NCBI RefSeq assembly: GCF_022524345.1
Contig: NZ_JAKWJU010000002.1
Location: 5,322,001-5,386,000, forward strand
Direction: 5' to 3'
Origin: Streptomyces marispadix
GTDB taxonomy: Bacteria; Actinomycetota; Actinomycetes; Streptomycetales; Streptomycetaceae
DNA: 64,000 nt
Numbering within the stretch: the first letter of the stretch is position 1; every line of letters starts with the position of its first letter. A model generated the notes under the pieces. That model saw nothing but the letters and a program-made list of their open reading frames with translations, did not search any database and had not been told where the DNA came from. Made by a program: the position numbers and the translations under genes. This document shows, one piece after another, positions 1 to 64,000 of this stretch.

Positions 1-75
1 CCGCAACCGCCGCACACCCCGGCTCCGCAAGCCGTCCGGCGCCTGTCCCCGACACCCGTACAGCGGGCGGACTGA
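1..75 (+). CDS. Possible 3' end of an upstream gene (partial)
   Basis: Reading frame 1 is open from the window edge to a TGA at 73-75 and would encode a proline/arginine-rich tail ending in QRAD. It is too short to identify, and the other two forward frames are also open here, so this is only a guess that a gene runs in from the left. Bases 76-261 carry no recognisable gene and should hold the rshA promoter. Confidence 0.25.
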   Translation, partial: PQPPHTPAPQAVRRLSPTPVQRAD

Positions 76-261
76 GGGTTGTTCAGGAAACACACTCTCA
101 AATGGTCAGCGCCTCAACGTCGCTCGGACGGGTGATCCGTTTCACGCTGCGCAGGACCCGGTCATCAGGGTGTGCTGGGGTCGGTAGCATCACAGGCCCC
201 GGTCCGGCCCGGGGTTGCTTCATAGGGATCGACGGGCTCCACGGGCTCGACGGGAGGTGCC

Positions 262-2472
262 ATGAAGAGTCTGCGAAGGCTCAGCCGCGCGGCCCTGCTG
301 GGCCAGGCACCGCGCCGCGACGGGCTTCCCGACGCCATGGAGCATGTGGCCAAGGTCCATCGCGCACACCATCCCGGCGCCGATCTCGGTGCTCTGCGCC
401 GTGCGTACGTACTCGCGGAGTCCTCGCACCGCGGTCAGATGCGCAAGAGCGGCGACCCTTACATCACTCATCCGCTGGCCGTCACGTTGCTGCTGGCCCA
501 ACTCGGGGCCGAGACCACGACGTTGACGGCCTCCCTGCTGCACGACACGGTCGAGGACACCGATGTGACGCTGGAGCAGGTGCGCGAGGAGTTCGGTGAG
601 GAGGTGGGCTATCTCGTCGACGGCGTCACCAAGCTGGAGAAGGTCGACTACGGTGCCGCCGCCGAACCCGAGACGTTCCGCAAGATGCTGGTGGCCACCG
701 GCAACGACGTCCGGGTGATGTCCATCAAGCTCGCGGACCGGCTGCACAACATGCGCACGCTCGGCGTGATGCGTCCCGAGAAGCAGGTACGCATCGCCAA
801 GGTCACCCGCGACGTGCTGATTCCCCTCGCCGAACGCCTGGGAGTGCAGGCGCTCAAGAGCGAACTGGAAGACCTCACCTTCGCGATCCTCCACCCCGAA
901 GAGCACAGGCTGGCACGGGAGTTGATCGCCGAACACACCAAGGAGCCCGATCCGCTCACCGGGGTCGCCACCTCCGTACGCAGACTGCTGCGTGAGGCCG
1001 ATATCGCCGCGCAGGTGCTGATCCGGCCCCGGCACACCGTCTCCGTGCACCGACTGCGCCTGAAACGGGGAGAGTTGGGGCCGTGCGACTTCGGGCGGCT
1101 GCTCATCCTCGTAGAAGAGGACGCCGACTGCTACGCGGTGCTGGGCGAACTGCACACGTGCTTCACCCCGCTCGTCGCGGAGTTCAAGGACTTCATCGCG
1201 TCACCGAAGTTCAACCTCTACCGCTCGCTGCACACGGCGTTCGCCGACGAGGAGGGCAGGGTCGCCGAAGTCCTCGTACGCACAAGGGAGATGCACCGCG
1301 TCGCGGAGGCCGGAGTGATCGCGCTGGGCGACCCGCACCGGGCCTCCGCATCCGGCACGGGCGAGGGCGAGGGCACCGAGCCCGGCGGACCCGGCTGGCT
1401 CTCCCGGCTGCTGGAGTGGCAGAGCCACGCCACCGACACCGAGACCTTCTGGGCGGAGCTGCGCGACGAGCTGGCGCAGGACGGTGAGATCACCGTCTAC
1501 TGCGCCGCTCCCGGAGCCGCGCCCGCCTCCGGCGGAGGCGCCCTGCCGCTGCCCGCCGGTGCGACATGCGTCGACGCCGCCTACGCGCAGTACGGCGAGG
1601 CGGCACACCGCTGCATCGGCGTCCGCGTCAACGGGCGGCTCACCGCGCTGAGCACCGTGCTCAAGGACGGCGACGCCGTGCAGCTCTTCATGGAGCCCGC
1701 CGTGGGCACGGTGCCCTCCGGCCCGTCGCCCGAGTGGCTTGAGCACGCCCGTACCCCCGCCGCCCGCATCGCCATCCGGCAGTGGCTCGCGGCCCATCCG
1801 GCCACGCCGGAGCAGGTGTCGACGCGGCTGGTGCCCCTGGCCGGGGTGAGCAGCGGCGCGGACGTCCTCGGCGAAGGACCCGCCGAGGAGGGCGCGGCTC
1901 CGCCCGCCGGGCGCACCGGAGCAGAGACGCATCACGACTCCCGGACGAGCGCGCGTCGCGGCGAGTGCGACAGGGGCGCGGCGGACGGGACCACCGGCTC
2001 CGGCTCCTGGGAGGGCGCCGCCTCGGTCGTGGCGGAGGACCCGCGTGCGGTCGTGAGGCTCGCCGGGTGCTGTACGCCCGTGCCGCCCGACAGCGTCACC
2101 GGCTTCGCGGTGCGCGGCGGTGCTGTGACCGTGCATCGCGACAGTTGCCAGTCCGTGGCCCGTATGACCTCCACCGGGCGGCGTCCGGTGCCGGTGCGCT
2201 GGCAGCAGGGGGCCTCCGGGTGCCGGGTGACGCTGCGAGCCGAGGCCCTGGGCCGTACTCATCTGCTGGCCGATCTGACGGAGATCATCGCCGCGCAGGG
2301 CGCGACCGTCGTCTCCGCCGAGGTCGAGCCGCCCCGCGAGCAGCGTGTGCTGCACACGTACACGCTCCAACTCCCCGACGCCGCCGGGCTGCCCGCGCTG
2401 ATGCGTGCCATGCGCGGCGTGCCCGGGGTCTACGACGTGACGCGTGCCGCGAGGCCGGTGCCCGCCCGCTGA
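262..2472 (+). CDS. rshA: RelA/SpoT homologue (RshA-type (p)ppGpp synthetase/hydrolase)
   Basis: A 736-residue alarmone enzyme of the RelA/SpoT family, a cytosolic protein that makes and breaks (p)ppGpp. The HD hydrolase domain is intact: H56, the HD pair H94-D95 followed by ED at 98-99, and KLADRLHNMR further on. The synthetase domain (about 230-360) keeps FKDFIA, PKFNLYRSLHT and VRTREMH, but differs from canonical Rel around the ATP-binding GRPKHIYS region (here IRPRHTVS) and has EFKD where bifunctional enzymes have RxKD. A TGS domain follows at about 485-560, then a low-complexity insert (about 525-600) and a C-terminal ACT domain (about 655-730). ATG 262 has a GGGAGG ribosome site 8 bases upstream. 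It corresponds to the second Streptomyces Rsh protein (S. coelicolor RshA) rather than RelA, judged from length, divergence and the neighbouring M1 peptidase and hflX. Confidence 0.88.
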   Translation: MKSLRRLSRAALLGQAPRRDGLPDAMEHVAKVHRAHHPGADLGALRRAYVLAESSHRGQMRKSGDPYITHPLAVTLLLAQLGAETTTLTASLLHDTVEDTDVTLEQVREEFGEEVGYLVDGVTKLEKVDYGAAAEPETFRKMLVATGNDVRVMSIKLADRLHNMRTLGVMRPEKQVRIAKVTRDVLIPLAERLGVQALKSELEDLTFAILHPEEHRLARELIAEHTKEPDPLTGVATSVRRLLREADIAAQVLIRPRHTVSVHRLRLKRGELGPCDFGRLLILVEEDADCYAVLGELHTCFTPLVAEFKDFIASPKFNLYRSLHTAFADEEGRVAEVLVRTREMHRVAEAGVIALGDPHRASASGTGEGEGTEPGGPGWLSRLLEWQSHATDTETFWAELRDELAQDGEITVYCAAPGAAPASGGGALPLPAGATCVDAAYAQYGEAAHRCIGVRVNGRLTALSTVLKDGDAVQLFMEPAVGTVPSGPSPEWLEHARTPAARIAIRQWLAAHPATPEQVSTRLVPLAGVSSGADVLGEGPAEEGAAPPAGRTGAETHHDSRTSARRGECDRGAADGTTGSGSWEGAASVVAEDPRAVVRLAGCCTPVPPDSVTGFAVRGGAVTVHRDSCQSVARMTSTGRRPVPVRWQQGASGCRVTLRAEALGRTHLLADLTEIIAAQGATVVSAEVEPPREQRVLHTYTLQLPDAAGLPALMRAMRGVPGVYDVTRAARPVPAR

Positions 2473-2584
2473 CCGTCGCGCGGCGACCCGCTGCCCGGTC
2501 CGCGCCCCGCACCCGGACTTCTTTCGGGTGGGCCGCTGCTGTGCCAGCCCGGAAGCCCTACGGGGTGCTGATAGCAGTGTGCTC

Positions 2585-4102
2585 ATGCCCGACTCGTCTC
2601 CCGCAGTGAATCCGCCTGCTCACTCGCCCCGCGCCCGTGGCGGCCGTGTACCGCCGAGGGCCTTCCGCACCCGGGCCCCCGCCCGCACGGCGGCCGCCGT
2701 CGCCTGTGCCGTCCTCGCGCTGGCCGGGGCGGGGCTGCCGTCGCCCAAGCCGCTCGGCGTGGGCGACCGGCTCTTCCCACACCTGGGCAACCCCGGTTTC
2801 GACGTGCGCTCCTACGACATCTCGTTCCGCTACGGGGGCGCCGGCTCCCGTGCGATGGACGCCCGTACCGCCATCGACGCCGACGTCACCGCACGTGGCG
2901 GACTGCCGCGCTTCAACCTCGACTTCGCCGCCGGCGAGGTGCGTTCGGTGACCGTGGGCGGACGGCCCGCGCGATATGAGAAGGCGGGCGAGGACCTCGT
3001 GGTGACCCCCTCCCGCACCCAGCGCCACGGCGAGCGCATGCACGTCGTCGTGCACCACACGAGTCCCACGCGGGAGTCGGCCGACGGCGGCTGGGTGCGC
3101 AGCCGCGACGGGCTCGTCATGGCCAATCAGGCCGACGCCGCGCACCGCGTCTTCCCCGGCAGCGACCACCCCTCCGACAAGGCCCGCTTCACCTTCCACG
3201 TCACCGCGCCCCGCGAACTGACCGTGGTCGCGGGCGGTTTGCTCAAGGACAAGACCCGCCGCGGGGAGAGGACCCGCTGGACGTACCGCGTCGCGCACCC
3301 CATGGCCACCGATCTGGCCCAGGTCTCCATCGGCCGCTCCCACGTTCGCCGTGCGAAGGGCCCGCACGGGCTGCCGCTGCGCGACGTCGTACCGAAGCGC
3401 GACCGCAAGGCGCTTCAGCCCTGGCTGGAGAAGACCCCCCGTCAGCTCACATGGCTGGAGCGGCGGCTGGGCCCCTACCCGTTCGAGACCTACGGGGTGC
3501 TGGCGGCCGACGTCAGCACGGGATTCGAGCTGGAGACCCAGACGCTGTCGCTCTTCGAGAAGCGGCTCTTCTCCGACACCCGTGCCCCCTCCTGGTACAA
3601 GGAGTCGGTCATGGTGCACGAACTCGCGCACCAGTGGCTGGGCGACAGCGTGTCACCGCGGAGGTGGGACGACGTGTGGCTCAACGAGGGCCATGCCACC
3701 TGGTACGAGTGGCTCTACGGCGCCGAACGCGGCGGTCCCTCGCTGACCAGCCGCGCGAAGAAGGCGTACGGGAAGTCGGACCGGTGGCGGAAGCGCGACG
3801 GGCCTCCGGCAAGGCCGCACAAGCCCACGCCCGGCAACAAGATCGACATCTTCCGCCAGAGCATCTACGACGGCTCGGCTGTAGCGCTCTACGCGCTGCG
3901 GGAGAAGATCGGCAACGAGGACTTCGCACGCCTCCAGCGTGAGTGGGTCACCCAGCACAGCGACGGGAACGCCTCCACCGGGGACTTCATCCGGCTCGTG
4001 AACGCCGTCGCCAAGAAGGACCTGACGAAGTTCCTCGAGGACTGGCTGTACGGGGCGAAGACCCCGCCGATGCCCGGTCACGCGGACTGGCGCAGCGCAT
4101 GA
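2585..4102 (+). CDS. Secreted M1-family zinc aminopeptidase
   Basis: A 505-residue exported metallopeptidase of family M1. Basic residues and a hydrophobic stretch (TAAAVACAVLALAGAG) near the N-terminus form a signal sequence. The gluzincin site is complete: HELAH (H345, E346, H349) and the third ligand E368 in LNEGH, the HExxH-x18-E spacing of the family. The exopeptidase motif is STGFELETQ in place of GAMEN, as in other actinobacterial secreted M1 enzymes. It lacks the large C-terminal domain of full-length aminopeptidase N. ATG 2585 is preferred to the longer frame from 2444 because it places the signal sequence close to the N-terminus. It lies 112 bases after rshA and is followed by a strong hairpin, so it ends this transcription unit. 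Confidence 0.85.
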   Translation: MPDSSPAVNPPAHSPRARGGRVPPRAFRTRAPARTAAAVACAVLALAGAGLPSPKPLGVGDRLFPHLGNPGFDVRSYDISFRYGGAGSRAMDARTAIDADVTARGGLPRFNLDFAAGEVRSVTVGGRPARYEKAGEDLVVTPSRTQRHGERMHVVVHHTSPTRESADGGWVRSRDGLVMANQADAAHRVFPGSDHPSDKARFTFHVTAPRELTVVAGGLLKDKTRRGERTRWTYRVAHPMATDLAQVSIGRSHVRRAKGPHGLPLRDVVPKRDRKALQPWLEKTPRQLTWLERRLGPYPFETYGVLAADVSTGFELETQTLSLFEKRLFSDTRAPSWYKESVMVHELAHQWLGDSVSPRRWDDVWLNEGHATWYEWLYGAERGGPSLTSRAKKAYGKSDRWRKRDGPPARPHKPTPGNKIDIFRQSIYDGSAVALYALREKIGNEDFARLQREWVTQHSDGNASTGDFIRLVNAVAKKDLTKFLEDWLYGAKTPPMPGHADWRSA

Positions 4103-4108
4103 CGCGGC

Positions 4109-4138
4109 GTCCCGGCCCCTCGCAGCAGGGGCCGGGAC
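4109..4138 (+). terminator. Intrinsic-type terminator after the M1 peptidase
   Basis: A perfect 12-bp GC-rich stem (4109-4120 with 4127-4138) around a 6-base loop begins seven bases after the stop codon. There is no U tract, which is usual in Streptomyces. Confidence 0.75.
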
Positions 4139-4377
4139 TCTCGCAGAGCCTTGCGCCGTAGGCACCGCGGGCCAGTGACCCGGGGCAAATCCGGATGACG
4201 CCACGGGACGCCCGTGCCACCATTTCAAGCGGCCTTCCGCGGGCGCCCGGACGCGCTTCGAGGGGGTCAGGGGCGGGAATCAATGCCGCCGTACGGACGT
4301 TGTCCGCACTGGAGGGCGGGACGTGCTTCTGCTTCCGCCGCCCCGCCCCGTATCTCCCACTTCGACGTAAGGACCCA

Positions 4378-5883
4378 ATGACCTTCTCCTCTTCTCTTCC
4401 TCACGACGGCCGGCGTGGTGCCGACTCCGACCGCCGAGCCGACGCCCTGATGGAAGAGGACGTCTCTTGGAGTGACGAGATCGACGGCGAGCGTGACGGC
4501 GATCAGTACGACCGCAGCGACCGTGCGGCACTGCGGCGTGTGGCGGGGCTCTCCACGGAGCTGGAGGACGTCACCGAGGTCGAGTACCGGCAGCTCAGGC
4601 TGGAGCGCGTGGTGCTGGTCGGCGTGTGGACCTCCGGCACCGCCCAGGATGCGGAGAACTCCCTGGCGGAACTCGCAGCTCTCGCCGAGACGGCCGGAGC
4701 GCATGTGCTCGACGGAGTCGTCCAGCGCCGCGACAAGCCCGACCCGGCCACATACATCGGTTCCGGAAAGGCGCAGGAGCTGCGGGATCTGGTGCTCGAC
4801 AGCGGCGCCGACACCGTGGTCTGCGACGGTGAACTGAGCCCTGGCCAGCTCATCCACCTCGAGGACGTCGTCAAGGTCAAGGTCGTCGACCGTACGGCCC
4901 TGATCCTCGACATCTTCGCGCAGCACGCCAAGTCCCGTGAGGGCAAGGCCCAGGTCTCGCTGGCACAGATGCAGTACATGCTGCCGAGGCTGCGCGGCTG
5001 GGGTCAGTCACTGTCGCGGCAGATGGGCGGCGGCGGCTCCGGTTCCGCGGGCGGCGGCATGGCCACCCGTGGCCCCGGTGAGACCAAGATCGAGACGGAC
5101 CGGCGGCGCATCCGCGAGAAGATGGCCAAGATGCGCCGCGAGATCGCGGAGATGAAGACCGGCCGCGAGATCAAGCGGCAGGAGCGGCGCCGCAACAGGG
5201 TGCCGTCGGTCGCCATCGCCGGATACACCAACGCGGGCAAGTCCTCGCTGCTCAACAGGCTCACGGGCGCGGGCGTCCTCGTGGAGAACGCCCTGTTCGC
5301 GACGCTGGACCCGACCGTGCGCAAGGCGGAGACGCCCACCGGCAGGCTGCACACGCTGACCGACACCGTCGGTTTCGTAAGGCATCTGCCGCACCACCTG
5401 GTGGACGCCTTCCGCTCCACGATGGAGGAGGTGGCCGACGCCGACCTCATCGTGCACGTGGTCGACGGGGCGCACCCCGCTCCAGAGGAGCAACTGGCGT
5501 CCGTACGCGGCGTGATCCGCGACGTGGACGCCTCGCATGTGCCGGAGATCGTAGTCGTCAACAAGGCCGACGCGGCCGAACCGCTCGTACTGGAGCGGCT
5601 GTTGCGCGCGGAGAGCCGGGCGATCGCGGTATCCGCCCGTACCGGGCAGGGCGTCGAGGAGCTGCGTGCCCTCATCGACGAGGAACTGCCGCGTCCCTCC
5701 GTGGAGTTGGAGGCGCTGGTCCCCTACACCGAGGGCAAGCTGGTCTCGCGGGTGCACAGCGAGGGCGAGGTGCTCTCCGAGACGCACACCGAGGACGGCA
5801 CTCTGCTCAAGGCGAGGGTGCACGCCGAACTGGCCGCGGAACTGCGGAAGTACGAGCCGCAGGCCGCCGCGCGCCTGGGGTAG
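4378..5883 (+). CDS. hflX: HflX-family ribosome-associated GTPase
   Basis: A 501-residue HflX GTPase; the family binds the large ribosomal subunit and rescues stalled ribosomes under stress. The N-terminal HflX domain (about 60-220) includes PDPATYIGSGKA and the HAKSREGKAQV segment; a glycine linker (GGGGSGSAGGG) and a basic coiled coil (RRIREKMAKMRREI) lead into the GTPase domain with G1 GYTNAGKS at about residue 282, G3 DTVGF and G4 NKAD. ATG 4378 has AAGGA at the right distance; an upstream in-frame extension back to 4195 lacks one and is ignored. The first 50 residues are acidic and unconserved. It is monocistronic, closed by a hairpin shared with the convergent protease gene. Confidence 0.93.
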   Translation: MTFSSSLPHDGRRGADSDRRADALMEEDVSWSDEIDGERDGDQYDRSDRAALRRVAGLSTELEDVTEVEYRQLRLERVVLVGVWTSGTAQDAENSLAELAALAETAGAHVLDGVVQRRDKPDPATYIGSGKAQELRDLVLDSGADTVVCDGELSPGQLIHLEDVVKVKVVDRTALILDIFAQHAKSREGKAQVSLAQMQYMLPRLRGWGQSLSRQMGGGGSGSAGGGMATRGPGETKIETDRRRIREKMAKMRREIAEMKTGREIKRQERRRNRVPSVAIAGYTNAGKSSLLNRLTGAGVLVENALFATLDPTVRKAETPTGRLHTLTDTVGFVRHLPHHLVDAFRSTMEEVADADLIVHVVDGAHPAPEEQLASVRGVIRDVDASHVPEIVVVNKADAAEPLVLERLLRAESRAIAVSARTGQGVEELRALIDEELPRPSVELEALVPYTEGKLVSRVHSEGEVLSETHTEDGTLLKARVHAELAAELRKYEPQAAARLG

Positions 5884-5904
5884 CCGCGACGTGACCTCGC
5901 GCCC

Positions 5905-5956
5905 CGGTCCGTACCTCGGTCCGTGGCCTCGCGTCCGTACCTTGGTCCGTGGCCCT
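5905..5956. repeat. Imperfect direct repeats downstream of hflX
   Basis: Elements GTCCGTACC and GGTCCGTGGCC recur in alternation, giving about two copies of a unit of roughly 26 bp. It lies between the hflX stop and the terminator and has no open frame of interest. Nothing suggests a function. Confidence 0.5.
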
Positions 5957-6010
5957 GTGACCTTGCCCCTCGGGTAATGCCCCACGGACTCGGCACCGGG
6001 TCTCGACGAC

Positions 6011-6049
6011 TGTGGCCCGCCTCCCGGTTCGACCGGGGGGCGGGCCACA
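6011..6049. terminator. Bidirectional terminator between hflX and the first protease
   Basis: An 18-bp stem with one G-T wobble (6011-6028 with 6032-6049) and a TCG loop sits between two convergent genes, so it can serve both strands. Confidence 0.8.
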
Positions 6050-6080
6050 TGTGTTCACGCCGTGATGAGCCCGGAGGGCG

Positions 6081-7286
6081 TCAGTTGCGCCCGGCGTACT
6101 TCTTGCTGACCGCGTCGAAGACGTTCTTCGCGGTGGGCCCCAGGTGCGGCCCCGCGAGCCACGTCGCCGGCTGCGGGCCGATCGAATTGACCGACACCAG
6201 CTCGGCCTTGCCGCCCTTGCCCTCCATGAACCAGCCGCCGCCGGAGGAGCCGCCCGTCATGGTGCAGCCGATGCGGTAGAGCGCAGGCTGCGACGAGTCG
6301 ATGGAGAGCTCGCCCGGCCTGTCGGTGCAGCTGTACATCCTCGCGCCGTCGAAGGGCGGCGCGGCCGGGTATCCGTAGGAGCTGAGTCCGGAGAAGCTTC
6401 CGGCGCGCGGCGCATTGAAGTTGATCTTCACCGCTGCGCCGACGGTCTCCTCCAGCGACTTGCCGGTCGACCGCTCGGGACGCACATGGAGAACCGCGAA
6501 GTCCTGCTGCGAACCGCCGCCGCCCGACGCCGCGCCCTTCTGGATCCAGTAGTCGGTGGTCTGCGCCCACTCGCCCCACCACTGCCCGTACGGGGCGACG
6601 TCCTGCGGCTGCGCGCTCTGCACCTGGCCGGGCGGCAGACCGCGGTTGTTGTAGGCGGGGACGAACATGATGTTGCGCAGCCAGCCGCCGCTCCTGCCCG
6701 AGTGGACGCAGTGCCCGGCGGTCGCCACGAGGTTGGACTTCCCCGGGTTGCGCGGGTCCTTGACCACGGTGCCGGAGCAGACCATCGGGCCCTTCGGGGT
6801 GTCCATGAAGACCTTGCCCGCGGGGGCCGCGTTGCGTGTGTACGGCGTATCGACGGCGCGTGCCTTCACGGGGCGCGGCTCCGGTCCGGAGGCGCTCGCA
6901 CCGGACGCCGACTCGACGTTCTCCGGGACGCGCTTGCCGTTGTCCTCGGCCTCGTCCATGCGTCCGCGCTTCCAGTGGTCCCGGATGTACGGGTTCACGA
7001 AGTCGCGCCCCTCACGGACCCATTGGTCGCGGTCCCAGTTCTTCCACTCGCCGTTGCGCCACTTCTCCAGGTCCTTCAGGGACGTGGGAAGGTCCTTCGG
7101 CAGATCGTCCGGGATGCCGAGGTCGTCGGTCGACGGCGCCTTCGCGGAGGGCTTGGCCTGGGCGTCCGTGTCACCACCGCCGTCCGCCCCGGACTGGCAT
7201 GCGGTGACGGTGAGGGCGAGCGCCGTGAGCACCGCGGCGGCAGCCGCGCCCGTACGACGGCGCCGCGGCCCGCGTATCGAAGACAT
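6081..7286 (-). CDS. Lipoprotein trypsin-like (V8-type) serine protease, copy A
   Basis: A 401-residue exported serine endopeptidase. After a short arginine-rich start, a hydrophobic stretch ends in a lipobox (LTVTAC), so the mature protein should be lipid-anchored outside the membrane. A tryptophan-rich segment follows (GEWKNWDRD, then NPYIRDHW, about residues 55-100), then an acidic spacer, then a chymotrypsin-fold domain with His in ATAGHC, Asp in DFAVLHV and the nucleophile in GGSSGGGW. ATG 7286 follows an AGGGGG ribosome site; the open frame reaches much further upstream but without signal-peptide character. It lies 293 bases downstream of a close paralogue on the same strand. The order secretion signal, Trp-rich module, protease is shared by both. 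Confidence 0.82.
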   Translation of the reverse strand: MSSIRGPRRRRTGAAAAAVLTALALTVTACQSGADGGGDTDAQAKPSAKAPSTDDLGIPDDLPKDLPTSLKDLEKWRNGEWKNWDRDQWVREGRDFVNPYIRDHWKRGRMDEAEDNGKRVPENVESASGASASGPEPRPVKARAVDTPYTRNAAPAGKVFMDTPKGPMVCSGTVVKDPRNPGKSNLVATAGHCVHSGRSGGWLRNIMFVPAYNNRGLPPGQVQSAQPQDVAPYGQWWGEWAQTTDYWIQKGAASGGGGSQQDFAVLHVRPERSTGKSLEETVGAAVKINFNAPRAGSFSGLSSYGYPAAPPFDGARMYSCTDRPGELSIDSSQPALYRIGCTMTGGSSGGGWFMEGKGGKAELVSVNSIGPQPATWLAGPHLGPTAKNVFDAVSKKYAGRN

Positions 7287-7325
7287 GGAAATGATCCCCC
7301 TGGGACTTGAACTCGAACTGGAACC

Positions 7326-7355
7326 TGGAACTGGAAGAGCTGGAACTGGAAGAGC
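7326..7355. repeat. 15-bp tandem repeat in the leader of protease A
   Basis: Two exact copies of TGGAACTGGAAGAGC (7326-7340 and 7341-7355), flanked by degenerate copies of the same GAACTGGAA theme from 7301 and by GGGACGGAC-type repeats to about 7420. It lies 40-70 bases upstream of the start of the minus-strand protease, so it is probably in the 5' untranslated region or promoter. Confidence 0.7.
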
Positions 7356-7579
7356 TGGGACTGAAATCCCGGGACGGACGCGGGACGGACCTGGGACCGA
7401 AACCCGGGACGGGACCGGCGACTTGGGCCGAGGCAGGAGCCGCAGCCGGGGCGGGAACCGAGCGCCGCACGGATGCGGCCTGCCCGGCCCGACGGAGACG
7501 GCGCGGTCCCCGGCGGACTGAGGCAGCCAGGCGGCACCGCCCCGTGCGGCGGGACGCGTCGACGCCCCGCCGCCCGCGG

Positions 7580-8803
7580 CTACTCGGAGACGGCGTCGAA
7601 GACGCCCTTGGCTTCCTTGCCGATGCGGGGCCCGGCGAGCCACCCGCCCTCGATCGGCCCGACCGAGGTGACCGACAGCAGCTTCCTGCCGCTCGGGCTG
7701 AGCCAGCCCCCGCCGGAGGAGCCGCCCGTCATGGAGCAGCCGACGCGGTACATCGTGGGCTGACGGCGGTCCAGGGTCAGACGCCCCGGCTTGTCGGTGC
7801 AGGTGAGCATCTTCGTGCCGTCGTAGGGCGGCGCGGCCGGGTAGCCGTGCGGCGTGAGGCTCGGAATCGTCTTCACACGCGGGGTGCCGAAGTCGACCGT
7901 CGCGGCCTTGCCGACGGTCTCCTCCAGCGAGCGGCCCGAACTCCCGTCCTCCGGGCGGACCTTCATCACGGCGAAGTCCTGGGGTGCGCCCTTGCCGCCC
8001 GTCTTCGAGCCGTTGTCGATCCAGAAGTCCGTCGTACGTGCCTGCCTGGCCCACCAGACACCGTCGGGTGCGACGTCCTTCCTGGGGGCCTTGCCCAGTT
8101 CGGCGGCGGACAGGCCCTTGGGGTTGTAGCGCGGCACGAAGACGACGTTGCGGAACCAGCCGCCGTTCCTGCCCGCGTGCACGCAGTGCCCCGCGGTGGC
8201 CACGAGGTCGGACTTGCCCGGGTGCTGAGGGTCGGTGACGACGGTGCCGGAGCAGACCATCGAGCCCTCCGGTGTGTCCATGAAGACCTTGCCGACGGGC
8301 GGACTGGCCTTGGTGTAGGGGCGCTTGACGGGCTTGGCCCGCACTCGTGACGGGGTCGGATCGGTCACGCCCTCGTCCTCGCCGGTGCCGTCCCGGCCTC
8401 CGCTTCCGCCGTCGTCGATGTCGCCGTCGTCGACCTTACGGTCGTTGCCGTCGGCGTCGTGCATCCGGTCCGGGTCCCACAGGTCGTCGATGACCGGGTT
8501 GATGAACTCCTTGGCGCGGCGCAGCCATTCGTCCCGGTCCCAGTTCTTCCACTCGCCGTCGCGCCACTTCTCAAGGTCCTTGAGCGAGCTGGGGAGTTCC
8601 TTCGGCAGATCCAGATCCTTCGGCAGCCCCAGGTCGCGCTTCTTCTGGTCCTGGTCGGCTGCCGACGCGGAGGCGCTGGGCTCGCCGCCCGCGCCGTCGT
8701 CCTCCGGGCCGCAGGCGGTGGCCGTCACGGCCAGCGCCGTCACTGCCGCCGCGACTGCCAGAGCGGTACGTCGTCGGCGCGAGGGCCGGCTGGTGGCTGA
8801 CAT
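7580..8803 (-). CDS. Lipoprotein trypsin-like (V8-type) serine protease, copy B
   Basis: A 407-residue paralogue of the neighbouring protease. The same layout is visible: basic start, hydrophobic stretch with lipobox VTATAC, a glycine/serine/alanine spacer, the GEWKNWDRD module (about residues 85-95) followed by NPVIDDLW, a long Asp/Gly-rich spacer, then the protease domain with ATAGHC, DFAVMKV and GGSSGGGW. The mature domain is strongly similar to copy A in VFMDTP, MVCSGTVV, YPAAPP and DGTKM/DGARM, so the pair looks like a local duplication. ATG 8803 follows CAGGGGGAG on the minus strand. It is divergent from the siderophore cluster. Confidence 0.82.
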   Translation of the reverse strand: MSATSRPSRRRRTALAVAAAVTALAVTATACGPEDDGAGGEPSASASAADQDQKKRDLGLPKDLDLPKELPSSLKDLEKWRDGEWKNWDRDEWLRRAKEFINPVIDDLWDPDRMHDADGNDRKVDDGDIDDGGSGGRDGTGEDEGVTDPTPSRVRAKPVKRPYTKASPPVGKVFMDTPEGSMVCSGTVVTDPQHPGKSDLVATAGHCVHAGRNGGWFRNVVFVPRYNPKGLSAAELGKAPRKDVAPDGVWWARQARTTDFWIDNGSKTGGKGAPQDFAVMKVRPEDGSSGRSLEETVGKAATVDFGTPRVKTIPSLTPHGYPAAPPYDGTKMLTCTDKPGRLTLDRRQPTMYRVGCSMTGGSSGGGWLSPSGRKLLSVTSVGPIEGGWLAGPRIGKEAKGVFDAVSE

Positions 8804-9092
8804 GAATGAACTCCCCCTGAATGTCCTTGTGCCTCTTGAATTGTGGTGACCCCCTGCGGGAGGCGGGCGGCGCCCCTCCTCGGCACGGCTGCCCAGGGCC
8901 GCCGCGCTCTCGAAGCCAGAGAAGACTATGCCCCGTGCGGTGGGGGACGGGCCCTGCGGGGTCCACGGTTCCGACCGGTTCACGTCACAGATCTTCACTT
9001 CGCCCGTGATCAGGGCGCTTCGGCTTCGTTGGTACGTACGGGGGAAGCGGCCCGCATGTCCGCGTGCCGAGTCGACACGGGAGGAGATCTCT

Positions 9093-11150
9093 GTGAACGC
9101 GCCCACCGGATCGGCCCAGCCGGTCCCGCAAGCGCCGCCGGCCTCGGACGCCTCTGCGGGAGACACGGCCCGTTCCACGGGAGACATGGCCCGCCTGCCG
9201 GGACAGGCACACGGGCCGGGCCTCCGTACGTACCCGGACGCCGGTGAGGCGACGGCCGTGGCCGCTGCTACGGAGGACCCGGCAGGCACGGACCCGGAAG
9301 GCACGGACCCGGCAGGCAAGGACCCCGCACATGCGGCGGACGCCGCCGCCGTCGTCGGTCTGCTGTGCTGCTGGGTGCGTGAGCGGGGCGTCGAGCGTCC
9401 CTCCGAAGAGGAACAGCACACCCTGGTGCTGCCCATGGAGGCCACCGGCGTCAACTTGCGCGTCCCGGTGCGTCATTGGTCGCTCACGGGACGGCACGAC
9501 TTCGGACGGCCGTTCGTGGAGGGCGCCCCTGCGGACGCCGAGCCGCTGGACGCGGTGACGCTGGCCGCGCTGATGGCGCGCGAGGCGGCCCATGTGGCGC
9601 GTGGCGATGGCGACTCCGTTGCGGAGCACGGCGCTGCGGGCGAGGGCGGCTCGCCGGACCGTTCCGGTACGGACCCGGGGGCCGGAGCCGCCGACCTCGT
9701 CGCCCGCGTCGCCGACTCCGTACGCCGCACCACCCGCTTCCTCGCCGAGCGCCGCGCCGCGCCCGAACCGCCGCCGGGCCACGGCCCGTTCATCGAGGCC
9801 GAACAGTCGCTGGTGCTGGGCCACCCGCTGCACCCGGCACCCAAGAGCCGCGAGGGCCTCACCGACGACGAGTGCGCGGCGTACTCGCCGGAGACGCGCG
9901 CCGCCTTCCCGCTGCACTGGTTCGCCGTACACGAGTCGGTGCTGGCCTGCGACTCCGCCTGGACCGAGCGCGGACGCGCCGTGGGTGCCGCACAGCTCGC
10001 CGCCCGTCTCGCCGGTGACACCGTCACCTCCCGACTGCCCGCCCGCACCGTGCCGTTGCCGCTGCACCCCTGGCAGGCACGCGGGCTCGCCCACCGCCCC
10101 GCCGTTGCGGGCCTCCTCGCCGACGGGCTGCTGCACGACCTGGGCGCGGGCGGTGACGTGTGGCACCCGACGTCCTCCGTACGTACGGTAATGCGCCCCG
10201 GCGGACCGGCGATGCTCAAGCTCTCCGTCGGGCTGCCCATCACCAACTCCCGCCGGGAGAACCTGCGCAAGGAGCTGCTGCGCGGACTGGAGGTGCACCG
10301 GCTGCTGCGTTCCGGGCTCGGCGCACAGTGGCGGGCCGCGCACCCGGGCTTCGACATCGTCCGCGACCCGGCGTGGCTCGGGGTCGACGGGACGGACGGC
10401 CGGCCGGTGACGGGACTGGACACCGTCATCCGCCACAACCCCTTCGGCCCGGCCGACGACGCCGTCTGCGTCGCCGGTCTCACCGCGGAACGGCCCTCGC
10501 CCGGCGCGCCGCGGGGGAGGCTGCGCTCGCGCCTTGCGGACATCGTCGAGGGGCTGGCGGCTCGTACGGACCGGCCCGTGACGACCGTGGCCACCGAGTG
10601 GTTCCTGCGCTATCTCGACGCCGTCGTACGACCGGTGCTGTGGCTGGACGCCCACGCCGGCATCGCCTTGGAGGCGCACCAGCAGAACACCCTCGTGCTG
10701 CTCGACGAGGACGGATGGCCGTGCGGCGGCCGCTACCGCGACAACCAGGGCTACTACTTCCGCGAGTCACGGCGCGACGCCCTCCAGCAGCGGCTGCCCG
10801 GCACACGGCTCGGCGTCGACAGCGACACCTTCGTCGACGACGCGGTGGCCGACGAGCGCTTCGCGTACTACCTCGGCGTCAACAACGTCCTCGGCCTGAT
10901 CGGCGCCCTCGGGGTCCAACGCCTCGCGGACGAACGGGTGTTGCTCGCCGCGGCACGACAGTTCCTGCGCGCACGGGCGTGCGGGGAGGGCGACGGTCCC
11001 GTATCGGCGCTGCCCGCGCTGCTGCTGGAGTCGCCGACGTTGCGCTGCAAGGCGAATCTGCTCACGCGGCTGCACGGCATGGACGAACTCGAAGGCCCCG
11101 TCGACTCCCAGTCCGTGTACGTCACCGTCGGCAACCCGCTGTGCCGGTGA
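9093..11150 (+). CDS. IucA/IucC-family NIS siderophore synthetase (first copy)
   Basis: A 685-residue NRPS-independent siderophore synthetase, which adenylates a carboxylate (typically citrate or succinate derived) and joins it to an amine. Family marks: GHPLHPAPKSREG, HPWQ, KLSVGLPITNSRREN, EAHQQNTLV and RDNQGYYF. GTG 9093 has a GGAGGAG ribosome site. The first 90 residues are low complexity, with a TDPEGTDPAGKDPA-type repeat. The stop overlaps a GTG of the next frame (GTGA), suggesting coupling. It leads a cluster with an acyltransferase and a second synthetase. I cannot assign the substrate class from sequence alone. No iron-box (DmdR/IdeR consensus) was seen in the 290-base upstream gap. 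Confidence 0.88.
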   Translation: MNAPTGSAQPVPQAPPASDASAGDTARSTGDMARLPGQAHGPGLRTYPDAGEATAVAAATEDPAGTDPEGTDPAGKDPAHAADAAAVVGLLCCWVRERGVERPSEEEQHTLVLPMEATGVNLRVPVRHWSLTGRHDFGRPFVEGAPADAEPLDAVTLAALMAREAAHVARGDGDSVAEHGAAGEGGSPDRSGTDPGAGAADLVARVADSVRRTTRFLAERRAAPEPPPGHGPFIEAEQSLVLGHPLHPAPKSREGLTDDECAAYSPETRAAFPLHWFAVHESVLACDSAWTERGRAVGAAQLAARLAGDTVTSRLPARTVPLPLHPWQARGLAHRPAVAGLLADGLLHDLGAGGDVWHPTSSVRTVMRPGGPAMLKLSVGLPITNSRRENLRKELLRGLEVHRLLRSGLGAQWRAAHPGFDIVRDPAWLGVDGTDGRPVTGLDTVIRHNPFGPADDAVCVAGLTAERPSPGAPRGRLRSRLADIVEGLAARTDRPVTTVATEWFLRYLDAVVRPVLWLDAHAGIALEAHQQNTLVLLDEDGWPCGGRYRDNQGYYFRESRRDALQQRLPGTRLGVDSDTFVDDAVADERFAYYLGVNNVLGLIGALGVQRLADERVLLAAARQFLRARACGEGDGPVSALPALLLESPTLRCKANLLTRLHGMDELEGPVDSQSVYVTVGNPLCR
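9281..9329 (+). repeat. In-frame 15-bp repeat in synthetase 1
   Basis: Three imperfect 15-bp units encode AGTDP, EGTDP and AGKDP in succession inside the unconserved N-terminal region. Confidence 0.6.
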
Positions 11151-11191
11151 CCGGCGACCCGGCCACGGGCGCCGAGGGGGGAGACGCACAG

Positions 11192-12064
11192 GTGAACGCG
11201 AACGGTCCCGAGTTCCGTCCGGGCGGTCCGGGCTCCCGTACGCCTGGTCCCGACTTCCCTGCGGACACGGGGACTTCCCACCACACTGGGACTTCCCACC
11301 ACACGGGGACTTCTCAGCCCACCGGGAAGCCGGGGGATGGCGAGGCCGACGACACGCTCGACCTCGCGCTGTCCGACGAGCTGACACGGCTGCTGGCCGA
11401 GCACGGCCGGTACGAAGAAACGGAGCACGCCACCAAGCACGGCCCGTCGGGGTCTGCCCCTGACGGCCCGGCCCCGGCTCACGGCCCGGCCCCGGACCTG
11501 CTCGACGCCGTGGGCGACTGGCCCGCCACCGCGAGCCCCGTGGGCACGCTGCGGCTCGTACCCGTCGTGATGGACCGCGATCTGCGGCTGATCACCGCAT
11601 GGATGAACGACCCGGCGGTCGCCGCCTATTGGGAACTGGCGGGCCCGCAGGAGGTGACCGCGGCACATCTGCGGACGCAGCTGGAAGGCGACGGCCGCAG
11701 CGTGCCCTGTCTGGGCGTTCTCGACGGCGTCCCCATGAGCTACTGGGAGGTCTACCGCGCCGACCTCGACCCGATCGCCCGCCACTGCCGCGCACGTCCG
11801 CACGACACGGGACTGCACCTGCTGATCGGTTCGGTGCCCGACCGCGGCCGAGGCGTGGGGACCGCTCTGCTGCGTGCCGTCGCCGACCTCGTACTGGACC
11901 GCCGGCCGGACTGCGGGCGTGTGCTCGCCGAACCGGACGTACGCAACGTCGCCTCCGTCGCGGCCTTCCTGAAGGCGGGCTTCCGGCTCTCGGCCGAGGT
12001 GGATCTGCCCGGGAAGCGTGCGGCGCTCATGGTGCGCGACCGGGCTCTGCGCGAAGTGCTCTGA
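11192..12064 (+). CDS. Siderophore-type GNAT N-acyltransferase
   Basis: A 290-residue protein whose C-terminal 170 residues are a GNAT acyltransferase of the IucB/AlcB/MbtK kind, expected to acylate a hydroxylamine or amine that the flanking synthetases condense. The domain begins near LRLVPVVMDRDL and shows YWEVYRADLDPIA, the acyl-CoA loop PDRGRGVGTALL and the terminal EPDVRNVASVAAFLKAGF. The first 115 residues are low complexity with a three-fold GTSHHT-type repeat. GTG 11192 is chosen because GGGGAG lies eight bases upstream; an alternative GTG at 11147 would overlap the previous stop and add 15 residues. The next gene starts 83 bases after its stop. Confidence 0.82.
   Translation: MNANGPEFRPGGPGSRTPGPDFPADTGTSHHTGTSHHTGTSQPTGKPGDGEADDTLDLALSDELTRLLAEHGRYEETEHATKHGPSGSAPDGPAPAHGPAPDLLDAVGDWPATASPVGTLRLVPVVMDRDLRLITAWMNDPAVAAYWELAGPQEVTAAHLRTQLEGDGRSVPCLGVLDGVPMSYWEVYRADLDPIARHCRARPHDTGLHLLIGSVPDRGRGVGTALLRAVADLVLDRRPDCGRVLAEPDVRNVASVAAFLKAGFRLSAEVDLPGKRAALMVRDRALREVL
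11267..11320 (+). repeat. 18-bp tandem repeat, three copies, inside the acyltransferase gene
   Basis: Units 11267-11284, 11285-11302 and 11303-11320; the first two differ by one base and the third is diverged at its end. The repeat is in frame (six codons per unit) and lies in the disordered N-terminal extension, so copy-number change would not disturb the reading frame. Confidence 0.8.
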
Positions 12065-12147
12065 AGTCCCCGGCCCCGGCGCCCCGTTCCCACGGGCGCG
12101 CCCAAGTGCCTGTCCCGAAGCCGCCCTGCCCGAAGAGGAGATTCACA

Positions 12148-14133
12148 GTGCATCTGCCGGCAGCCGACGACACCGACGACGTTCTCCGCGGCTCAGGCGA
12201 GCTGCATCTGCCGCCCGGCCTCGACCACGACTCGTGGCGCAGGGCGGGCAGGCGGCTGCTGGTGAAGATGATCAGCGAGTTCGCCTACGAGGAGATCATC
12301 CGGCCCGAGCCCGATACGGAGGCCGAGGGGGGCCGGGAAGAGGATGCCGACACCGTGGGAGATCCGGAGTCCGCCGTGGGAGATCCGGAGGCCGGCGGCG
12401 CCCGACCAGCGTCCGCAGCCGGCGACTTGCCCCCGGGCCACACCTCCGCTGACGCCCCCGGTCACCTCTCCGGGCCCGCCCGCGCCTTCCGCCCGTACCG
12501 CCTCCGCGTGGCGGACGACCTCACCCTCCGCTTCCGCGCCCGCCGCGGCGCCTACGGCCACTGGAACATCGACCCGGCGTCCCTCACCCCCACCGGCGCC
12601 GACCCCTTCGCGTTCCTCCTCCGCGCACACGACGCCCTCCTGGGCCTCACAGGCGACACCACAGGTCATCTCGTCCGCGAGCTGTCCGCCACCCTGCTCG
12701 CCGACGTACGGCTGAGCGAGCGCGAACTGCCCGCCGCCCGCCTCGCGGAACTCGGCTACGCGGAGCTGGAGGGCCACCAGAAGGGCCATCCCTGGCTCGT
12801 CATGAACAAGGGCAGGCTCGGCTTCTCCGCCTCCGACGCGGCCAGTTGGGCCCCCGAGGCACGCCGCGAACAGCGCCTTCCATGGATCGCCGTACGGACC
12901 GGGGACACCGGGATCGCCGCCTACCGCGGTGTGCCCGCGCTCGCCGAGCCGCACCGCCTCTACGAGCGTGAGCTGAGCCCCGAGACCCTGCGGGACTTCC
13001 GCCACACCCTCCGCTCGCGTGGACTGCCCGCCGAGGACTATCTCTTCCTGCCCGTACACCCCTGGCAGTGGGACGAGACGATCGCGCCGCTCTTCGCCGA
13101 CTCCATCGCCAGGGGCGACATCGTCCCGCTGCGCTCTGACGGCGATCTGCGGCTGCCCCAGCAGTCCGTACGCACCTTCCTGAACGTCAGCCGCCCCGAG
13201 CGGCACACCGTGAAGCTGCCGCTGTCCGTGCTCAACACCCTTGTCTGGCGCGGACTTCCCACCGAGCGGACCCTCGCGGCGCCCGCCGTGACCCGCTGGA
13301 TCCACGGCCTGCGCGACAGCGATACCTTCCTGCGCGACGAGTGCCGGGTGATCCTGCTCGGCGAGGTCGCCTCCGTCACCGTGCGCCATCCCCTCTACGA
13401 CCGGCTGCCGCAGGTTCCGTACCAGTACCGCGAACTGCTCGGCTGCATCTGGCGCGAGCCGCTTGCCGGTCAGCTCGAATCGGGCGAGCGGGCCCGCACC
13501 CTCGCCGCCCTGCTCCACACCGACGCCAGGGAGCGGTCCCTCACGGCGGAACTCGTCGAACGCTCCGGTCTGCCGCCCCGCGTCTGGCTGCGGCACCTCT
13601 TCGCGGCCCTGCTGCCGCCGCTGCTGCACTTCCTCTACCGCTACGGGACGGTCTTCTCACCGCACGGCGAGAACGCCATCGTCGTCTTCGACGAGGACGA
13701 CGTGCCGGTGCGGCTGGCGGTCAAGGACTTCGTCGACGACGTCAACATCAGCGCCGAGCCCGTGCCCGAACTCGACGGCATGCCCGCGGAAGTGCGTGAG
13801 GTGCTGCTGACCGAACCTCCCGCGTTCCTGCCGCAGTTCATCCACTCCGGTCTCCTCGTCGGCGTCTTCCGCTATCTGGCGCCGCTCTGTGAGGACCAAC
13901 TGAACGTCCCCGAAGGGGAGTTCTGGTCGCTGGTGCGGGCGGAGGCCGAGCGCCACCACGCACGCTTCCCCGAACTGAAGGACCGCGTCGCCGCCTACGG
14001 GCTGCTCGGTCCGCGCATCGAACGGCTCTGCCTCAATCGCAACCGTCTGCACATGGACGGCTACCGCGACAGCTCCGAGCGCCCGCACGCGGCCGTACAC
14101 GGCACGGTCCCCAACCCGCTGCACGCACCGTGA
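12148..14133 (+). CDS. IucA/IucC-family NIS siderophore synthetase (second copy)
   Basis: A 661-residue NIS synthetase. Diagnostic segments are LEGHQKGHPWLVMNKGRLGF, HPWQWDE, RTFLNVSRPERHTVKLPLSV, HGENAIVVF and LAVKDFVDD. It differs clearly from the first synthetase, as expected when two enzymes catalyse successive condensations. GTG 12148 follows AAGAGGAG. Residues 55-115 are a poorly conserved acidic insert carrying a two-fold VGDPE repeat (about 12354-12391). It ends the cluster; the 169 bases to dinG carry no clear hairpin. Confidence 0.88.
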   Translation: MHLPAADDTDDVLRGSGELHLPPGLDHDSWRRAGRRLLVKMISEFAYEEIIRPEPDTEAEGGREEDADTVGDPESAVGDPEAGGARPASAAGDLPPGHTSADAPGHLSGPARAFRPYRLRVADDLTLRFRARRGAYGHWNIDPASLTPTGADPFAFLLRAHDALLGLTGDTTGHLVRELSATLLADVRLSERELPAARLAELGYAELEGHQKGHPWLVMNKGRLGFSASDAASWAPEARREQRLPWIAVRTGDTGIAAYRGVPALAEPHRLYERELSPETLRDFRHTLRSRGLPAEDYLFLPVHPWQWDETIAPLFADSIARGDIVPLRSDGDLRLPQQSVRTFLNVSRPERHTVKLPLSVLNTLVWRGLPTERTLAAPAVTRWIHGLRDSDTFLRDECRVILLGEVASVTVRHPLYDRLPQVPYQYRELLGCIWREPLAGQLESGERARTLAALLHTDARERSLTAELVERSGLPPRVWLRHLFAALLPPLLHFLYRYGTVFSPHGENAIVVFDEDDVPVRLAVKDFVDDVNISAEPVPELDGMPAEVREVLLTEPPAFLPQFIHSGLLVGVFRYLAPLCEDQLNVPEGEFWSLVRAEAERHHARFPELKDRVAAYGLLGPRIERLCLNRNRLHMDGYRDSSERPHAAVHGTVPNPLHAP

Positions 14134-14302
14134 CCGGACCGTGACGGCACCGGCCGCGAACGTACGAGCCGCGAATCCACGGAGGGGAGGGGCGGGGCCG
14201 GTGTTCGGAGGCGGCCACGGGATACGAGACAGAGACTGCGGGGGCGGAAGGGACAGCGGCGGCGGACGCGGTGTCAGAGGTGCCGCGTAGGGTGTCGGAT
14301 CT

Positions 14303-16390
14303 ATGAGCAAGCCCGCCCTCACCGATCTCCTGCACGCCGCCGTCACCGCCGTCGGCGGTACGGAACGGCCTGGTCAGGTAGCCATGGCCGAAGCCGTCGC
14401 CGAGGCGGTCGAAAGCGGCACCCATCTGCTGATCCAGGCGGGCACCGGCACCGGCAAGTCTCTGGGCTATCTCGTCCCCGCGCTGGCGCACGGGCAGCCC
14501 GTGGTGATCGCGACGGCCACGCTCGCGCTCCAGCGTCAGCTCGTCGAGCGCGACCTGCCGCGCACGGTCGAGGCGCTGCATCCGCTGCTGCGCCGCCGCG
14601 CCGCGTTCGCCATGCTCAAGGGCCGCTCCAACTATCTGTGTCTGCACCGTCTGCACGAGGGCGTTCCACAGGAGGAGGACGAAGGGCTCTTCGATCCCTT
14701 CGAGAGCGCTGCCCCCACCTCCCGCCTCGGCAAGGACCTGCTGCGGCTGCGCGACTGGTCCGACGAGACGGAGACGGGCGACCGCGACGATCTCCGTCCG
14801 GGCGTCTCCGACCGCGCCTGGTCGCAGGTCTCGGTCTCCTCCCGCGAGTGCCTGGGAGCCGCCAAGTGCGCCTACGGAGCCGAGTGCTTCGCCGAGGCCG
14901 CACGTGAACGGGCCAAGCTCGCCGAGGTCATCGTCACCAACCACGCACTCCTCGCCATCGACGCGATCGAGAACGCACCGGTGCTGCCGCCTCACGAGGT
15001 CCTGATCGTCGACGAGGGCCACGAACTGGTCTCCCGCGTCACCGGCGTGGCCACCGGCGAACTGACGCCCGGCGGTGTCAACCGCGCGGTGCGCCGCGCC
15101 GCCAAGCTCATCGACGAGAAGAGCGCCGACCGGCTCCAGACGGCCGCCGAGAGCTTCGAGCGCCTGATGGAGCTGGCACTGCCCGGACGTCTCGAAACGG
15201 TCCCCGAGGACCTCGGGTACGCACTGGCGGCGCTGCGCGACGCCGCCCGCGCCGGCATCACGACCCTCGGCAACACCCGCGACAAGTCGGTGCAGGACGA
15301 GGACGCCGTACGCAAACAGGCCCTGGCCTCGCTGGAGAACGTGCACGACGTGGCCGAACGGGTCGTCGAGGGCTCCGAGTTCGACGTGATCTGGTACGAG
15401 AGGCACGACCGCTTCGGCGCCTCGCTGCGCGTCGCACCGCTCTCGGTCTCGGGGCTGCTGAGGGAGAAGCTCTTCAGCGACCGGTCGGTCGTCCTCACCT
15501 CGGCCACCCTCAAACTGGGCGGCGACTTCGACGGCGTGGGAGCCTCACTGGGCCTCGCCCCGGAGCGCGTGCTCGGCGACGACTCACCCGGCGGCGACGC
15601 CGGACAGCAGCAGGAGACGCCCCGTTGGCGCGGCCTGGACGCGGGCTCTCCCTTCGACTACCGCAAGCAGGGAATCCTCTACGTCGCCGCGCATCTCGCG
15701 CCGCCCGGGAGGGAGCAGTCCCGACGGGACATGCTCGACGAACTCACCGATCTGGTCGGCGCCGCCGGCGGTCGCACGCTCGGGTTGTTCTCCTCGATGC
15801 GTGCCGCACAGACGGCCGCGGAGGAGCTGCGCGGCAGGCTCGGGGTGCCGATCCTGCTTCAGGGCGAGGAGACGCTGGGCGAGCTGATCCGCCGCTTCGC
15901 GGAGGACCCGCAGACGTGTCTGTTCGGCACGCTCTCGCTGTGGCAGGGCGTCGATGTGCCGGGCCCGAGCTGCCAGTTGGTGGTCATGGACCGCATTCCG
16001 TTCCCCCGGCCCGACGATCCGCTGATGAGTGCCAGGCAGAAGGCGGTCGAGGAGAACGGCGGCAACGGCTTCATGGCGGTCGCCGCCACACATGCCGCGC
16101 TGCTGATGGCACAGGGCTCCGGCAGGCTCGTGAGGGCGTCGGGGGACAGGGGCGTGGTCGCGGTGCTCGACCCCCGGCTGGAGCGGGCCCGTTACGGCGG
16201 ATTTCTGCGGGCTTCGATGCCCGGCTTCTGGTACACGACGGACCGCGACCAGGTGCGGCGTTCGCTCGCGGCCATCGACGCCGCTGCGAAGGAATCAGCG
16301 GAGGAACCAGCGAAGGAAACGGCCAGGGATTCGGCCAAGGAGCCGTCGGAAGCCTCAGAGGACGTGGCGGAGGCAGCGGCCGAGGTGTAG
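14303..16390 (+). CDS. DinG-family ATP-dependent DNA helicase
   Basis: A 695-residue superfamily 2 helicase of the DinG/XPD type, acting on forked or RNA-containing DNA structures. Walker A is in QAGTGTGKS (about residue 45-53), the DEAH-equivalent is VDEGHELV, SATL marks motif III, and the C-terminal motor shows LFGTLSLWQGVDVPG and GSGRLVRASGDRG. Spaced cysteines around SSRECLGAAKCAYGAECF resemble the iron-sulfur cluster region of the XPD/DinG group. The last 35 residues are a Glu/Ala/Lys tail. ATG 14303 has only a weak ribosome site. It is convergent with the ATPase gene, 36 bases away. It could act in the LexA regulon, but I saw no LexA box at its start. Confidence 0.85.
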   Translation: MSKPALTDLLHAAVTAVGGTERPGQVAMAEAVAEAVESGTHLLIQAGTGTGKSLGYLVPALAHGQPVVIATATLALQRQLVERDLPRTVEALHPLLRRRAAFAMLKGRSNYLCLHRLHEGVPQEEDEGLFDPFESAAPTSRLGKDLLRLRDWSDETETGDRDDLRPGVSDRAWSQVSVSSRECLGAAKCAYGAECFAEAARERAKLAEVIVTNHALLAIDAIENAPVLPPHEVLIVDEGHELVSRVTGVATGELTPGGVNRAVRRAAKLIDEKSADRLQTAAESFERLMELALPGRLETVPEDLGYALAALRDAARAGITTLGNTRDKSVQDEDAVRKQALASLENVHDVAERVVEGSEFDVIWYERHDRFGASLRVAPLSVSGLLREKLFSDRSVVLTSATLKLGGDFDGVGASLGLAPERVLGDDSPGGDAGQQQETPRWRGLDAGSPFDYRKQGILYVAAHLAPPGREQSRRDMLDELTDLVGAAGGRTLGLFSSMRAAQTAAEELRGRLGVPILLQGEETLGELIRRFAEDPQTCLFGTLSLWQGVDVPGPSCQLVVMDRIPFPRPDDPLMSARQKAVEENGGNGFMAVAATHAALLMAQGSGRLVRASGDRGVVAVLDPRLERARYGGFLRASMPGFWYTTDRDQVRRSLAAIDAAAKESAEEPAKETARDSAKEPSEASEDVAEAAAEV

Positions 16391-16426
16391 GCGACCGCTC
16401 GCCGTTCCGGCCGCGTGAAGCGCGGG

Positions 16427-17050
16427 TCAGCGAGGGGCGAGCCTCCCCTCCCGGCTCGCCGCCCCGGGCGCTTCTGATTCCCCGCTCGGCGCGGACTCCT
16501 CCTCGGCGGACGGCAGTTCGCACCAGACGGCCCTGCCTCCGGAAGCCGGCGCGTAGTGCCCCCAGGCGCGGCTCAACGTGTCCACCAGGTGCAGCCCACG
16601 GCCCACCTCGTCATGCGGAGCCGCCCTTCGCAGCCGGGGGTGCAGTCCCTTCGAGCCGGGGTCCCAGACCTCTATGAGCAGCGCGTCCTCGTGGCGGACC
16701 TTCAGCACGATCTGCTGTGCACGCTCCCGCTTCGCACCCGCGTCACCGGCACTGCCGTGTTTGACGGCGTTGGAGACCAGTTCGCATGTAAGCAGAGCCG
16801 CCGTCTCGCTCAGCGCGCCCAAGCCCCGTTCGTTCAGCACGCTGGTCACATGGCGACGGGCCGCCGACACCGCTTCCGGAATCGGAGCCATGAATTCCAC
16901 CAGTTCGAAGAGTTTCTCCCCGGCGCAGCACGCGTCGTCAGACACCGCGTGCGGCAGCGGCCCGGCGAAAGCCGCCGTGGTCTCCCGACAGCCGACGACA
17001 TCGGGTGATTCTTCCTCAGCTACGTCGGTGGGGCGCCGACATATGGCCAT
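16427..17050 (-). CDS. RsbW-like ATP-binding protein (HATPase, anti-sigma/regulatory type)
   Basis: A 207-residue protein with a GHKL ATPase fold like the many Streptomyces RsbW/SpoIIAB-like proteins, which act as serine kinases or anti-sigma factors. The N box is LVSNAVKHG, the G1 box VWDPGSKG, and the G2 box EVGRGLHLVDTLSRAWG. ATG 17050 is preferred: GGAG lies at a good distance, and an upstream GTG at 17101 has none. No sigma factor, anti-anti-sigma or SpoIIE-like phosphatase gene is adjacent, so its partner is unknown. An inverted repeat lies about 90-120 bases upstream. Confidence 0.75.
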   Translation of the reverse strand: MAICRRPTDVAEEESPDVVGCRETTAAFAGPLPHAVSDDACCAGEKLFELVEFMAPIPEAVSAARRHVTSVLNERGLGALSETAALLTCELVSNAVKHGSAGDAGAKRERAQQIVLKVRHEDALLIEVWDPGSKGLHPRLRRAAPHDEVGRGLHLVDTLSRAWGHYAPASGGRAVWCELPSAEEESAPSGESEAPGAASREGRLAPR

Positions 17051-17747
17051 GGGGGTGCTCCGTGGCTTTCGTTGCAGCGGGATCTCTTCCCGCCACTCCA
17101 CACCGTAGGCACATCGGGCATTCGTAGGAAGTGGTCACAGTGCCCGCACGGAAGCAGCGACAGGGCACTGTGCACGACCCGTGCGACTCTGGCACTTCGC
17201 ACGCGTGACCGGGGGCGGAAGCCCTCCAGTGCAGTCTGCACAGGCACTCCGCCGCGGCCCGGCACATTGCCCACTGCTGCAACTCGGGCGCCGCGCCTAT
17301 CGTTTGGGAAACACGCGCGCAGCCTGCCGTCAAGGCTCCAGTACGAATACAGGCCGGACATCGCACGAGGGGTGGAGCGAGGAGCGAGGTTTCACCGAGA
17401 ACGGAATTCGGTGCCGCCGGGGGAGCGGTGCCGCGATTCCTCACCGGAGCAGATTCGGCCCGTGCCGCATTCGCGGCCGGCTGCGGTCGGCACGGCCTTT
17501 GTCTCCCCTATGCCCGTTTCCCGTACACCGCATTACGCGAAGCGGATCGACGATGCCGTACGACGGGGCGGAGTGCGGGGGCGGAGCAGAACGCCGAACT
17601 CCCCTTCCGGCGCCCGCAGTCGAACGGAATTCGTTCGCACCCGACAGGAAACGGCATCGGCCCCCGGACATCGTGAACGTCCCCGTACCGTGGCCTTCCC
17701 GGCCGTCGCCCCGGACGGCGCGCAGAGCAGCGAGGAGTCCTCACCAC
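17051..17747. other. 697-bp divergent intergenic region (ATPase / hydantoinase operon)
   Basis: I see no convincing gene here; open frames crossing it have no recognisable product. It holds an inverted repeat with 10-bp arms at 17136-17172 (CACAGTGCCC and its complement, 17-base spacer), nearer the ATPase gene, and a 17-bp palindrome at 17621-17637 nearer the hydantoinase gene. Confidence 0.6.
17621..17637. promoter_or_regulatory. Palindromic operator candidate upstream of the hydantoinase operon
   Basis: CGAACG-GAATT-CGTTCG is a perfect palindrome with 6-bp arms, 110 bases before the hydantoinase start. The GAAC to GTTC gap is 7 bases, not the 4 of a LexA box. A regulator such as the operon's own PucR protein could bind it; this is inference. 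Confidence 0.4.
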
Positions 17748-19349
17748 ATGCGGATCGGCATCGACGTCGGCGGAACGAACACGGACGCCGTCCTGATGGA
17801 CGGCGACTCCGTGGTGGCCGACGCGAAGGTCACCACGACCCCCGATGTCACGGACGGCATCATGCAGGCGATACAGGGCCTGCGGCAGCGCCGTGACTTC
17901 GACCCGGGGGCGGTCACCGGCGTGATGCTCGGAACCACCCACTTCATCAACGCCATCGTCGAGGGGCGCGATCTGTCCCCGACAGCCGCCATACGTCTGG
18001 GACTTCCCGCCACCCAGTCGCTGCCGCCGCTGGTGGGCTGGCCCGGCAACCTGGTGTCCGCGATCGGCGATCACACCTACCTCTGCCACGGCGGGCACGA
18101 GTACGACGGACGGGTCATCTCCCAGCTCGACCCCGACGAACTGCACAGGATCGCCGACGAACTCGCCGCCGAGGACGTCCGATCGGTCGCCATCACGTCC
18201 GTCTTCTCCCTCGTCAACGCAGAGTTCGAATTACGGGCCGCGGAGATCCTCGCCGAACGGCTGCCCGGACTGCGGGTCAGCCTCTCCCACGAGGTCGGCC
18301 GCACCGGCCTGCTGGAGCGGGAGAACGCCACGGTCATCAACGCCGCGCTCGGCGAACTGGCCGAGCGCATCTGCGGCGGCATGGTGGCGATGCTGCGCTC
18401 CATCGGCCTGGAAGCGCCGCTGTACCTCAGCCAGAACGACGGCACGCTCATGGGCGTCGACTACGCCCGCCAGTACCCCGTCATGACGTTCGCCTCCGGG
18501 CCGACCAACTCGATGCGGGGCGCGGCCTATCTCTCCGGCGTGGACGATTGCGCCGTCGTGGACGTCGGGGGCACCACCACGGACGTCGGCATGCTGCACC
18601 GGGGGTTCCCGCGCGAGGCGAGCACCGAGGTGAGCGTCGGCGGCATCCGCACCAACTTCCGCATGCCCGACGTGCTTTCCTTCGGCGTCGGCGGCGGCAG
18701 CCTCGTACGGCAGGACTCCGCCCGTGTCACCGTCGGCCCCGAGAGCGTCGGATACCGGCTGCGGGACGAGGCGCTCGTATTCGGAGGGGAGACCCTCACC
18801 GCCACCGACCTCGTGGTGGCCGCGGGCCGCGCCGAGATCGGCGAACCGGAACGAGTCGCGTCCCTGGACCGGGACCTGGTGGAGGCCGGTCTCGCCTATG
18901 CGACGGAGCGGATCACCGGGACGATCGACCGGATGCGGACCAGCAGGGCACCGGTCCCCGTCGTGCTGGTGGGAGGCGGCAGCGTGCTGCTGCCCGAGTC
19001 GATCCCGCTGGCGTCCTCGATGATGCGGCCCGAGCAGTTCGCCGTCGCCAACGCCGTCGGTGCCGCGATCGCCCAGATCAGCGGGGACGTGGACCGTATC
19101 TTCGCGGTGCAGCCGGGGCAGCGGGACGCGGCGCTGGACACCGCCAAGCAGGAGGCCACGGACCGTGCGCTGATCGCGGGCGCGACCCCCGGCACCGTGG
19201 AGATCGTCGAGGTCGAGGAGATCCCCCTGGCCTACCTGCCGGGCAACGCGACACGCATCCGCGTCAAGGCGGTCGGCGACCTCTCCCGTGACCGCTCCCG
19301 TGACCCCTCCGAGCCCGCCTCCGCCGCACACGGGCACGGGGCCGGGTGA
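17748..19349 (+). CDS. Hydantoinase/oxoprolinase-family protein (HyuA-like)
   Basis: A 533-residue member of the ATP-dependent hydantoinase/oxoprolinase A family, which opens five-membered lactam or hydantoin rings. The N-terminal GIDVGGTNTDAVL and the later DVGGTTTDVG are the two phosphate-binding loops of the actin-like fold; GTTHFINAI, ERENATVINAA and LSQNDGTLM are also typical. No HyuB partner follows; the next two genes are DUF917 proteins, an arrangement seen with stand-alone hydantoinases. ATG 17748 has GAGGAG upstream. Codon 162 (18231-18233) is TTA, very rare in this DNA, so translation should depend on the bldA leucyl-tRNA and be limited early in growth. The stop overlaps the next start (GTGATG). 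Confidence 0.88.
   Translation: MRIGIDVGGTNTDAVLMDGDSVVADAKVTTTPDVTDGIMQAIQGLRQRRDFDPGAVTGVMLGTTHFINAIVEGRDLSPTAAIRLGLPATQSLPPLVGWPGNLVSAIGDHTYLCHGGHEYDGRVISQLDPDELHRIADELAAEDVRSVAITSVFSLVNAEFELRAAEILAERLPGLRVSLSHEVGRTGLLERENATVINAALGELAERICGGMVAMLRSIGLEAPLYLSQNDGTLMGVDYARQYPVMTFASGPTNSMRGAAYLSGVDDCAVVDVGGTTTDVGMLHRGFPREASTEVSVGGIRTNFRMPDVLSFGVGGGSLVRQDSARVTVGPESVGYRLRDEALVFGGETLTATDLVVAAGRAEIGEPERVASLDRDLVEAGLAYATERITGTIDRMRTSRAPVPVVLVGGGSVLLPESIPLASSMMRPEQFAVANAVGAAIAQISGDVDRIFAVQPGQRDAALDTAKQEATDRALIAGATPGTVEIVEVEEIPLAYLPGNATRIRVKAVGDLSRDRSRDPSEPASAAHGHGAG
18231..18233 (+). promoter_or_regulatory. TTA leucine codon (bldA-dependent) in the hydantoinase gene
   Basis: In frame, encoding L162 in EFELRAAE. 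In Streptomyces TTA is read only by the bldA tRNA, which makes such genes growth-phase dependent. Confidence 0.8.
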
Positions 19350-20452
19350 TGCCCTGGGACCTCGCCGCCAGCGACCTCTCCGACCTCGCCCTGGGCGCCG
19401 CGCTGCTCGGCGCGGGCGGTGGCGGCGACCCGTATCTGGGGAAGTCGATGGCCGCCGACGCCCTCGCCTCCACGTCAGGCCGGGTGCGCTTCCTCGACCC
19501 CGACGAGCTGGACGAGGACGCCCTCGTCGTCACCACGGCCATGCTGGGTGCACCGACCGTACTGGTGGAGAAGCTGCCGAGCGGCAAGGAAGTGGCCGTC
19601 GCGCTGCGGGCGTTGGAGCGTCACCTCGGCCGGCCGGTCACCGCGACGATGCCCGCCGAGTGCGGCGGCATGAACTCGATGGTCCCGCTGCTGGCGGCGG
19701 CGCGGCTCGGCCTGCCCGTCGTGGACGCCGACGGCATGGGCCGCGCGTTCCCCGAGCTGTCGATGACGACGTTCGGCGCCCACGGTCTGTCCGGATCGCC
19801 CATGGCGGTCGCGGACGAGCACGGCAGCGTGGCCGTGGTCGACGCCGGCGCGGACAACCGCCGCCTGGAGTCCCTGGCCCGCGCCCTCGCCGTCAGCATG
19901 GGCGCCTCGGCGTCCATGGCGATCTACGCCATGAGCGGTGCCGACGTACGCCGTACCGCGGTGCCGCGCACCGTGAGCACCGCCGTACGGCTGGGACGGG
20001 CGGTGCAGGAGGCACGGCAGTGCCACCGCGATCCGTTCACGGCCCTCGAGGAGACGCTGACCCGCACGGTGTACGAGTACGGAAGGACCCTCTTCGAGGG
20101 CAAGGTCGTCGACGTGGAGCGTGCCACGACGGACGGCTTCGCGCGTGGCCGAGCCCGGATCGCAGTCGAAGGCACCGCTGACGAGGGCGAGTTGGTCTTC
20201 CAGAACGAGAACCTGGTGGCACGGATGGCGGGCCGCACCCTCGCCGTCGTCCCCGATCTCGTCACGGTCCTGCACGCGGAGTCCGCCGAACCGGTCACCA
20301 CCGAGGGGCTGCGCTACGGGCAGCGCGTCCGGGTCTTCGCGATCTCCGCGCCGCCTCCGCTGCGCACCCCCGAGGCGCTGGCCGCCTTCGGCCCGGGGGC
20401 CTTCGGCATCGAGGAGAACTACCGTCCTCTCGCGCCCGGTTCGGGCGGCTGA
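19346..20452 (+). CDS. DUF917 family protein (S-methyl-thiohydantoin desulfurase type), copy 1
   Basis: A 368-residue DUF917 protein. The family is now named after S-methyl-thiohydantoin desulfurase activity, and members sit beside hydantoinases. Typical segments are GAALLGAGGGGDPYLG near the N-terminus, TATMPAECGGMNSMVPL, GLPVVDADGMGRAFPEL, RTLFEGKVVDVER and FQNENLVARM. It is translationally coupled to the hydantoinase (GTG 19346 or ATG 19349 overlapping TGA). A second, diverged copy follows 123 bases on. Together with the hydantoinase it probably desulfurises and opens a thiohydantoin-like ring; the actual substrate is unknown. Confidence 0.82.
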   Translation: MMPWDLAASDLSDLALGAALLGAGGGGDPYLGKSMAADALASTSGRVRFLDPDELDEDALVVTTAMLGAPTVLVEKLPSGKEVAVALRALERHLGRPVTATMPAECGGMNSMVPLLAAARLGLPVVDADGMGRAFPELSMTTFGAHGLSGSPMAVADEHGSVAVVDAGADNRRLESLARALAVSMGASASMAIYAMSGADVRRTAVPRTVSTAVRLGRAVQEARQCHRDPFTALEETLTRTVYEYGRTLFEGKVVDVERATTDGFARGRARIAVEGTADEGELVFQNENLVARMAGRTLAVVPDLVTVLHAESAEPVTTEGLRYGQRVRVFAISAPPPLRTPEALAAFGPGAFGIEENYRPLAPGSGG

Positions 20453-20534
20453 GAGCCTGCTGAGAACTCTCTGTCGGTCAACTGCCCCTGACCGGCGGGG
20501 AGTCGGAACAGTGAGGCATATGTCATTCCAGCCC

Positions 20535-20548
20535 TGGAACCGATTCCA
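20535..20548. promoter_or_regulatory. Palindrome TGGAA-CCGA-TTCCA, operator candidate
   Basis: A perfect 5-4-5 palindrome in the 123-base gap between the two DUF917 genes. It overlaps the place expected for a -35 element of a possible leaderless promoter (CACAAT at 20564-20569, six bases before the ATG at 20576). An internal, regulated start of the second half of the operon is inferred. Confidence 0.4.
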
Positions 20549-20575
20549 TGAGTTGATCGCCAGCACAATGGTGGC

Positions 20576-21640
20576 ATGTGGCAGATCACACTCGACGACG
20601 TGCCCGCGCTCTCCAAGGCAGCGATGCTGCTCAGCGCGGGCGGCGGGGGCGGTACAGGCACCGAGTTAGTGGAGCCGATCCTGCGGCGGGCGCTGCGGGA
20701 GCACGGCCCCGTGGAGGTGGTGCACCCCTCCGAACTTCCTCCTGGTAGCTGCGCGGTGCCGGTCGGCTTCGTGGGTTCTGGCACGGTCATGCACGAGAAG
20801 CCCTACGAGGGCAGCGAGATCACCCGCGCGATTCGCGGGGTCGAAGGACATACGGGCCTGACGGTGCAGGCGGTCGTCGGCATCGCGATGACCGGCATCA
20901 TGGCCGTGGTCCCCGTCATCGCCGCCGCGCAGCTCGGTCTGCCGCTCGTGGACGCGGACGGCACGGGACGGGGTGTGACCAAGCTCAGCCAGACGACGCT
21001 GACGCTGGCCGGAATCGACCTCACGCCCGCGGCGTTCACCGCCGACAAGGGGTCCAACCTCCTTGTGGACGGGGTGAACAGCGCCGACGCTGAGTCGGTC
21101 ATCCGGCTGTCCATGCCCGCGATGGGCGGCTGGGCGGGCATGGCCTGGCGGCCGTTGACCACCGACGAGATCATCAAGGGCATGCAGGTCGGCTCGTACT
21201 CCAGGGCGATCGAGATGGGACGGCTGCTCGAAGAGCGGGACCGGGAGGCGCTGGCCGCGCGCTACCAGGCCCGAACTCTCTTCGAAGGCAAGATCGTCGA
21301 GGTGCCCCGGCGGCACCTGGGCCAGTTCCCGGCGGGGACCGTCGTAGTGGAGCACGCCGAGAAGCCCGACCGTGCGCTGCGCATCGAGATGCAGAACGAA
21401 TACCTCGTGGCGCTCGAGGACGGGAAGATCGTCGCCTGCGTGCCCGACCTCATCTGCGTTCTGGAGCAGGAGACCGGCACCTGCCTGACTGCCGAGCGGG
21501 TGCGGTACGGCCTGTGGGTCGAGGTGCTGGCGCTGCCCTGCCACCCCCGGTGGCGCAGCGCGGACGGGCTGGAACTGCTGGGCCCCCGTGCGTTCGGCTA
21601 CGACATGGACTACATACCGCTTGAGGGAACCACCGGATGA
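20576..21640 (+). CDS. DUF917 family protein (S-methyl-thiohydantoin desulfurase type), copy 2
   Basis: A 354-residue DUF917 protein, diverged from copy 1 but with the same landmarks: SAGGGGGTGTEL, MAVVPVIAAAQLGLPLVDADGTGR, RTLFEGKIVEVPRR and MQNEYLVALEDGKIVACVPDLI. Two diverged copies in one operon suggest either a hetero-oligomer or two steps on related substrates. Codon 31 (20666-20668) is TTA, the second such codon of this operon. No good ribosome site precedes ATG 20576, consistent with a leaderless start. The stop overlaps the PucR gene (ATGA). Confidence 0.82.
   Translation: MWQITLDDVPALSKAAMLLSAGGGGGTGTELVEPILRRALREHGPVEVVHPSELPPGSCAVPVGFVGSGTVMHEKPYEGSEITRAIRGVEGHTGLTVQAVVGIAMTGIMAVVPVIAAAQLGLPLVDADGTGRGVTKLSQTTLTLAGIDLTPAAFTADKGSNLLVDGVNSADAESVIRLSMPAMGGWAGMAWRPLTTDEIIKGMQVGSYSRAIEMGRLLEERDREALAARYQARTLFEGKIVEVPRRHLGQFPAGTVVVEHAEKPDRALRIEMQNEYLVALEDGKIVACVPDLICVLEQETGTCLTAERVRYGLWVEVLALPCHPRWRSADGLELLGPRAFGYDMDYIPLEGTTG
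20666..20668 (+). promoter_or_regulatory. TTA leucine codon (bldA-dependent) in DUF917 copy 2
   Basis: In frame (L31 in GTELVEP), near the 5' end, the position where a bldA requirement is most effective. Confidence 0.8.
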
Positions 21641-23199
21641 CTTCGCCCTGGCAACCGGTCACGGTCCGCGTGCTGTGCGGACTCGAGGGCCTGGTGGGCG
21701 CCCATCTTGCCGCGGGGCAGGCGGGACTCGACGCCGAGGTGCACTCGATCGAGGTCGTCTCGACGCTGGCCAGCGCGGAGTCGGTGACTTCCGGCGCCCT
21801 CGTCATCGCAGCTCCGGGTGAGACGGAGCTGGTGGTCCTCGACATGATGCTCAGCGCCGTACGAGCGGCAGGTGCCGTCGGTTTCGTGGTCACCAAGGGC
21901 CCGCATCTGATCGGCTCCGCGACCAGGCTGGCCGACAAGCTGGGCATGCCGCTGCTCGTCGCCACCTTCAAGGACCCGCTCCAGCTCGCCCGGCAGCTCG
22001 ACCGCGTCGTCCACGCCCCCGAGCTGGTACGTGCCGACGTACTGAGCCAACTCGGCCGTCAGATGCGGCGGCGCCACGCAGAGCCCGGCCCGGTGCTGGA
22101 GACCCTCGCGCGCATGCTGAGCGCACGGGCAAGCCTGGTCTGCCCCGTCGGCACCGTGCTGGCGGGCTCCACCCTGGAGCTGCCAGACGGCGCGCTGGCC
22201 GACCCCTCGCCGCACACGGTGCCCGGTGCCGGCAGCCGCGACGGCGACCTGGTGCTCGTTCCCGTCGTGCTCGACAGCCAGGCGGGACCGGACGTCTGGG
22301 TCGCGGTGCAGCTACCGCCGGGCCCGACGACGTGGACGACCACCGCGGAACAGGCCGCGATGCTCGCGGCAGCCGCGATCACCGGCTGGGCCGCACGGCG
22401 GCGCCTGGAGGGCGAGCGCGAGCTGCACGAACGGCGCGATCTGCTCTCGGAGTTGCTGAAGAAGCCGAGCCATCCCGACCGTGAGGTGACGGAGGGCGGC
22501 CTGAAGCTCGGCTGGCAGGTGCACGGCTGGCACATCGGCGCACATCTGCGCTCCATGGGCATGCCCGGCGACCGGCGGCGCCGTATGGCGGACCTGCTGA
22601 ACGCCGCGCTGTCCGAACAGGGGCTCAGCGGCCACCTCGTGGAGCGAGGCGAGGGCTGGGCGTTCTGGGTCACCTCCGACCGCGAGCCCGCCCGCGCCTC
22701 GTCGAGGGACATCGTCAAGCCCCTGCGGGCGGCGCTGACTTCACTGTCCGACGAGGCCCCCCTGATCGCGGGGGTGGGCCGCCCGCGCGAGGGCCCGGAG
22801 GGGCTGGCCCGTACTCTCACCGAGGCACGGCAGGCGTGCCTGCTGGCCGGCACGAGAGCACGCGGCGTGCGCGTCGCCCACATCGACGAGCTGGACCTTC
22901 AGCAACTCCTCGCGGACTGGTACAGCCAGGAGTCGTTCCAGACCTATGCGCGGCAGATCCTCAAGCCGCTCTACGACCGTGACGACATGGAGCTGATCCG
23001 CACGGTCGAGGCGTACCTCGAACACGAGTCGTCCGCGTCGTCGACGGCTGCGTATCTGGGCGTGCACCGCAACACCGTCGCGGAGCGCATCGCACGCGTC
23101 GAGAGCCTGCTCGACGTGAACCTCGCGCTCCCCGACCACCGGCTCGTGGTGCAACTCGCCTGCCGCACACTGCGGTTCGGCGGCGGCCAGGCGTCCTGA
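21637..23199 (+). CDS. PucR-family transcriptional regulator
   Basis: A 520-residue PucR/CdaR-type regulator. The N-terminal half (about 1-170) is the purine-catabolism-regulator-like sensing domain; the C-terminus holds the PucR helix-turn-helix (STAAYLGVHRNTVAERIARVESLL). Regulators of this family usually control catabolic genes for nitrogen heterocycles or sugar acids in response to a pathway ligand. ATG 21637 overlaps the stop of the second DUF917 gene by four bases, so it is the last gene of the hydantoinase operon and the obvious candidate to control it. Candidate sites are the palindromes at 17621 and 20535. Confidence 0.85.
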   Translation: MTSPWQPVTVRVLCGLEGLVGAHLAAGQAGLDAEVHSIEVVSTLASAESVTSGALVIAAPGETELVVLDMMLSAVRAAGAVGFVVTKGPHLIGSATRLADKLGMPLLVATFKDPLQLARQLDRVVHAPELVRADVLSQLGRQMRRRHAEPGPVLETLARMLSARASLVCPVGTVLAGSTLELPDGALADPSPHTVPGAGSRDGDLVLVPVVLDSQAGPDVWVAVQLPPGPTTWTTTAEQAAMLAAAAITGWAARRRLEGERELHERRDLLSELLKKPSHPDREVTEGGLKLGWQVHGWHIGAHLRSMGMPGDRRRRMADLLNAALSEQGLSGHLVERGEGWAFWVTSDREPARASSRDIVKPLRAALTSLSDEAPLIAGVGRPREGPEGLARTLTEARQACLLAGTRARGVRVAHIDELDLQQLLADWYSQESFQTYARQILKPLYDRDDMELIRTVEAYLEHESSASSTAAYLGVHRNTVAERIARVESLLDVNLALPDHRLVVQLACRTLRFGGGQAS

Positions 23200-23274
23200 C
23201 CGCATACCCGGGCGCACTCACGTCGCCACTCGTCCTGACCGGGCGCGGGCCGCGTGCCGGGGGAGCGCACGGCG

Positions 23275-23310
23275 GAGCCGCCGGTCCCGGCGCAGTGGGA
23301 CCGACGGCTC
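23275..23310. terminator. Convergent terminator between the PucR gene and lexA
   Basis: A 14-bp stem with one mismatch (23275-23288 with 23297-23310) and an 8-base loop, placed between two convergent genes. Confidence 0.75.
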
Positions 23311-23353
23311 TCGGCTCACGAGGGACCCGTGCACACGGGCCTTGCGCGGGGCT

Positions 23354-24166
23354 TCAGACCCTGCGCAGCACCGCGACGACCTTGCCGAGGATCGTCGCGT
23401 CGTCACCAGGGATGGGCTGGTACGCGGAGTTGTGCGGCAGCAGCCACACATGGCCGTCCTCGCGCTTGAAGCGCTTGACGGTGGCCTCGCCGTCGAGCAT
23501 CGCCGCGACGATGTCCCCGTTCTCGGCGACCGGCTGCCTGCGCACGGTGACCCAGTCGCCGTCGCAGATCGCCGCCTCGACCATCGAGTCGCCGACGACC
23601 TTGAGCACGAACAGCTCGCCGTCACCGACGAGTTGACGCGGCAGAGGGAAGACGTCCTCGACGGACTCCTCCGCGAGGATCGGACCACCGGCGGCGATAC
23701 GGCCCACCAGCGGCACATACGAGGCGGACGGCTTGCCCGTGGTGTCCGTGGCGACCTGGGTGGCGGGCGCGTCCGAGCCGCGCACCTCGTACGCACGGGG
23801 CCGGTGCGGATCGCGCCGCAGGAACCCCTTGCGCTCCAGCGCCATGAGCTGATGCGCGACGGACGACGTGCTGGACAGACCGACGGCCTGCCCGATCTCC
23901 CGCATGGACGGCGGGTATCCGCGCCGCTGCACCGAGTCACGGATCACTTCGATCACCCTGCGCTGGCGATCGGTGAGCCCCGAGCTGTCCGCGCGGATCC
24001 CTGGAGGTCGCCCCGGCAGGGAGCGCCTCGTCTGCTGGACGTCGTGTGCGTCGGCGTCCCGTGCGCCTTCCGCGTCTTCCACCGGAGTCACCGGCGGGAT
24101 GTGGTCAAGTGACTGCGCGGCACGGTTCTGGGACGTGATGGTGGCGCTGTCTGCTGTGGTGGTCAC
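23354..24166 (-). CDS. lexA: LexA, SOS repressor
   Basis: A 270-residue LexA, the repressor of DNA-damage genes that self-cleaves when RecA is active. A disordered N-terminal extension of about 65 residues, common in actinobacteria, precedes the winged helix ([33 protein letters not shown]). The cleavage site Ala-Gly is in [13 protein letters not shown], and the Ser-Lys dyad is in GDSMVEAAI and [13 protein letters not shown] 24166 is chosen for its AGAGGGG ribosome site; the frame extends 24 codons further upstream without one and would run through the LexA box. It is autoregulated if the box at 24229-24244 is real, and divergent from nrdR-nrdJ. Confidence 0.95.
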
Positions 24167-24228
24167 GTCGGCCCCTCTCGAGCGTTTCTCCCTAGTGGGA
24201 CAACGGTAGTTGGTTTCGAAAGGTTGCG

Positions 24229-24244
24229 CCAAACACACGTTCGA
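24229..24244 (-). promoter_or_regulatory. LexA box (SOS operator) upstream of lexA
   Basis: CCAAACACACGTTCGA matches the actinobacterial consensus TCGAAC-N4-GTTCGA except at two positions of one half. It lies about 65 bases ahead of lexA, as expected for autoregulation. Confidence 0.75.
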
Positions 24245-24485
24245 GTGAAAATTCCCCGTTCATCTGACGCGACCGGCGTCCACGGTGTAGATGCCGCCTC
24301 GCTGCCGAGCGCCGTCGACGTCTCACAGTGTGTCGCACACATGCCCGTCCGCGCCGCCCGTTCCGTCCGCGAATCCGTGCCGAAGCTCGCCCGCGCCGTC
24401 GTCGGCGAGGGGCCGCATCGCATCCCTCGCGCTCTCGTTTGCTGCCGCGTACCGGCGACACGCTTTCCTTCAACTGGCGCTCCAG

Positions 24486-24532
24486 CACCAGATCTAGTGG
24501 TTAGATTGGCGCGCGCCACCCACAAGTTGTGG
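24486..24532 (+). promoter_or_regulatory. Two NrdR boxes upstream of nrdR-nrdJ
   Basis: CACCAGATCTAGTG (24486-24499) and CCACAAGTTGTGG (24520-24532) are near-palindromes of the ribonucleotide reductase regulator class; their centres are about 33 bp apart, close to three helical turns, as in known tandem NrdR sites. A possible -10 element (TATGCT near 24564) follows. The rest of the 496-base lexA-nrdR intergenic region shows nothing further that I can name. Confidence 0.65.
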
Positions 24533-24662
24533 TCCCCCTCCTCCTAGTTGGGAGTTTGTGGACTATGCTGGTGGCAACTTCGCGGACTTCTGAGGAGTCC
24601 CGGCGAGGGCGCAACAGTCATGCACGGAGCGGGCTTTCGCAGGCTCAAGGAGGGTGGGGAGA

Positions 24663-25304
24663 ATGCACTGTCCCTTCTGCCGGCACCCCGACAGTCGCGT
24701 GGTCGACAGCCGTACGACCGATGACGGCACGGCCATCAGGCGTCGCCGCCAATGTCCCGACTGCTCCCGCCGTTTCACCACCGTGGAGAGCGCGTCCCTC
24801 ATGGTGATCAAGCGCAGCGGCGTCACGGAGCCCTTCAGCCGGGACAAGGTGATCGCCGGTGTGCGGAAGGCCTGTCAGGGCCGTCCCGTCACCGAGGACG
24901 CCCTCGCCCAGCTCGGTCAGCGGGTCGAGGAGGCGGTGCGTGCCACGGGCAGTGCGGAGCTGTCCACGCACGATGTCGGCCTTGCGATACTCGGGCCGCT
25001 CCAGGATCTCGATCTTGTGGCCTATCTGCGTTTCGCCTCCGTCTACCGCGCCTTCGAGTCGATCGAGGACTTCGAGGACGCCGTGACGGAGCTGCGCGAG
25101 GCCCGTACGAGCGACGACGACCACGCCGCCGGCGACGAAGCGGACGGCGAGGGGCAGCGAGCCCCTGGTCAAGGGCCCCAAGCGGGCCATGGGCGCCAGG
25201 CGGCCGAGTCCGCCCAGGCAGGCCGCGGAGGCCGTGGGCCCTGCGGTGCGGACGGCGCGGGCGGCAGCCCGGAAGCGCCGGTGCCGCCTCCGGCCGCGGG
25301 CTGA
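24663..25304 (+). CDS. nrdR: NrdR, repressor of ribonucleotide reductase genes
   Basis: A 213-residue NrdR. The zinc ribbon has C-x2-C near the N-terminus ([16 protein letters not shown]) and a second pair in [13 protein letters not shown]; the ATP-cone follows ([20 protein letters not shown] to about residue 150). The last 60 residues are a Gly/Ala/Gln-rich tail beyond the usual family length and are probably disordered. ATG 24663 is preceded by AGGAGGGTGGGGA; a GTG three codons earlier is possible. It is followed after 145 bases by nrdJ, the enzyme it controls, and tandem NrdR boxes lie upstream. Confidence 0.94.
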
Positions 25305-25449
25305 GCGGCAGGCGTCGAGAAGAGGCGAAGACCTTCGGATCCGGCGGTGTGCGCGCTGAGGCGCAGGACCGCCGAGAGCCATGGAAAAGCAAGGTGCCCC
25401 GGGAAGATTCGGGGCGCATCGGGGCGTTATGCCCGTTAAGGGAGGCGGA

Positions 25450-28350
25450 ATGACAGAGACGACGAGCGGCCCGGCACGCGGCTCCCGCGCGAAGGGCGGC
25501 AAGGCGACGAAGGGGCTGCGTATCGAGCGCATCCACACGACTCCCGGGGTGCATCCCTACGACGAGGTGGAGTGGGAGCGCCGGGACGTGGTCATGACCA
25601 ACTGGCGTGACGGCTCGGTCAACTTCGAGCAGCGCGGCGTCGAATTCCCCTCCTTCTGGTCGGTGAACTCCACCAACATCGTGACCAGCAAGTACTTCCG
25701 CGGCGCGGTGGGCACACCGCAGCGTGAGCACAGCCTGAAGCAGCTCATCGACCGGGTCGTGAAGACGTACCGCGCGGCGGGGGAGAAGCACGGCTACTTC
25801 GCGTCCCCGGCGGACGCGGAGATCTTCGAGCACGAGCTGGCCTACGCCGTGCTGCACCAGATCTTCAGCTTCAACTCCCCGGTGTGGTTCAACGTCGGCA
25901 CCGCGCAGCCGCAGCAGGTCTCGGCCTGCTTCATCCTCTCCGTCGACGACTCCATGGAGTCGATCCTCGACTGGTACAAGGAAGAGGGGATGATCTTCAA
26001 GGGCGGCTCAGGCGCGGGCCTGAACCTCTCCCGCATCCGCTCCTCCAAGGAGCTGCTCTCCTCCGGCGGCAACGCCTCCGGGCCCGTCTCGTTCATGCGC
26101 GGCGCCGACGCCTCCGCCGGCACGATCAAGTCGGGCGGTGCCACGCGCCGCGCGGCCAAGATGGTCGTGCTCGACGTCGACCATCCCGACGTCGAGGCCT
26201 TCATCGAGACGAAGGTGAAGGAGGAGGAGAAGATCCGTGCCCTGCGCGACGCGGGATTCGACATGGACCTGGGCGGCGACGACATCACCTCCGTCCAGTA
26301 CCAGAACGCCAACAACTCGGTACGTGTGACCGACGAGTTCATGAAGGCGGTCGAGTCGGGCTCCAAGTTCGGGCTGCGCGCCCGCATGACGGGTGAGACC
26401 GTCGACGAGGTGGACGCCAAGGCGCTCTTCCGCAAGATGGCCGAGGCCGCACACGTCTGTGCCGACCCGGGCATCCAGTACGACGACACCATCAACCACT
26501 GGCACACCGCACCGGAGACGGGCCGCATCACCGCGTCCAACCCTTGCAGCGAGTACATGCACCTGGACAACTCGTCCTGCAACCTCGCCTCGCTGAACCT
26601 GATGAAGTTCCTCCGCGACGACGACGAAGGCCACCAGTCCTTCGACGCCGAGCGCTTCGCGAAGGTCGTCGAACTCGTCATCACCGCGATGGACATCTCC
26701 ATCTGCTTCGCCGACTTCCCGACGGAGAAGATCGGGGAGACCACCCGCGCCTTCCGCCAGTTGGGCATCGGCTACGCCAACCTCGGCGCGCTGCTGATGG
26801 CCACCGGGCACGCCTACGACTCCGACGGCGGCCGTGCCCTCGCCGGCAGCATCACGTCGCTGATGACCGGCACCTCCTACCGGCGCTCGGCCGAACTGGC
26901 GGCCGTAGTCGGCCCGTACGACGGCTACGCCCGCAACTCCGAGGCCCACAACCGCGTGATGCGGCAGCACTCGGAGGCCAACGACGCGGCAGACCGCGCC
27001 GACGACCTGGACACCCCGGTGTGGGCGGCGGCCACCGAGGCGTGGCAGGACGTGCTGCGTCTCGGCAAGAAGCACGGCTTCCGCAACGCCCAGGCGTCCG
27101 TACTGGCCCCGACCGGCACCATCGGCCTGATGATGGACTGCGACACGACGGGCGTCGAACCCGACCTCGCGCTGGTGAAGTTCAAGAAGCTGGTCGGCGG
27201 CGGCTCGATGCAGATCGTGAACAACACCGTGCCGAAGGCGCTCAAGCGCCTCGGCTATCAGGCGGAGCAGATCGAGGCGATCGTCGAGCACATCGCCGAG
27301 CACGGCAACATCGTCGACGCCCCCGGCCTGCGCCCCGAGCACTACGACGTCTTCGACTGCGCCATGGGCGAGCGCTCCATCTCCCCCATGGGGCACGTAC
27401 GGATGATGGCGGCCGCACAGCCGTTCCTGTCCGGCGCGATCTCCAAGACCGTGAACATGCCCTCGTCCTCCACCGTCGAGGACGTGGAGGAGATCTACCT
27501 CCAGGGCTGGAAGCTCGGCACGAAGGCCCTCGCCGTCTACGTCGAGAACTCCAAGGTGGGCCAGCCGCTCTCCGCCAAGCGCAAGGAGGAGAAGGCCGAG
27601 TCCGAGCCGGAGAAGGTCGTCGAGTACCGGCCGGTGCGGCAGCGGCTGCCGAAGGGCCGTCCCGGCATCACCACCTCCTTCACGGTGGGCGGCGCCGAGG
27701 GCTACATGACCGCCAACTCCTACCCGGACGACGGTCTGGGCGAGGTCTTCCTGAAGATGTCCAAGCAGGGCTCGACCCTCGCGGGCATGATGGACGCCTT
27801 CTCCATCGCCGTCTCGGTCGGCCTCCAGTACGGGGTGCCGCTGGAGACGTACGTATCGAAGTTCACGAACATGCGCTTCGAACCGGCCGGCATGACGGAC
27901 GACCCGGATGTGCGGATGGCGCAGTCGATCGTCGACTACATCTTCCGCCGACTCGCCCTGGACTTCCTGCCGTTCGAGACGCGTTCCGCGCTCGGCATCC
28001 ACTCGGCGAGCGAGCGTCAGCGCCACCTGGAGACCGGTTCGTACGAGCCGTCCGAGGACGAACTCGACGTGGAGGGCCTCGCCCAGTCCGCGCCGAAGGC
28101 CGAGACGGTCAAGGAGGCGAAGGAAAAGGCCAAGGAGAAGGCGAAGGAAGAGGCCAAGGCCGAAGGGATCAGCGAGTCACAGGCCGCCGTCCCGGCACCG
28201 GGCGGCGCACACAGCTCCACGGAGCTGATGGAGATGCAGCTCGGTCTCAACGCCGATGCGCCGCTGTGCTTCTCCTGCGGTACGAAGATGCGCCGCGCGG
28301 GGAGCTGCTACCTGTGCGAGGGCTGCGGTTCGACCAGCGGATGCAGTTGA
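25450..28350 (+). CDS. nrdJ: Adenosylcobalamin-dependent (class II) ribonucleotide reductase
   Basis: A 966-residue class II ribonucleotide reductase, which makes deoxynucleotides with vitamin B12 and no need for oxygen. Visible marks are FNSPVWFNVG with the nearby C in VSACFIL, the active-site NPCSEYMHLDNSSCNLASLN, the finger loop APTGTIGLMMDCDTTGVEPD, and the C-terminal redox cysteines in FSCGTKMRRAGSCYLCEGCG. A Lys/Glu-rich helix (KEAKEKAKEKAKEEAK) precedes the C-terminal tail. ATG 25450 is chosen for its GGGAGG site; two ATGs upstream are weaker. It pairs with nrdR under NrdR control and ends in a strong terminator. Confidence 0.95.
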   Translation: MTETTSGPARGSRAKGGKATKGLRIERIHTTPGVHPYDEVEWERRDVVMTNWRDGSVNFEQRGVEFPSFWSVNSTNIVTSKYFRGAVGTPQREHSLKQLIDRVVKTYRAAGEKHGYFASPADAEIFEHELAYAVLHQIFSFNSPVWFNVGTAQPQQVSACFILSVDDSMESILDWYKEEGMIFKGGSGAGLNLSRIRSSKELLSSGGNASGPVSFMRGADASAGTIKSGGATRRAAKMVVLDVDHPDVEAFIETKVKEEEKIRALRDAGFDMDLGGDDITSVQYQNANNSVRVTDEFMKAVESGSKFGLRARMTGETVDEVDAKALFRKMAEAAHVCADPGIQYDDTINHWHTAPETGRITASNPCSEYMHLDNSSCNLASLNLMKFLRDDDEGHQSFDAERFAKVVELVITAMDISICFADFPTEKIGETTRAFRQLGIGYANLGALLMATGHAYDSDGGRALAGSITSLMTGTSYRRSAELAAVVGPYDGYARNSEAHNRVMRQHSEANDAADRADDLDTPVWAAATEAWQDVLRLGKKHGFRNAQASVLAPTGTIGLMMDCDTTGVEPDLALVKFKKLVGGGSMQIVNNTVPKALKRLGYQAEQIEAIVEHIAEHGNIVDAPGLRPEHYDVFDCAMGERSISPMGHVRMMAAAQPFLSGAISKTVNMPSSSTVEDVEEIYLQGWKLGTKALAVYVENSKVGQPLSAKRKEEKAESEPEKVVEYRPVRQRLPKGRPGITTSFTVGGAEGYMTANSYPDDGLGEVFLKMSKQGSTLAGMMDAFSIAVSVGLQYGVPLETYVSKFTNMRFEPAGMTDDPDVRMAQSIVDYIFRRLALDFLPFETRSALGIHSASERQRHLETGSYEPSEDELDVEGLAQSAPKAETVKEAKEKAKEKAKEEAKAEGISESQAAVPAPGGAHSSTELMEMQLGLNADAPLCFSCGTKMRRAGSCYLCEGCGSTSGCS

Positions 28351-28777
28351 TCCGCGGAGCGTTCCTCCAGGGAGAGTTGATCTCGCGGAGCCGATGAGAC
28401 GCATGGCCTGAGCGTCCGACGAGGGCGGGGACCGGCAAACAACGCCGGTCCCCGCCCTTCGCATGTCTGGCGGGCCGTCTGTTGTACGGGCGGGTGCCTC
28501 CGCGGCCTGGCCTCGCCCCGCGTGCGGCATGCGGTGGCGGCGGCGCACGCGGAAGATGGATGTGTGGCAGCTCCGGGACTCGTGCACGGCAAGACGTGGA
28601 GACCGAGGCCGAGGGCTGGGGAGTCAGATGGAGCACCTGAAGTGACGCGGAGCGACGACGAGTTACAACGTGTTACGAAGGTTTACGGCCGAGGTGTACG
28701 ACGAGTTCCGGGCGGCGATTGTGGGCGGGGCCCGGAGGCATCGGAAGCGACATCGCGAACATGAGGAGCGGAGCGAG
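28351..28777. other. 427-bp gap between nrdJ and the NmrA-like gene
   Basis: No gene is evident. It contains the nrdJ terminator and, about 100-120 bases before the next start, three direct repeats of a GTTAC motif (28662, 28672 and GTTTAC at 28681) on one face of the helix, a possible activator or repressor site. Confidence 0.5.
28423..28457 (+). terminator. nrdJ terminator
   Basis: A perfect 14-bp stem (28423-28436 with 28444-28457) with a 7-base A-rich loop, 73 bases after the nrdJ stop. Confidence 0.85.
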
Positions 28778-29659
28778 ATGAGCAGCGAAGACCGCGGCAC
28801 GCACAGCCACCCGATCCTCGTCACCGGCGGCACCGGCACACTCGGCCGCGCCGTCGTACGCAGGCTGCTGGGCCGTGGGCACACGGTCAGGGTGCTCAGC
28901 CGCCGCCCGCGCCCGCAGACCGCGACCCCCGCTGGGGCACCGGCTGAGGCCGCCTCCACCGAGGCAGCGGGGCCGACGCCCGGCGAGGCTCCGGAGCCAC
29001 AGTGGGCCACTGGCGACCTCACCTCGGGAGAGGGCCTGGACGCAGCCGTCGCCGGAGTCGGCAGCGTCGTGCACTGCGCCACGACCGGGACCCGTAAAGA
29101 CGTCCAGGGAACCCGTCGGCTCATCGAGGCCCTGCGCCGCGCAGGCGGCGAACAGCACCTCGTCTACATCTCCATCGTGGGAGCCGACCGCGTGCCCTTC
29201 TTCTACTACCGGGCCAAGGTCGAGGCGGAAGAAGCCGTCCAGGCCGCCGGGCTGCCGTGGACGATCCTCCGCGCCACCCAGTTCCACGACCTGATCGCGC
29301 TCCTCACCACGGCCCAGCGGCGGCTGCCGTTCACGCTCTTCCCCGGCGGCTTCTCCTTCCAGCCGATCGAAGTCGAGGAGGTCGCTGAACGCCTGGCTGA
29401 CCTGGTACTCGGCGAGCCCGCAGGCAGGGTCGCCGACATGGGCGGCCCCGAGGTGCGGACCGCCCGCGAACTGGCCCAGTCCACCCTGCACGCCTATGGG
29501 CGCCACCGCCCGCTGGTGCCCCTGCCCCTCCCAGGCAAGACCGCTCGCGGATACAAGGCCGGACACCATCTGACGCCGGAGCACGCCGTCGGCCGCACCA
29601 CGTACGCCCAGTATCTGGCCGGCGCCGCAGCGTCGGAGCGTGCCGACCACCGGCACTGA
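28778..29659 (+). CDS. NmrA/SDR-type NAD(P)-binding protein
   Basis: A 293-residue atypical short-chain dehydrogenase of the NmrA/NAD(P)H-binding family. The dinucleotide loop is at the start (ILVTGGTGTLGRAVVRRLL), followed by an unusual Ala/Pro/Glu-rich insert (about residues 45-75). YISIVGADRVPFFYYRAKVEAEEAV and WTILRATQFHDL are typical of the family. The classical YxxxK is replaced by YYRAKVEAE. ATG 28778 has GAGGAG at a rather long distance. Substrate is unknown; many relatives are putative redox sensors. Confidence 0.78.
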   Translation: MSSEDRGTHSHPILVTGGTGTLGRAVVRRLLGRGHTVRVLSRRPRPQTATPAGAPAEAASTEAAGPTPGEAPEPQWATGDLTSGEGLDAAVAGVGSVVHCATTGTRKDVQGTRRLIEALRRAGGEQHLVYISIVGADRVPFFYYRAKVEAEEAVQAAGLPWTILRATQFHDLIALLTTAQRRLPFTLFPGGFSFQPIEVEEVAERLADLVLGEPAGRVADMGGPEVRTARELAQSTLHAYGRHRPLVPLPLPGKTARGYKAGHHLTPEHAVGRTTYAQYLAGAAASERADHRH

Positions 29660-29753
29660 CCCGGCCTGTGCGGCGCGAGGCAAGGCCCCAAACCGCAGCG
29701 CCGAGGCCGCGAGTGCCTACGGATTGTCACCCGCTTGGCCGTACGATGGCGCG

Positions 29754-30362
29754 GTGCTGGTCAAGTGGATGCGCTGCACCGTCGTGGACCGTCGGGGGTT
29801 CGAGCGAGGGCAGCGGAAGTGGGCTGGGTTGCTCGGCGAGCCGGGTTTCCGTGGACAGGGCGGCGGATGGAGCCGTGCCAGGGAGGGCGTGGCGCATCTC
29901 TTCGGTTTCTGGGAGAGCCGTGCCTTCTATGACTCCTTCATGGCGCGCTCCCATGACCGGCTGCACGCCGCCCAGGTCGGCACGTACAGAGACATGCGGG
30001 TGCGCCTCTTCGAGTACCGCTTCGATGTGAAGACCGGTTTCCGGCCCGTCTTCGCGGACGCCGATCTGCTGCGCGTGGCCCACTGCCGGGTGCGCGGCGA
30101 CCGTATCGAGCACTACACGCTGATGCAGGAGAAGGTCTGGAACCCTGCCATGGCCGGATCGCCCGGCATGCTGCGCGGAGTGTTCACACAGGCGCAGACC
30201 GAGGACGAGTTCATGGTGCTCTCCATGTGGGATTCGACGGCGGAGCACGGCAAGTACCGCACGGAACGCGTGGAACGGCTCGCTCTCCGTGCCCAGCTCG
30301 GCGCTGACGTGACCGGGATCGCCGGTGACGTCATCGATCTCGAACCCTCCTGGACCGTCTGA
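29754..30362 (+). CDS. DUF4937/YdbC-like domain protein
   Basis: A 202-residue protein beginning LVKWMRCTVVDRRGFERGQ, matching the YdbC/DUF4937 domain of small actinobacterial and Bacillus proteins with ferredoxin-like (dimeric alpha-beta barrel) folds. GVAHLFGFWESRAFYDSFM and the later FMVLSMWDSTAEHGKY look like two copies of the same half-barrel. No catalytic motif is known. GTG 29754 starts at the first conserved residue; a ribosome site is not obvious and the true start may be a little upstream. A histidine phosphatase follows after 27 bases, so the two are probably co-transcribed. Confidence 0.65.
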   Translation: MLVKWMRCTVVDRRGFERGQRKWAGLLGEPGFRGQGGGWSRAREGVAHLFGFWESRAFYDSFMARSHDRLHAAQVGTYRDMRVRLFEYRFDVKTGFRPVFADADLLRVAHCRVRGDRIEHYTLMQEKVWNPAMAGSPGMLRGVFTQAQTEDEFMVLSMWDSTAEHGKYRTERVERLALRAQLGADVTGIAGDVIDLEPSWTV

Positions 30363-30389
30363 ATTCAGCCGGGGTCATAGGGTGGCCAC

Positions 30390-31049
30390 ATGGCACGACC
30401 GAGACGGATCGTCCTCGTCCGGCACGGAGAGTCGGAGGGGAACGAGGACGACAGCATCTACGAACGTGTGCCTGACCATGCCCTCGCACTGACCGGTAAG
30501 GGAGTGCGGCAGGCCGAGGCCACGGGCGAGCGGCTGCGCGCGCTCTTCGGCCGGGAACGAGTCTCCGCCTACGTCTCCCCGTACCGGCGCACCCACCAGA
30601 CACTCGCGGCCTTCGGTCTCGATCCGCGGCTTCTGCGCGTACGGGAGGAGCCGCGCCTGCGGGAGCAGGACTGGGGGAACTGGCAGGACCGCGAGGACGT
30701 ACGCAAGCAGAAGGCGTACCGGGACGCCTACGGGCACTTCTTCTACCGCTTCGCACAGGGCGAGTCCGGAGCTGACGTCTACGACAGGGCTGGGGCGTTC
30801 CTGGAAAGCCTCTGGCGCAGCTTCGAGAAGCCCGACCATCCGCCCAACGTCCTGATCGTGACGCATGGGCTGACCATGCGCCTGTTCTGCATGCGATGGC
30901 TGCACTGGACGGTGGCGGAGTTCGAGTCGCTGTCGAATCCGGGTAACGCCGAGACACGTACGCTGGAATTGGGTGACGACGGGCGCTACCACCTCGACCG
31001 TCCCTTCGAGCAATGGTGCACACCGCGCTCGTACGGAACCTGTACGTGA
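30390..31049 (+). CDS. Histidine phosphatase family protein
   Basis: A 219-residue phosphoglycerate-mutase-like phosphatase. The phospho-histidine motif is [10 protein letters not shown] at the N-terminus, the partner arginine is in SPYRRTHQT, and the second histidine is in [10 protein letters not shown]. It is of the single-domain type that hydrolyses small phosphoesters; the substrate is not evident. The start ATG 30390 follows the DUF4937 stop by 27 bases. Confidence 0.85.
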
Positions 31050-31521
31050 CCCCACCGCGCTCGGCGCGTCCATCGGACCCGACGGCTCGGCCGGGAGTCG
31101 CGGCGGCCGGCGGCCAACGCCCGGGAGTCACCCGCGGACGGCACCTGTGAACGAGAACCGACGGACGCACCCAGAGCGCTTGATCATGAACGCCGAATCG
31201 CAGGGCTCCGAACCGCGAGGCGCGGAATTCCAGGACGCGGAGCCCCCAGACGCGGAACCCCAAGGCGCGGAGCCCCAAGACACCGCATCCCGCGACGCGT
31301 TGAATGAGCAGGACAGCAAGTCGCAGGAGGCGCCGGACACTCGGGACTCGCGGGGCGACTCGCATCGTGCGGCAGACTCGGACAACGCGGCCGAGCAACT
31401 TGCTGAAGAGCCGCACGACTCCGGCTCCGCCGGCGGGTCTTGCCGCACCGAGCCCAGGGGTGCGCCGGATGCTGCCCCCGTGGAGCAGCAGGCGGAGGGT
31501 CGGCGCTACGCTGATTCGGTC
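31050..31521 (+). other. 472-bp stretch with an in-frame acidic repeat ahead of rnhB
   Basis: The rnhB frame stays open back to 30973. From ATG 31189 it would encode about 111 residues of low-complexity, acidic, degenerate repeat ([24 protein letters not shown]). This is either an unusual N-terminal extension of RNase HII or untranslated sequence. A TACGCT at 31507-31512 nine bases before ATG 31522 could be a -10 element of a leaderless promoter for the short form. Confidence 0.5.
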
Positions 31522-32217
31522 ATGCCGATCACGCCTCCAACCCACCGCGTCGAGCGGTCGATTCGTGCCAAGACCGGCGCCAAGGTGGTCGCGGGAATCG
31601 ATGAAGTGGGCAGGGGCGCCTGGGCCGGTCCCGTCACGGTTTGCGCGGCCGTCACAGGGCTGCGCCGCGCACCCGACGGACTCACCGACTCCAAGCTCCT
31701 GACGGTGAAACGCCGTACTGAGCTCGCCGAGGTCCTCGACGACTGGGTCACTGCGCACGCGCTCGGCCATGCCTCCTCGGAGGAGATCGACGAGTTGGGC
31801 ATGACGGCGGCGCTCCGGCTGGCAGCCATGCGTGCCCTGGAGGCTCTGCCCGTCTGTCCGGACGCGGTGATCCTCGACGGCAAGCACGACTACCTCGGGA
31901 CGCCCTGGCAGGTGCGTACCGTGATCAAGGGCGATCAGTCGTGCATCTCCGTCGCGGCGGCCTCCGTTCTGGCCAAGGTGCGCAGGGACGCCCTGATGGC
32001 CGAACTCGGCGCGGACCACGCCGACTTCGCCTTCGCGGACAATGCCGGCTACCCGTCGCCCGTACACAAGACCGCGCTTCAGGCGTTCGGGCCCACACCG
32101 CATCACCGGATGTCCTGGGCCTTCATGGACGCTCTGCCGCGCTGGCAGCACCTCAAACGGACAAGGGCAGTCCCGGACGAAGAGACTCCGCCTGTCGAGC
32201 AGATGGGTTTCTTCTGA
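31522..32217 (+). CDS. rnhB: Ribonuclease HII
   Basis: A 231-residue RNase HII, which removes ribonucleotides from DNA and RNA-DNA hybrids. The family signature [14 protein letters not shown] supplies the DE(x)G catalytic pair; [10 protein letters not shown] gives the third acidic residue, and [22 protein letters not shown] and [13 protein letters not shown] are typical. ATG 31522 gives a normal-length protein. A longer form from ATG 31189 is possible (see the preceding entry). It is followed 100 bases later by a small helicase-like gene. Confidence 0.92.
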
Positions 32218-32316
32218 CGAGGACGCCGCCGACTCCCGGCTGGGCGCCTTCCGGAGGAAAACTCCTGGCCGAACCCGCTTACGCGGCTCGGACCCGCGTT
32301 TGATAGACAACACCCC

Positions 32317-32928
32317 ATGCCTCTCATTCCCGAGGAGCCACAAATTCACGAGAGTGTCCCGGGCAGCCGCAACTCCGCGGCCGCGACCCGTACTCCACAG
32401 GCTTCCCGTCCCGCAGCACCCATTCCCGGACCTCGGGCCCCTTCGCGTCCCACGCCGCCGCGTGCGGACAGCAAAGGACCGACCCCGGGCCGTCCGGGCA
32501 ACGTGCGCACAGGCGGCCCGCAGCGGCCGAACGCGGCGTCCGCCCGACCGGCTGCGCAGATCGAACTGGTCACCGCCTCGGATGCGACTGCGGTCGACCA
32601 GGCCGACGAGACGGTCGACAAGCTCCTTGACGAGGGCACACCGCCCGGAGACGTCCTCGTGGTCACCACGGGCGAACAGCATCCTTGGGCGCAGCATGAA
32701 CTCTCCTTCGGTGAGGACGCCTACTGGCGTCAACTTGCCGACGGTGAGGACGTCTTCTGCGTACACACCTCGGCGCTGTCCCGTGTCGGGCGCAGGGCGG
32801 TCGTCGTCCTCGCCGTCAACGGCGGTACGGACGCACAGGCAGCCGAAGCCCTCCCGGCCGCGCTCGCGAAGGCGGAGCGAAGCCTGATCGTCTGCGGCGA
32901 CCCCCAGCGACTGCGTCAACTGCTCTGA
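32317..32928 (+). CDS. Hypothetical protein with a C-terminal UvrD/Rep-like half domain
   Basis: A 203-residue protein. The first 80 residues are Pro/Arg/Ala-rich and disordered. The rest (VLVVTTGEQHPWAQHE, GRRAVVVLAVNGG, ALAKAERSLIVCGDPQRLRQLL) resembles the final segment of UvrD-like helicases, in which a LIVVGD-type strand follows the ALTRA helix, but no Walker A or DExx motif is present, so it cannot be a helicase on its own. I infer a helicase-derived accessory protein conserved beside rnhB and recQ in Streptomyces. ATG 32317 has no clear ribosome site. Confidence 0.55.
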   Translation: MPLIPEEPQIHESVPGSRNSAAATRTPQASRPAAPIPGPRAPSRPTPPRADSKGPTPGRPGNVRTGGPQRPNAASARPAAQIELVTASDATAVDQADETVDKLLDEGTPPGDVLVVTTGEQHPWAQHELSFGEDAYWRQLADGEDVFCVHTSALSRVGRRAVVVLAVNGGTDAQAAEALPAALAKAERSLIVCGDPQRLRQLL

Positions 32929-32940
32929 CAAAGCAGGGAC

Positions 32941-33003
32941 TTCACGGGTGCGCAGGAAGGTCGACTTGCCGCAGCCGGACGGGCCGATGAAGGCCGTGAT
33001 GGG
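32941..33003 (-). pseudogene. Fragment of a PstB-like ABC ATPase (P-loop remnant)
   Basis: Read on the minus strand, one frame encodes PITAFIGPSGCGKSTFLRT, which is almost exactly the Walker A region of phosphate-transporter ATPases (PstB). Homology stops abruptly on both sides, and nothing else of the gene is visible in the 234-base gap between two convergent genes. It is a relic about 57-63 bp long, left by an old rearrangement, or a chance capture. Confidence 0.6.
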
Positions 33004-33162
33004 ACGGGCTGACCGATTCGCCCTCGCGCACGGTCGTACGCATCAGCTACGCGAGCGACCCTGCGCCGCCTCAGTCCGCACCGTGCCGCCACCGGGGCCG
33101 ATACCGGTCCCGGTAACGGACTGTCGGCAGGTGTCACACCGGATGGCGTTCCCTCCGTGGCG

Positions 33163-35352
33163 TCACCCCTGTACGGCCAGGACCAGCGGCAGTACCCGCT
33201 GTGCCCCGGCCCGCACGAGCAGCCGCGCCGCCACCGCGAGTGTCCAGCCGGTGTCCGTGAAGTCGTCCACCAGAAACACCGGGCCTCCGGCCTCCGCGAC
33301 GGCGTCCGACACGGACGGGGGCAGGGTCAATGCCCCGTGCAGGGCGCGAAGCCGCTGTGCACCGTTGCTACGGGCGACCGGTGCCGACGGGACGTCTTCC
33401 GCATAGGTCACCGTGCCGAGCAGCGGCATGCGCCCGATCTGCGATATGTGCTCGCCCAGTGACCGCACCAGCCGGGGGCGCGTACGGGAGTCGACGGTGA
33501 CCACTCCCACCGGCCGGGTCGGCGCGTCCGGCGCTCCGGTGCCCCAACAGCCGGGAGCCTTGGCCCAGTCGGCTAGCACATCCACGACCGCGGCGACGAC
33601 ATCGTCGGGCACCGGGGCGTCCGTCGCCTGCGGAGTCAGCAGCGGACGTAGCCGGTTCCCCCAGCCGATGTCGGAGAGCCTTCCCAACGCGCGCCCCGTC
33701 GCTGCCTGTTCACCGGCGGGGATGCGCCCCTTCAGTTCCACACCGATCGTGGGCAGCCCGGTCGGCCACATCTTGCGCGGCTCCACTTCCACCCCGGGGC
33801 GGGCGAGTTCGCCGCGTGCCGCCTCCAGGGTGGCGGGGGAGACCTCGTCGGTGAATCGGGGGCCGGCGCAGTTGTCGCAGCGTCCGCACGGCGCGGCGTC
33901 CTCGTCGTCGAGCTGCCTGCGCAGGAACTCCATGCGGCAGTCCGTGGCTGTCGAGTACTCGCGCATGGCGTGCTGTTCGGCTTCGCGCTGGCGCGCCACC
34001 CAGGCGTAGCGCTCCGAGTCGTACTTCCAGGGCTGGCCAGTGACGGTCCACCCGCCGCGGACCCTGCGCACAGCGCCGTCCACGTCCAGCACCTTGAGCA
34101 TGGTCTCCAGTCGGGATCGCCGCAGCTCGACCTGCGGCTCCAGCGCGGGAACCGACAGCGGTCGATCGGCGGCGCCCAGCACATCGAGCGTTCTGCGCAC
34201 CTGGTCCTCCGAGGGGAAGGCCAGTGAGGCGAAGTACCGCCAGATCGCCTCGTCCTCTCGGCCCGGCAGCAGCAGCACCTCCGCATGCTTCACACCACGA
34301 CCGGCCCGGCCCACCTGCTGGTAGTAGGCGATGGGGGAGGAGGGGGAGCCGAGATGGACGACGAACCCCAGATCGGGTTTGTCGAAGCCCATGCCCAGCG
34401 CGGAAGTGGCCACGAGTGCCTTGACGCGGTTGGCCAGCAAGTCGGCCTCCGCCGCCTGCCGTTCGGCGTTCTCCGACTTGCCGGTGTAGGCGGCCACGGT
34501 GTGGCCCTGCGCCCGCAGAAACGCGGTCACCTCCTCGGCCGCGGCGACCGTGAGCGTGTAGACGATGCCTGAACCCGGCAGCTTGTCGAGGTGATCGGAC
34601 AGCCAGGCCATCCGGTGCGCGGCATCGGGCAGCCGGAGCACACCCAGGCTCAGGCTCTCCCGCTCCAGCGGCCCCCGCAGCACGAGCGCTTCCGTGCCGT
34701 GACCGGCGGCGGAACCGTCCGCCGGGGAACCGGTGCCCAGTTGCTCGGCCACGTCGGCGGTGACCCTCGCATTGGCCGTGGCGGTGGTGGCGAGCACGGG
34801 CACGCCCGCTGGGAGTTCGGCGAGCATCGTCCGCAGCCGCCGGTAGTCCGGCCGGAAGTCATGGCCCCAGTCGGAGATGCAGTGAGCCTCGTCCACCACG
34901 AGCAGGCCGGTGGCCGCAGTCAGCGCCGGAAGCACCTGGTCCCGGAAGTCGGGGTTGTTCAGCCGTTCCGGGCTCACCAGCAACACGTCGACCGTGCCCT
35001 CGGCGATCTCCGACTGGATCGCCTCCCACTCCTCCGTGTTCGAGGAGTTGATGGTGCGGGCGCGGATGCCGGCCTCCTCCGCTGCCGCCACCTGGTTTCG
35101 CATCAGGGCGAGCAACGGCGAGACGATGACGGTGGGCCCCTCACCGGCGGCACGCAGCAACGCCGTAGCCACGAAGTAGACCGCCGACTTCCCCCAGCCG
35201 GTGCGCTGCACGACGAGAGCCCGGCGGCGGTCCACCACCAGCGCCTCTATGGCGCGCCACTGGTCGTCGCGCAGCCGGGCCTCGCCCGTGGGGTCGGCGA
35301 CGAGGCGGGCGAGGACGGCATCGGCTTCGAGGCGCAGCTCGGTGTCTTTCAT
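33163..35352 (-). CDS. RecQ-type DEAD/DEAH helicase fused to a phosphoribosyltransferase domain
   Basis: A 729-residue fusion. The N-terminal two-thirds is a RecQ-family helicase: QxxAI-type motif (DDQWRAIEAL), Walker A in RTGWGKS, DEAH in VDEAHCISDWGHDFRPDY, SATATA-equivalent TTATANARV, and the second motor with ATSALGMGFDKPD and YYQQVGRAGRG. A zinc-binding pair CGRCDNC marks the RecQ C-terminal domain. The last 100 residues carry a phosphoribosyltransferase signature, VFLVDDFTDTGWT, preceded by GTVTYAED and RSNGAQR. The combination is known in actinobacteria but its role is not established; a link of DNA repair with nucleotide salvage is speculative. ATG 35352 has a modest AGGG site. Confidence 0.85.
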   Translation of the reverse strand: MKDTELRLEADAVLARLVADPTGEARLRDDQWRAIEALVVDRRRALVVQRTGWGKSAVYFVATALLRAAGEGPTVIVSPLLALMRNQVAAAEEAGIRARTINSSNTEEWEAIQSEIAEGTVDVLLVSPERLNNPDFRDQVLPALTAATGLLVVDEAHCISDWGHDFRPDYRRLRTMLAELPAGVPVLATTATANARVTADVAEQLGTGSPADGSAAGHGTEALVLRGPLERESLSLGVLRLPDAAHRMAWLSDHLDKLPGSGIVYTLTVAAAEEVTAFLRAQGHTVAAYTGKSENAERQAAEADLLANRVKALVATSALGMGFDKPDLGFVVHLGSPSSPIAYYQQVGRAGRGVKHAEVLLLPGREDEAIWRYFASLAFPSEDQVRRTLDVLGAADRPLSVPALEPQVELRRSRLETMLKVLDVDGAVRRVRGGWTVTGQPWKYDSERYAWVARQREAEQHAMREYSTATDCRMEFLRRQLDDEDAAPCGRCDNCAGPRFTDEVSPATLEAARGELARPGVEVEPRKMWPTGLPTIGVELKGRIPAGEQAATGRALGRLSDIGWGNRLRPLLTPQATDAPVPDDVVAAVVDVLADWAKAPGCWGTGAPDAPTRPVGVVTVDSRTRPRLVRSLGEHISQIGRMPLLGTVTYAEDVPSAPVARSNGAQRLRALHGALTLPPSVSDAVAEAGGPVFLVDDFTDTGWTLAVAARLLVRAGAQRVLPLVLAVQG

Positions 35353-35396
35353 GGGCCCTATGCAACCGGATGTGCAACTCATCAGGCCAACGAGCC

Positions 35397-35452
35397 TGTG
35401 GAAAACTCGCAATGAGTATGACATGCGTACAAACCAGGGTGTCTGTGGATAA
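35397..35452. promoter_or_regulatory. Two DnaA-box-like 9-mers in the recQ / DUF4192 intergenic region
   Basis: TGTGGAAAA (35397-35405) and TGTGGATAA (35444-35452) are, on the other strand, TTTTCCACA and TTATCCACA. The second is a perfect match to the E. coli DnaA box and one base from the Streptomyces form. They have the same orientation, 47 bp apart, between divergent genes. Confidence 0.45.
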
Positions 35453-35492
35453 CTGATGACCAACTTCGCTGCCGGACCGGCACGGTTGCCCC

Positions 35493-36753
35493 ATGACACA
35501 GCGAGACAACGGACACCCCAGCCCCAGCGACGACGACACCGGCGACGCGGCGGTGCGTGAACCCCAAGCACAGTCCGGTTCGGCCGCGGCAGCGCCCGCA
35601 CCGGAGAGCGAGATCGCACTGCGCGGCCCCGCCGAACTCGCAGACGCGCTCCCGTATCTGCTCGGCTTCTATCCCGACGACTCCATCGTGGTCGTCGCCC
35701 TGCATGGCCGGCGAGGACGCTTCGGCGGGCGGATCAGGCTCGGCATCCCCGCTGCCCGTGACGAATGGTCTGCCGTCTCCCAGCAGGTCGCGACCTGTCT
35801 GGAGGGCGAGGTCCGGTCGAGCAGCGGGCGTCCCGACGGCGCGATCGTCTTCCTGTGCCAGGAGCCAGGTCCCGGTCAGAAACGGGAGAGGTGATGGAGC
35901 GGCTGCGCCCGCTCGCGCAGGCACTTCGTACGGCCTGCGGTGCGAGGGAGATCCCGGTCTACGAGGCGCTGTGTCTGTCCGACGGCCACTACTGGTCGTA
36001 CTGCTGCCCGGATTCCGCCTGTTGTCCGAGCGAGGGCCGTCGGGTGGGTACGAGCGGCACCTCCGCGATGGCTGCCGCAGCGGCCTACGCGGGAATCCAA
36101 CTACGCGGCTCGCTGCGGGAGATGGAGCGCAGGCTGACGGCGATCGACGCGGAGGCGGGCGATGCCCAGAAGCGCGCCCTCGATTCCGCGAGTTCCGCCC
36201 TCGTGCCGCGGATGCTCGCCCAGGGCGGCTTTTCGTCCGTGAGAGCACAGAACCACTCAAGTTGGCCCAGTCACTGATCACCCGGTTCCGCGATGCCGTC
36301 CCGGACGACGGCGACAGCCGTCTGGCCGACGCCCACGACGACGAACTGCTCAGCGACGAGGACGCAGCGGCGCTGATTCTCGGTCTTCAGGACCGCAGAA
36401 CGCGTGACCGTGCCGCCGAGTGGATGGAGGCCCCCGACTCCGGGCCCGCACTTCGGCTATGGCGCGCCCTCGCCAGACGCTGCGTCGAGCCGTACGACGA
36501 ACACGCTGCGGCACCTCTGACACTCGCGGGATGGGTCGCCTGGTCCACAGGGGACAGGCCCATGGCACGCCTCGCCCTCGACCATGCCCTGCGAAGCGAC
36601 CCGGACTACGTCTTCGCCCGGCTGCTCCACCGTGCCTTCAACGAGGGCGTGGATCCGGAGCCCCTGCGCCGCTGCATGCGCAAGGAACGGGAGGCGCGTC
36701 AAGCCCAAGAGCAGCACGGGTCTGCCGACTCGGCCGCCTGTGGTGCGCCGTGA
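35493..36753 (+). pseudogene. DUF4192 gene broken by two frame changes
   Basis: Three consecutive segments in three frames together match one DUF4192 protein of about 415 residues. Segment 1 (35493-35894) has the domain start ELADALPYLLGFYPDDSIVVVAL and ends at TGA. Segment 2 (coding from about 35870, with an ATG at 35894 overlapping that TGA) carries MERLRPLAQALRTACG and YEALCLSDGHYWSYCC, and ends at 36277. Segment 3 (about 36240-36753) carries LAQSLITRFRDAVPDDG and WVAWSTGDRPMARLALDHALR. Each junction is a -1 change, equal to one missing base. Causes could be real decay, sequencing indels, or, at the first junction, coupled re-initiation at TGATG. The function of DUF4192 is unknown. Confidence 0.75.
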
Positions 36754-36851
36754 CCGGCATGCGAGTCAGCCGTTCAACTCTTTGCAGAAGCCGCTCATCT
36801 CCAGCCCTGATCCGCACTGGAACAACCACAAGAGGAAGCGGAGTTACGCCT

Positions 36852-39035
36852 ATGTCCACGAAGTCGCATCCGGTTCCGCCACAACCGCACACTCCGCGTG
36901 GGTGCCCGCCAGGAGCTGCCCTTCCTGCTCGTGGCACGGCGCGCGAAGGGAACTCCGCACGTGGACGCAGTGCGCCGTGGCTGCCACCGGCCATGGCGGA
37001 ACACAGCTCGGCGCACGCCGCGCTGGTCTGCGTCGCTGCGCCTCATCTGGCTGTGTCCGCCGAACACGGCCAGATGAACGGCGAAGGCATGGAGGGCTTT
37101 TACTACGGGGGCAGACGGGTGCTGTCACGCTGCCGCATCCTCCTCGGCGGAAGGGAACCGCTTCCGCTCCTGGGCCGCATGGCCGGCGCACGACAGGCCC
37201 GCTTCACCGCCACAGCACGGACGACCGTCGGAAGCGGACCCGACCCTGCGATCGTCGTCGACAGACTGCGATCGGCGGAAGGCACGGAACGCATCACCGT
37301 TCGCAACACCGGCGGCCGCCCGCTGAGGCTTCCGTTCGAAGTGCAGCTAGGGACAGACCTCGCGGAGATCGCCGCGATCGCCGTGGGGCGGGCCGGTGAA
37401 GAGCTGCCCGCGTCCGTTCACGGTTCGGGACTGGCTTGGTCCACCGCGAACCTACGGGCCGCTGTCACCGCCGACCCGCAACCGGACACGATCCTCGCCG
37501 GGCTGGGGCTGCTGAGGTGGGACTGGGAGCTGCCGCCTGGGGCAGAACGTACGGTCATGCTTCGGACCGACCTGGCGCGGACAGTGCCTGAGCCGTCACG
37601 TGCCAAGAAGCGCTCAGGCGCGGCACGGGTCCGGGCCAGGAAGAAGGACGCCAGGACCACTGCCGGTCCCGTCTCCTTCTACGCACACAAGCCCCCGGCT
37701 CCGCCGGAACTCTGGCGCAACACCCGCGCTGACGGGGACGACAGCAGGGTCGCTGCACTCTTCCGGAGCGCCCTAGACGACGCCAACGCACTGCTGATGT
37801 CCGACCCGGCAGCACCCTCCGACCTGCATCTCGTCGCGGGGGCTCCCTGGCGCTGTGCCCTTGCGCCGGCCGAGTCCCTGCGGGCGGCCCGGATGCTGCT
37901 GCCGCTCGGCACGCGTCTTACCGCAGGCACGCTACGCATGCTCGCCCGCGGCCAGTTGACCGGATCTGGTGAGGAAACAGGTCGGCTCCCCGGGGCTGTG
38001 CGTCATGCCGGTCCATACGCCCCACCGAGTTGCACCGGTACGGAAGCGACGTTGCTGTTTCCCGCAGCTCTGGCAGAGGCACGGCTGTGGGGTCTGTCCG
38101 AATGCGACACGGAGCAGCTACTGCCCGCTGCCGAGCGGTGCTTGAACTGGATGCTCAAAGTGTCCGACAAGGAGATGTTCGTACCCGACCCCGCGCCGGA
38201 CGGGCCGTTCAGATGCGAAACCCAGGCCGGCGCACACCGAGCGGCGCTCCTCGGTGCTGAACTGCTCGATGGCTGTGGAAGTGACAGGGGAGCTGAGCTG
38301 CGCGACTGGGCCGAGGAACTGCGCCGGAGATTCCAGGAGGAGTTCTGGCACGAAGATGACGCCGGGGGGAGACCCGTGGCGGTCCGCGCCCGGAACGGCA
38401 CCGCCCGCAGTCATCTGAGTTCCGCCGCAGTGGAGTTGCTCGATACGGGCCTGGCGGGGGGCGGCCGTTTCGCGACCGGTCTGCTCACGGCGGAGCAGAC
38501 CGAGCAGCTCGGCCGTCACCTGGGGAGCCGGGCCCTTGATTCGGGCTGGGGCCTGCGCAGCCTCGGAGAGAATGACGAGCGGTACAACCCCTTCGGCCAC
38601 CGTGGCGGCGCAGTTCGCGTCCAGGAGTCCGTGACGGCCGTCGCGGGTCTTGCCGCGGCAGGACATGAACAGGCGGCGGGTTCGCTGCTGCGCGGACTGC
38701 TCGACGCGGCAGCGCAGTTCGACTTCCGGCTTCCCGAGATGTACGCGGCACAGCAGCGGAGCGAAGGCGGCGTGCCACTCCCGCACCCGGCGGCGTGCCG
38801 ACCGGCAGCAACCTCCGCAGCGGGCTCCGTGCACCTGCTCACCGCACTCGCCGGCGTGCGCCCGGACGCTCCGAAAGGCACCGTCTCCGTACGTCCGTGG
38901 AAGACCGGGCCGCTTGGAACAGTGCGCTTCGCGGGTCTGCGGGTCTCAGGCGCACCGTTCTCGGTCCGTGTCGGCAGCGATGGTGAGGGCGAGGTCGAGG
39001 AGATCGCCGACAGTCTGCGAGCTGTCGTCGGCTGA
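36852..39035 (+). CDS. Glycogen-debranching-type (amylo-alpha-1,6-glucosidase-like) protein
   Basis: A 727-residue protein. After 65 disordered residues comes a GDE N-terminal (MEGFYYGGRRVLSRCRILLGG) beta-rich domain, then an (alpha/alpha)6-like region with GAPWRCALAPAESLRAARMLLP, WGLRSLGENDERYNPFGHRGGAV and LPEMYAAQQ. The family hydrolyses alpha-1,6 branches or related oligosaccharides; the active-site acids cannot be placed with certainty. A Lys/Arg-rich insert (residues 255-275) is unusual. ATG 36852 is chosen for the purine-rich GAAGCGGAG upstream; an in-frame ATG at 36762 would add a Ser/Arg-rich stretch. Confidence 0.75.
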   Translation: MSTKSHPVPPQPHTPRGCPPGAALPARGTAREGNSARGRSAPWLPPAMAEHSSAHAALVCVAAPHLAVSAEHGQMNGEGMEGFYYGGRRVLSRCRILLGGREPLPLLGRMAGARQARFTATARTTVGSGPDPAIVVDRLRSAEGTERITVRNTGGRPLRLPFEVQLGTDLAEIAAIAVGRAGEELPASVHGSGLAWSTANLRAAVTADPQPDTILAGLGLLRWDWELPPGAERTVMLRTDLARTVPEPSRAKKRSGAARVRARKKDARTTAGPVSFYAHKPPAPPELWRNTRADGDDSRVAALFRSALDDANALLMSDPAAPSDLHLVAGAPWRCALAPAESLRAARMLLPLGTRLTAGTLRMLARGQLTGSGEETGRLPGAVRHAGPYAPPSCTGTEATLLFPAALAEARLWGLSECDTEQLLPAAERCLNWMLKVSDKEMFVPDPAPDGPFRCETQAGAHRAALLGAELLDGCGSDRGAELRDWAEELRRRFQEEFWHEDDAGGRPVAVRARNGTARSHLSSAAVELLDTGLAGGGRFATGLLTAEQTEQLGRHLGSRALDSGWGLRSLGENDERYNPFGHRGGAVRVQESVTAVAGLAAAGHEQAAGSLLRGLLDAAAQFDFRLPEMYAAQQRSEGGVPLPHPAACRPAATSAAGSVHLLTALAGVRPDAPKGTVSVRPWKTGPLGTVRFAGLRVSGAPFSVRVGSDGEGEVEEIADSLRAVVG

Positions 39036-39111
39036 GCGGAAGTTGAGGCGACAGCAAGAGCGAGACCCGTCGGCGCAACGCCCGGCAAGCCGCCGCGGAA
39101 CTGCCTGATTA

Positions 39112-39139
39112 TCGTCAGGGAGACGACTATGATCACGAC
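39112..39139 (+). promoter_or_regulatory. Leaderless promoter with overlapping palindrome before the Nudix regulator
   Basis: A -10 element TATGAT (39128-39133) lies six bases before ATG 39140, so the transcript should start at or next to the start codon. Immediately upstream, TCGTC-AGGGA-GACGA (39112-39126) is a perfect 5-5-5 palindrome between the expected -35 and -10 sites, well placed for repression, possibly by the gene product itself. Confidence 0.55.
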
Positions 39140-39898
39140 ATGCCCTACGACCCGTCGGCCTTCCCCCCATTCGCCGTCACCGTCGACCTCGTGGTGCTCA
39201 CGGTGCGCAGACATGCGTTGTGCGCACTGGTGGTACGCCGCGGCGAACCACCGTACGAAGGCAAATGGGCGCTGCCCGGGGGCTTTGTCCGGGCTGATGA
39301 GGACCTCACTTCGGCAGCGGCACGAGAACTCGCGGAGGAGACGGGCCTCCATGCGCATGGGACCGACAGCGGTCTCCCCGGTGCGCATCTGGAACAGCTT
39401 GCGACGTATGGCGATCCGGGCCGCGACCCGAGGATGCGCGTCGTCAGTGTCGCCCATCTCGCCCTCGCCCCGGACCTGCCGTCGCCCACACCAGGAGGAG
39501 ACGCCAGGGGCGCACGATGGGCCCCGGTCGACGAACTGCTCGGCGTGGGAGACCTGTCCAGGTACGCCGACGACGGCAACAAATCGTCACTCGCCTTCGA
39601 CCACGAACAAATCCTCGCGGCGGGCGTGGAGCGGGCCCGCTCCAAGATCGAGTACTCATCGCTCGCCACCGCCTTCTGTCCACCGGAGTTCACTGTCGGG
39701 GAACTGCGCAGGGTCTACGAAGCGGTCTGGGGAGTCGTGCTCGACCCGCGCAACTTCCACCGGAAGGTCACGGGGACTCCGGGCTTCCTCGTACCTAGCG
39801 GCGGCACCACCACGCGCCAGGGAGGACGCCCCGCTCAACTGTTCCGCGCCGGGGGCGCCACGTTGCTCAACCCGCCGATGCTGCGCCCCGAGGTCTGA
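39140..39898 (+). CDS. Nudix-domain protein with C-terminal winged helix (NrtR-like regulator)
   Basis: A 252-residue protein joining an N-terminal Nudix domain (complete box GFVRADEDLTSAAARELAEETGL split as G-x5-E-x7-REL-x-EE-x-GL, residues 49-71) to a C-terminal winged helix (FCPPEFTVGELRRVYEAVWG, with FHRKV). This is the NrtR layout: regulators of NAD-related genes that bind ADP-ribose. An intact Nudix box means it could still hydrolyse a nucleoside diphosphate derivative. There is no ribosome site before ATG 39140, consistent with the leaderless promoter. No NAD-biosynthesis gene is adjacent. Confidence 0.8.
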   Translation: MPYDPSAFPPFAVTVDLVVLTVRRHALCALVVRRGEPPYEGKWALPGGFVRADEDLTSAAARELAEETGLHAHGTDSGLPGAHLEQLATYGDPGRDPRMRVVSVAHLALAPDLPSPTPGGDARGARWAPVDELLGVGDLSRYADDGNKSSLAFDHEQILAAGVERARSKIEYSSLATAFCPPEFTVGELRRVYEAVWGVVLDPRNFHRKVTGTPGFLVPSGGTTTRQGGRPAQLFRAGGATLLNPPMLRPEV

Positions 39899-40034
39899 CG
39901 ACTCATCGCTTCCTGAGTCGCGGCACCCCGCCAGTAGCAATGGACTTGGCCCGGCGAAGGCATTAGCGCTGAAAGCGGGACATGTCACGTTATCTTGCCT
40001 GGATGCGTCCCCCACGCGTCACGCGGGAGAAGCG

Positions 40035-42749
40035 ATGATCCAGGTAATCGGGCTCACGAGCCAGCTTCGCCGTCACCAACTCAAGCCCACCGTCGAAGAC
40101 CTGACCTTCGAGGCTCGCCCCGGTCGCGTCACCGTGCTTCTCGGGCCGGAGGGCTCGGGTAAGACGACTGCCCTCCTTCTGATGCTCCAGCTTCAGTCCG
40201 GGCGGGGTACGGCACTGTTCCGTGGACGCCCGGTCCAGCGGATCCAGAACCTCCCCCGTGAAGTGGGCGTGGTGCTGGGCGAGGTGAACGGTCACCCGGG
40301 GCGTACGGTCCGCAGCCATCTGCGGATGCTCGCCGCCGCGGCGGACGTCCCTGCGGGGAGAGCAGACGACGTCCTCGACGTCGTAGGTCTGAGCGGTCTC
40401 GCCGATCAACGGCTGAGCGCACTGTCTCGTGGCATGGACCGACGCCTCGCTGTGGCCTGCGCATTGATCGGAGACCCACACACCCTGGTCCTCGACGAGC
40501 CCGCGCACGAACTGTCTCCACGTGAGACGGCCTGGCTGTACTCGCTGTTGCGCGGGTACGCCCACCAGGGCGGCACCGTGCTGGTCACTTCGCACCGGTC
40601 CGAGGAGGTCGCCAAACTCGCCGACCGCGTGGTGAGCATCAACTCGGGGCGTCTGATCGCCGACCAGGAAGCCGCCGACTTCGTGCGCACCCGGCTCCGT
40701 CCGCGCGTCGCCGTGCGCACACCGCATGTCGACCGCCTCGTCGCCGTACTGACGCAGGAGGGACGCAGAGCAGGCAATGCCCGTGACGGAGGCCCGCTCA
40801 AGGTCGTCCACGAAGGGGGCACCAAGGTCTCGGTCTACGGCAGCAGTTGCGCCGAGGTGGGAGAGCACGCCTACAAGAACGGCATCCTCGTACACCAACT
40901 GACCGACGAGGAGGGCGATGCAGGCGACGCCTACCCGCCTGGTCCTCTGCACCGTGCCGACGGCCGACGATCGGCATTGGAGACTCAGACCAGCACTCTC
41001 GGCCCCGTGACGAAGCAGGGCTCGCGGCAGGTGTCGCCATCGAACGACGAGGGCTCACGGCCGGGCATGGACGCCGGGACGGATTCCGGCCCTGTCCGGC
41101 TGGAATCGGGGGAGGACGCAGGCGAGGCCGCCGACTCCGAATCCGAAGACGTACTACGGGCGTTGGAAGAGCTGGAAGACATCGAAGAACTCGATGTGTC
41201 GGCGGGGCCGGTTGGACCAGGCGAGCCCGACGACTGGGTCGAAGACGACTTCGGGCCCCGTTCCTTCGATCCGGACGGGCGTACAGCGCCGCGGAGTTCG
41301 GGACAGGCGGCATCGGCTGGGCAGCGTTCGCCCGCCGTGGCGCCTACGGGTGTGACGTCGTCTGTCGACGGGGACAGCAGACAACTCACGCCGGACTCCG
41401 AAGCCGATTCCGAATCTCAGCTCGGGCCAGAGCACACATCCGAGGCGGAGGCCGACGACACCTCCGCCGAGCCTGCACTCGAACCGAGCTATGTGTCCGC
41501 CGCGGCCCCCGCTTCGGCCCCCGACTCCCCATCCGATTCCGGCTCCTCAGCCTCCGCCTCTTCTGCTGCCTCCTCGGTCTCATCTACCGACTCCGTGGCC
41601 GCCTTCGCGACGGCCTCCGAGGCTCCGCCCCCTGCGCCAACCAGCTCTGAAGAACCGACGATCCGCATCAGCGACAGCCCGCTCACAGCCACCCCGTCCG
41701 GCTCCGGGAGCGAGTCGCCCGACGACTCCGCTACCACCGACGCCCCCGGCGCTTCCACGACCTCACGCCCCATCGTGATGAAGCCCCTGGCCGACCCTGA
41801 CGCGCACCGTGACACCCCCGGCGAGGCCAACCCGCTGTGGACTCCCAGGCATCCCCCCGCGCGGGCCGCGGCCGAACTTCCGCCTCAGCTCCACGCCTTG
41901 GCACGTCCGGGCCCCGCCGCCCCCTTGCGTTACGAAACGTGCCGCCTCATCAGCCTGCGCAGTACCTGGATCGCCACGGCAGTAACGGTGGCGGTGGCGC
42001 TATGCGTATCGCTCGTCATGGCAGGCACCGGGATCGGCCTTCCGCTGAGCGCTGGGGACTCGCCTTCGCTCACACCGGCCGTACGCATTCTGACGGGCTG
42101 GCCGTCGGGCGATGTGTTCCTGCTGCCACCCGTCGCCGTGGCCACCGGTCTGCTCGGGGCATTCGCGTTCGGCGAGGAGTTCCGCTATCCCGCGCTCGCG
42201 CCCGGCCGTTCGCCCGTACCGCGACGGCTCAGTCTTCTCGCTGCCAAGCTCGCGGTCTCGGCGGCGTTCGCCGTGTTGCTCAGCCTCGCTGTCGCCATCG
42301 TCAACGCGGCAGGCGTGACGCTGTTCTTCGGCGAGGAAGCCCTCGCCCTGCCCTCGCAGGGAGACCTGCTGGCCGCGGGGGGTTCGTGGCAGTTGAACCT
42401 CGCAGCGGTGTTCGTGTTCAACGCTGGGTGTGCCTGGGCGGGGGTGTTGTCCGCTGGAGTCTTCCGTTCGGGGACGGTGGGCATCGCGGTGGTCGTGGCA
42501 GTTCCGTTGCTGCTGACGCCAGTTGTGCGGAGTCTGGTTGGCGGCGATCCGGCACAGGGCCGGTCCATCGAAGGGCTTCCGGGTCGGCTGGAGGCAGCGC
42601 TGCTGGTGCCCTGGCCGCCGGGTACCGAGCGAGGGGTTGCCGCCTTGCTGGACATGGCTTCCCAACCCACCGGCCTCGCACTGGTGTTGTCGCTCATCGC
42701 GCTGCTGACCGGGTATCTCGTCACCGCACTCACCGGCAGAGCGGGCTGA
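40035..42749 (+). CDS. One-piece ABC transporter: ATPase, long disordered linker, membrane domain
   Basis: A 904-residue protein. Residues 1-230 are an ABC ATPase: Walker A GPEGSGKTT, signature LSRGMDRR (in place of LSGGQ), Walker B LVLDEPA and H-loop VTSH. Residues about 285-620 are a Ser/Pro/Asp/Glu-rich, probably disordered segment with acidic patches (EELEDIEELD). Residues 640-904 hold about six hydrophobic helices, starting with STWIATAVTVAVALCVSLV, of the ABC-2 kind. ATPase and permease are usually separate in this class, so the order ATPase-linker-permease is notable, although a homologue is, from memory, present beside whiH in S. coelicolor. Cargo is unknown. ATG 40035 follows GGGAGAAGCG. 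Confidence 0.82.
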   Translation: MIQVIGLTSQLRRHQLKPTVEDLTFEARPGRVTVLLGPEGSGKTTALLLMLQLQSGRGTALFRGRPVQRIQNLPREVGVVLGEVNGHPGRTVRSHLRMLAAAADVPAGRADDVLDVVGLSGLADQRLSALSRGMDRRLAVACALIGDPHTLVLDEPAHELSPRETAWLYSLLRGYAHQGGTVLVTSHRSEEVAKLADRVVSINSGRLIADQEAADFVRTRLRPRVAVRTPHVDRLVAVLTQEGRRAGNARDGGPLKVVHEGGTKVSVYGSSCAEVGEHAYKNGILVHQLTDEEGDAGDAYPPGPLHRADGRRSALETQTSTLGPVTKQGSRQVSPSNDEGSRPGMDAGTDSGPVRLESGEDAGEAADSESEDVLRALEELEDIEELDVSAGPVGPGEPDDWVEDDFGPRSFDPDGRTAPRSSGQAASAGQRSPAVAPTGVTSSVDGDSRQLTPDSEADSESQLGPEHTSEAEADDTSAEPALEPSYVSAAAPASAPDSPSDSGSSASASSAASSVSSTDSVAAFATASEAPPPAPTSSEEPTIRISDSPLTATPSGSGSESPDDSATTDAPGASTTSRPIVMKPLADPDAHRDTPGEANPLWTPRHPPARAAAELPPQLHALARPGPAAPLRYETCRLISLRSTWIATAVTVAVALCVSLVMAGTGIGLPLSAGDSPSLTPAVRILTGWPSGDVFLLPPVAVATGLLGAFAFGEEFRYPALAPGRSPVPRRLSLLAAKLAVSAAFAVLLSLAVAIVNAAGVTLFFGEEALALPSQGDLLAAGGSWQLNLAAVFVFNAGCAWAGVLSAGVFRSGTVGIAVVVAVPLLLTPVVRSLVGGDPAQGRSIEGLPGRLEAALLVPWPPGTERGVAALLDMASQPTGLALVLSLIALLTGYLVTALTGRAG

Positions 42750-43084
42750 CGCCCGTTATCGGTACGCAGGCCACACCGCCCGAACTACCCCGCACCGCAG
42801 CCCTGCTGGCTCATCAGCGCCGCAACCGCCGCACCACCAGCCCCAGACCGCCGGGCCACGCCGTCGACGGTCTCCACGGCCCGTGGTCGTAACCGCACAT
42901 CGAGAACCCGATCCGTGCCATGCGGCGCCCCCAACGCCAACGCCCTTCCACCGATGGGCAGATGATCCTGGTCAACACTGTCTTTCCGATAAGGCGTCAA
43001 TTGCGTGGAAGGCAGTGATCACCCTTTCGTGTGCTTTTCACCAAAGCCCTCAAGGCCGCCAGGAGGCCCGCCGACAAAGGATGC
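42750..43084. other. 335-bp gap ahead of whiH
   Basis: No gene is seen. The proximal half is Pro/Arg-codon-like GC-rich sequence; the distal half is the whiH promoter region. Confidence 0.5.
42987..42993 (+). promoter_or_regulatory. Sigma-WhiG-like -10 element upstream of whiH
   Basis: CCGATAA matches the -10 of WhiG/motility-type promoters (GCCGATAA). It is 92 bases before the whiH start. The -35 TAAA is not matched at the right spacing, so the assignment rests on the -10 and on the known WhiG dependence of whiH. Confidence 0.5.
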
Positions 43085-44041
43085 GTGACTACCCTTGCGC
43101 ACTCCATGATGACCGCCGCTCGCTCCGCCGACTCGGGCCTCGTCGGCCCGGGAGAAATCGACCGCTACGCGTACGCCGAGTCTTCCGGCACCGCGCGCAC
43201 GACCAGCAACGTTCCTGCCTGGCAAGGCTCCGAGGCCGACATCAACCGCGCGGGACGCCGGGCGTCCGGCAGCCGCGGCCGTGGTCTGCACGGCCAACTC
43301 GTCCAGCAACTCGGACAGATGATCGTCTCCGGCGACCTGGGAGCGGACCGGCCGCTGGTCCCGGAGGAGATCGGCCACCGTTTCGAAGTCTCCCGCACCG
43401 TCGTCCGTGAGTCCCTGCGCGTACTGGAAGCGAAGGGACTGGTCAGTGCCAGGCCCAACGTCGGTACGCGAGTACGGCCCGTCAGCGACTGGAATCTGCT
43501 CGACCCCGACATCATCGAGTGGCGTGCCTTCGGGCCCCAACGTGAGGACCAGCGCCGGGAGTTGCGCGAACTGCGCAGCACCATCGAGCCGTTGGCCGCA
43601 CGTCTCGCCGCCGGGCAGGTACGGGACGACATTCAGCAGCGCCTCGGCGACATGGTCGAGATCATGACGCACGCCGTCGGCCAGGGCGACACCCTCACCT
43701 TCTCCCGCGCGGACGCCGAGTTCCACGGGCAGTTGATGCAGGCGGCCGGTAACCGGATGCTCGAGCACCTCTCGGGGATCGTCTCCGCGGCCCTTCAGGT
43801 GTCGGGCGGTTCGGGTACGGGGTGCGACGTGGCTACCGAGGCGTCGATCGCTCAGCACCAGCGCGTCGTGGACGCGCTCGCCTCGGGCGAGGGGGCCGCC
43901 GCGGAGTCGGCGATGCGGCAGGTGCTCGGCGGACGCCCGGACTCGGGTGCCCCGGTCACCCCGCCCGGAGTGGCCCCCGGTACCGGACCGGCCGCCGGCG
44001 CCGGTGCCGACCACGTGGTTCCGCCACCGCGAGAGCACTGA
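43085..44041 (+). CDS. whiH: WhiH, GntR-family sporulation regulator
   Basis: A 318-residue GntR/FadR-type regulator. The winged helix spans [46 protein letters not shown] and NVGTRVRP; the FCD ligand domain follows ([40 protein letters not shown]). The N-terminal [16 protein letters not shown] and the position directly before hrdB identify it as WhiH, which in S. coelicolor is needed for sporulation septation and is transcribed by sigma-WhiG. Its last 35 residues are a Pro/Gly tail. GTG 43085 has AAAGGA upstream; the longer frame from 43031 lacks support. Confidence 0.92.
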
Positions 44042-44598
44042 GCCTGAGCCGGGCGCTCACCGGGCAGCCGCGCAGGATGTCGTGCCAGGGGTCGTGCCGG
44101 GCAGTGAGGGACGGTCCCGTATCGCACGGGCGGCGGTCCGGCGCAGGGCCGTCGCAGACCGGAGGCGCCCGGCGGCCGAAGCTCACCCGCCACGGCCCTC
44201 GCCCCGGGCCGCCCCGGCTCCGGTTCGCCCCACCGCTACGGTCCGGAGGGCCCGGCGTCCAGCCCTCCCGCCCCGGCCCAAGGCAGAACGGCTGCGCCGC
44301 CGAATTCGGCGGCGCAGCCGTTTCCGCCCTTGTGCATGTGGGGCAGCTTCCTTGCAGTGGTGTCCTTTTCGTTGCGCTCTTTCCGGAATGTAGAGGGAGA
44401 GGTGTGACCCGGGCCACGTGTATTGCCCGTAACGCTTCGCGTGACAGCGCGATGACTCAAGAGGTGACAGCCGAGGACGGAATACTGCACCCCCGAGCCG
44501 GCGCTCGTGCAGGCGTTGTATTCGTCCACAGCTCAGCCCGCGCCGTCGGTTCATCCCCACCGGCGGTTTGCCGTTTCCATCGTTCCGAGAGGTTGTTC
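44042..44598. other. 557-bp whiH-hrdB intergenic region
   Basis: No gene is visible. It holds the perfect 36-bp palindrome at 44287-44322, and must contain the hrdB promoters within the last 280 bases, but I cannot place them with confidence. Confidence 0.6.
44287..44322. terminator. Perfect 36-bp palindrome (whiH terminator or protein site)
   Basis: Eighteen bases from 44287 are the exact reverse complement of the eighteen ending at 44322, with GAATTC in the centre and no spacer; TTT closes the right arm. As RNA it makes a very stable hairpin about 245 bases after whiH, so termination before hrdB is the simplest reading. Confidence 0.65.
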
Positions 44599-46215
44599 GT
44601 GTCGGCCAGCACATCCCGTACGCTCCCTGCGGAGATCGCCGAATCCGAATCTGTGGTGGCGCTCATCGAGCGGGGAAAGGCTGAGGGGCAGATCGGCGGC
44701 GACGACGTGCGTCGGGCCTTCGAAGCTGACCAGATTCCGCCAACCCAGTGGAAGAACGTACTGCGCAGCCTCAACCAGATCCTCGACGAGGAGGGTGTGA
44801 CGCTGATGGTGAGTGCCGCAGAGGCTCCCAAGCGCACCCGTAAGAGCGTTGCGGCCAAGGCCCCCGCCAAGCGCACCGCCACGAAGACGGTTTCGGCGAG
44901 GTCCGCCGCCAAGAAGTCGGCGGGCAAGCCGGAGACCGCTCCCGCGGAGGTCGACGCCGTACCGGCCGAAGAGGCCGTCGATGTCGATGCCGTCGAAGCG
45001 GCCGCCGCCGAGCTGGCCGCAGAGCCCGTGAAGAAGAAGACCGCCAAGAAGGCCGCCGCGAAGAAGACGGCCAAGAAGGCGACCGCGAAGAAGGCCGCAC
45101 CGAAGAAGACCGCCGCGAAGAAGTCCGTCGTCGACGAAATCCTCGAAGACGGAGAAGAGGCCGCCGAGGAAGCCCCGGCCAAGCCCACGAACAAACCCGG
45201 TGCCGAGGACGGCCCGACGGCCGAGGTGAAGAACGAGAACGAGGGCTTCGTCCTCTCCGACGACGACGAGGACGACGCCCCGGCCCAGCAGGTCGCCGCG
45301 GCGGGTGCCACCGCCGACCCGGTCAAGGACTACCTCAAGCAGATCGGCAAGGTCCCCCTCCTCAACGCTGAGCAGGAGGTGGAACTCGCCAAGCGGATCG
45401 AGGCCGGCCTCTTCGCCGAGGACAAGCTCGCCGCCGCCGACAAGCTGGCACCCAAGCTAAAGCGCGAGCTGGAGATCATCGCCGAGGACGGCCGCCGCGC
45501 CAAGAACCATCTGCTGGAGGCCAACCTCCGTCTCGTCGTCTCCCTCGCCAAGCGCTACACGGGACGCGGCATGCTCTTCCTGGACCTGATCCAGGAGGGC
45601 AACCTCGGTCTCATCCGTGCCGTCGAGAAGTTCGACTACACCAAGGGCTACAAGTTCTCGACGTATGCGACGTGGTGGATCCGGCAGGCCATCACGCGTG
45701 CCATGGCCGACCAGGCGCGCACCATCCGCATCCCGGTGCACATGGTCGAGGTCATCAACAAACTCGCCCGCGTCCAGCGCCAGATGCTTCAGGACCTCGG
45801 CCGTGAGCCCTCCCCGGAGGAGCTGGCCAAGGAGTTGGACATGACGCCGGAGAAGGTCGTCGAGGTCCAGAAGTACGGACGTGAGCCGATCTCCCTGCAC
45901 ACGCCCCTGGGAGAGGACGGCGACAGCGAGTTCGGCGACCTCATCGAGGACTCCGAGGCCGTGGTCCCCGCCGACGCGGTCAGCTTCACGCTTCTCCAGG
46001 AGCAGTTGCACTCGGTTCTGGACACGCTCAGCGAGCGCGAGGCGGGCGTCGTCTCGATGCGTTTCGGCCTGACGGACGGTCAGCCCAAGACCCTCGACGA
46101 GATCGGCAAGGTCTACGGCGTGACGCGTGAGCGTATCCGTCAGATCGAGTCCAAGACGATGTCGAAGCTGCGGCACCCGTCCCGTTCGCAGGTCCTGCGC
46201 GACTACCTGGACTGA
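44599..46215 (+). CDS. hrdB: Principal RNA polymerase sigma factor HrdB
   Basis: A 538-residue group 1 sigma-70 factor. Region 1.1-like N-terminus, then a Lys/Ala-rich stretch of repeated KKTAKKA units typical of HrdB, an acidic segment (DDDEDD), region 1.2 ([21 protein letters not shown]), region 2 ([51 protein letters not shown]), region 3 and region 4 ([24 protein letters not shown]). GTG 44599 with GAGAGG upstream gives the N-terminus MSASTSRTL. Position next to whiH is the Streptomyces order. It is closed by a 21-bp hairpin. Confidence 0.97.
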
Positions 46216-46242
46216 GGACGGCGCCCTCCACAGGGCGATCAC

Positions 46243-46292
46243 ATACGGCGAGGGCCGGTGACCCTACCAACGGTCACCGGCCCTCGCCGTAT
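46243..46292 (+). terminator. hrdB terminator
   Basis: A perfect 21-bp stem (46243-46263 with 46272-46292) and an 8-base loop, starting 28 bases after hrdB. Confidence 0.88.
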
Positions 46293-46388
46293 GAAGTCGG
46301 TGCCGCCCCGGGATGCGGAGGTGGGCCATCCGGATCACCCTTGATGGTCCGGAAGACCTTCCAGGGCCCGGTACCGCCAGGAGGCTCC

Positions 46389-47231
46389 ATGCGTCCGCTG
46401 CGCGCACTTCAGCCGCAATCGCTCATATCCGCGCTGCCCGTGCTGCTCGGCGTGCTGTTCGCGCTGCTGCCAGGGTCACCGGCCTCGGCGGGGGACCGGG
46501 TCGTGGTCGGCGGACGTCCGGTCGACGCCGCCAAGCATCCCTGGGTGGTCGCCCTCGCCAGCCGTGACCGCTTCGGGACGGAGCGCTCCGGCCAGTTCTG
46601 CGGTGGTGCGCTCGTGGGCGCCCGTACGGTGATCACCGCGGCGCACTGCCTGAGCCGGGAGGTGCTCGGAGTCGATCACGGAAGGGTCGACGATCTGCAC
46701 GTCATATCCGGGCGGAACGACCTTCGCAAGGCCACCGGCCATGAGGTGAAGGTGCGCAAGAAGTGGATCAATCCCGCCTACGACACCGGGACGAACTCCG
46801 GGGACGTAGCCGTACTGACCCTCGACAAGCCGATGCCCGCGGGCTCGACGATCCCCATGGCAGGGCGCCACGACAAGGGCTACAAGCCCGGCGCCGCCGC
46901 CGAGGTCTACGGCTGGGGCGACATCAGCGGATACGGCGACTACGAGCCGAGGCTGCGCGCCGCCGACGTCGACATGCTGGAGGACTCGGCGTGCGGCCGC
47001 GCCTACCCCAAGGGCTCGGAGGGCGCCTTCGACAAGGACTCCATGGTGTGCGCCGGGGTCAGGGAGGGCGGCCGGGACGCATGCCAGGGCGACAGCGGAG
47101 GGCCGCTCGTCGCGCACGGGAGGGTCGTAGGGCTCGTCTCCTGGGGGGCCGGCTGCGGGGAGGAGGGCAGACCCGGTGTCTACACCCGTGTCTCGGCGAT
47201 GGCGGACCTCGTACGGGAACACAGCGCATGA
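46389..47231 (+). CDS. Secreted trypsin-like serine protease (S1A)
   Basis: A 280-residue secreted chymotrypsin-family protease. A signal peptide (ALPVLLGVLFALLPGSPASAG) is followed by a short propeptide and the mature start VVVGGRPVDAAKHPW. The triad is His in VITAAHC, Asp in SGDVAVL and Ser in CQGDSGGP; D in RDACQGDSGGP at the S1 base predicts trypsin-like cleavage after Lys/Arg. Cysteines are in pairs for disulfides. ATG 46389 has GGAGG upstream. It is conserved beside hrdB in Streptomyces, from memory, and closed by a hairpin shared with the next, convergent gene. Confidence 0.9.
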   Translation: MRPLRALQPQSLISALPVLLGVLFALLPGSPASAGDRVVVGGRPVDAAKHPWVVALASRDRFGTERSGQFCGGALVGARTVITAAHCLSREVLGVDHGRVDDLHVISGRNDLRKATGHEVKVRKKWINPAYDTGTNSGDVAVLTLDKPMPAGSTIPMAGRHDKGYKPGAAAEVYGWGDISGYGDYEPRLRAADVDMLEDSACGRAYPKGSEGAFDKDSMVCAGVREGGRDACQGDSGGPLVAHGRVVGLVSWGAGCGEEGRPGVYTRVSAMADLVREHSA

Positions 47232-47415
47232 GAGGCGGCAGCGGAAAGGCCGGCGCTTTTGCGGTGCCGGGCTGCCGGGCCTATGGGATGCCCGAGTCCG
47301 AGGCTTCTTCCGAAGGGTGTTCGCCGAGAGCGGAATTACCAAGTGCATTGATGCGTGCGGGGGTTGTGGCGCCTATTGCGTGCGCCCCTTGCGAACCGCG
47401 CATCGGGACGCGGAA

Positions 47416-47448
47416 GGGCGGCCACCCGGTGTCACCGGATGGCCGCCC
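47416..47448. terminator. Convergent terminator between the trypsin-like protease and the DUF7455 gene
   Basis: An inverted repeat (47416-47430 with 47434-47448) with one unpaired base on each arm and a 3-base loop, between two convergent genes. Confidence 0.65.
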
Positions 47449-47513
47449 TCCGAAATCCGGCCCTGTGGCCGGCTGAGCTCGTCGGTTCGGGACGTCTGGT
47501 CAGGTCAGGACGC

Positions 47514-47741
47514 TCAGCCCTCTCCCGCGTCGTTGTTCGCAGGAGCGGTGAGCTTCTCCGTCTCGTCCTGTATCTCCGCGGCGATCTTCTTGAGCTCCGG
47601 CTCGAACTTACGCCCGTGGTGTGCGCAGAACAGCAGCTCTCCGCCGCTGAGCAGCACGACGCGCAGATAGGCCTGGGCGTTGCAGCGGTCGCAGCGGTCG
47701 GCGGCCGTCAACGGAGTCGCGGGGGTCAGAACAGTAGTCAC
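47514..47741 (-). CDS. Small DUF7455-type zinc-ribbon-like protein
   Basis: A 75-residue protein starting TTVLTPATPLTAADRCDRCNAQAYLRVVL, with CDRC and a second pair CAHH, which together could bind one zinc ion. It is a small protein conserved in actinobacteria next to hrdB and parE; function unknown. GTG 47741 has a purine-rich site. It is divergent from parE. Confidence 0.8.
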   Translation of the reverse strand: MTTVLTPATPLTAADRCDRCNAQAYLRVVLLSGGELLFCAHHGRKFEPELKKIAAEIQDETEKLTAPANNDAGEG

Positions 47742-48164
47742 GTCGCCTCTTCTCTAGCTCGACGAGCTGTCGTACCAGGGTCAACATCCAACCAGGTCGA
47801 AAACGTTCCCGCTTCGACGAATCCTCGAAGATTTCTCCCCGGGGCGGCTGCATGTTGCCGGGTGGCGGCGAATGAGCCGTATTACGTGGGTTGCTTCGCG
47901 GTCATGGTGCTTGGTTGCTGTTGTCCAGTTGTTTGTCTCTTCAGTGTTCCCGTGTTGAAGGGGACGTGCCCGGAGCCTAAATGGTTCATGCGTCAAAGGG
48001 AACGTGATGTGTGCGTCACCCCATCCAGTTATCGAACGTACGAACGAGCATGGGCTAGCATGTATGCCTTCATGGGTGGCGCGGCACGCCCTGTACTGCA
48101 CTCTCGGTACCCTCTGACGCGGCAACCAGCCACCACAAGCAGAATTCAGCGAGGAGCGAACCGC
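47742..48164. other. 423-bp divergent region between the DUF7455 gene and parE
   Basis: No gene is seen; the AT content is higher than average, as for a promoter region. CGAACG is repeated directly at 48033-48046 and a possible -10 (TAGCAT, 48056-48061) lies about 105 bases before parE. Confidence 0.45.
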
Positions 48165-50312
<2,148 letters not shown>

Positions 50313-50421
50313 GACGGGCGCGCGGGCCACGCCAGGGCGGCACGTCAGGCAGGTCGCCTGAATGAGTGAACAGTCCGGGATGCCCCGTCCGTGATCTTCT
50401 GTGCGTGCTCATCCTTGGGCC

Positions 50422-51060
50422 ATGCGCACAGATGATCCCTGGTACGACGCCCTGGCCTCCGGCTGGGGCGACCACGACGCACCGCCTCCGGCTGCCGAAC
50501 CGGCCGTCGCGGTCGCCGTGCCGCGTCCCCGTCCGTTCGCTGAACCGTGCCCGCAGCGAGGTGAGTCGGACCCGTCCGGTGAAGCGCTCCCGGGCGCGGG
50601 CGACCGGGGGAGCGCCGCCGAGTCCGGGGAGGCGCCAGGCGGCCCGTGCCCCGGAGCGCACGACGCCCGTACCGAGGTGTACCTCGCGGTTCAGCGCAGC
50701 GAGCCGTTCCAGCGGGTGCGACGGCGCTACCGGCGCTTCGTGCTGCCGGTGAGCGCCGCCTTTCTGACCTGGTATCTGGCGTACGTCGTCGCGGCCACCG
50801 CCGCCCCCGGGCTGATGGCCCGGCCGGTCGCGGGGGTCTTCAATGTGGCGATGGCCGCCGGGCTCGCCCAGTTCGCCAGCACCTTTCTGCTGACGTGGGC
50901 GTACGTACGTCACGCGCGGCTGCGGCGGGACGAGCTGGCGCTCGAACTGCGCTGGGAGACGCAGGACTTGGCCCGCACACGTGCCGCCGCCGTTGCGCCC
51001 GGCGGCTCCGCCGCATCCGCCCGCCCCGGGTATCTCCGTGAAGCGCGGGAGGGCGTGTGA
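50422..51060 (+). CDS. DUF485 membrane protein
   Basis: A 212-residue protein. After a 90-residue disordered N-terminus comes a DUF485 domain: QRSEPFQRVRRRYRRFVLPVSAAFLTWYLAYVV and VFNVAMAAGLAQFASTFLLTWAYVRHA, giving two membrane helices. DUF485 proteins are encoded directly upstream of acetate-type symporters and are thought to be their small partner; the stop of this gene overlaps the start of such a symporter. ATG 50422 is chosen over a GTG 21 bases earlier. Confidence 0.82.
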   Translation: MRTDDPWYDALASGWGDHDAPPPAAEPAVAVAVPRPRPFAEPCPQRGESDPSGEALPGAGDRGSAAESGEAPGGPCPGAHDARTEVYLAVQRSEPFQRVRRRYRRFVLPVSAAFLTWYLAYVVAATAAPGLMARPVAGVFNVAMAAGLAQFASTFLLTWAYVRHARLRRDELALELRWETQDLARTRAAAVAPGGSAASARPGYLREAREGV

Positions 51061-52661
51061 CCGGCAGCCATCAGACGCTGACGCTGCTGCTCTTCGGTGC
51101 CGTCATCGCCGTCACCCTGGCCATCACCACCTGGGCGAGCCGCAGGCGCCGGGGTTCGCCGGAGGAGTTCTACGCGGGCGGGCGCCTGTTCAGCCCCATG
51201 GAGAACGGATTCGCGATCGCCGGTGACTACATGTCGGCCGCCTCGTTCCTCGGCATCTCCGGGCTCATCGCCTTGTACGGCTACGACGGCATGCTCTACG
51301 CCGTGGGCTTCCTCGTCGCATGGCTGGTCGTGCTGCTGCTCGTGGCCGAACTGGTGCGCAACTGCGGGCGGTTCACCCTCGCCGACGTGGTCACGGCACG
51401 GCTGCGTGAGCGTCCGGTCCGTATCGCGTCCGGCATCTCGTGCGTGACGGTGTGCGTGCTGTATCTGGTGGCGCAGATGGTCGGCGCCGGCAGTCTCGTG
51501 GCGCTGCTGCTGGGCGGTACGAGCGGAGCGGCCCGCTCGTGGACGGTGATCGGCGTCGGTGCGCTGATGGTCGTCTACGTCTCCTGCGGGGGCATGCGCG
51601 CGACGACATGGATTCAGATCGTGAAGGCGGTGCTGCTGCTGGGCGGCGCCCTCACGCTGACGGTGCTGGTGCTGATGCGCTTCGGCGGCGACATCGCGGC
51701 GCTGCTGAGCGGAGCCGCCGAACACAGCGGCCATGGGCGGGACTTCCTCGCTCCAGGGCTGCGTTACGGCGGCGGCTGGACGCACCGGCTGGACTTCGTC
51801 AGCCTGGGGCTCGCGCTCGTACTGGGCACCGCCGGGCTGCCGCACATCCTCTCCCGGTTCTACACGGTGCCCACCGCGCGGGCGGCCCGCCGCTCGGTCG
51901 TCTGGTCCATCGTGCTGATCGGCGCGTTCTACCTGATGACGATCGTGCTCGGCTTCGGCGCCGCGGCACTGCTGGGCAGCGGCACGGTACGAGGCTCCGA
52001 TCCCGCGGGGAACACGGCGGTGCCGCTGCTCTCGCTGGAACTGGGCGGAGGGGCCGGATCGACCGGCGGTCCGGTGCTGTTCGCGTTGATGGCGGCGGTC
52101 GCCTTCGCCACGATCCTCGCGGTGGTCGCGGGAATCACGCTGGCGTCTTCGGCTTCCGTGGCCCACGATCTGTACGCGTCGCTGAGCAGGCGCGGCAAGG
52201 GCGGCAAGGGCAGGAGGCGCGGCGAGGTCGGCGTGGCCCGGATTGCGGCGGCCGGCGTGGGCGTCGTGGCGATCGGGCTCGGGCTTCTCGCGCAGCATCT
52301 CAACGTGGCGTTCCTGGTGGGGCTGGCTTTCGCGGTGGCCGCCGCGGCCAATCTGCCGGTGCTGCTGTACGCCTTGTTCTGGCGGCGCTTCAACACCAGG
52401 GGCGCGATCTGGTCCGTCTACGGCGGGCTCGTACCGGCAGTGGCGCTCGTGGTGTTCTCACCGGTCGTCTCGGGTGCGCCCGGTGCGCTCTTCCCCGGCT
52501 TCGACTTCGCGGTGTTCCCGCTGGAGAACCCGGGGTTGGTGGCGATCCCGCTCGGCTTCCTCTGCGGCTGGCTGGGCACCGTCACCTCGCGCGAGGCGCC
52601 CGATGCCGCGGGGCACGCCGTGACGGAGGTGCGTTCCCTCACGGGTGCGGGCGCGGTGTGA
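51057..52661 (+). CDS. Sodium:solute symporter family protein (acetate-type, ActP-like)
   Basis: A 534-residue member of the SSS family with about 13 hydrophobic segments. The family start is RRRGSPEEFYAGGRLFSPMENGFAIAGDYMSAASFLGISGL, as in ActP/MctC cation-acetate symporters, and GTAGLPHILSRFYTVPTARAARRSV is typical. It imports short monocarboxylates such as acetate, propionate or pyruvate with Na+ or H+. It overlaps the DUF485 gene by four bases. A CitA/DcuS-type sensor kinase that could sense a carboxylate lies 1.4 kb downstream in the opposite orientation, separated by a GH16 gene. Confidence 0.87.
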   Translation: MTGSHQTLTLLLFGAVIAVTLAITTWASRRRRGSPEEFYAGGRLFSPMENGFAIAGDYMSAASFLGISGLIALYGYDGMLYAVGFLVAWLVVLLLVAELVRNCGRFTLADVVTARLRERPVRIASGISCVTVCVLYLVAQMVGAGSLVALLLGGTSGAARSWTVIGVGALMVVYVSCGGMRATTWIQIVKAVLLLGGALTLTVLVLMRFGGDIAALLSGAAEHSGHGRDFLAPGLRYGGGWTHRLDFVSLGLALVLGTAGLPHILSRFYTVPTARAARRSVVWSIVLIGAFYLMTIVLGFGAAALLGSGTVRGSDPAGNTAVPLLSLELGGGAGSTGGPVLFALMAAVAFATILAVVAGITLASSASVAHDLYASLSRRGKGGKGRRRGEVGVARIAAAGVGVVAIGLGLLAQHLNVAFLVGLAFAVAAAANLPVLLYALFWRRFNTRGAIWSVYGGLVPAVALVVFSPVVSGAPGALFPGFDFAVFPLENPGLVAIPLGFLCGWLGTVTSREAPDAAGHAVTEVRSLTGAGAV

Positions 52662-52764
52662 CGGCGAACGCGACGGGGCGGCGCGGGCCTCTTGGGGAGC
52701 GGCGCCGGGTGCGCGCCAGGGGCCCGCGCCGTCGATTCATGGCGTGTGCTGCCAAGTTGTGAAG

Positions 52765-52798
52765 CCGTTGCAACGGATTAGGTCCAGACCTATTGACA
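52765..52798 (+). promoter_or_regulatory. Operator cluster and promoter upstream of the GH16 gene
   Basis: CCGTTGCAACGG (52765-52776) is a perfect 12-bp palindrome of the LacI-operator kind. AGGTCCAGACCT (52780-52791) is an inverted repeat matching the DasR-type element TGGTCTAGACCA at 9 of 12 positions. TTGACA follows at 52793-52798 as a possible -35. The rest of the 358-base symporter-GH16 gap has no gene that I can see. Confidence 0.55.
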
Positions 52799-53019
52799 TC
52801 GCTGTCGCCTCGCCGGAGATTGTCTTCAAGAGATGACGGCATGCCCATCGATGCGGCCCGCCTCCCCTCCGGCTGTCACGCGAACTCCCTTTCGCTCCGC
52901 GGCCGTTCAACGGAGCGCGGCTCGTCAGTCGGACTGCCGGAGCGCCACCCGGCCGCCACCGGCGCCCGGGACCTTCTGGACCGCCCCACACGGTCCTCCC
53001 CACAGGAAGGCACCGCTCG

Positions 53020-53898
53020 ATGAGATTCAGGACCTCGCTGACGGCCGGGCTCCTCGCCGCAGCAGCGCTCGGCACGACCCCGCTGCTGACGGCGTCCGCG
53101 AACGCCGACGCGCCGCCCAGAGCCGAACGTACGGCCAAGGCCGAAGGCGCCGCCAAGGCCGCGGAGTTCAAGGACGACTTCGACGGGCCGGAAGGCAGCG
53201 CCGTCGACAAGTCCAAGTGGCAGCTCGAGACCGGCGACAACGTCAACAACCACGAGCGCCAGTACTACACGTCCGGTACGGACAACGCCGCACTGGACGG
53301 CAAGGGCAACCTCGTGATCACGGCCAAGAAGGAGAACCCCGGCAACTACGACTGCTGGTACGGCAAGTGCGAGTACACCTCGGCGCGGCTGAACACGGCC
53401 GGCACCTTCAAGACCACGTACGGGCACGCCGAGGCCCGCATGAAGATCACCCAGGGAAAGGGCATGTGGCCCGCCTTCTGGATGCTGGGTGAGGACATCG
53501 GCAGCGCGGGCTGGCCCGCCTGCGGGGAGATCGACGTGATGGAGAACGTCGGGCACGAACCGGGCACCGTGCACGGCACGATCCACGGCCCCGGCTACTC
53601 CGGCGGCGAGGGCATCGGCGCGGGCTACACGCTCCCGGACGGGCAGAAGTTCGCCGACGACTTCCACACGTTCGCCGTCGACTGGTCCCCGGAGAAGATC
53701 ACTTGGTCCGTCGACGGCAAGGAGTACCAGACCCGTACCCCGGCCGATCTCGGCGGCGACAAATGGGTCTTCGACCACCCCTTCTACATGATCCTCAACC
53801 TCGCCGTCGGCGGTGACTGGCCAGGCGACCCCGACGGCGACACCAAGTTCCCGCAGCAGCTCGTGGTCGACTACGTCCATGTGACCGGCGGGAACTGA
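53020..53898 (+). CDS. Secreted GH16 endoglucanase (laminarinase-like)
   Basis: A 292-residue secreted glycoside hydrolase of family 16. Signal peptide up to SANADA, a short Ala/Lys linker, then the beta-jelly-roll domain. The catalytic motif ExDxxE is GEIDVMENVG (about residues 169-174); the substrate-cleft tryptophans are in MWPAFWMLG. These signs fit beta-1,3- or mixed-linkage glucanases. Cysteines in YDCWYGKCEYTS and GWPACGEI are visible. ATG 53020 has AGGAAGG upstream. It sits between two genes of a probable carboxylate-sensing module and may have been inserted there. Confidence 0.9.
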   Translation: MRFRTSLTAGLLAAAALGTTPLLTASANADAPPRAERTAKAEGAAKAAEFKDDFDGPEGSAVDKSKWQLETGDNVNNHERQYYTSGTDNAALDGKGNLVITAKKENPGNYDCWYGKCEYTSARLNTAGTFKTTYGHAEARMKITQGKGMWPAFWMLGEDIGSAGWPACGEIDVMENVGHEPGTVHGTIHGPGYSGGEGIGAGYTLPDGQKFADDFHTFAVDWSPEKITWSVDGKEYQTRTPADLGGDKWVFDHPFYMILNLAVGGDWPGDPDGDTKFPQQLVVDYVHVTGGN

Positions 53899-54032
53899 AC
53901 GGCGGCAACCGACGGGCGGGACCTGCCCGTTCCCACGGCTCGTCCAGGCCGTGACCGAAAGCCGTCCGGACCGGCGTTGCCGGGCGCCGGTCCGGACGCC
54001 GCCGTACTGGACCGACCCGGGTCCGACTCGGG

Positions 54033-55874
54033 CTACTGCGGCACCGGCCGGCCCCGCGGGTGCAGCGCCTGCGGCAGTACGACGGTGAACTCCGCGCCGC
54101 CGCAGGCGGCTTCGCCGACGTGTGCCGAACCTCCGTGGCGCTCGGCGAGCCGCCGTACGAGTGCCAGACCCAGACCACGCTGACGGTGCGGCGGCGGGTC
54201 CTTCGTCGACCAGCCCTCCGCGAAGACCAGTTCACGCTGATCGCCGGGAATGCCGGGGCCGCTGTCGGCGACTCTGAGGACGACCGCCGTGCCCTGCGCC
54301 GTTCGGTGCGTGCTGCTCGCTTCGTCCCCGTGGGAGTGCTGCGGCGGCTGTTCGTCTTCGCCGTCCGCGTCCGTGCGCAGCTCCACCTCCACCAGCGCGT
54401 CCGCCGAACCGGCCGCCGCGTCAAGCGCGTTGTCGACGAGGTTGCCCAGCACGGTGGCCGGCTCACGCGGGTCCACGAGGCGGTCCGGCAGCCGCGTGAC
54501 CGGCGTGAGGCGCAGTGCGACACCGCGCTCGGCGGCCACCGTCGCCTTCCCCACAAGCAGCGCCGCGAGCAGCGGGTCCTCCACGCGCTCGGCGATCTGC
54601 TCGGCGGTGGCACGCTGCACCCCGACGGCCTCGCTGAGATACGCCGCGGCCTCTTCGTACTGGCCGAGCTGGAGCAGGCCCAGCAGCAGATGCATCCGGT
54701 TGGCGTGCTCGTGGTCCTGGGCGCGCAGGGCGTCGATCAGGCCGCGGGAGCCGTCGAGTTCGCGTCCGAGGAGTTCCAGTTCCGTACGGTCCCGGAAGGT
54801 GGCCACGGCGCCGCCGTCTCCCGTGGGCATGCGGTTGGCGACGAGGACCCGGCCGCCGCTGACGGTGAGCAGATCGGTACCGGCGACGGCGCCGCACAGC
54901 ACCTCCGCGGTGCGTCCCGGGCCGAGCACCTCCGCCAGCGGGCGGCCGGTGTCCTGGGGGCTCAGTTCGAGCAGTCGCTGTGCCTCGTCGTTGACGAGTC
55001 TGATCCGGCCGTCCGCGTCGAGGGCGACGACTCCTTCGCGTATGCCGTGCAGCATCGCCTCCCGCTCGTCGAGCAGCGCGGAGATGTCCGAGAACGCCAG
55101 GTCGTGAGTCTGCCGCTGAAGCCTGCGCGATACGAGTACGGAGGCGACGACGCCGATGGCCAGTGCCCCGCCCGCATAGGCCAGCAGCTCCGGGACCGCG
55201 CCGAGGAACTTGTCGCGGACGCCCTCGTACGCGATGCCGACGGAGACGGCGCCGACCACCTCGCCCTGTGCGTTGCGCAGCGGCACCTTGCCCCGTGCGG
55301 AGCGGCCGAGGGTGCCCTCGTCGATGTGGCGCACCTGATGACCCGCGAGGGCGGCGCTGGGGTCGGTGGAGACATGGCGGCCGACGCGGCGCGGCTCGGG
55401 GTGCGACCAGCGGATTCCGCGGGTGTCCAGCACCACGACGTAACCGGCTCCGGTGGCCTTGCGGATCTTCTCGGCCTCGTGCTGGACGGGACCGTGGACG
55501 GACGGTCCGGGTTCGGTGGCGAGGCGGCGGGCGAATTCGGGTCGGGCCGCGGTCGTCTGAGCGATGGCGAGTGCACGGTCCATCGCACGCTCGTCCAGCT
55601 CGTCACCGAGCGGAGCCAGGAAGAAGCCGGTGACCAGGGCGGTCACGCCCGTGGCGATCGCGAGCTGCATCAGCAGCACCTGTGCGAAGACCCGCTGCGG
55701 CCAGCGCAGCCGACCCAGGCAGGCGGACATCCGGCGCCGGACGGACGGGACCGGCCGGGTCCGGCTCGGCTGAACCCGGCTCGGCTGAACCTCGTTCGCC
55801 TGAGCAGGAGCCTTCCGGGCCTGCGTCGTACGGGCCGGTGTCTCCGGCGTCGGCGTGGTGAACGGTGCGGTCAC
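54033..55874 (-). CDS. CitA/DcuS-type sensor histidine kinase
   Basis: A 613-residue membrane sensor kinase. A 55-residue disordered start with a QPSR repeat leads into a first membrane helix (VFAQVLLMQLAIATGVTALVTGFFL), an extracellular PAS-like sensor (VVVLDTRGIRWSHPEPRRVG), a second helix (YAGGALAIGVVASVLV), a cytoplasmic PAS (MLHGIREGVVALDADGRI), the SpoOB-type phosphoacceptor DHEHANRMHLLLGLLQLG and a GHKL ATPase (VLGNLVDNALDAA, DSGPGIP, RGLGLALVRRLAERHGG). Proteins of this class sense citrate, fumarate or other carboxylates. GTG 55874 has GAGG upstream. No response-regulator gene is adjacent, which is unusual for the family. Confidence 0.85.
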   Translation of the reverse strand: MTAPFTTPTPETPARTTQARKAPAQANEVQPSRVQPSRTRPVPSVRRRMSACLGRLRWPQRVFAQVLLMQLAIATGVTALVTGFFLAPLGDELDERAMDRALAIAQTTAARPEFARRLATEPGPSVHGPVQHEAEKIRKATGAGYVVVLDTRGIRWSHPEPRRVGRHVSTDPSAALAGHQVRHIDEGTLGRSARGKVPLRNAQGEVVGAVSVGIAYEGVRDKFLGAVPELLAYAGGALAIGVVASVLVSRRLQRQTHDLAFSDISALLDEREAMLHGIREGVVALDADGRIRLVNDEAQRLLELSPQDTGRPLAEVLGPGRTAEVLCGAVAGTDLLTVSGGRVLVANRMPTGDGGAVATFRDRTELELLGRELDGSRGLIDALRAQDHEHANRMHLLLGLLQLGQYEEAAAYLSEAVGVQRATAEQIAERVEDPLLAALLVGKATVAAERGVALRLTPVTRLPDRLVDPREPATVLGNLVDNALDAAAGSADALVEVELRTDADGEDEQPPQHSHGDEASSTHRTAQGTAVVLRVADSGPGIPGDQRELVFAEGWSTKDPPPHRQRGLGLALVRRLAERHGGSAHVGEAACGGAEFTVVLPQALHPRGRPVPQ

Positions 55875-56111
55875 GGTGGCCTCGAAAGCGTTACGGGGCT
55901 GGAGGTCGTGCGGTCTCGACGGTGAAGCGGAATGCGGAATGCGGAGGCGGTTGCCCCGGGCGCGTGTACGCGGCGGCCGTGTACGCGACGGCTGGAGGAC
56001 CGTAGCCGGTGGAGCGGGCCGGGCGCTGTGACGTGCGGCATCGCCGCGTACGATCGGCAGCCGTCGTATCGCACCGTCGTACCGCACCCCGTACCTCTGG
56101 AGGAAGCCCCC

Positions 56112-57434
56112 GTGCCCCGACCACGGCGCGTACCGGTCATCGTTCTCGCGGGATTCCTGGGCTCCGGCAAGACCACGCTGCTCAACTATCTGCTGCGGAA
56201 CAGCGGCGGCACCCGGATCGGGGCGATCGTCAACGACTTCGGGAGCATCGAGATCGACGCCATGACGGTCGCCGGGCAGGTCGACGCGATGGTCCCGCTC
56301 GGCGACGGCTGTCTGTGCTGCGCGGTGGACACCGGCGACATGGACGGTGCGCTGGACCGGCTCGCCCGTCCGTCGACCGGGATGGACGTGATCATCGTGG
56401 AGGCCAGCGGGCTGGCCGAACCCGAGAGCGTGATCCGCATGATCCTCGCCTCGGGAAGCGAACACGTCGTCTACGGGGGGCTCGTGGAGGTCGTGGACGC
56501 CGCCGAGTTCGAGGACGTACGTATGAGGCATCCCGAACTGGAGCGGCATGTACGGGCCGCGGACCTCGTCGTCCTCAACAAGACCGACCGGGTAGGGGAG
56601 GAGGAGCTGCGGCGCCTGCGAGGGGTGCTGGAAGGGTTCCGCCCAGGGACGCCGGTCGTCGCGGCGGCGCACGGGCGGATCGATCCCGCGCTGCTCTTCG
56701 ACCCGGTGCACCGGCCGCGTCCGCCCGTGGAGCAACTCTCCTTCGAGGCCCTGCTGCGGGAGGAGGAGGACGGCCACGCGGACGGCTGCGATGCGCACTG
56801 CGAGGAGCACGGCGGCGACTGCGGTCATCTCCACGGGGCTTACGAGAGCGTCGAGTTCACTACATCGAGGGCTCTCGACCCCAGGCGCTTCATGGACTTC
56901 CTCGACGGCCGTCCCGCCGGCCTGTACCGGATCAAGGGGTTCGTCCACTTCGGGGCAGCGGACCCCGGCAACAGCTACGCCATGCACGCGGTCGGAGGGT
57001 TCCTGCGCTTCACGCCCTCCAGGCCGTCACCGCCGGGAGCCGGCGTAACCGGCGTAATGGGCGGAGCCGACGGGTCGGACGGGCCGAGTGGTCCCGACCG
57101 GGCGGACGGAGAACCCCTCACGCAGCTTGTGCTGATCGGCGCCGGCGTCGACGGCGAGGCGCTGCGGAAGGAACTGGCCGCCTGCGTCGCCGATCCGTCA
57201 GCGGGCCCGTTTACGGAGCCTGATCCACAGGCGATGTGGGGCGTGCTGCGTTATGTGGAGGCGGACCCGGGCGAGGGCCGGGACGGCGCCGACGAGGTGC
57301 CGGGCGGGGAGCCCGATGTTGAACTCCCCGCCACCGAGGCGGACTTCGCCTACGCGTACGACACCTGCGCCGACGACGCCTACGGGCACGACTACGACCC
57401 GTATGACGACCCCGACGCTGAACTCGGCCGCTGA
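56112..57434 (+). CDS. CobW/G3E-family metal-chaperone GTPase
   Basis: A 440-residue G3E GTPase (COG0523), a metal-trafficking family. Walker A is GFLGSGKTTLLNYLL, the metal site CxCC is GDGCLCCAVDTGD, the base motif is NKTDR. A Cys/His-rich insertion before the C-terminal domain (HADGCDAHCEEHGGDCGHLH) is a further metal-binding loop. The C-terminal CobW domain has YRIKGFVHFG. The tail is acidic with many Asp/Tyr. GTG 56112 has GGAGGAAG upstream. Zinc supply under limitation is a common role of relatives, but I found no Zur box. Confidence 0.85.
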   Translation: MPRPRRVPVIVLAGFLGSGKTTLLNYLLRNSGGTRIGAIVNDFGSIEIDAMTVAGQVDAMVPLGDGCLCCAVDTGDMDGALDRLARPSTGMDVIIVEASGLAEPESVIRMILASGSEHVVYGGLVEVVDAAEFEDVRMRHPELERHVRAADLVVLNKTDRVGEEELRRLRGVLEGFRPGTPVVAAAHGRIDPALLFDPVHRPRPPVEQLSFEALLREEEDGHADGCDAHCEEHGGDCGHLHGAYESVEFTTSRALDPRRFMDFLDGRPAGLYRIKGFVHFGAADPGNSYAMHAVGGFLRFTPSRPSPPGAGVTGVMGGADGSDGPSGPDRADGEPLTQLVLIGAGVDGEALRKELAACVADPSAGPFTEPDPQAMWGVLRYVEADPGEGRDGADEVPGGEPDVELPATEADFAYAYDTCADDAYGHDYDPYDDPDAELGR

Positions 57435-57509
57435 ACCCGGGCCGACCGCGGCGAACCAGGGCCGCCATGTGAACCGTGAAGTGAACCCCCGGCCGCCGGG
57501 CCCCGGGGC

Positions 57510-59957
57510 CTACACCGGTCCCGCCACCACCGCGACCGGCTTCTTCAGCGGCACTCCCGAACCGTCCCTGCGCGGATCGAGTTCGGGCAGTTCCGCCGGA
57601 GATCCGTTCGCGGACGCGGCCCTTGCCGGGGCGGGCCCCGCCCACGCCATCGTCAGCGAATCCTCGCCCTTCAGGAAGCGCTGACAGCGCACACCGCCCG
57701 TCGCTCGTCCCTTCCTCGGGAACTGGTCGAACGGCGTGAGCTTGGCCGTGCTGATCGAGTCGTCGAGCGTGCCGTGCGAACCGGAGAGGGTGAACACCAC
57801 CGCGTCCGCGGCCGGATCGACGGCGGTGAAGGAGATCACCTTCGTCTCGCCGGTGAGCTTGATACCGGTCATGCCGCCCGCGGCACGCCCCTGCGGCCTG
57901 ACATGGCTCGCCGCATAGCGCAGCAACTGCGCCTCGTCGGTGATGAAGACCAGGTCCTCCTCGCCGGTGCGCAACTCCGCCGCTCCTACGATGCGGTCGC
58001 CCTCGCGGAGGGAGATGACCTCCAACTCGTCCTTGTTCGCCGGGTAGTCGGGCACCACCCGCTTCACCACGCCTGCCTCCGTGCCCAGGGCGAGGCCGGG
58101 CGAGGACTCGTCGAGGGTGGTCAGACAGACCACGCGCTCGTCGTCCTCCAGCGTGAGGAACTCCGAGATCTGGGCGCCGCCCGCGAGACTGGGAGCCGTC
58201 GCCGACTCCGGAAGCTGCGGAAGGTCCACGACGGTCAGCCTCAGCAGCCGTCCCGCCGAGGTGACGGCGCCGACCTCGCCGCGCGTCGTCGCGGGCACGG
58301 CCGAGACGATCACGTCGTGCTTGGTGCGCTTCGCCTCCTGGTCGAAGGCCGGTTCGCCGTTGGCCGTACGGGCGAGCAGCCCCGTGGAGGACATCAGCAC
58401 GCGGCACGGATCGTCGGCGACCTCCAGCGGTACGGAGGCGATCGGCGCACCGGCCGCCTCCAGCAGCTCGGTGCGGCGCGGAGTGCCGTACTTCTTCGCG
58501 ACCTGGGCGAGTTCGTTGGAGACCAGCTTGCGCAGCTCCGCGTCGGACTCCAGGATTCGCGTCAGCTCCTCGATCTCCGAACGCAGCCGGTCGCGTTCGC
58601 TCTCCAGCTCGATGCGGTCGAACTTCGTCAGCCGTCGCAGCGGGGTGTCGAGGATGTACTGCGTCTGCACGTCGCTCAGCCCGAAGCGCGCGATCAGCGA
58701 CTCCTTGGCCTGCGCGGCGTTCTCGCTCTGGCGGATGATCCTGATGACCTCGTCGATGTCGACGAGGGCCACCAGCAGGCCCTCGACGAGATGCAGTCTG
58801 TCGCGCCGCTTCGTGCGCCGGAACTCGCTGCGCCTGCGCACCACCGTGAAGCGGTGGTCGACGTAGACCTCCAGCATCTCCTTCAGGCCGAGGGTGAGCG
58901 GCTGACCGTCCACCAGCGCGACGTTGTTGATGCCGAAGGACTCCTCCATGGGCGTCAGCTTGTAGAGCTGCTCCAGCACCGCCTCCGGATTGAATCCGTT
59001 CTTCACCTCGATGACGAGGCGGAGGCCGTGAGCGCGGTCGGTGAGGTCCTTCACATCCGCGATGCCCTGGAGGCGCTTGGCGTTGACCAGGTCCTTGATC
59101 TTGGAGATGACCTTCTCCGGGCCGACGGTGAAGGGCAGTTCGGTGACGACGAGGCCCTTGCGGCGCGGGGTGACCTGCTCGACGGCGACCGTCGCGCGGA
59201 TCTTGAAGCTGCCGCGGCCGTTGGCATAGGCGTCCTTGATGCCTTCCGTGCCGACGATCCGTCCGCCCGTGGGCAGATCGGGACCGGGCACATGGCGCAT
59301 CAGCGTCTCCAGGTCGGCGCCCGGATGCTTGATCAAGTGCCTTGCGGCGGCGATGACTTCGACGAGATTGTGCGGCGGCATGTTCGTCGCCATGCCGACG
59401 GCGATGCCGGAGGCGCCGTTGACCAGCAGGTTCGGATAGGCGGCGGGGAGGGTGCCGGGCTCCTGCTCGCTGCCGTCGTAGTTGGCGGCGAAGTCGACGG
59501 TGTCCTCGTCGATCGACTCGACCATCAGCCCGGCGGCGGGCGCCGCACGGCACTCGGTGTACCGCATCGCGGCCGGAGGGTCGTCGTTGCCCAGCGAGCC
59601 GAAGTTGCCGTGACCGTCGATCAGCGGGACCCGCATGGTGAACGGCTGGGCCATGCGCACGAGCGTGTCGTAGATCGCGGAGTCGCCGTGGGGGTGGAGC
59701 TTACCCATCACCTCGCCCACGACGCGGGCGCACTTGACGTGGCTGCGCTCGGGGCGCAGGCCCATCTCGTGCATCTGGTAGAGGATGCGGCGCTGCACGG
59801 GCTTCAGCCCGTCGCGGGCGTCGGGCAGGGCCCGCGAGTAGATGACCGAGTAGGCGTACTCCAGGTAGGAGCTCTGCATCTCGTCGACCACGTCGATGTC
59901 GAGGATGCGCTCCTCGAAATCGTCCGGAGGTGTCTTCGTACTGCGGCGGGGGGCCAT
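57510..59957 (-). CDS. parC: Topoisomerase IV subunit A (ParC; GyrA-like)
   Basis: An 815-residue type IIA topoisomerase cutting subunit. The winged-helix region has SVIYSRALPDARDGLKPVQRRIL, the quinolone-determining loop LHPHGDSAIYDTLVRMAQPF (quinolone-sensitive type, with Ser and Asp at the usual positions), and the catalytic tyrosine in AAMRYTECR. The GyrA-type beta-pinwheel C-terminus follows, with a degenerate rather than classical GyrA box, as expected of ParC. ATG 59957 is preferred to GTG 59984 because GAAGGAG precedes it at an acceptable distance. It is divergent from the peptidase pair. Confidence 0.93.
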   Translation of the reverse strand: MAPRRSTKTPPDDFEERILDIDVVDEMQSSYLEYAYSVIYSRALPDARDGLKPVQRRILYQMHEMGLRPERSHVKCARVVGEVMGKLHPHGDSAIYDTLVRMAQPFTMRVPLIDGHGNFGSLGNDDPPAAMRYTECRAAPAAGLMVESIDEDTVDFAANYDGSEQEPGTLPAAYPNLLVNGASGIAVGMATNMPPHNLVEVIAAARHLIKHPGADLETLMRHVPGPDLPTGGRIVGTEGIKDAYANGRGSFKIRATVAVEQVTPRRKGLVVTELPFTVGPEKVISKIKDLVNAKRLQGIADVKDLTDRAHGLRLVIEVKNGFNPEAVLEQLYKLTPMEESFGINNVALVDGQPLTLGLKEMLEVYVDHRFTVVRRRSEFRRTKRRDRLHLVEGLLVALVDIDEVIRIIRQSENAAQAKESLIARFGLSDVQTQYILDTPLRRLTKFDRIELESERDRLRSEIEELTRILESDAELRKLVSNELAQVAKKYGTPRRTELLEAAGAPIASVPLEVADDPCRVLMSSTGLLARTANGEPAFDQEAKRTKHDVIVSAVPATTRGEVGAVTSAGRLLRLTVVDLPQLPESATAPSLAGGAQISEFLTLEDDERVVCLTTLDESSPGLALGTEAGVVKRVVPDYPANKDELEVISLREGDRIVGAAELRTGEEDLVFITDEAQLLRYAASHVRPQGRAAGGMTGIKLTGETKVISFTAVDPAADAVVFTLSGSHGTLDDSISTAKLTPFDQFPRKGRATGGVRCQRFLKGEDSLTMAWAGPAPARAASANGSPAELPELDPRRDGSGVPLKKPVAVVAGPV

Positions 59958-60251
59958 CGCGGCTGCGGCTCCTTCTTTGCTCACGGCATGCGCACTCGGG
60001 GCGGGGCGGCCCCGTGCGCGGCCTTTTCGACGCGGACCATTGTGGACCGCGGCTCTGACAACCGGCTCTCCGGCCCGTCGGCAGGCGTTTCAGCCCGCCG
60101 GCGCCACTGCCCGACCGTGGGCGCGAGTGCACGGCACGGGCCCGGTTCCCGGTCGTACGGTACGGGAACTTCGCACGCGCTCGGCTCGGTTGCATAGGGT
60201 GACAGCACCGCTTGCGCACGTGCACGCAATTGACGCGATCGAAGGGACTCC

Positions 60252-61601
60252 ATGCCCATGGGTCACACTGCCACGCCCCCGCCGGCCACCGGCGGGCTGA
60301 CAGCGACGGAGCACCGGCTGGCCAACGGCCTGCGCGTGGTGCTCTCCGAGGACCATCTCACCCCGGTCGCGGCGGTCTGTCTCTGGTACGACGTCGGCTC
60401 CCGCCACGAGGTCGCCGGACGCACCGGACTCGCCCACCTCTTCGAGCACCTGATGTTCCAGGGCTCCGCCCAGGTGCAGGGGAACGGCCACTTCGAGCTG
60501 GTGCAGGGCGCCGGCGGCTCGCTCAACGGCTCCACCAGCTTCGAGCGTACGAACTACTACGAGACCATGCCCGCCCACGAGTTGGAGCTCGCGCTCTGGC
60601 TGGAGGCCGACCGCATGGGCTCGCTGCTGACGGCCCTCGACGACGAGTCGATGGAGAACCAGCGCGACGTGGTCAAGAACGAGCGCCGCCAGCGCTACGA
60701 CAACGTGCCCTACGGCACGGCGTTCGAGAAGCTGACGGCGATGGCCTACCCGGAGGGCCACCCCTACCACCACACGCCGATCGGCTCGATGGCCGACCTG
60801 GATGCGGCGTCGCTGGAGGACGCCCGCGAGTTCTTCCGTACGTACTACGCGCCGAACAACGCGGTGCTGACCGTCGTCGGCGACATCGACCCGGAGCAGA
60901 CGCTCGGCTGGATCGAGAAGTACTTCGGCTCCGTGCCCGGGCATCAGGGCAAGAAGCCGCCGAGGGACGGCACTCTGCCGGACGTCATCGGCGGGCAGAA
61001 GCGCGAGATCGTCGAAGAGGAGGTCCCCTCCCGTGCGTTGATGGCCGCATACCGGCTGCCGCACGACGGCACTCGTGAGTGTGACGCCGCGGACCTGGCG
61101 CTGACCGCGCTCGGCGGCGGCGAGTCCTCACGCCTCAACAAGCGCCTGGTGCGCAGGGACCGGCTCGCCGTCGGCGCCGGGTTCGGGCTGCTGCGGCTCG
61201 CGGGTGCGCCGTCGCTGGGCTGGCTGGACGTCAAGGCGTCCGGCGGCGTCGAGGTCGCCCAGATCGAGGAGGCCGTCGACGACGAGCTGCGGCGCTTCGC
61301 CGAGGAGGGCCCGAGCCCGGAGGAAATGGAGCGCGCGCAGGCGCAGTTGGAACGCGAGTGGCTGGACCGGCTCGCCACCGTGGGCGGCCGTGCCGACGAA
61401 CTGTGCCGCTACGCCGTGCTGTTCGGCGATCCGCAGCTCGCGCTGACCGCCGTGCAGCGGGTGCTGGACGTCACCGCGGAGGAGGTGCGCGCCGTGGCCG
61501 CGGCCCGGCTGCGGCCGGACAACCGCGCGGTGCTGGTCTACGAGCCCACTGAACCGGCCGCCGAGGAGAACGACGACGAGACCGAGGAGTCCGGCCAGTG
61601 A
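60252..61601 (+). CDS. M16-family zinc peptidase (active subunit)
   Basis: A 449-residue M16 (pitrilysin/processing-peptidase type) peptidase. The inverted zinc motif HxxEH is present in HLFEHLMFQG, and the distal glutamate is in ENQRDVVKNERRQRYD. It is encoded together with a second M16 protein that lacks the zinc site; such pairs form heterodimers that degrade or process peptides. ATG 60252 follows AAGGGA; a second ATG lies two codons later. It is divergent from parC. Confidence 0.9.
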   Translation: MPMGHTATPPPATGGLTATEHRLANGLRVVLSEDHLTPVAAVCLWYDVGSRHEVAGRTGLAHLFEHLMFQGSAQVQGNGHFELVQGAGGSLNGSTSFERTNYYETMPAHELELALWLEADRMGSLLTALDDESMENQRDVVKNERRQRYDNVPYGTAFEKLTAMAYPEGHPYHHTPIGSMADLDAASLEDAREFFRTYYAPNNAVLTVVGDIDPEQTLGWIEKYFGSVPGHQGKKPPRDGTLPDVIGGQKREIVEEEVPSRALMAAYRLPHDGTRECDAADLALTALGGGESSRLNKRLVRRDRLAVGAGFGLLRLAGAPSLGWLDVKASGGVEVAQIEEAVDDELRRFAEEGPSPEEMERAQAQLEREWLDRLATVGGRADELCRYAVLFGDPQLALTAVQRVLDVTAEEVRAVAAARLRPDNRAVLVYEPTEPAAEENDDETEESGQ

Positions 61602-63031
61602 GCGACGCCCCGAACCCGCAGACCCAGGCCACCGGCACCGCTCAGGAGCAGGGCAAGCAGATGGAGTTCCACCCGCGCCCGAGCGGCGGGCAGCCCAAGC
61701 CGTGGGCCTTCCCCGCCCCCGACCGCGGAGTCCTCGGCAACGGCCTCACGGTGCTGCGCGCCCACCGCCCCGGCCAGCAGGTCGTAGCCGTCGAAGTGAC
61801 CCTCCAGGCACCGCTGGACGCGGAACCGGAAGGGCTCGACGGCGTCGCGACGATCATGGCCCGTGCCTTCTCGGAGGGCACGGACAAGCTCGACGCCGAG
61901 GAGTTCGCCGACGAACTGGAAAGCTGCGGCGCCTCCATCGACGCATACGCCGACCACGCGTCGGTGCGCGTGTCCCTCGAAGTCCCCGCCTCCCGGCTGC
62001 GCAAGGCCCTCGGGCTGCTCGCGGACGCGCTGCGCGCCCCGGCCTTCCCGGAGAGCGAGATCGAGCGGCTCGTCGGCAACCGCCTCGACGAGATCCCGCA
62101 CGAGCTGGCCAACCCCACCCGCCGCGCCGCCAAGGAGCTGGCGAAGGAGCTGTATCCGGCCTCCGCCCGGATGTCCCGCCCCCGGCAGGGCACCGAGGAG
62201 ACCGTCGCCCGCATCGACGCCGCTGCCGTACGCGCCTTCTACGACGCACATGTACGGCCCGCCACCGCCACGGCAGTCGTCGTCGGCGACCTCGAAGGGG
62301 TGGATCTCGACGCCGCACTCGCCGACACCCTCGGCGCGTGGACGGGTTCGACGTCGCAGCCCCGGAAGGCGCCGCCGATCACCGCCGACGACACCGGCCG
62401 GGTCGTGATCGTGGACCGTCCGGGAGCGGTGCAGACGCAGTTGCTCATCGGCCGTATCGGCCCCGACAGGCACGACCGCGTCTGGCCCGCCCAGGTCCTG
62501 GGCACCTACTGCCTGGGCGGCACCCTCACCTCGCGGCTCGACCGTGTGCTGCGCGAGGAGAAGGGCTACACCTACGGCGTACGGGCCTTCGGGCAGGTGC
62601 TCCGCTCCACCGCCGACGGCACGGGCGCGGCGCTGCTCGCCATCTCCGGCTCGGTCGCCACGGACGTCACCGGCCCGGCGCTGGCCGATCTCTGGAAGGT
62701 GCTGCGCACCCTCGGCGAGGAGGGGCTCACGGACGACGAGCGTGACGTCGCCGTGCAGAACCTCGTGGGTGTCGCCCCGCTCAAGTACGAGACTGCCGCC
62801 GCCGTCGCCGACACGCTCGCCGAGCAGGTCGAGCAGCAACTCCCCGACGACTACCAGGCGTCCGTATACGCCGAGCTGGCCCGTACGGGCACCGTCGAGG
62901 CCACGGCCGCCGTGGTCAACGCCTTCCCGCCCGACCGGCTGGTGACGGTGCTCGTCGGTGACGCCTCCCAGATCGCCGACGGCGTACGGGAGTTGGGCAT
63001 CGGCGAGGTCAAGGTGGTGACCGGAGGCTGA
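61598..63031 (+). CDS. M16-family peptidase-like protein (inactive partner)
   Basis: A 477-residue M16 protein with the two-lobe fold but no HxxEH: the equivalent position reads IMARAFSEGTDKLDAEEFAD. The substrate-binding Arg-Tyr pair of non-catalytic subunits is in LDRVLREEKGYTYGVRAF. It overlaps the active subunit by four bases (GTGA), which favours equal amounts of both. The start is GTG 61598. Confidence 0.9.
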   Translation: MSDAPNPQTQATGTAQEQGKQMEFHPRPSGGQPKPWAFPAPDRGVLGNGLTVLRAHRPGQQVVAVEVTLQAPLDAEPEGLDGVATIMARAFSEGTDKLDAEEFADELESCGASIDAYADHASVRVSLEVPASRLRKALGLLADALRAPAFPESEIERLVGNRLDEIPHELANPTRRAAKELAKELYPASARMSRPRQGTEETVARIDAAAVRAFYDAHVRPATATAVVVGDLEGVDLDAALADTLGAWTGSTSQPRKAPPITADDTGRVVIVDRPGAVQTQLLIGRIGPDRHDRVWPAQVLGTYCLGGTLTSRLDRVLREEKGYTYGVRAFGQVLRSTADGTGAALLAISGSVATDVTGPALADLWKVLRTLGEEGLTDDERDVAVQNLVGVAPLKYETAAAVADTLAEQVEQQLPDDYQASVYAELARTGTVEATAAVVNAFPPDRLVTVLVGDASQIADGVRELGIGEVKVVTGG

Positions 63032-63698
63032 GCGCCGGCGCGGGCCCGACGGCCCGTGAGGCTCCCGACTCGTCGGCATGCGGCCCCTGTTCGCGGAGAC
63101 GCCCCGAGCGTCCGCTGGACGGGGGCCGCTGCCGTCTCCTCGGCTCCTGCTCCGGCCCGTTGCGGACGCTGCGGTTCCGCCACCCGGCACGGCGTGGCCG
63201 TACACCCGTCCCCGTATGCCGGTTTCGGCTGCATGTGTCCCGGTGCGCCGTGTGGCCTGCGCGACAAATCGGGGGTTTCGTTTGGCCGTTGGCAGATGTC
63301 CCGTTTAGCGTCGATCCGGCTGTTCGTCAGAAGTGACCGCGACCGCGGCCGACGTTCGGCTTCGCCGAGTCTCCAGTACGACGACGTACACATGGAGAGC
63401 CGGGGGCTCTTCCCTCGTGGCGCCGCACGGCGCGAGAGGGTCCCCTCGGGATACCGACCGGAAACGGTACGGCCCGAGGGGGTGGGGTGAATCGGTCCGC
63501 CCACGCAGCGGACCGTAGGAGACCTTCCTGCTCCGAACCGACTGGGAGCCCCTCCCGCCGAGATTCCGCCTGAACTCCCGCCCGAGCGGCGGAGGTTCGT
63601 CGCGCCTGGCATCACGTCACGGCGCGTACGAGTGCGGAGTCGCACGGCAGGAGGCAGACCCGGCAGGCGAGAAGGAGGGAAAGGAGCCACGCCGACCC
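63032..63698 (+). other. 667-bp leader region with riboswitch
   Basis: No gene is seen. The first 240 bases have only shadow frames. A possible promoter is TTGGCC (63282-63287) and TAGCGT (63306-63311), spaced 18 bases, which would start the transcript just ahead of the riboswitch at about 63318. Confidence 0.5.
63375..63545 (+). promoter_or_regulatory. ydaO-yuaA riboswitch (cyclic di-AMP aptamer)
   Basis: The conserved motifs of this class are in order: GGTGAATCGG (63486-63495), a perfect 8-bp stem CGGTCCGC/GCGGACCG (63493-63515), then TAGGAGACCTTCCTG and CTCCGAACCG (to 63540). The 5' half includes CGAGTCTCCAGTACGACGAC. In Streptomyces these aptamers sit upstream of cell-wall hydrolase genes such as rpf and M23 peptidases, where c-di-AMP turns expression down. 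A weak GC stem after it (CCTCCCGCCG with CGGCGGAGG, 63550-63595) may be the expression platform. Confidence 0.85.
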
Positions 63699-64000
63699 AT
63701 GGCGTTCATCCGTGCCACCGGGACGCACCGCCGTACCCGCCCGACGAGACGGCGTACCAAGGCGGCAGGCATAGCCGGTCTGACCGTCGGAGTCGTCGGA
63801 ACACTCGCAACCCCCGCCCTGGCCGGCACCGGCCACCAGGGGCGGGCCGCCGAAGCCACCGCGGAGAAGAGCGCACAGCGGACCGCGGACGAGGGCCCGC
63901 ATGGAGACTCGCACGCGAACTCTCATGAGAACACGCGCCGTTCGGCTTCGGGCGGCCTGAACCACGCTGCCGGATTCGGCGACTCGATCGCCGAGACCGT
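63699..64000 (+). CDS. Secreted protein, N-terminal part (probably M23 peptidase); runs off the window
   Basis: Only the first 100 codons are present. MAFIRATGTHRRTRPTRRRTKAAGIAGLTVGVVGTLATPALA is a signal peptide (twin-Arg-like basic start, helix, AxA site), followed by a Thr/Ala/Glu-rich low-complexity stretch. The MAFIRATGxHRR start, the riboswitch and the place in the gene order recall Streptomyces secreted LysM/M23 endopeptidases, but no catalytic domain is in the window, so the assignment is inference. Confidence 0.7.
   Translation, partial: MAFIRATGTHRRTRPTRRRTKAAGIAGLTVGVVGTLATPALAGTGHQGRAAEATAEKSAQRTADEGPHGDSHANSHENTRRSASGGLNHAAGFGDSIAET

Follow-up and report, generated by a model that had tools for sequence, protein, structure and literature searches.

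A short HyuA, two DUF917 proteins and a PucR regulator between dinG and lexA of Streptomyces marispadix: a putative ATP-dependent hydrolase with a possible enzyme-derived sensor

The window analysed here, a stretch of 64,000 nucleotides from Streptomyces marispadix (contig NZ_JAKWJU010000002.1, positions 5,322,001 to 5,386,000), holds between dinG and lexA four genes for a HyuA-type ATPase subunit, two DUF917 proteins (DUF917-1 and DUF917-2) and a PucR-type regulator. What would a HyuA do with DUF917 proteins at its side instead of HyuB, and what is the second DUF917 copy for? The reading that we favor, at a probability of roughly 42%, is that the dinG-lexA interval has received a small catabolic operon, in which HyuA and DUF917-1 form the enzyme, and DUF917-2 and PucR an enzyme-derived sensor.

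The operon and its place in the genome

The four genes are real, and Pfam matches confirm the families (HyuA, two times DUF917, PucR) that a first-pass annotation had assigned to them from the letters of the window. The features are as follows (window coordinates, strand, basis in brackets):

16293..23267, no strand: inserted segment (the match to the dinG-lexA locus of S. abyssalis ends at 16292 and restarts at 23268)
16427..17050, minus: HATPase_c_2 protein, divergent from hyuA (likewise a neighbour of the operon in both nearest relatives)
17748..19349, plus: HyuA-type ATPase subunit, short form, 533 aa (Pfam domains)
19349..20452, plus: DUF917-1 with S-Me-THD N and C domains, class alpha (PF06032 193.9 bits, PF20906 199.5 bits)
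20453..20575, no strand: gap of 123 nt between DUF917-1 and DUF917-2 (gene coordinates)
20576..21640, plus: DUF917-2, class gamma (PF06032 116.1 bits, PF20906 183.9 bits)
21637..23199, plus: PucR-type transcription regulator with GGDEF_2 and HTH_30 (HTH_30 62.8 bits, GGDEF_2 51.4 bits)

HyuA scores 134.8 bits with Hydant_A_N and 98.8 bits with Hydantoinase_A, and it has the hallmark columns of short HyuA intact throughout (96 of 96); at its C-terminus Hydant_A_C was absent in a Pfam profile search (E ≤ 1e-3). It should be noted that the presence of Hydant_A_C is a soft feature of HyuAB, because only one (L051) of two full-length HyuA proteins scanned contains it, that of L048 giving no match at E ≤ 1e-5. 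In both DUF917 proteins both Pfam domains are above the cut-off (27) over the full length, which makes them members of the S-Me-THD/DUF917 family, and the divergence of the two copies noted earlier is borne out by sequence comparison and by the tree considered below. The N-terminal PucR domain (PF07905) of the regulator reaches 28.1 bits versus a cut-off of 33.5.

The coupling of the genes by overlapping starts and stops, as first described, is found at two of the three junctions (1 nt for HyuA/DUF917-1 and 4 nt for DUF917-2/PucR) but not between DUF917-1 and DUF917-2, which are 123 nt apart. The part of this gap nearest the DUF917-2 start is partly kept in the two nearest relatives, S. abyssalis and Streptomyces sp. 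WMMB 322. Before this start, a conserved non-coding stretch (20514-20576) has GGCATATGTC and CACAATGGT common to three genomes and may serve as an internal promoter or operator. Several GTGCA/TGCAC-like words are conserved in three genomes in the region that separates hyuA from the HATPase gene (17100-17330), a candidate for shared control. The HATPase_c_2 gene itself (61–63% identity to its counterparts in S. abyssalis and WMMB 322; dN/dS 0.35–0.44) evolves faster than the operon genes.

The first-pass annotation had described dinG and lexA as direct neighbours in S. coelicolor and had taken the block and the ATPase gene to be inserted. Comparison across genomes agrees on both points: dinG directly adjoins lexA in all 35 other lexA loci (from 29 of 60 other genomes of the genus, where the locus was fetched, and from six further genomes) and, with WMMB 322 added, in 36 of 36 genomes. 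In S. abyssalis and WMMB 322, dinG-lexA is undivided, and the inserted piece, from the HATPase gene through the PucR stop, matches a site elsewhere in each genome. The flanks of the block there resemble neither one another nor those in the window, and so each of these three related genomes has the block at a place of its own. Of 392 genomes of the genus, 25, that of the window among them, have DUF917-2 relatives (E ≤ 1e-10), and only one of these besides the window's own is close (86%).

The partnership of short HyuA and DUF917

Sections of PMC6061476 describe oxoprolinase and caprolactamase as phosphorylating with their A subunit and hydrolysing with their B subunit. HyuA of the window resembles that of such HyuAB enzymes (ATP-dependent hydantoinase/5-oxoprolinase/caprolactamase) in its N-terminal and central ATPase domains with their motifs intact. 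It is unlike them in lacking a C-terminal domain match and in standing in an operon with DUF917 in place of HyuB. The absence of a HyuB partner from the operon had been seen before and holds: the single PF02538 (HyuB) match in the genome (C2:3249189-3250772) is about 2.1 Mb away.

Short HyuA/DUF917 units are not unique to the window but widespread, and clusters with the same enzyme pair, often with a transporter, are found in bacteria and archaea. A sample of named loci was drawn by similarity to DUF917-2: at least 544 candidates were confirmed and the best 80 retained, a choice that biases the sample toward DUF917-2-like proteins. A short HyuA is present in 75 of these best 80, and in 74 of the 75 it lies within 300 nt of DUF917 on the same strand, which is why DUF917 seems to take the place of HyuB; HyuB itself, as judged by similarity to one exemplar, is near 4 of the best 80. 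The search in the reverse direction, with HyuA alone against 396 genomes of the phylum (E ≤ 1e-90), matched 17 genomes including that of the window and gave 23 loci in the 16 others. DUF917 adjoins HyuA in all 22 loci with full context, the 23rd being cut by a contig end. It is probable that HyuA and DUF917 together are one enzyme.

The likely chemistry is read from the partner genes. Of the best 80 named loci, 62 have transporter genes within 5 kb (NCS1 in 34, peptide-type binding protein in 28) and 12 have an Asp/Glu/hydantoin racemase, all counts being lower bounds from similarity to a few exemplars. In annotated plasmid relatives these partners recur, rarer companions being AroM (two), an M20 aminoacylase (one) and an isoaspartyl peptidase with a dipeptidase (one). 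The opening of small cyclic amides is a reading of these transporters, racemase, AroM, aminoacylase and peptidases, and on balance we consider a cyclic amide to be the substrate class. To this extent the idea of a heterocycle-type catabolic unit put forward in the first-pass annotation has stood. Counting against the favored reading, the one NCS1 protein examined from a related operon (L112) scores 93.5 bits with cytosine permease versus 25 bits with the hydantoin permease Mhp1. At another locus of the same genome (L185, C2 near 648 kb) there are an NCS1 permease and, nearby, a racemase-like gene of the Asp/Glu/hydantoin type (28–37% to three exemplar racemases). In sections of PMC11055893, DUF917 proteins are described as predicted hydantoinases enriched in cyclodipeptide-oxidase gene clusters and, as of 2024, as "not ... 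experimentally characterized."

The window differs from these clusters in several respects. In its two orthologous loci (L059, L060) neither NCS1, nor a peptide-type transporter, nor a racemase was matched within 5 kb, and the window block is flanked only by dinG, the HATPase gene and lexA. The window unit has a single HyuA and DUF917 proteins of classes alpha and gamma only.

By analogy with HyuAB, a phosphorylate-then-hydrolyse mechanism is expected for the window pair, on the basis of the same sections of PMC6061476. HyuA, an actin-like ATPase, and DUF917-1 would then constitute an ATP-dependent enzyme that hydrolyses a small cyclic amide such as a hydantoin, a cyclic imide or a cyclic dipeptide. 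HyuA would phosphorylate the ring amide as in 5-oxoprolinase, and DUF917-1, replacing HyuB, would let water open the phosphorylated ring.

DUF917 classes and linkage to PucR

The DUF917 tree contains 129 of 189 domains, those remaining after an 80% identity cut (3 of 192 matches were left out as too short). It separates the paralogues into three or more classes that combine differently from locus to locus, which speaks against the fixed pair of two DUF917 copies considered at first. DUF917-1 belongs to class alpha and DUF917-2 to class gamma, class beta being absent from the window; that the two copies are of different classes is new. Gamma forms a clade of 34 rows (SH-aLRT 97), which, its branches being long, may in part be a long-branch grouping with an unsure internal order. 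All 28 rows adjacent to PucR (less than 700 nt between the matched stretches) are in gamma versus none of the 95 other rows, and 6 of the 34 gamma rows are not PucR-adjacent. The adjacency label requires 4 changes on the tree versus 25.8 in shuffles. DUF917-2 is a member of this PucR-linked class: it lies within the 34-row clade and adjoins PucR.

The linkage reappears in fresh loci, in which the class was assigned by profile score and some of which share a genome or lie on plasmids almost identical to one another: 12 of 13 gamma proteins are PucR-adjacent versus 1 of 33 others, and 7 of 8 versus 1 of 19 when only those less than 80% identical to a tree row are counted. Against the reading, L221 is PucR-adjacent and yet scored as "other" (389 vs 396 bits), the tree row closest to it, L057, being gamma; L222 contains a gamma row without PucR adjacency; and the PucR match of L051 is weak (52 bits). 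Gamma is found with alpha alone, with beta alone or with both. Kribbella, Microtetraspora and an Actinobacteria MAG have the order HyuA-DUF917-DUF917-gamma-PucR, and other actinobacteria have one DUF917 fewer.

The classes also differ in their hallmark residues, a Glu present in 96% and an Asn present in 98% of the 189 domains, whose conservation suggests a functional role. DUF917-1 keeps both (Glu104/Asn109). In DUF917-2 and its two orthologues, the near-invariant Glu is replaced by Ala and the Asn by Met, and in this clade the nearby GG and MGRAFP motifs are changed along with them. Within the tree, the Glu is missing from 7 of 34 gamma rows and from 0 of 95 others, the Asn from 3 of 34 and from 1 of 95. 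The 34 gamma rows average 3.2 hallmark deviations and the other 155 domains, among which some near-copies of gamma rows remain, 0.37. With the Glu kept in 27 of the 34 gamma rows and the Asn in 31, the majority of gamma proteins may still be enzymes, and for this reason a sensor role of gamma is tentative. DUF917-2 is under strong purifying selection and about as constrained as HyuA (dN/dS 0.12–0.15 versus 0.11–0.17; PucR 0.16–0.17; DUF917-1 0.22–0.28). Its predicted fold is complete (mean pLDDT 94.4) and matches 2o3i.

The role of DUF917-2

The sensor reading of gamma was led to by loci outside the window. In 16 of them, gamma and PucR form a cluster with a diverged HyuA (453–1302 codons stop to stop), in which 37–64 of the 96 hallmark columns are intact. 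None of the 16 proteins has kept the phosphate-2 motif, 14 have a gap at the adenosine-site GGG and 9 retain a later GGG, as counted in an alignment of fixed length that may put single columns out of place. Pfam scans of two of these proteins gave no match at E ≤ 1e-5. On the HyuA tree (64 rows, three of them long HyuAs), the diverged proteins have long branches and require 2 changes versus a shuffled mean of 11.3. In 7 of the 16 loci, all of the genus and from seven genomes (L048, L051, L053, L230, L232, L233, L234), the trio adjoins a complete HyuA/HyuB pair, and gamma is the sole DUF917 in the 14–17 kb fetched. In L232 and L234, the copy that the profiles assign to gamma is matched better by DUF917-1 than by DUF917-2. 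With a broken HyuA at its side and a HyuA/HyuB pair next door, gamma is hard to fit as a further HyuA/DUF917 catalytic subunit. The window block, with its one HyuA, has no such paralogue.

As judged from families, neighbours and residues, DUF917-2 would most likely bind the substrate or product without turnover and pass the signal to PucR, encoded by the overlapping gene, which would then turn the operon on. We assign the sensor role to DUF917-2 tentatively. Somewhat speculative is the wider proposal that actinobacteria have a class of substrate sensors built from dead or dying HyuA/DUF917 copies, in which gamma, joined at some loci by an ATPase-dead HyuA paralogue, would form a complex with PucR and control HyuA/DUF917 or the neighbouring HyuA/HyuB; the window would hold the short form (gamma and PucR). 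A precedent for the logic is DhaQ-DhaS of Lactococcus, where a degenerate enzyme paralogue is the co-activator of the adjacent regulator. The protein families are unrelated, and what is shared, an enzyme paralogue turned sensor beside a regulator, is an analogy only.

The first-pass annotation had instead suggested a hetero-oligomer or two related steps; over both, a sensor role for the second copy is favored by the tree, by its lost residues and by its linkage to PucR. A hetero-oligomer of DUF917-1, DUF917-2 and HyuA, with DUF917-2 as a silent structural or substrate-binding subunit and PucR merely as the last gene of the operon, we hold to be rather unlikely. It would explain why DUF917-2 is strongly constrained despite the hallmark loss, and many clusters without PucR do have two or more DUF917s behind one HyuA (Rhizobium, Devosia, Haloferax); indeed, at least two DUF917 matches are present in 62 of the best 80 named loci (of at least 544). 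However, none of the 95 non-gamma rows has lost the hallmark Glu, and gamma pairs with alpha, beta or both and is the sole DUF917 beside HyuA/HyuB in seven loci of the genus. Such varying company indicates that it is not the fixed partner of one subunit.

That DUF917-2 is active with altered chemistry, on a product or tautomer from the first step, is improbable: purifying selection, the complete predicted fold and the hallmark residues kept by most gamma proteins would agree with it, but in the window clade Glu, Asn, GG and MGRAFP are altered jointly.

Least probable is the desulfuration of a thiohydantoin or S-methyl-thiohydantoin in an ergothioneine-type breakdown, also raised at first, for although the only NCBIfam matches of both DUF917s are two desulfurase families, the scores of at most 104 bits (NF058529, 103.6 for DUF917-1 and 56.7 for DUF917-2; NF058532, 98.4 and 93.5) are far under the equivalog cut-offs of 440 and 450, respectively, a scan of 48 relatives gave no E better than 1.6e-41, and the window operon has no sulfur gene. 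In the Streptomycetaceae strain NBC_01309, OsmC-family and PLP cysteine-synthase-family genes (L176, 11676-13207) lie within an NCS1-HyuA-DUF917-DUF917-PucR operon; they would suit sulfide release and are a possible hint of it in this relative. Exemplars of cysteine synthase and OsmC were matched near none of the best 80 named loci (of at least 544).

The findings indicate that DUF917, and not HyuB, is the partner of this type of HyuA, and they set the PucR-linked DUF917 copies apart from the rest. If the gamma DUF917 is a sensor, its bound ligand would name the substrate of the neighbouring enzyme.
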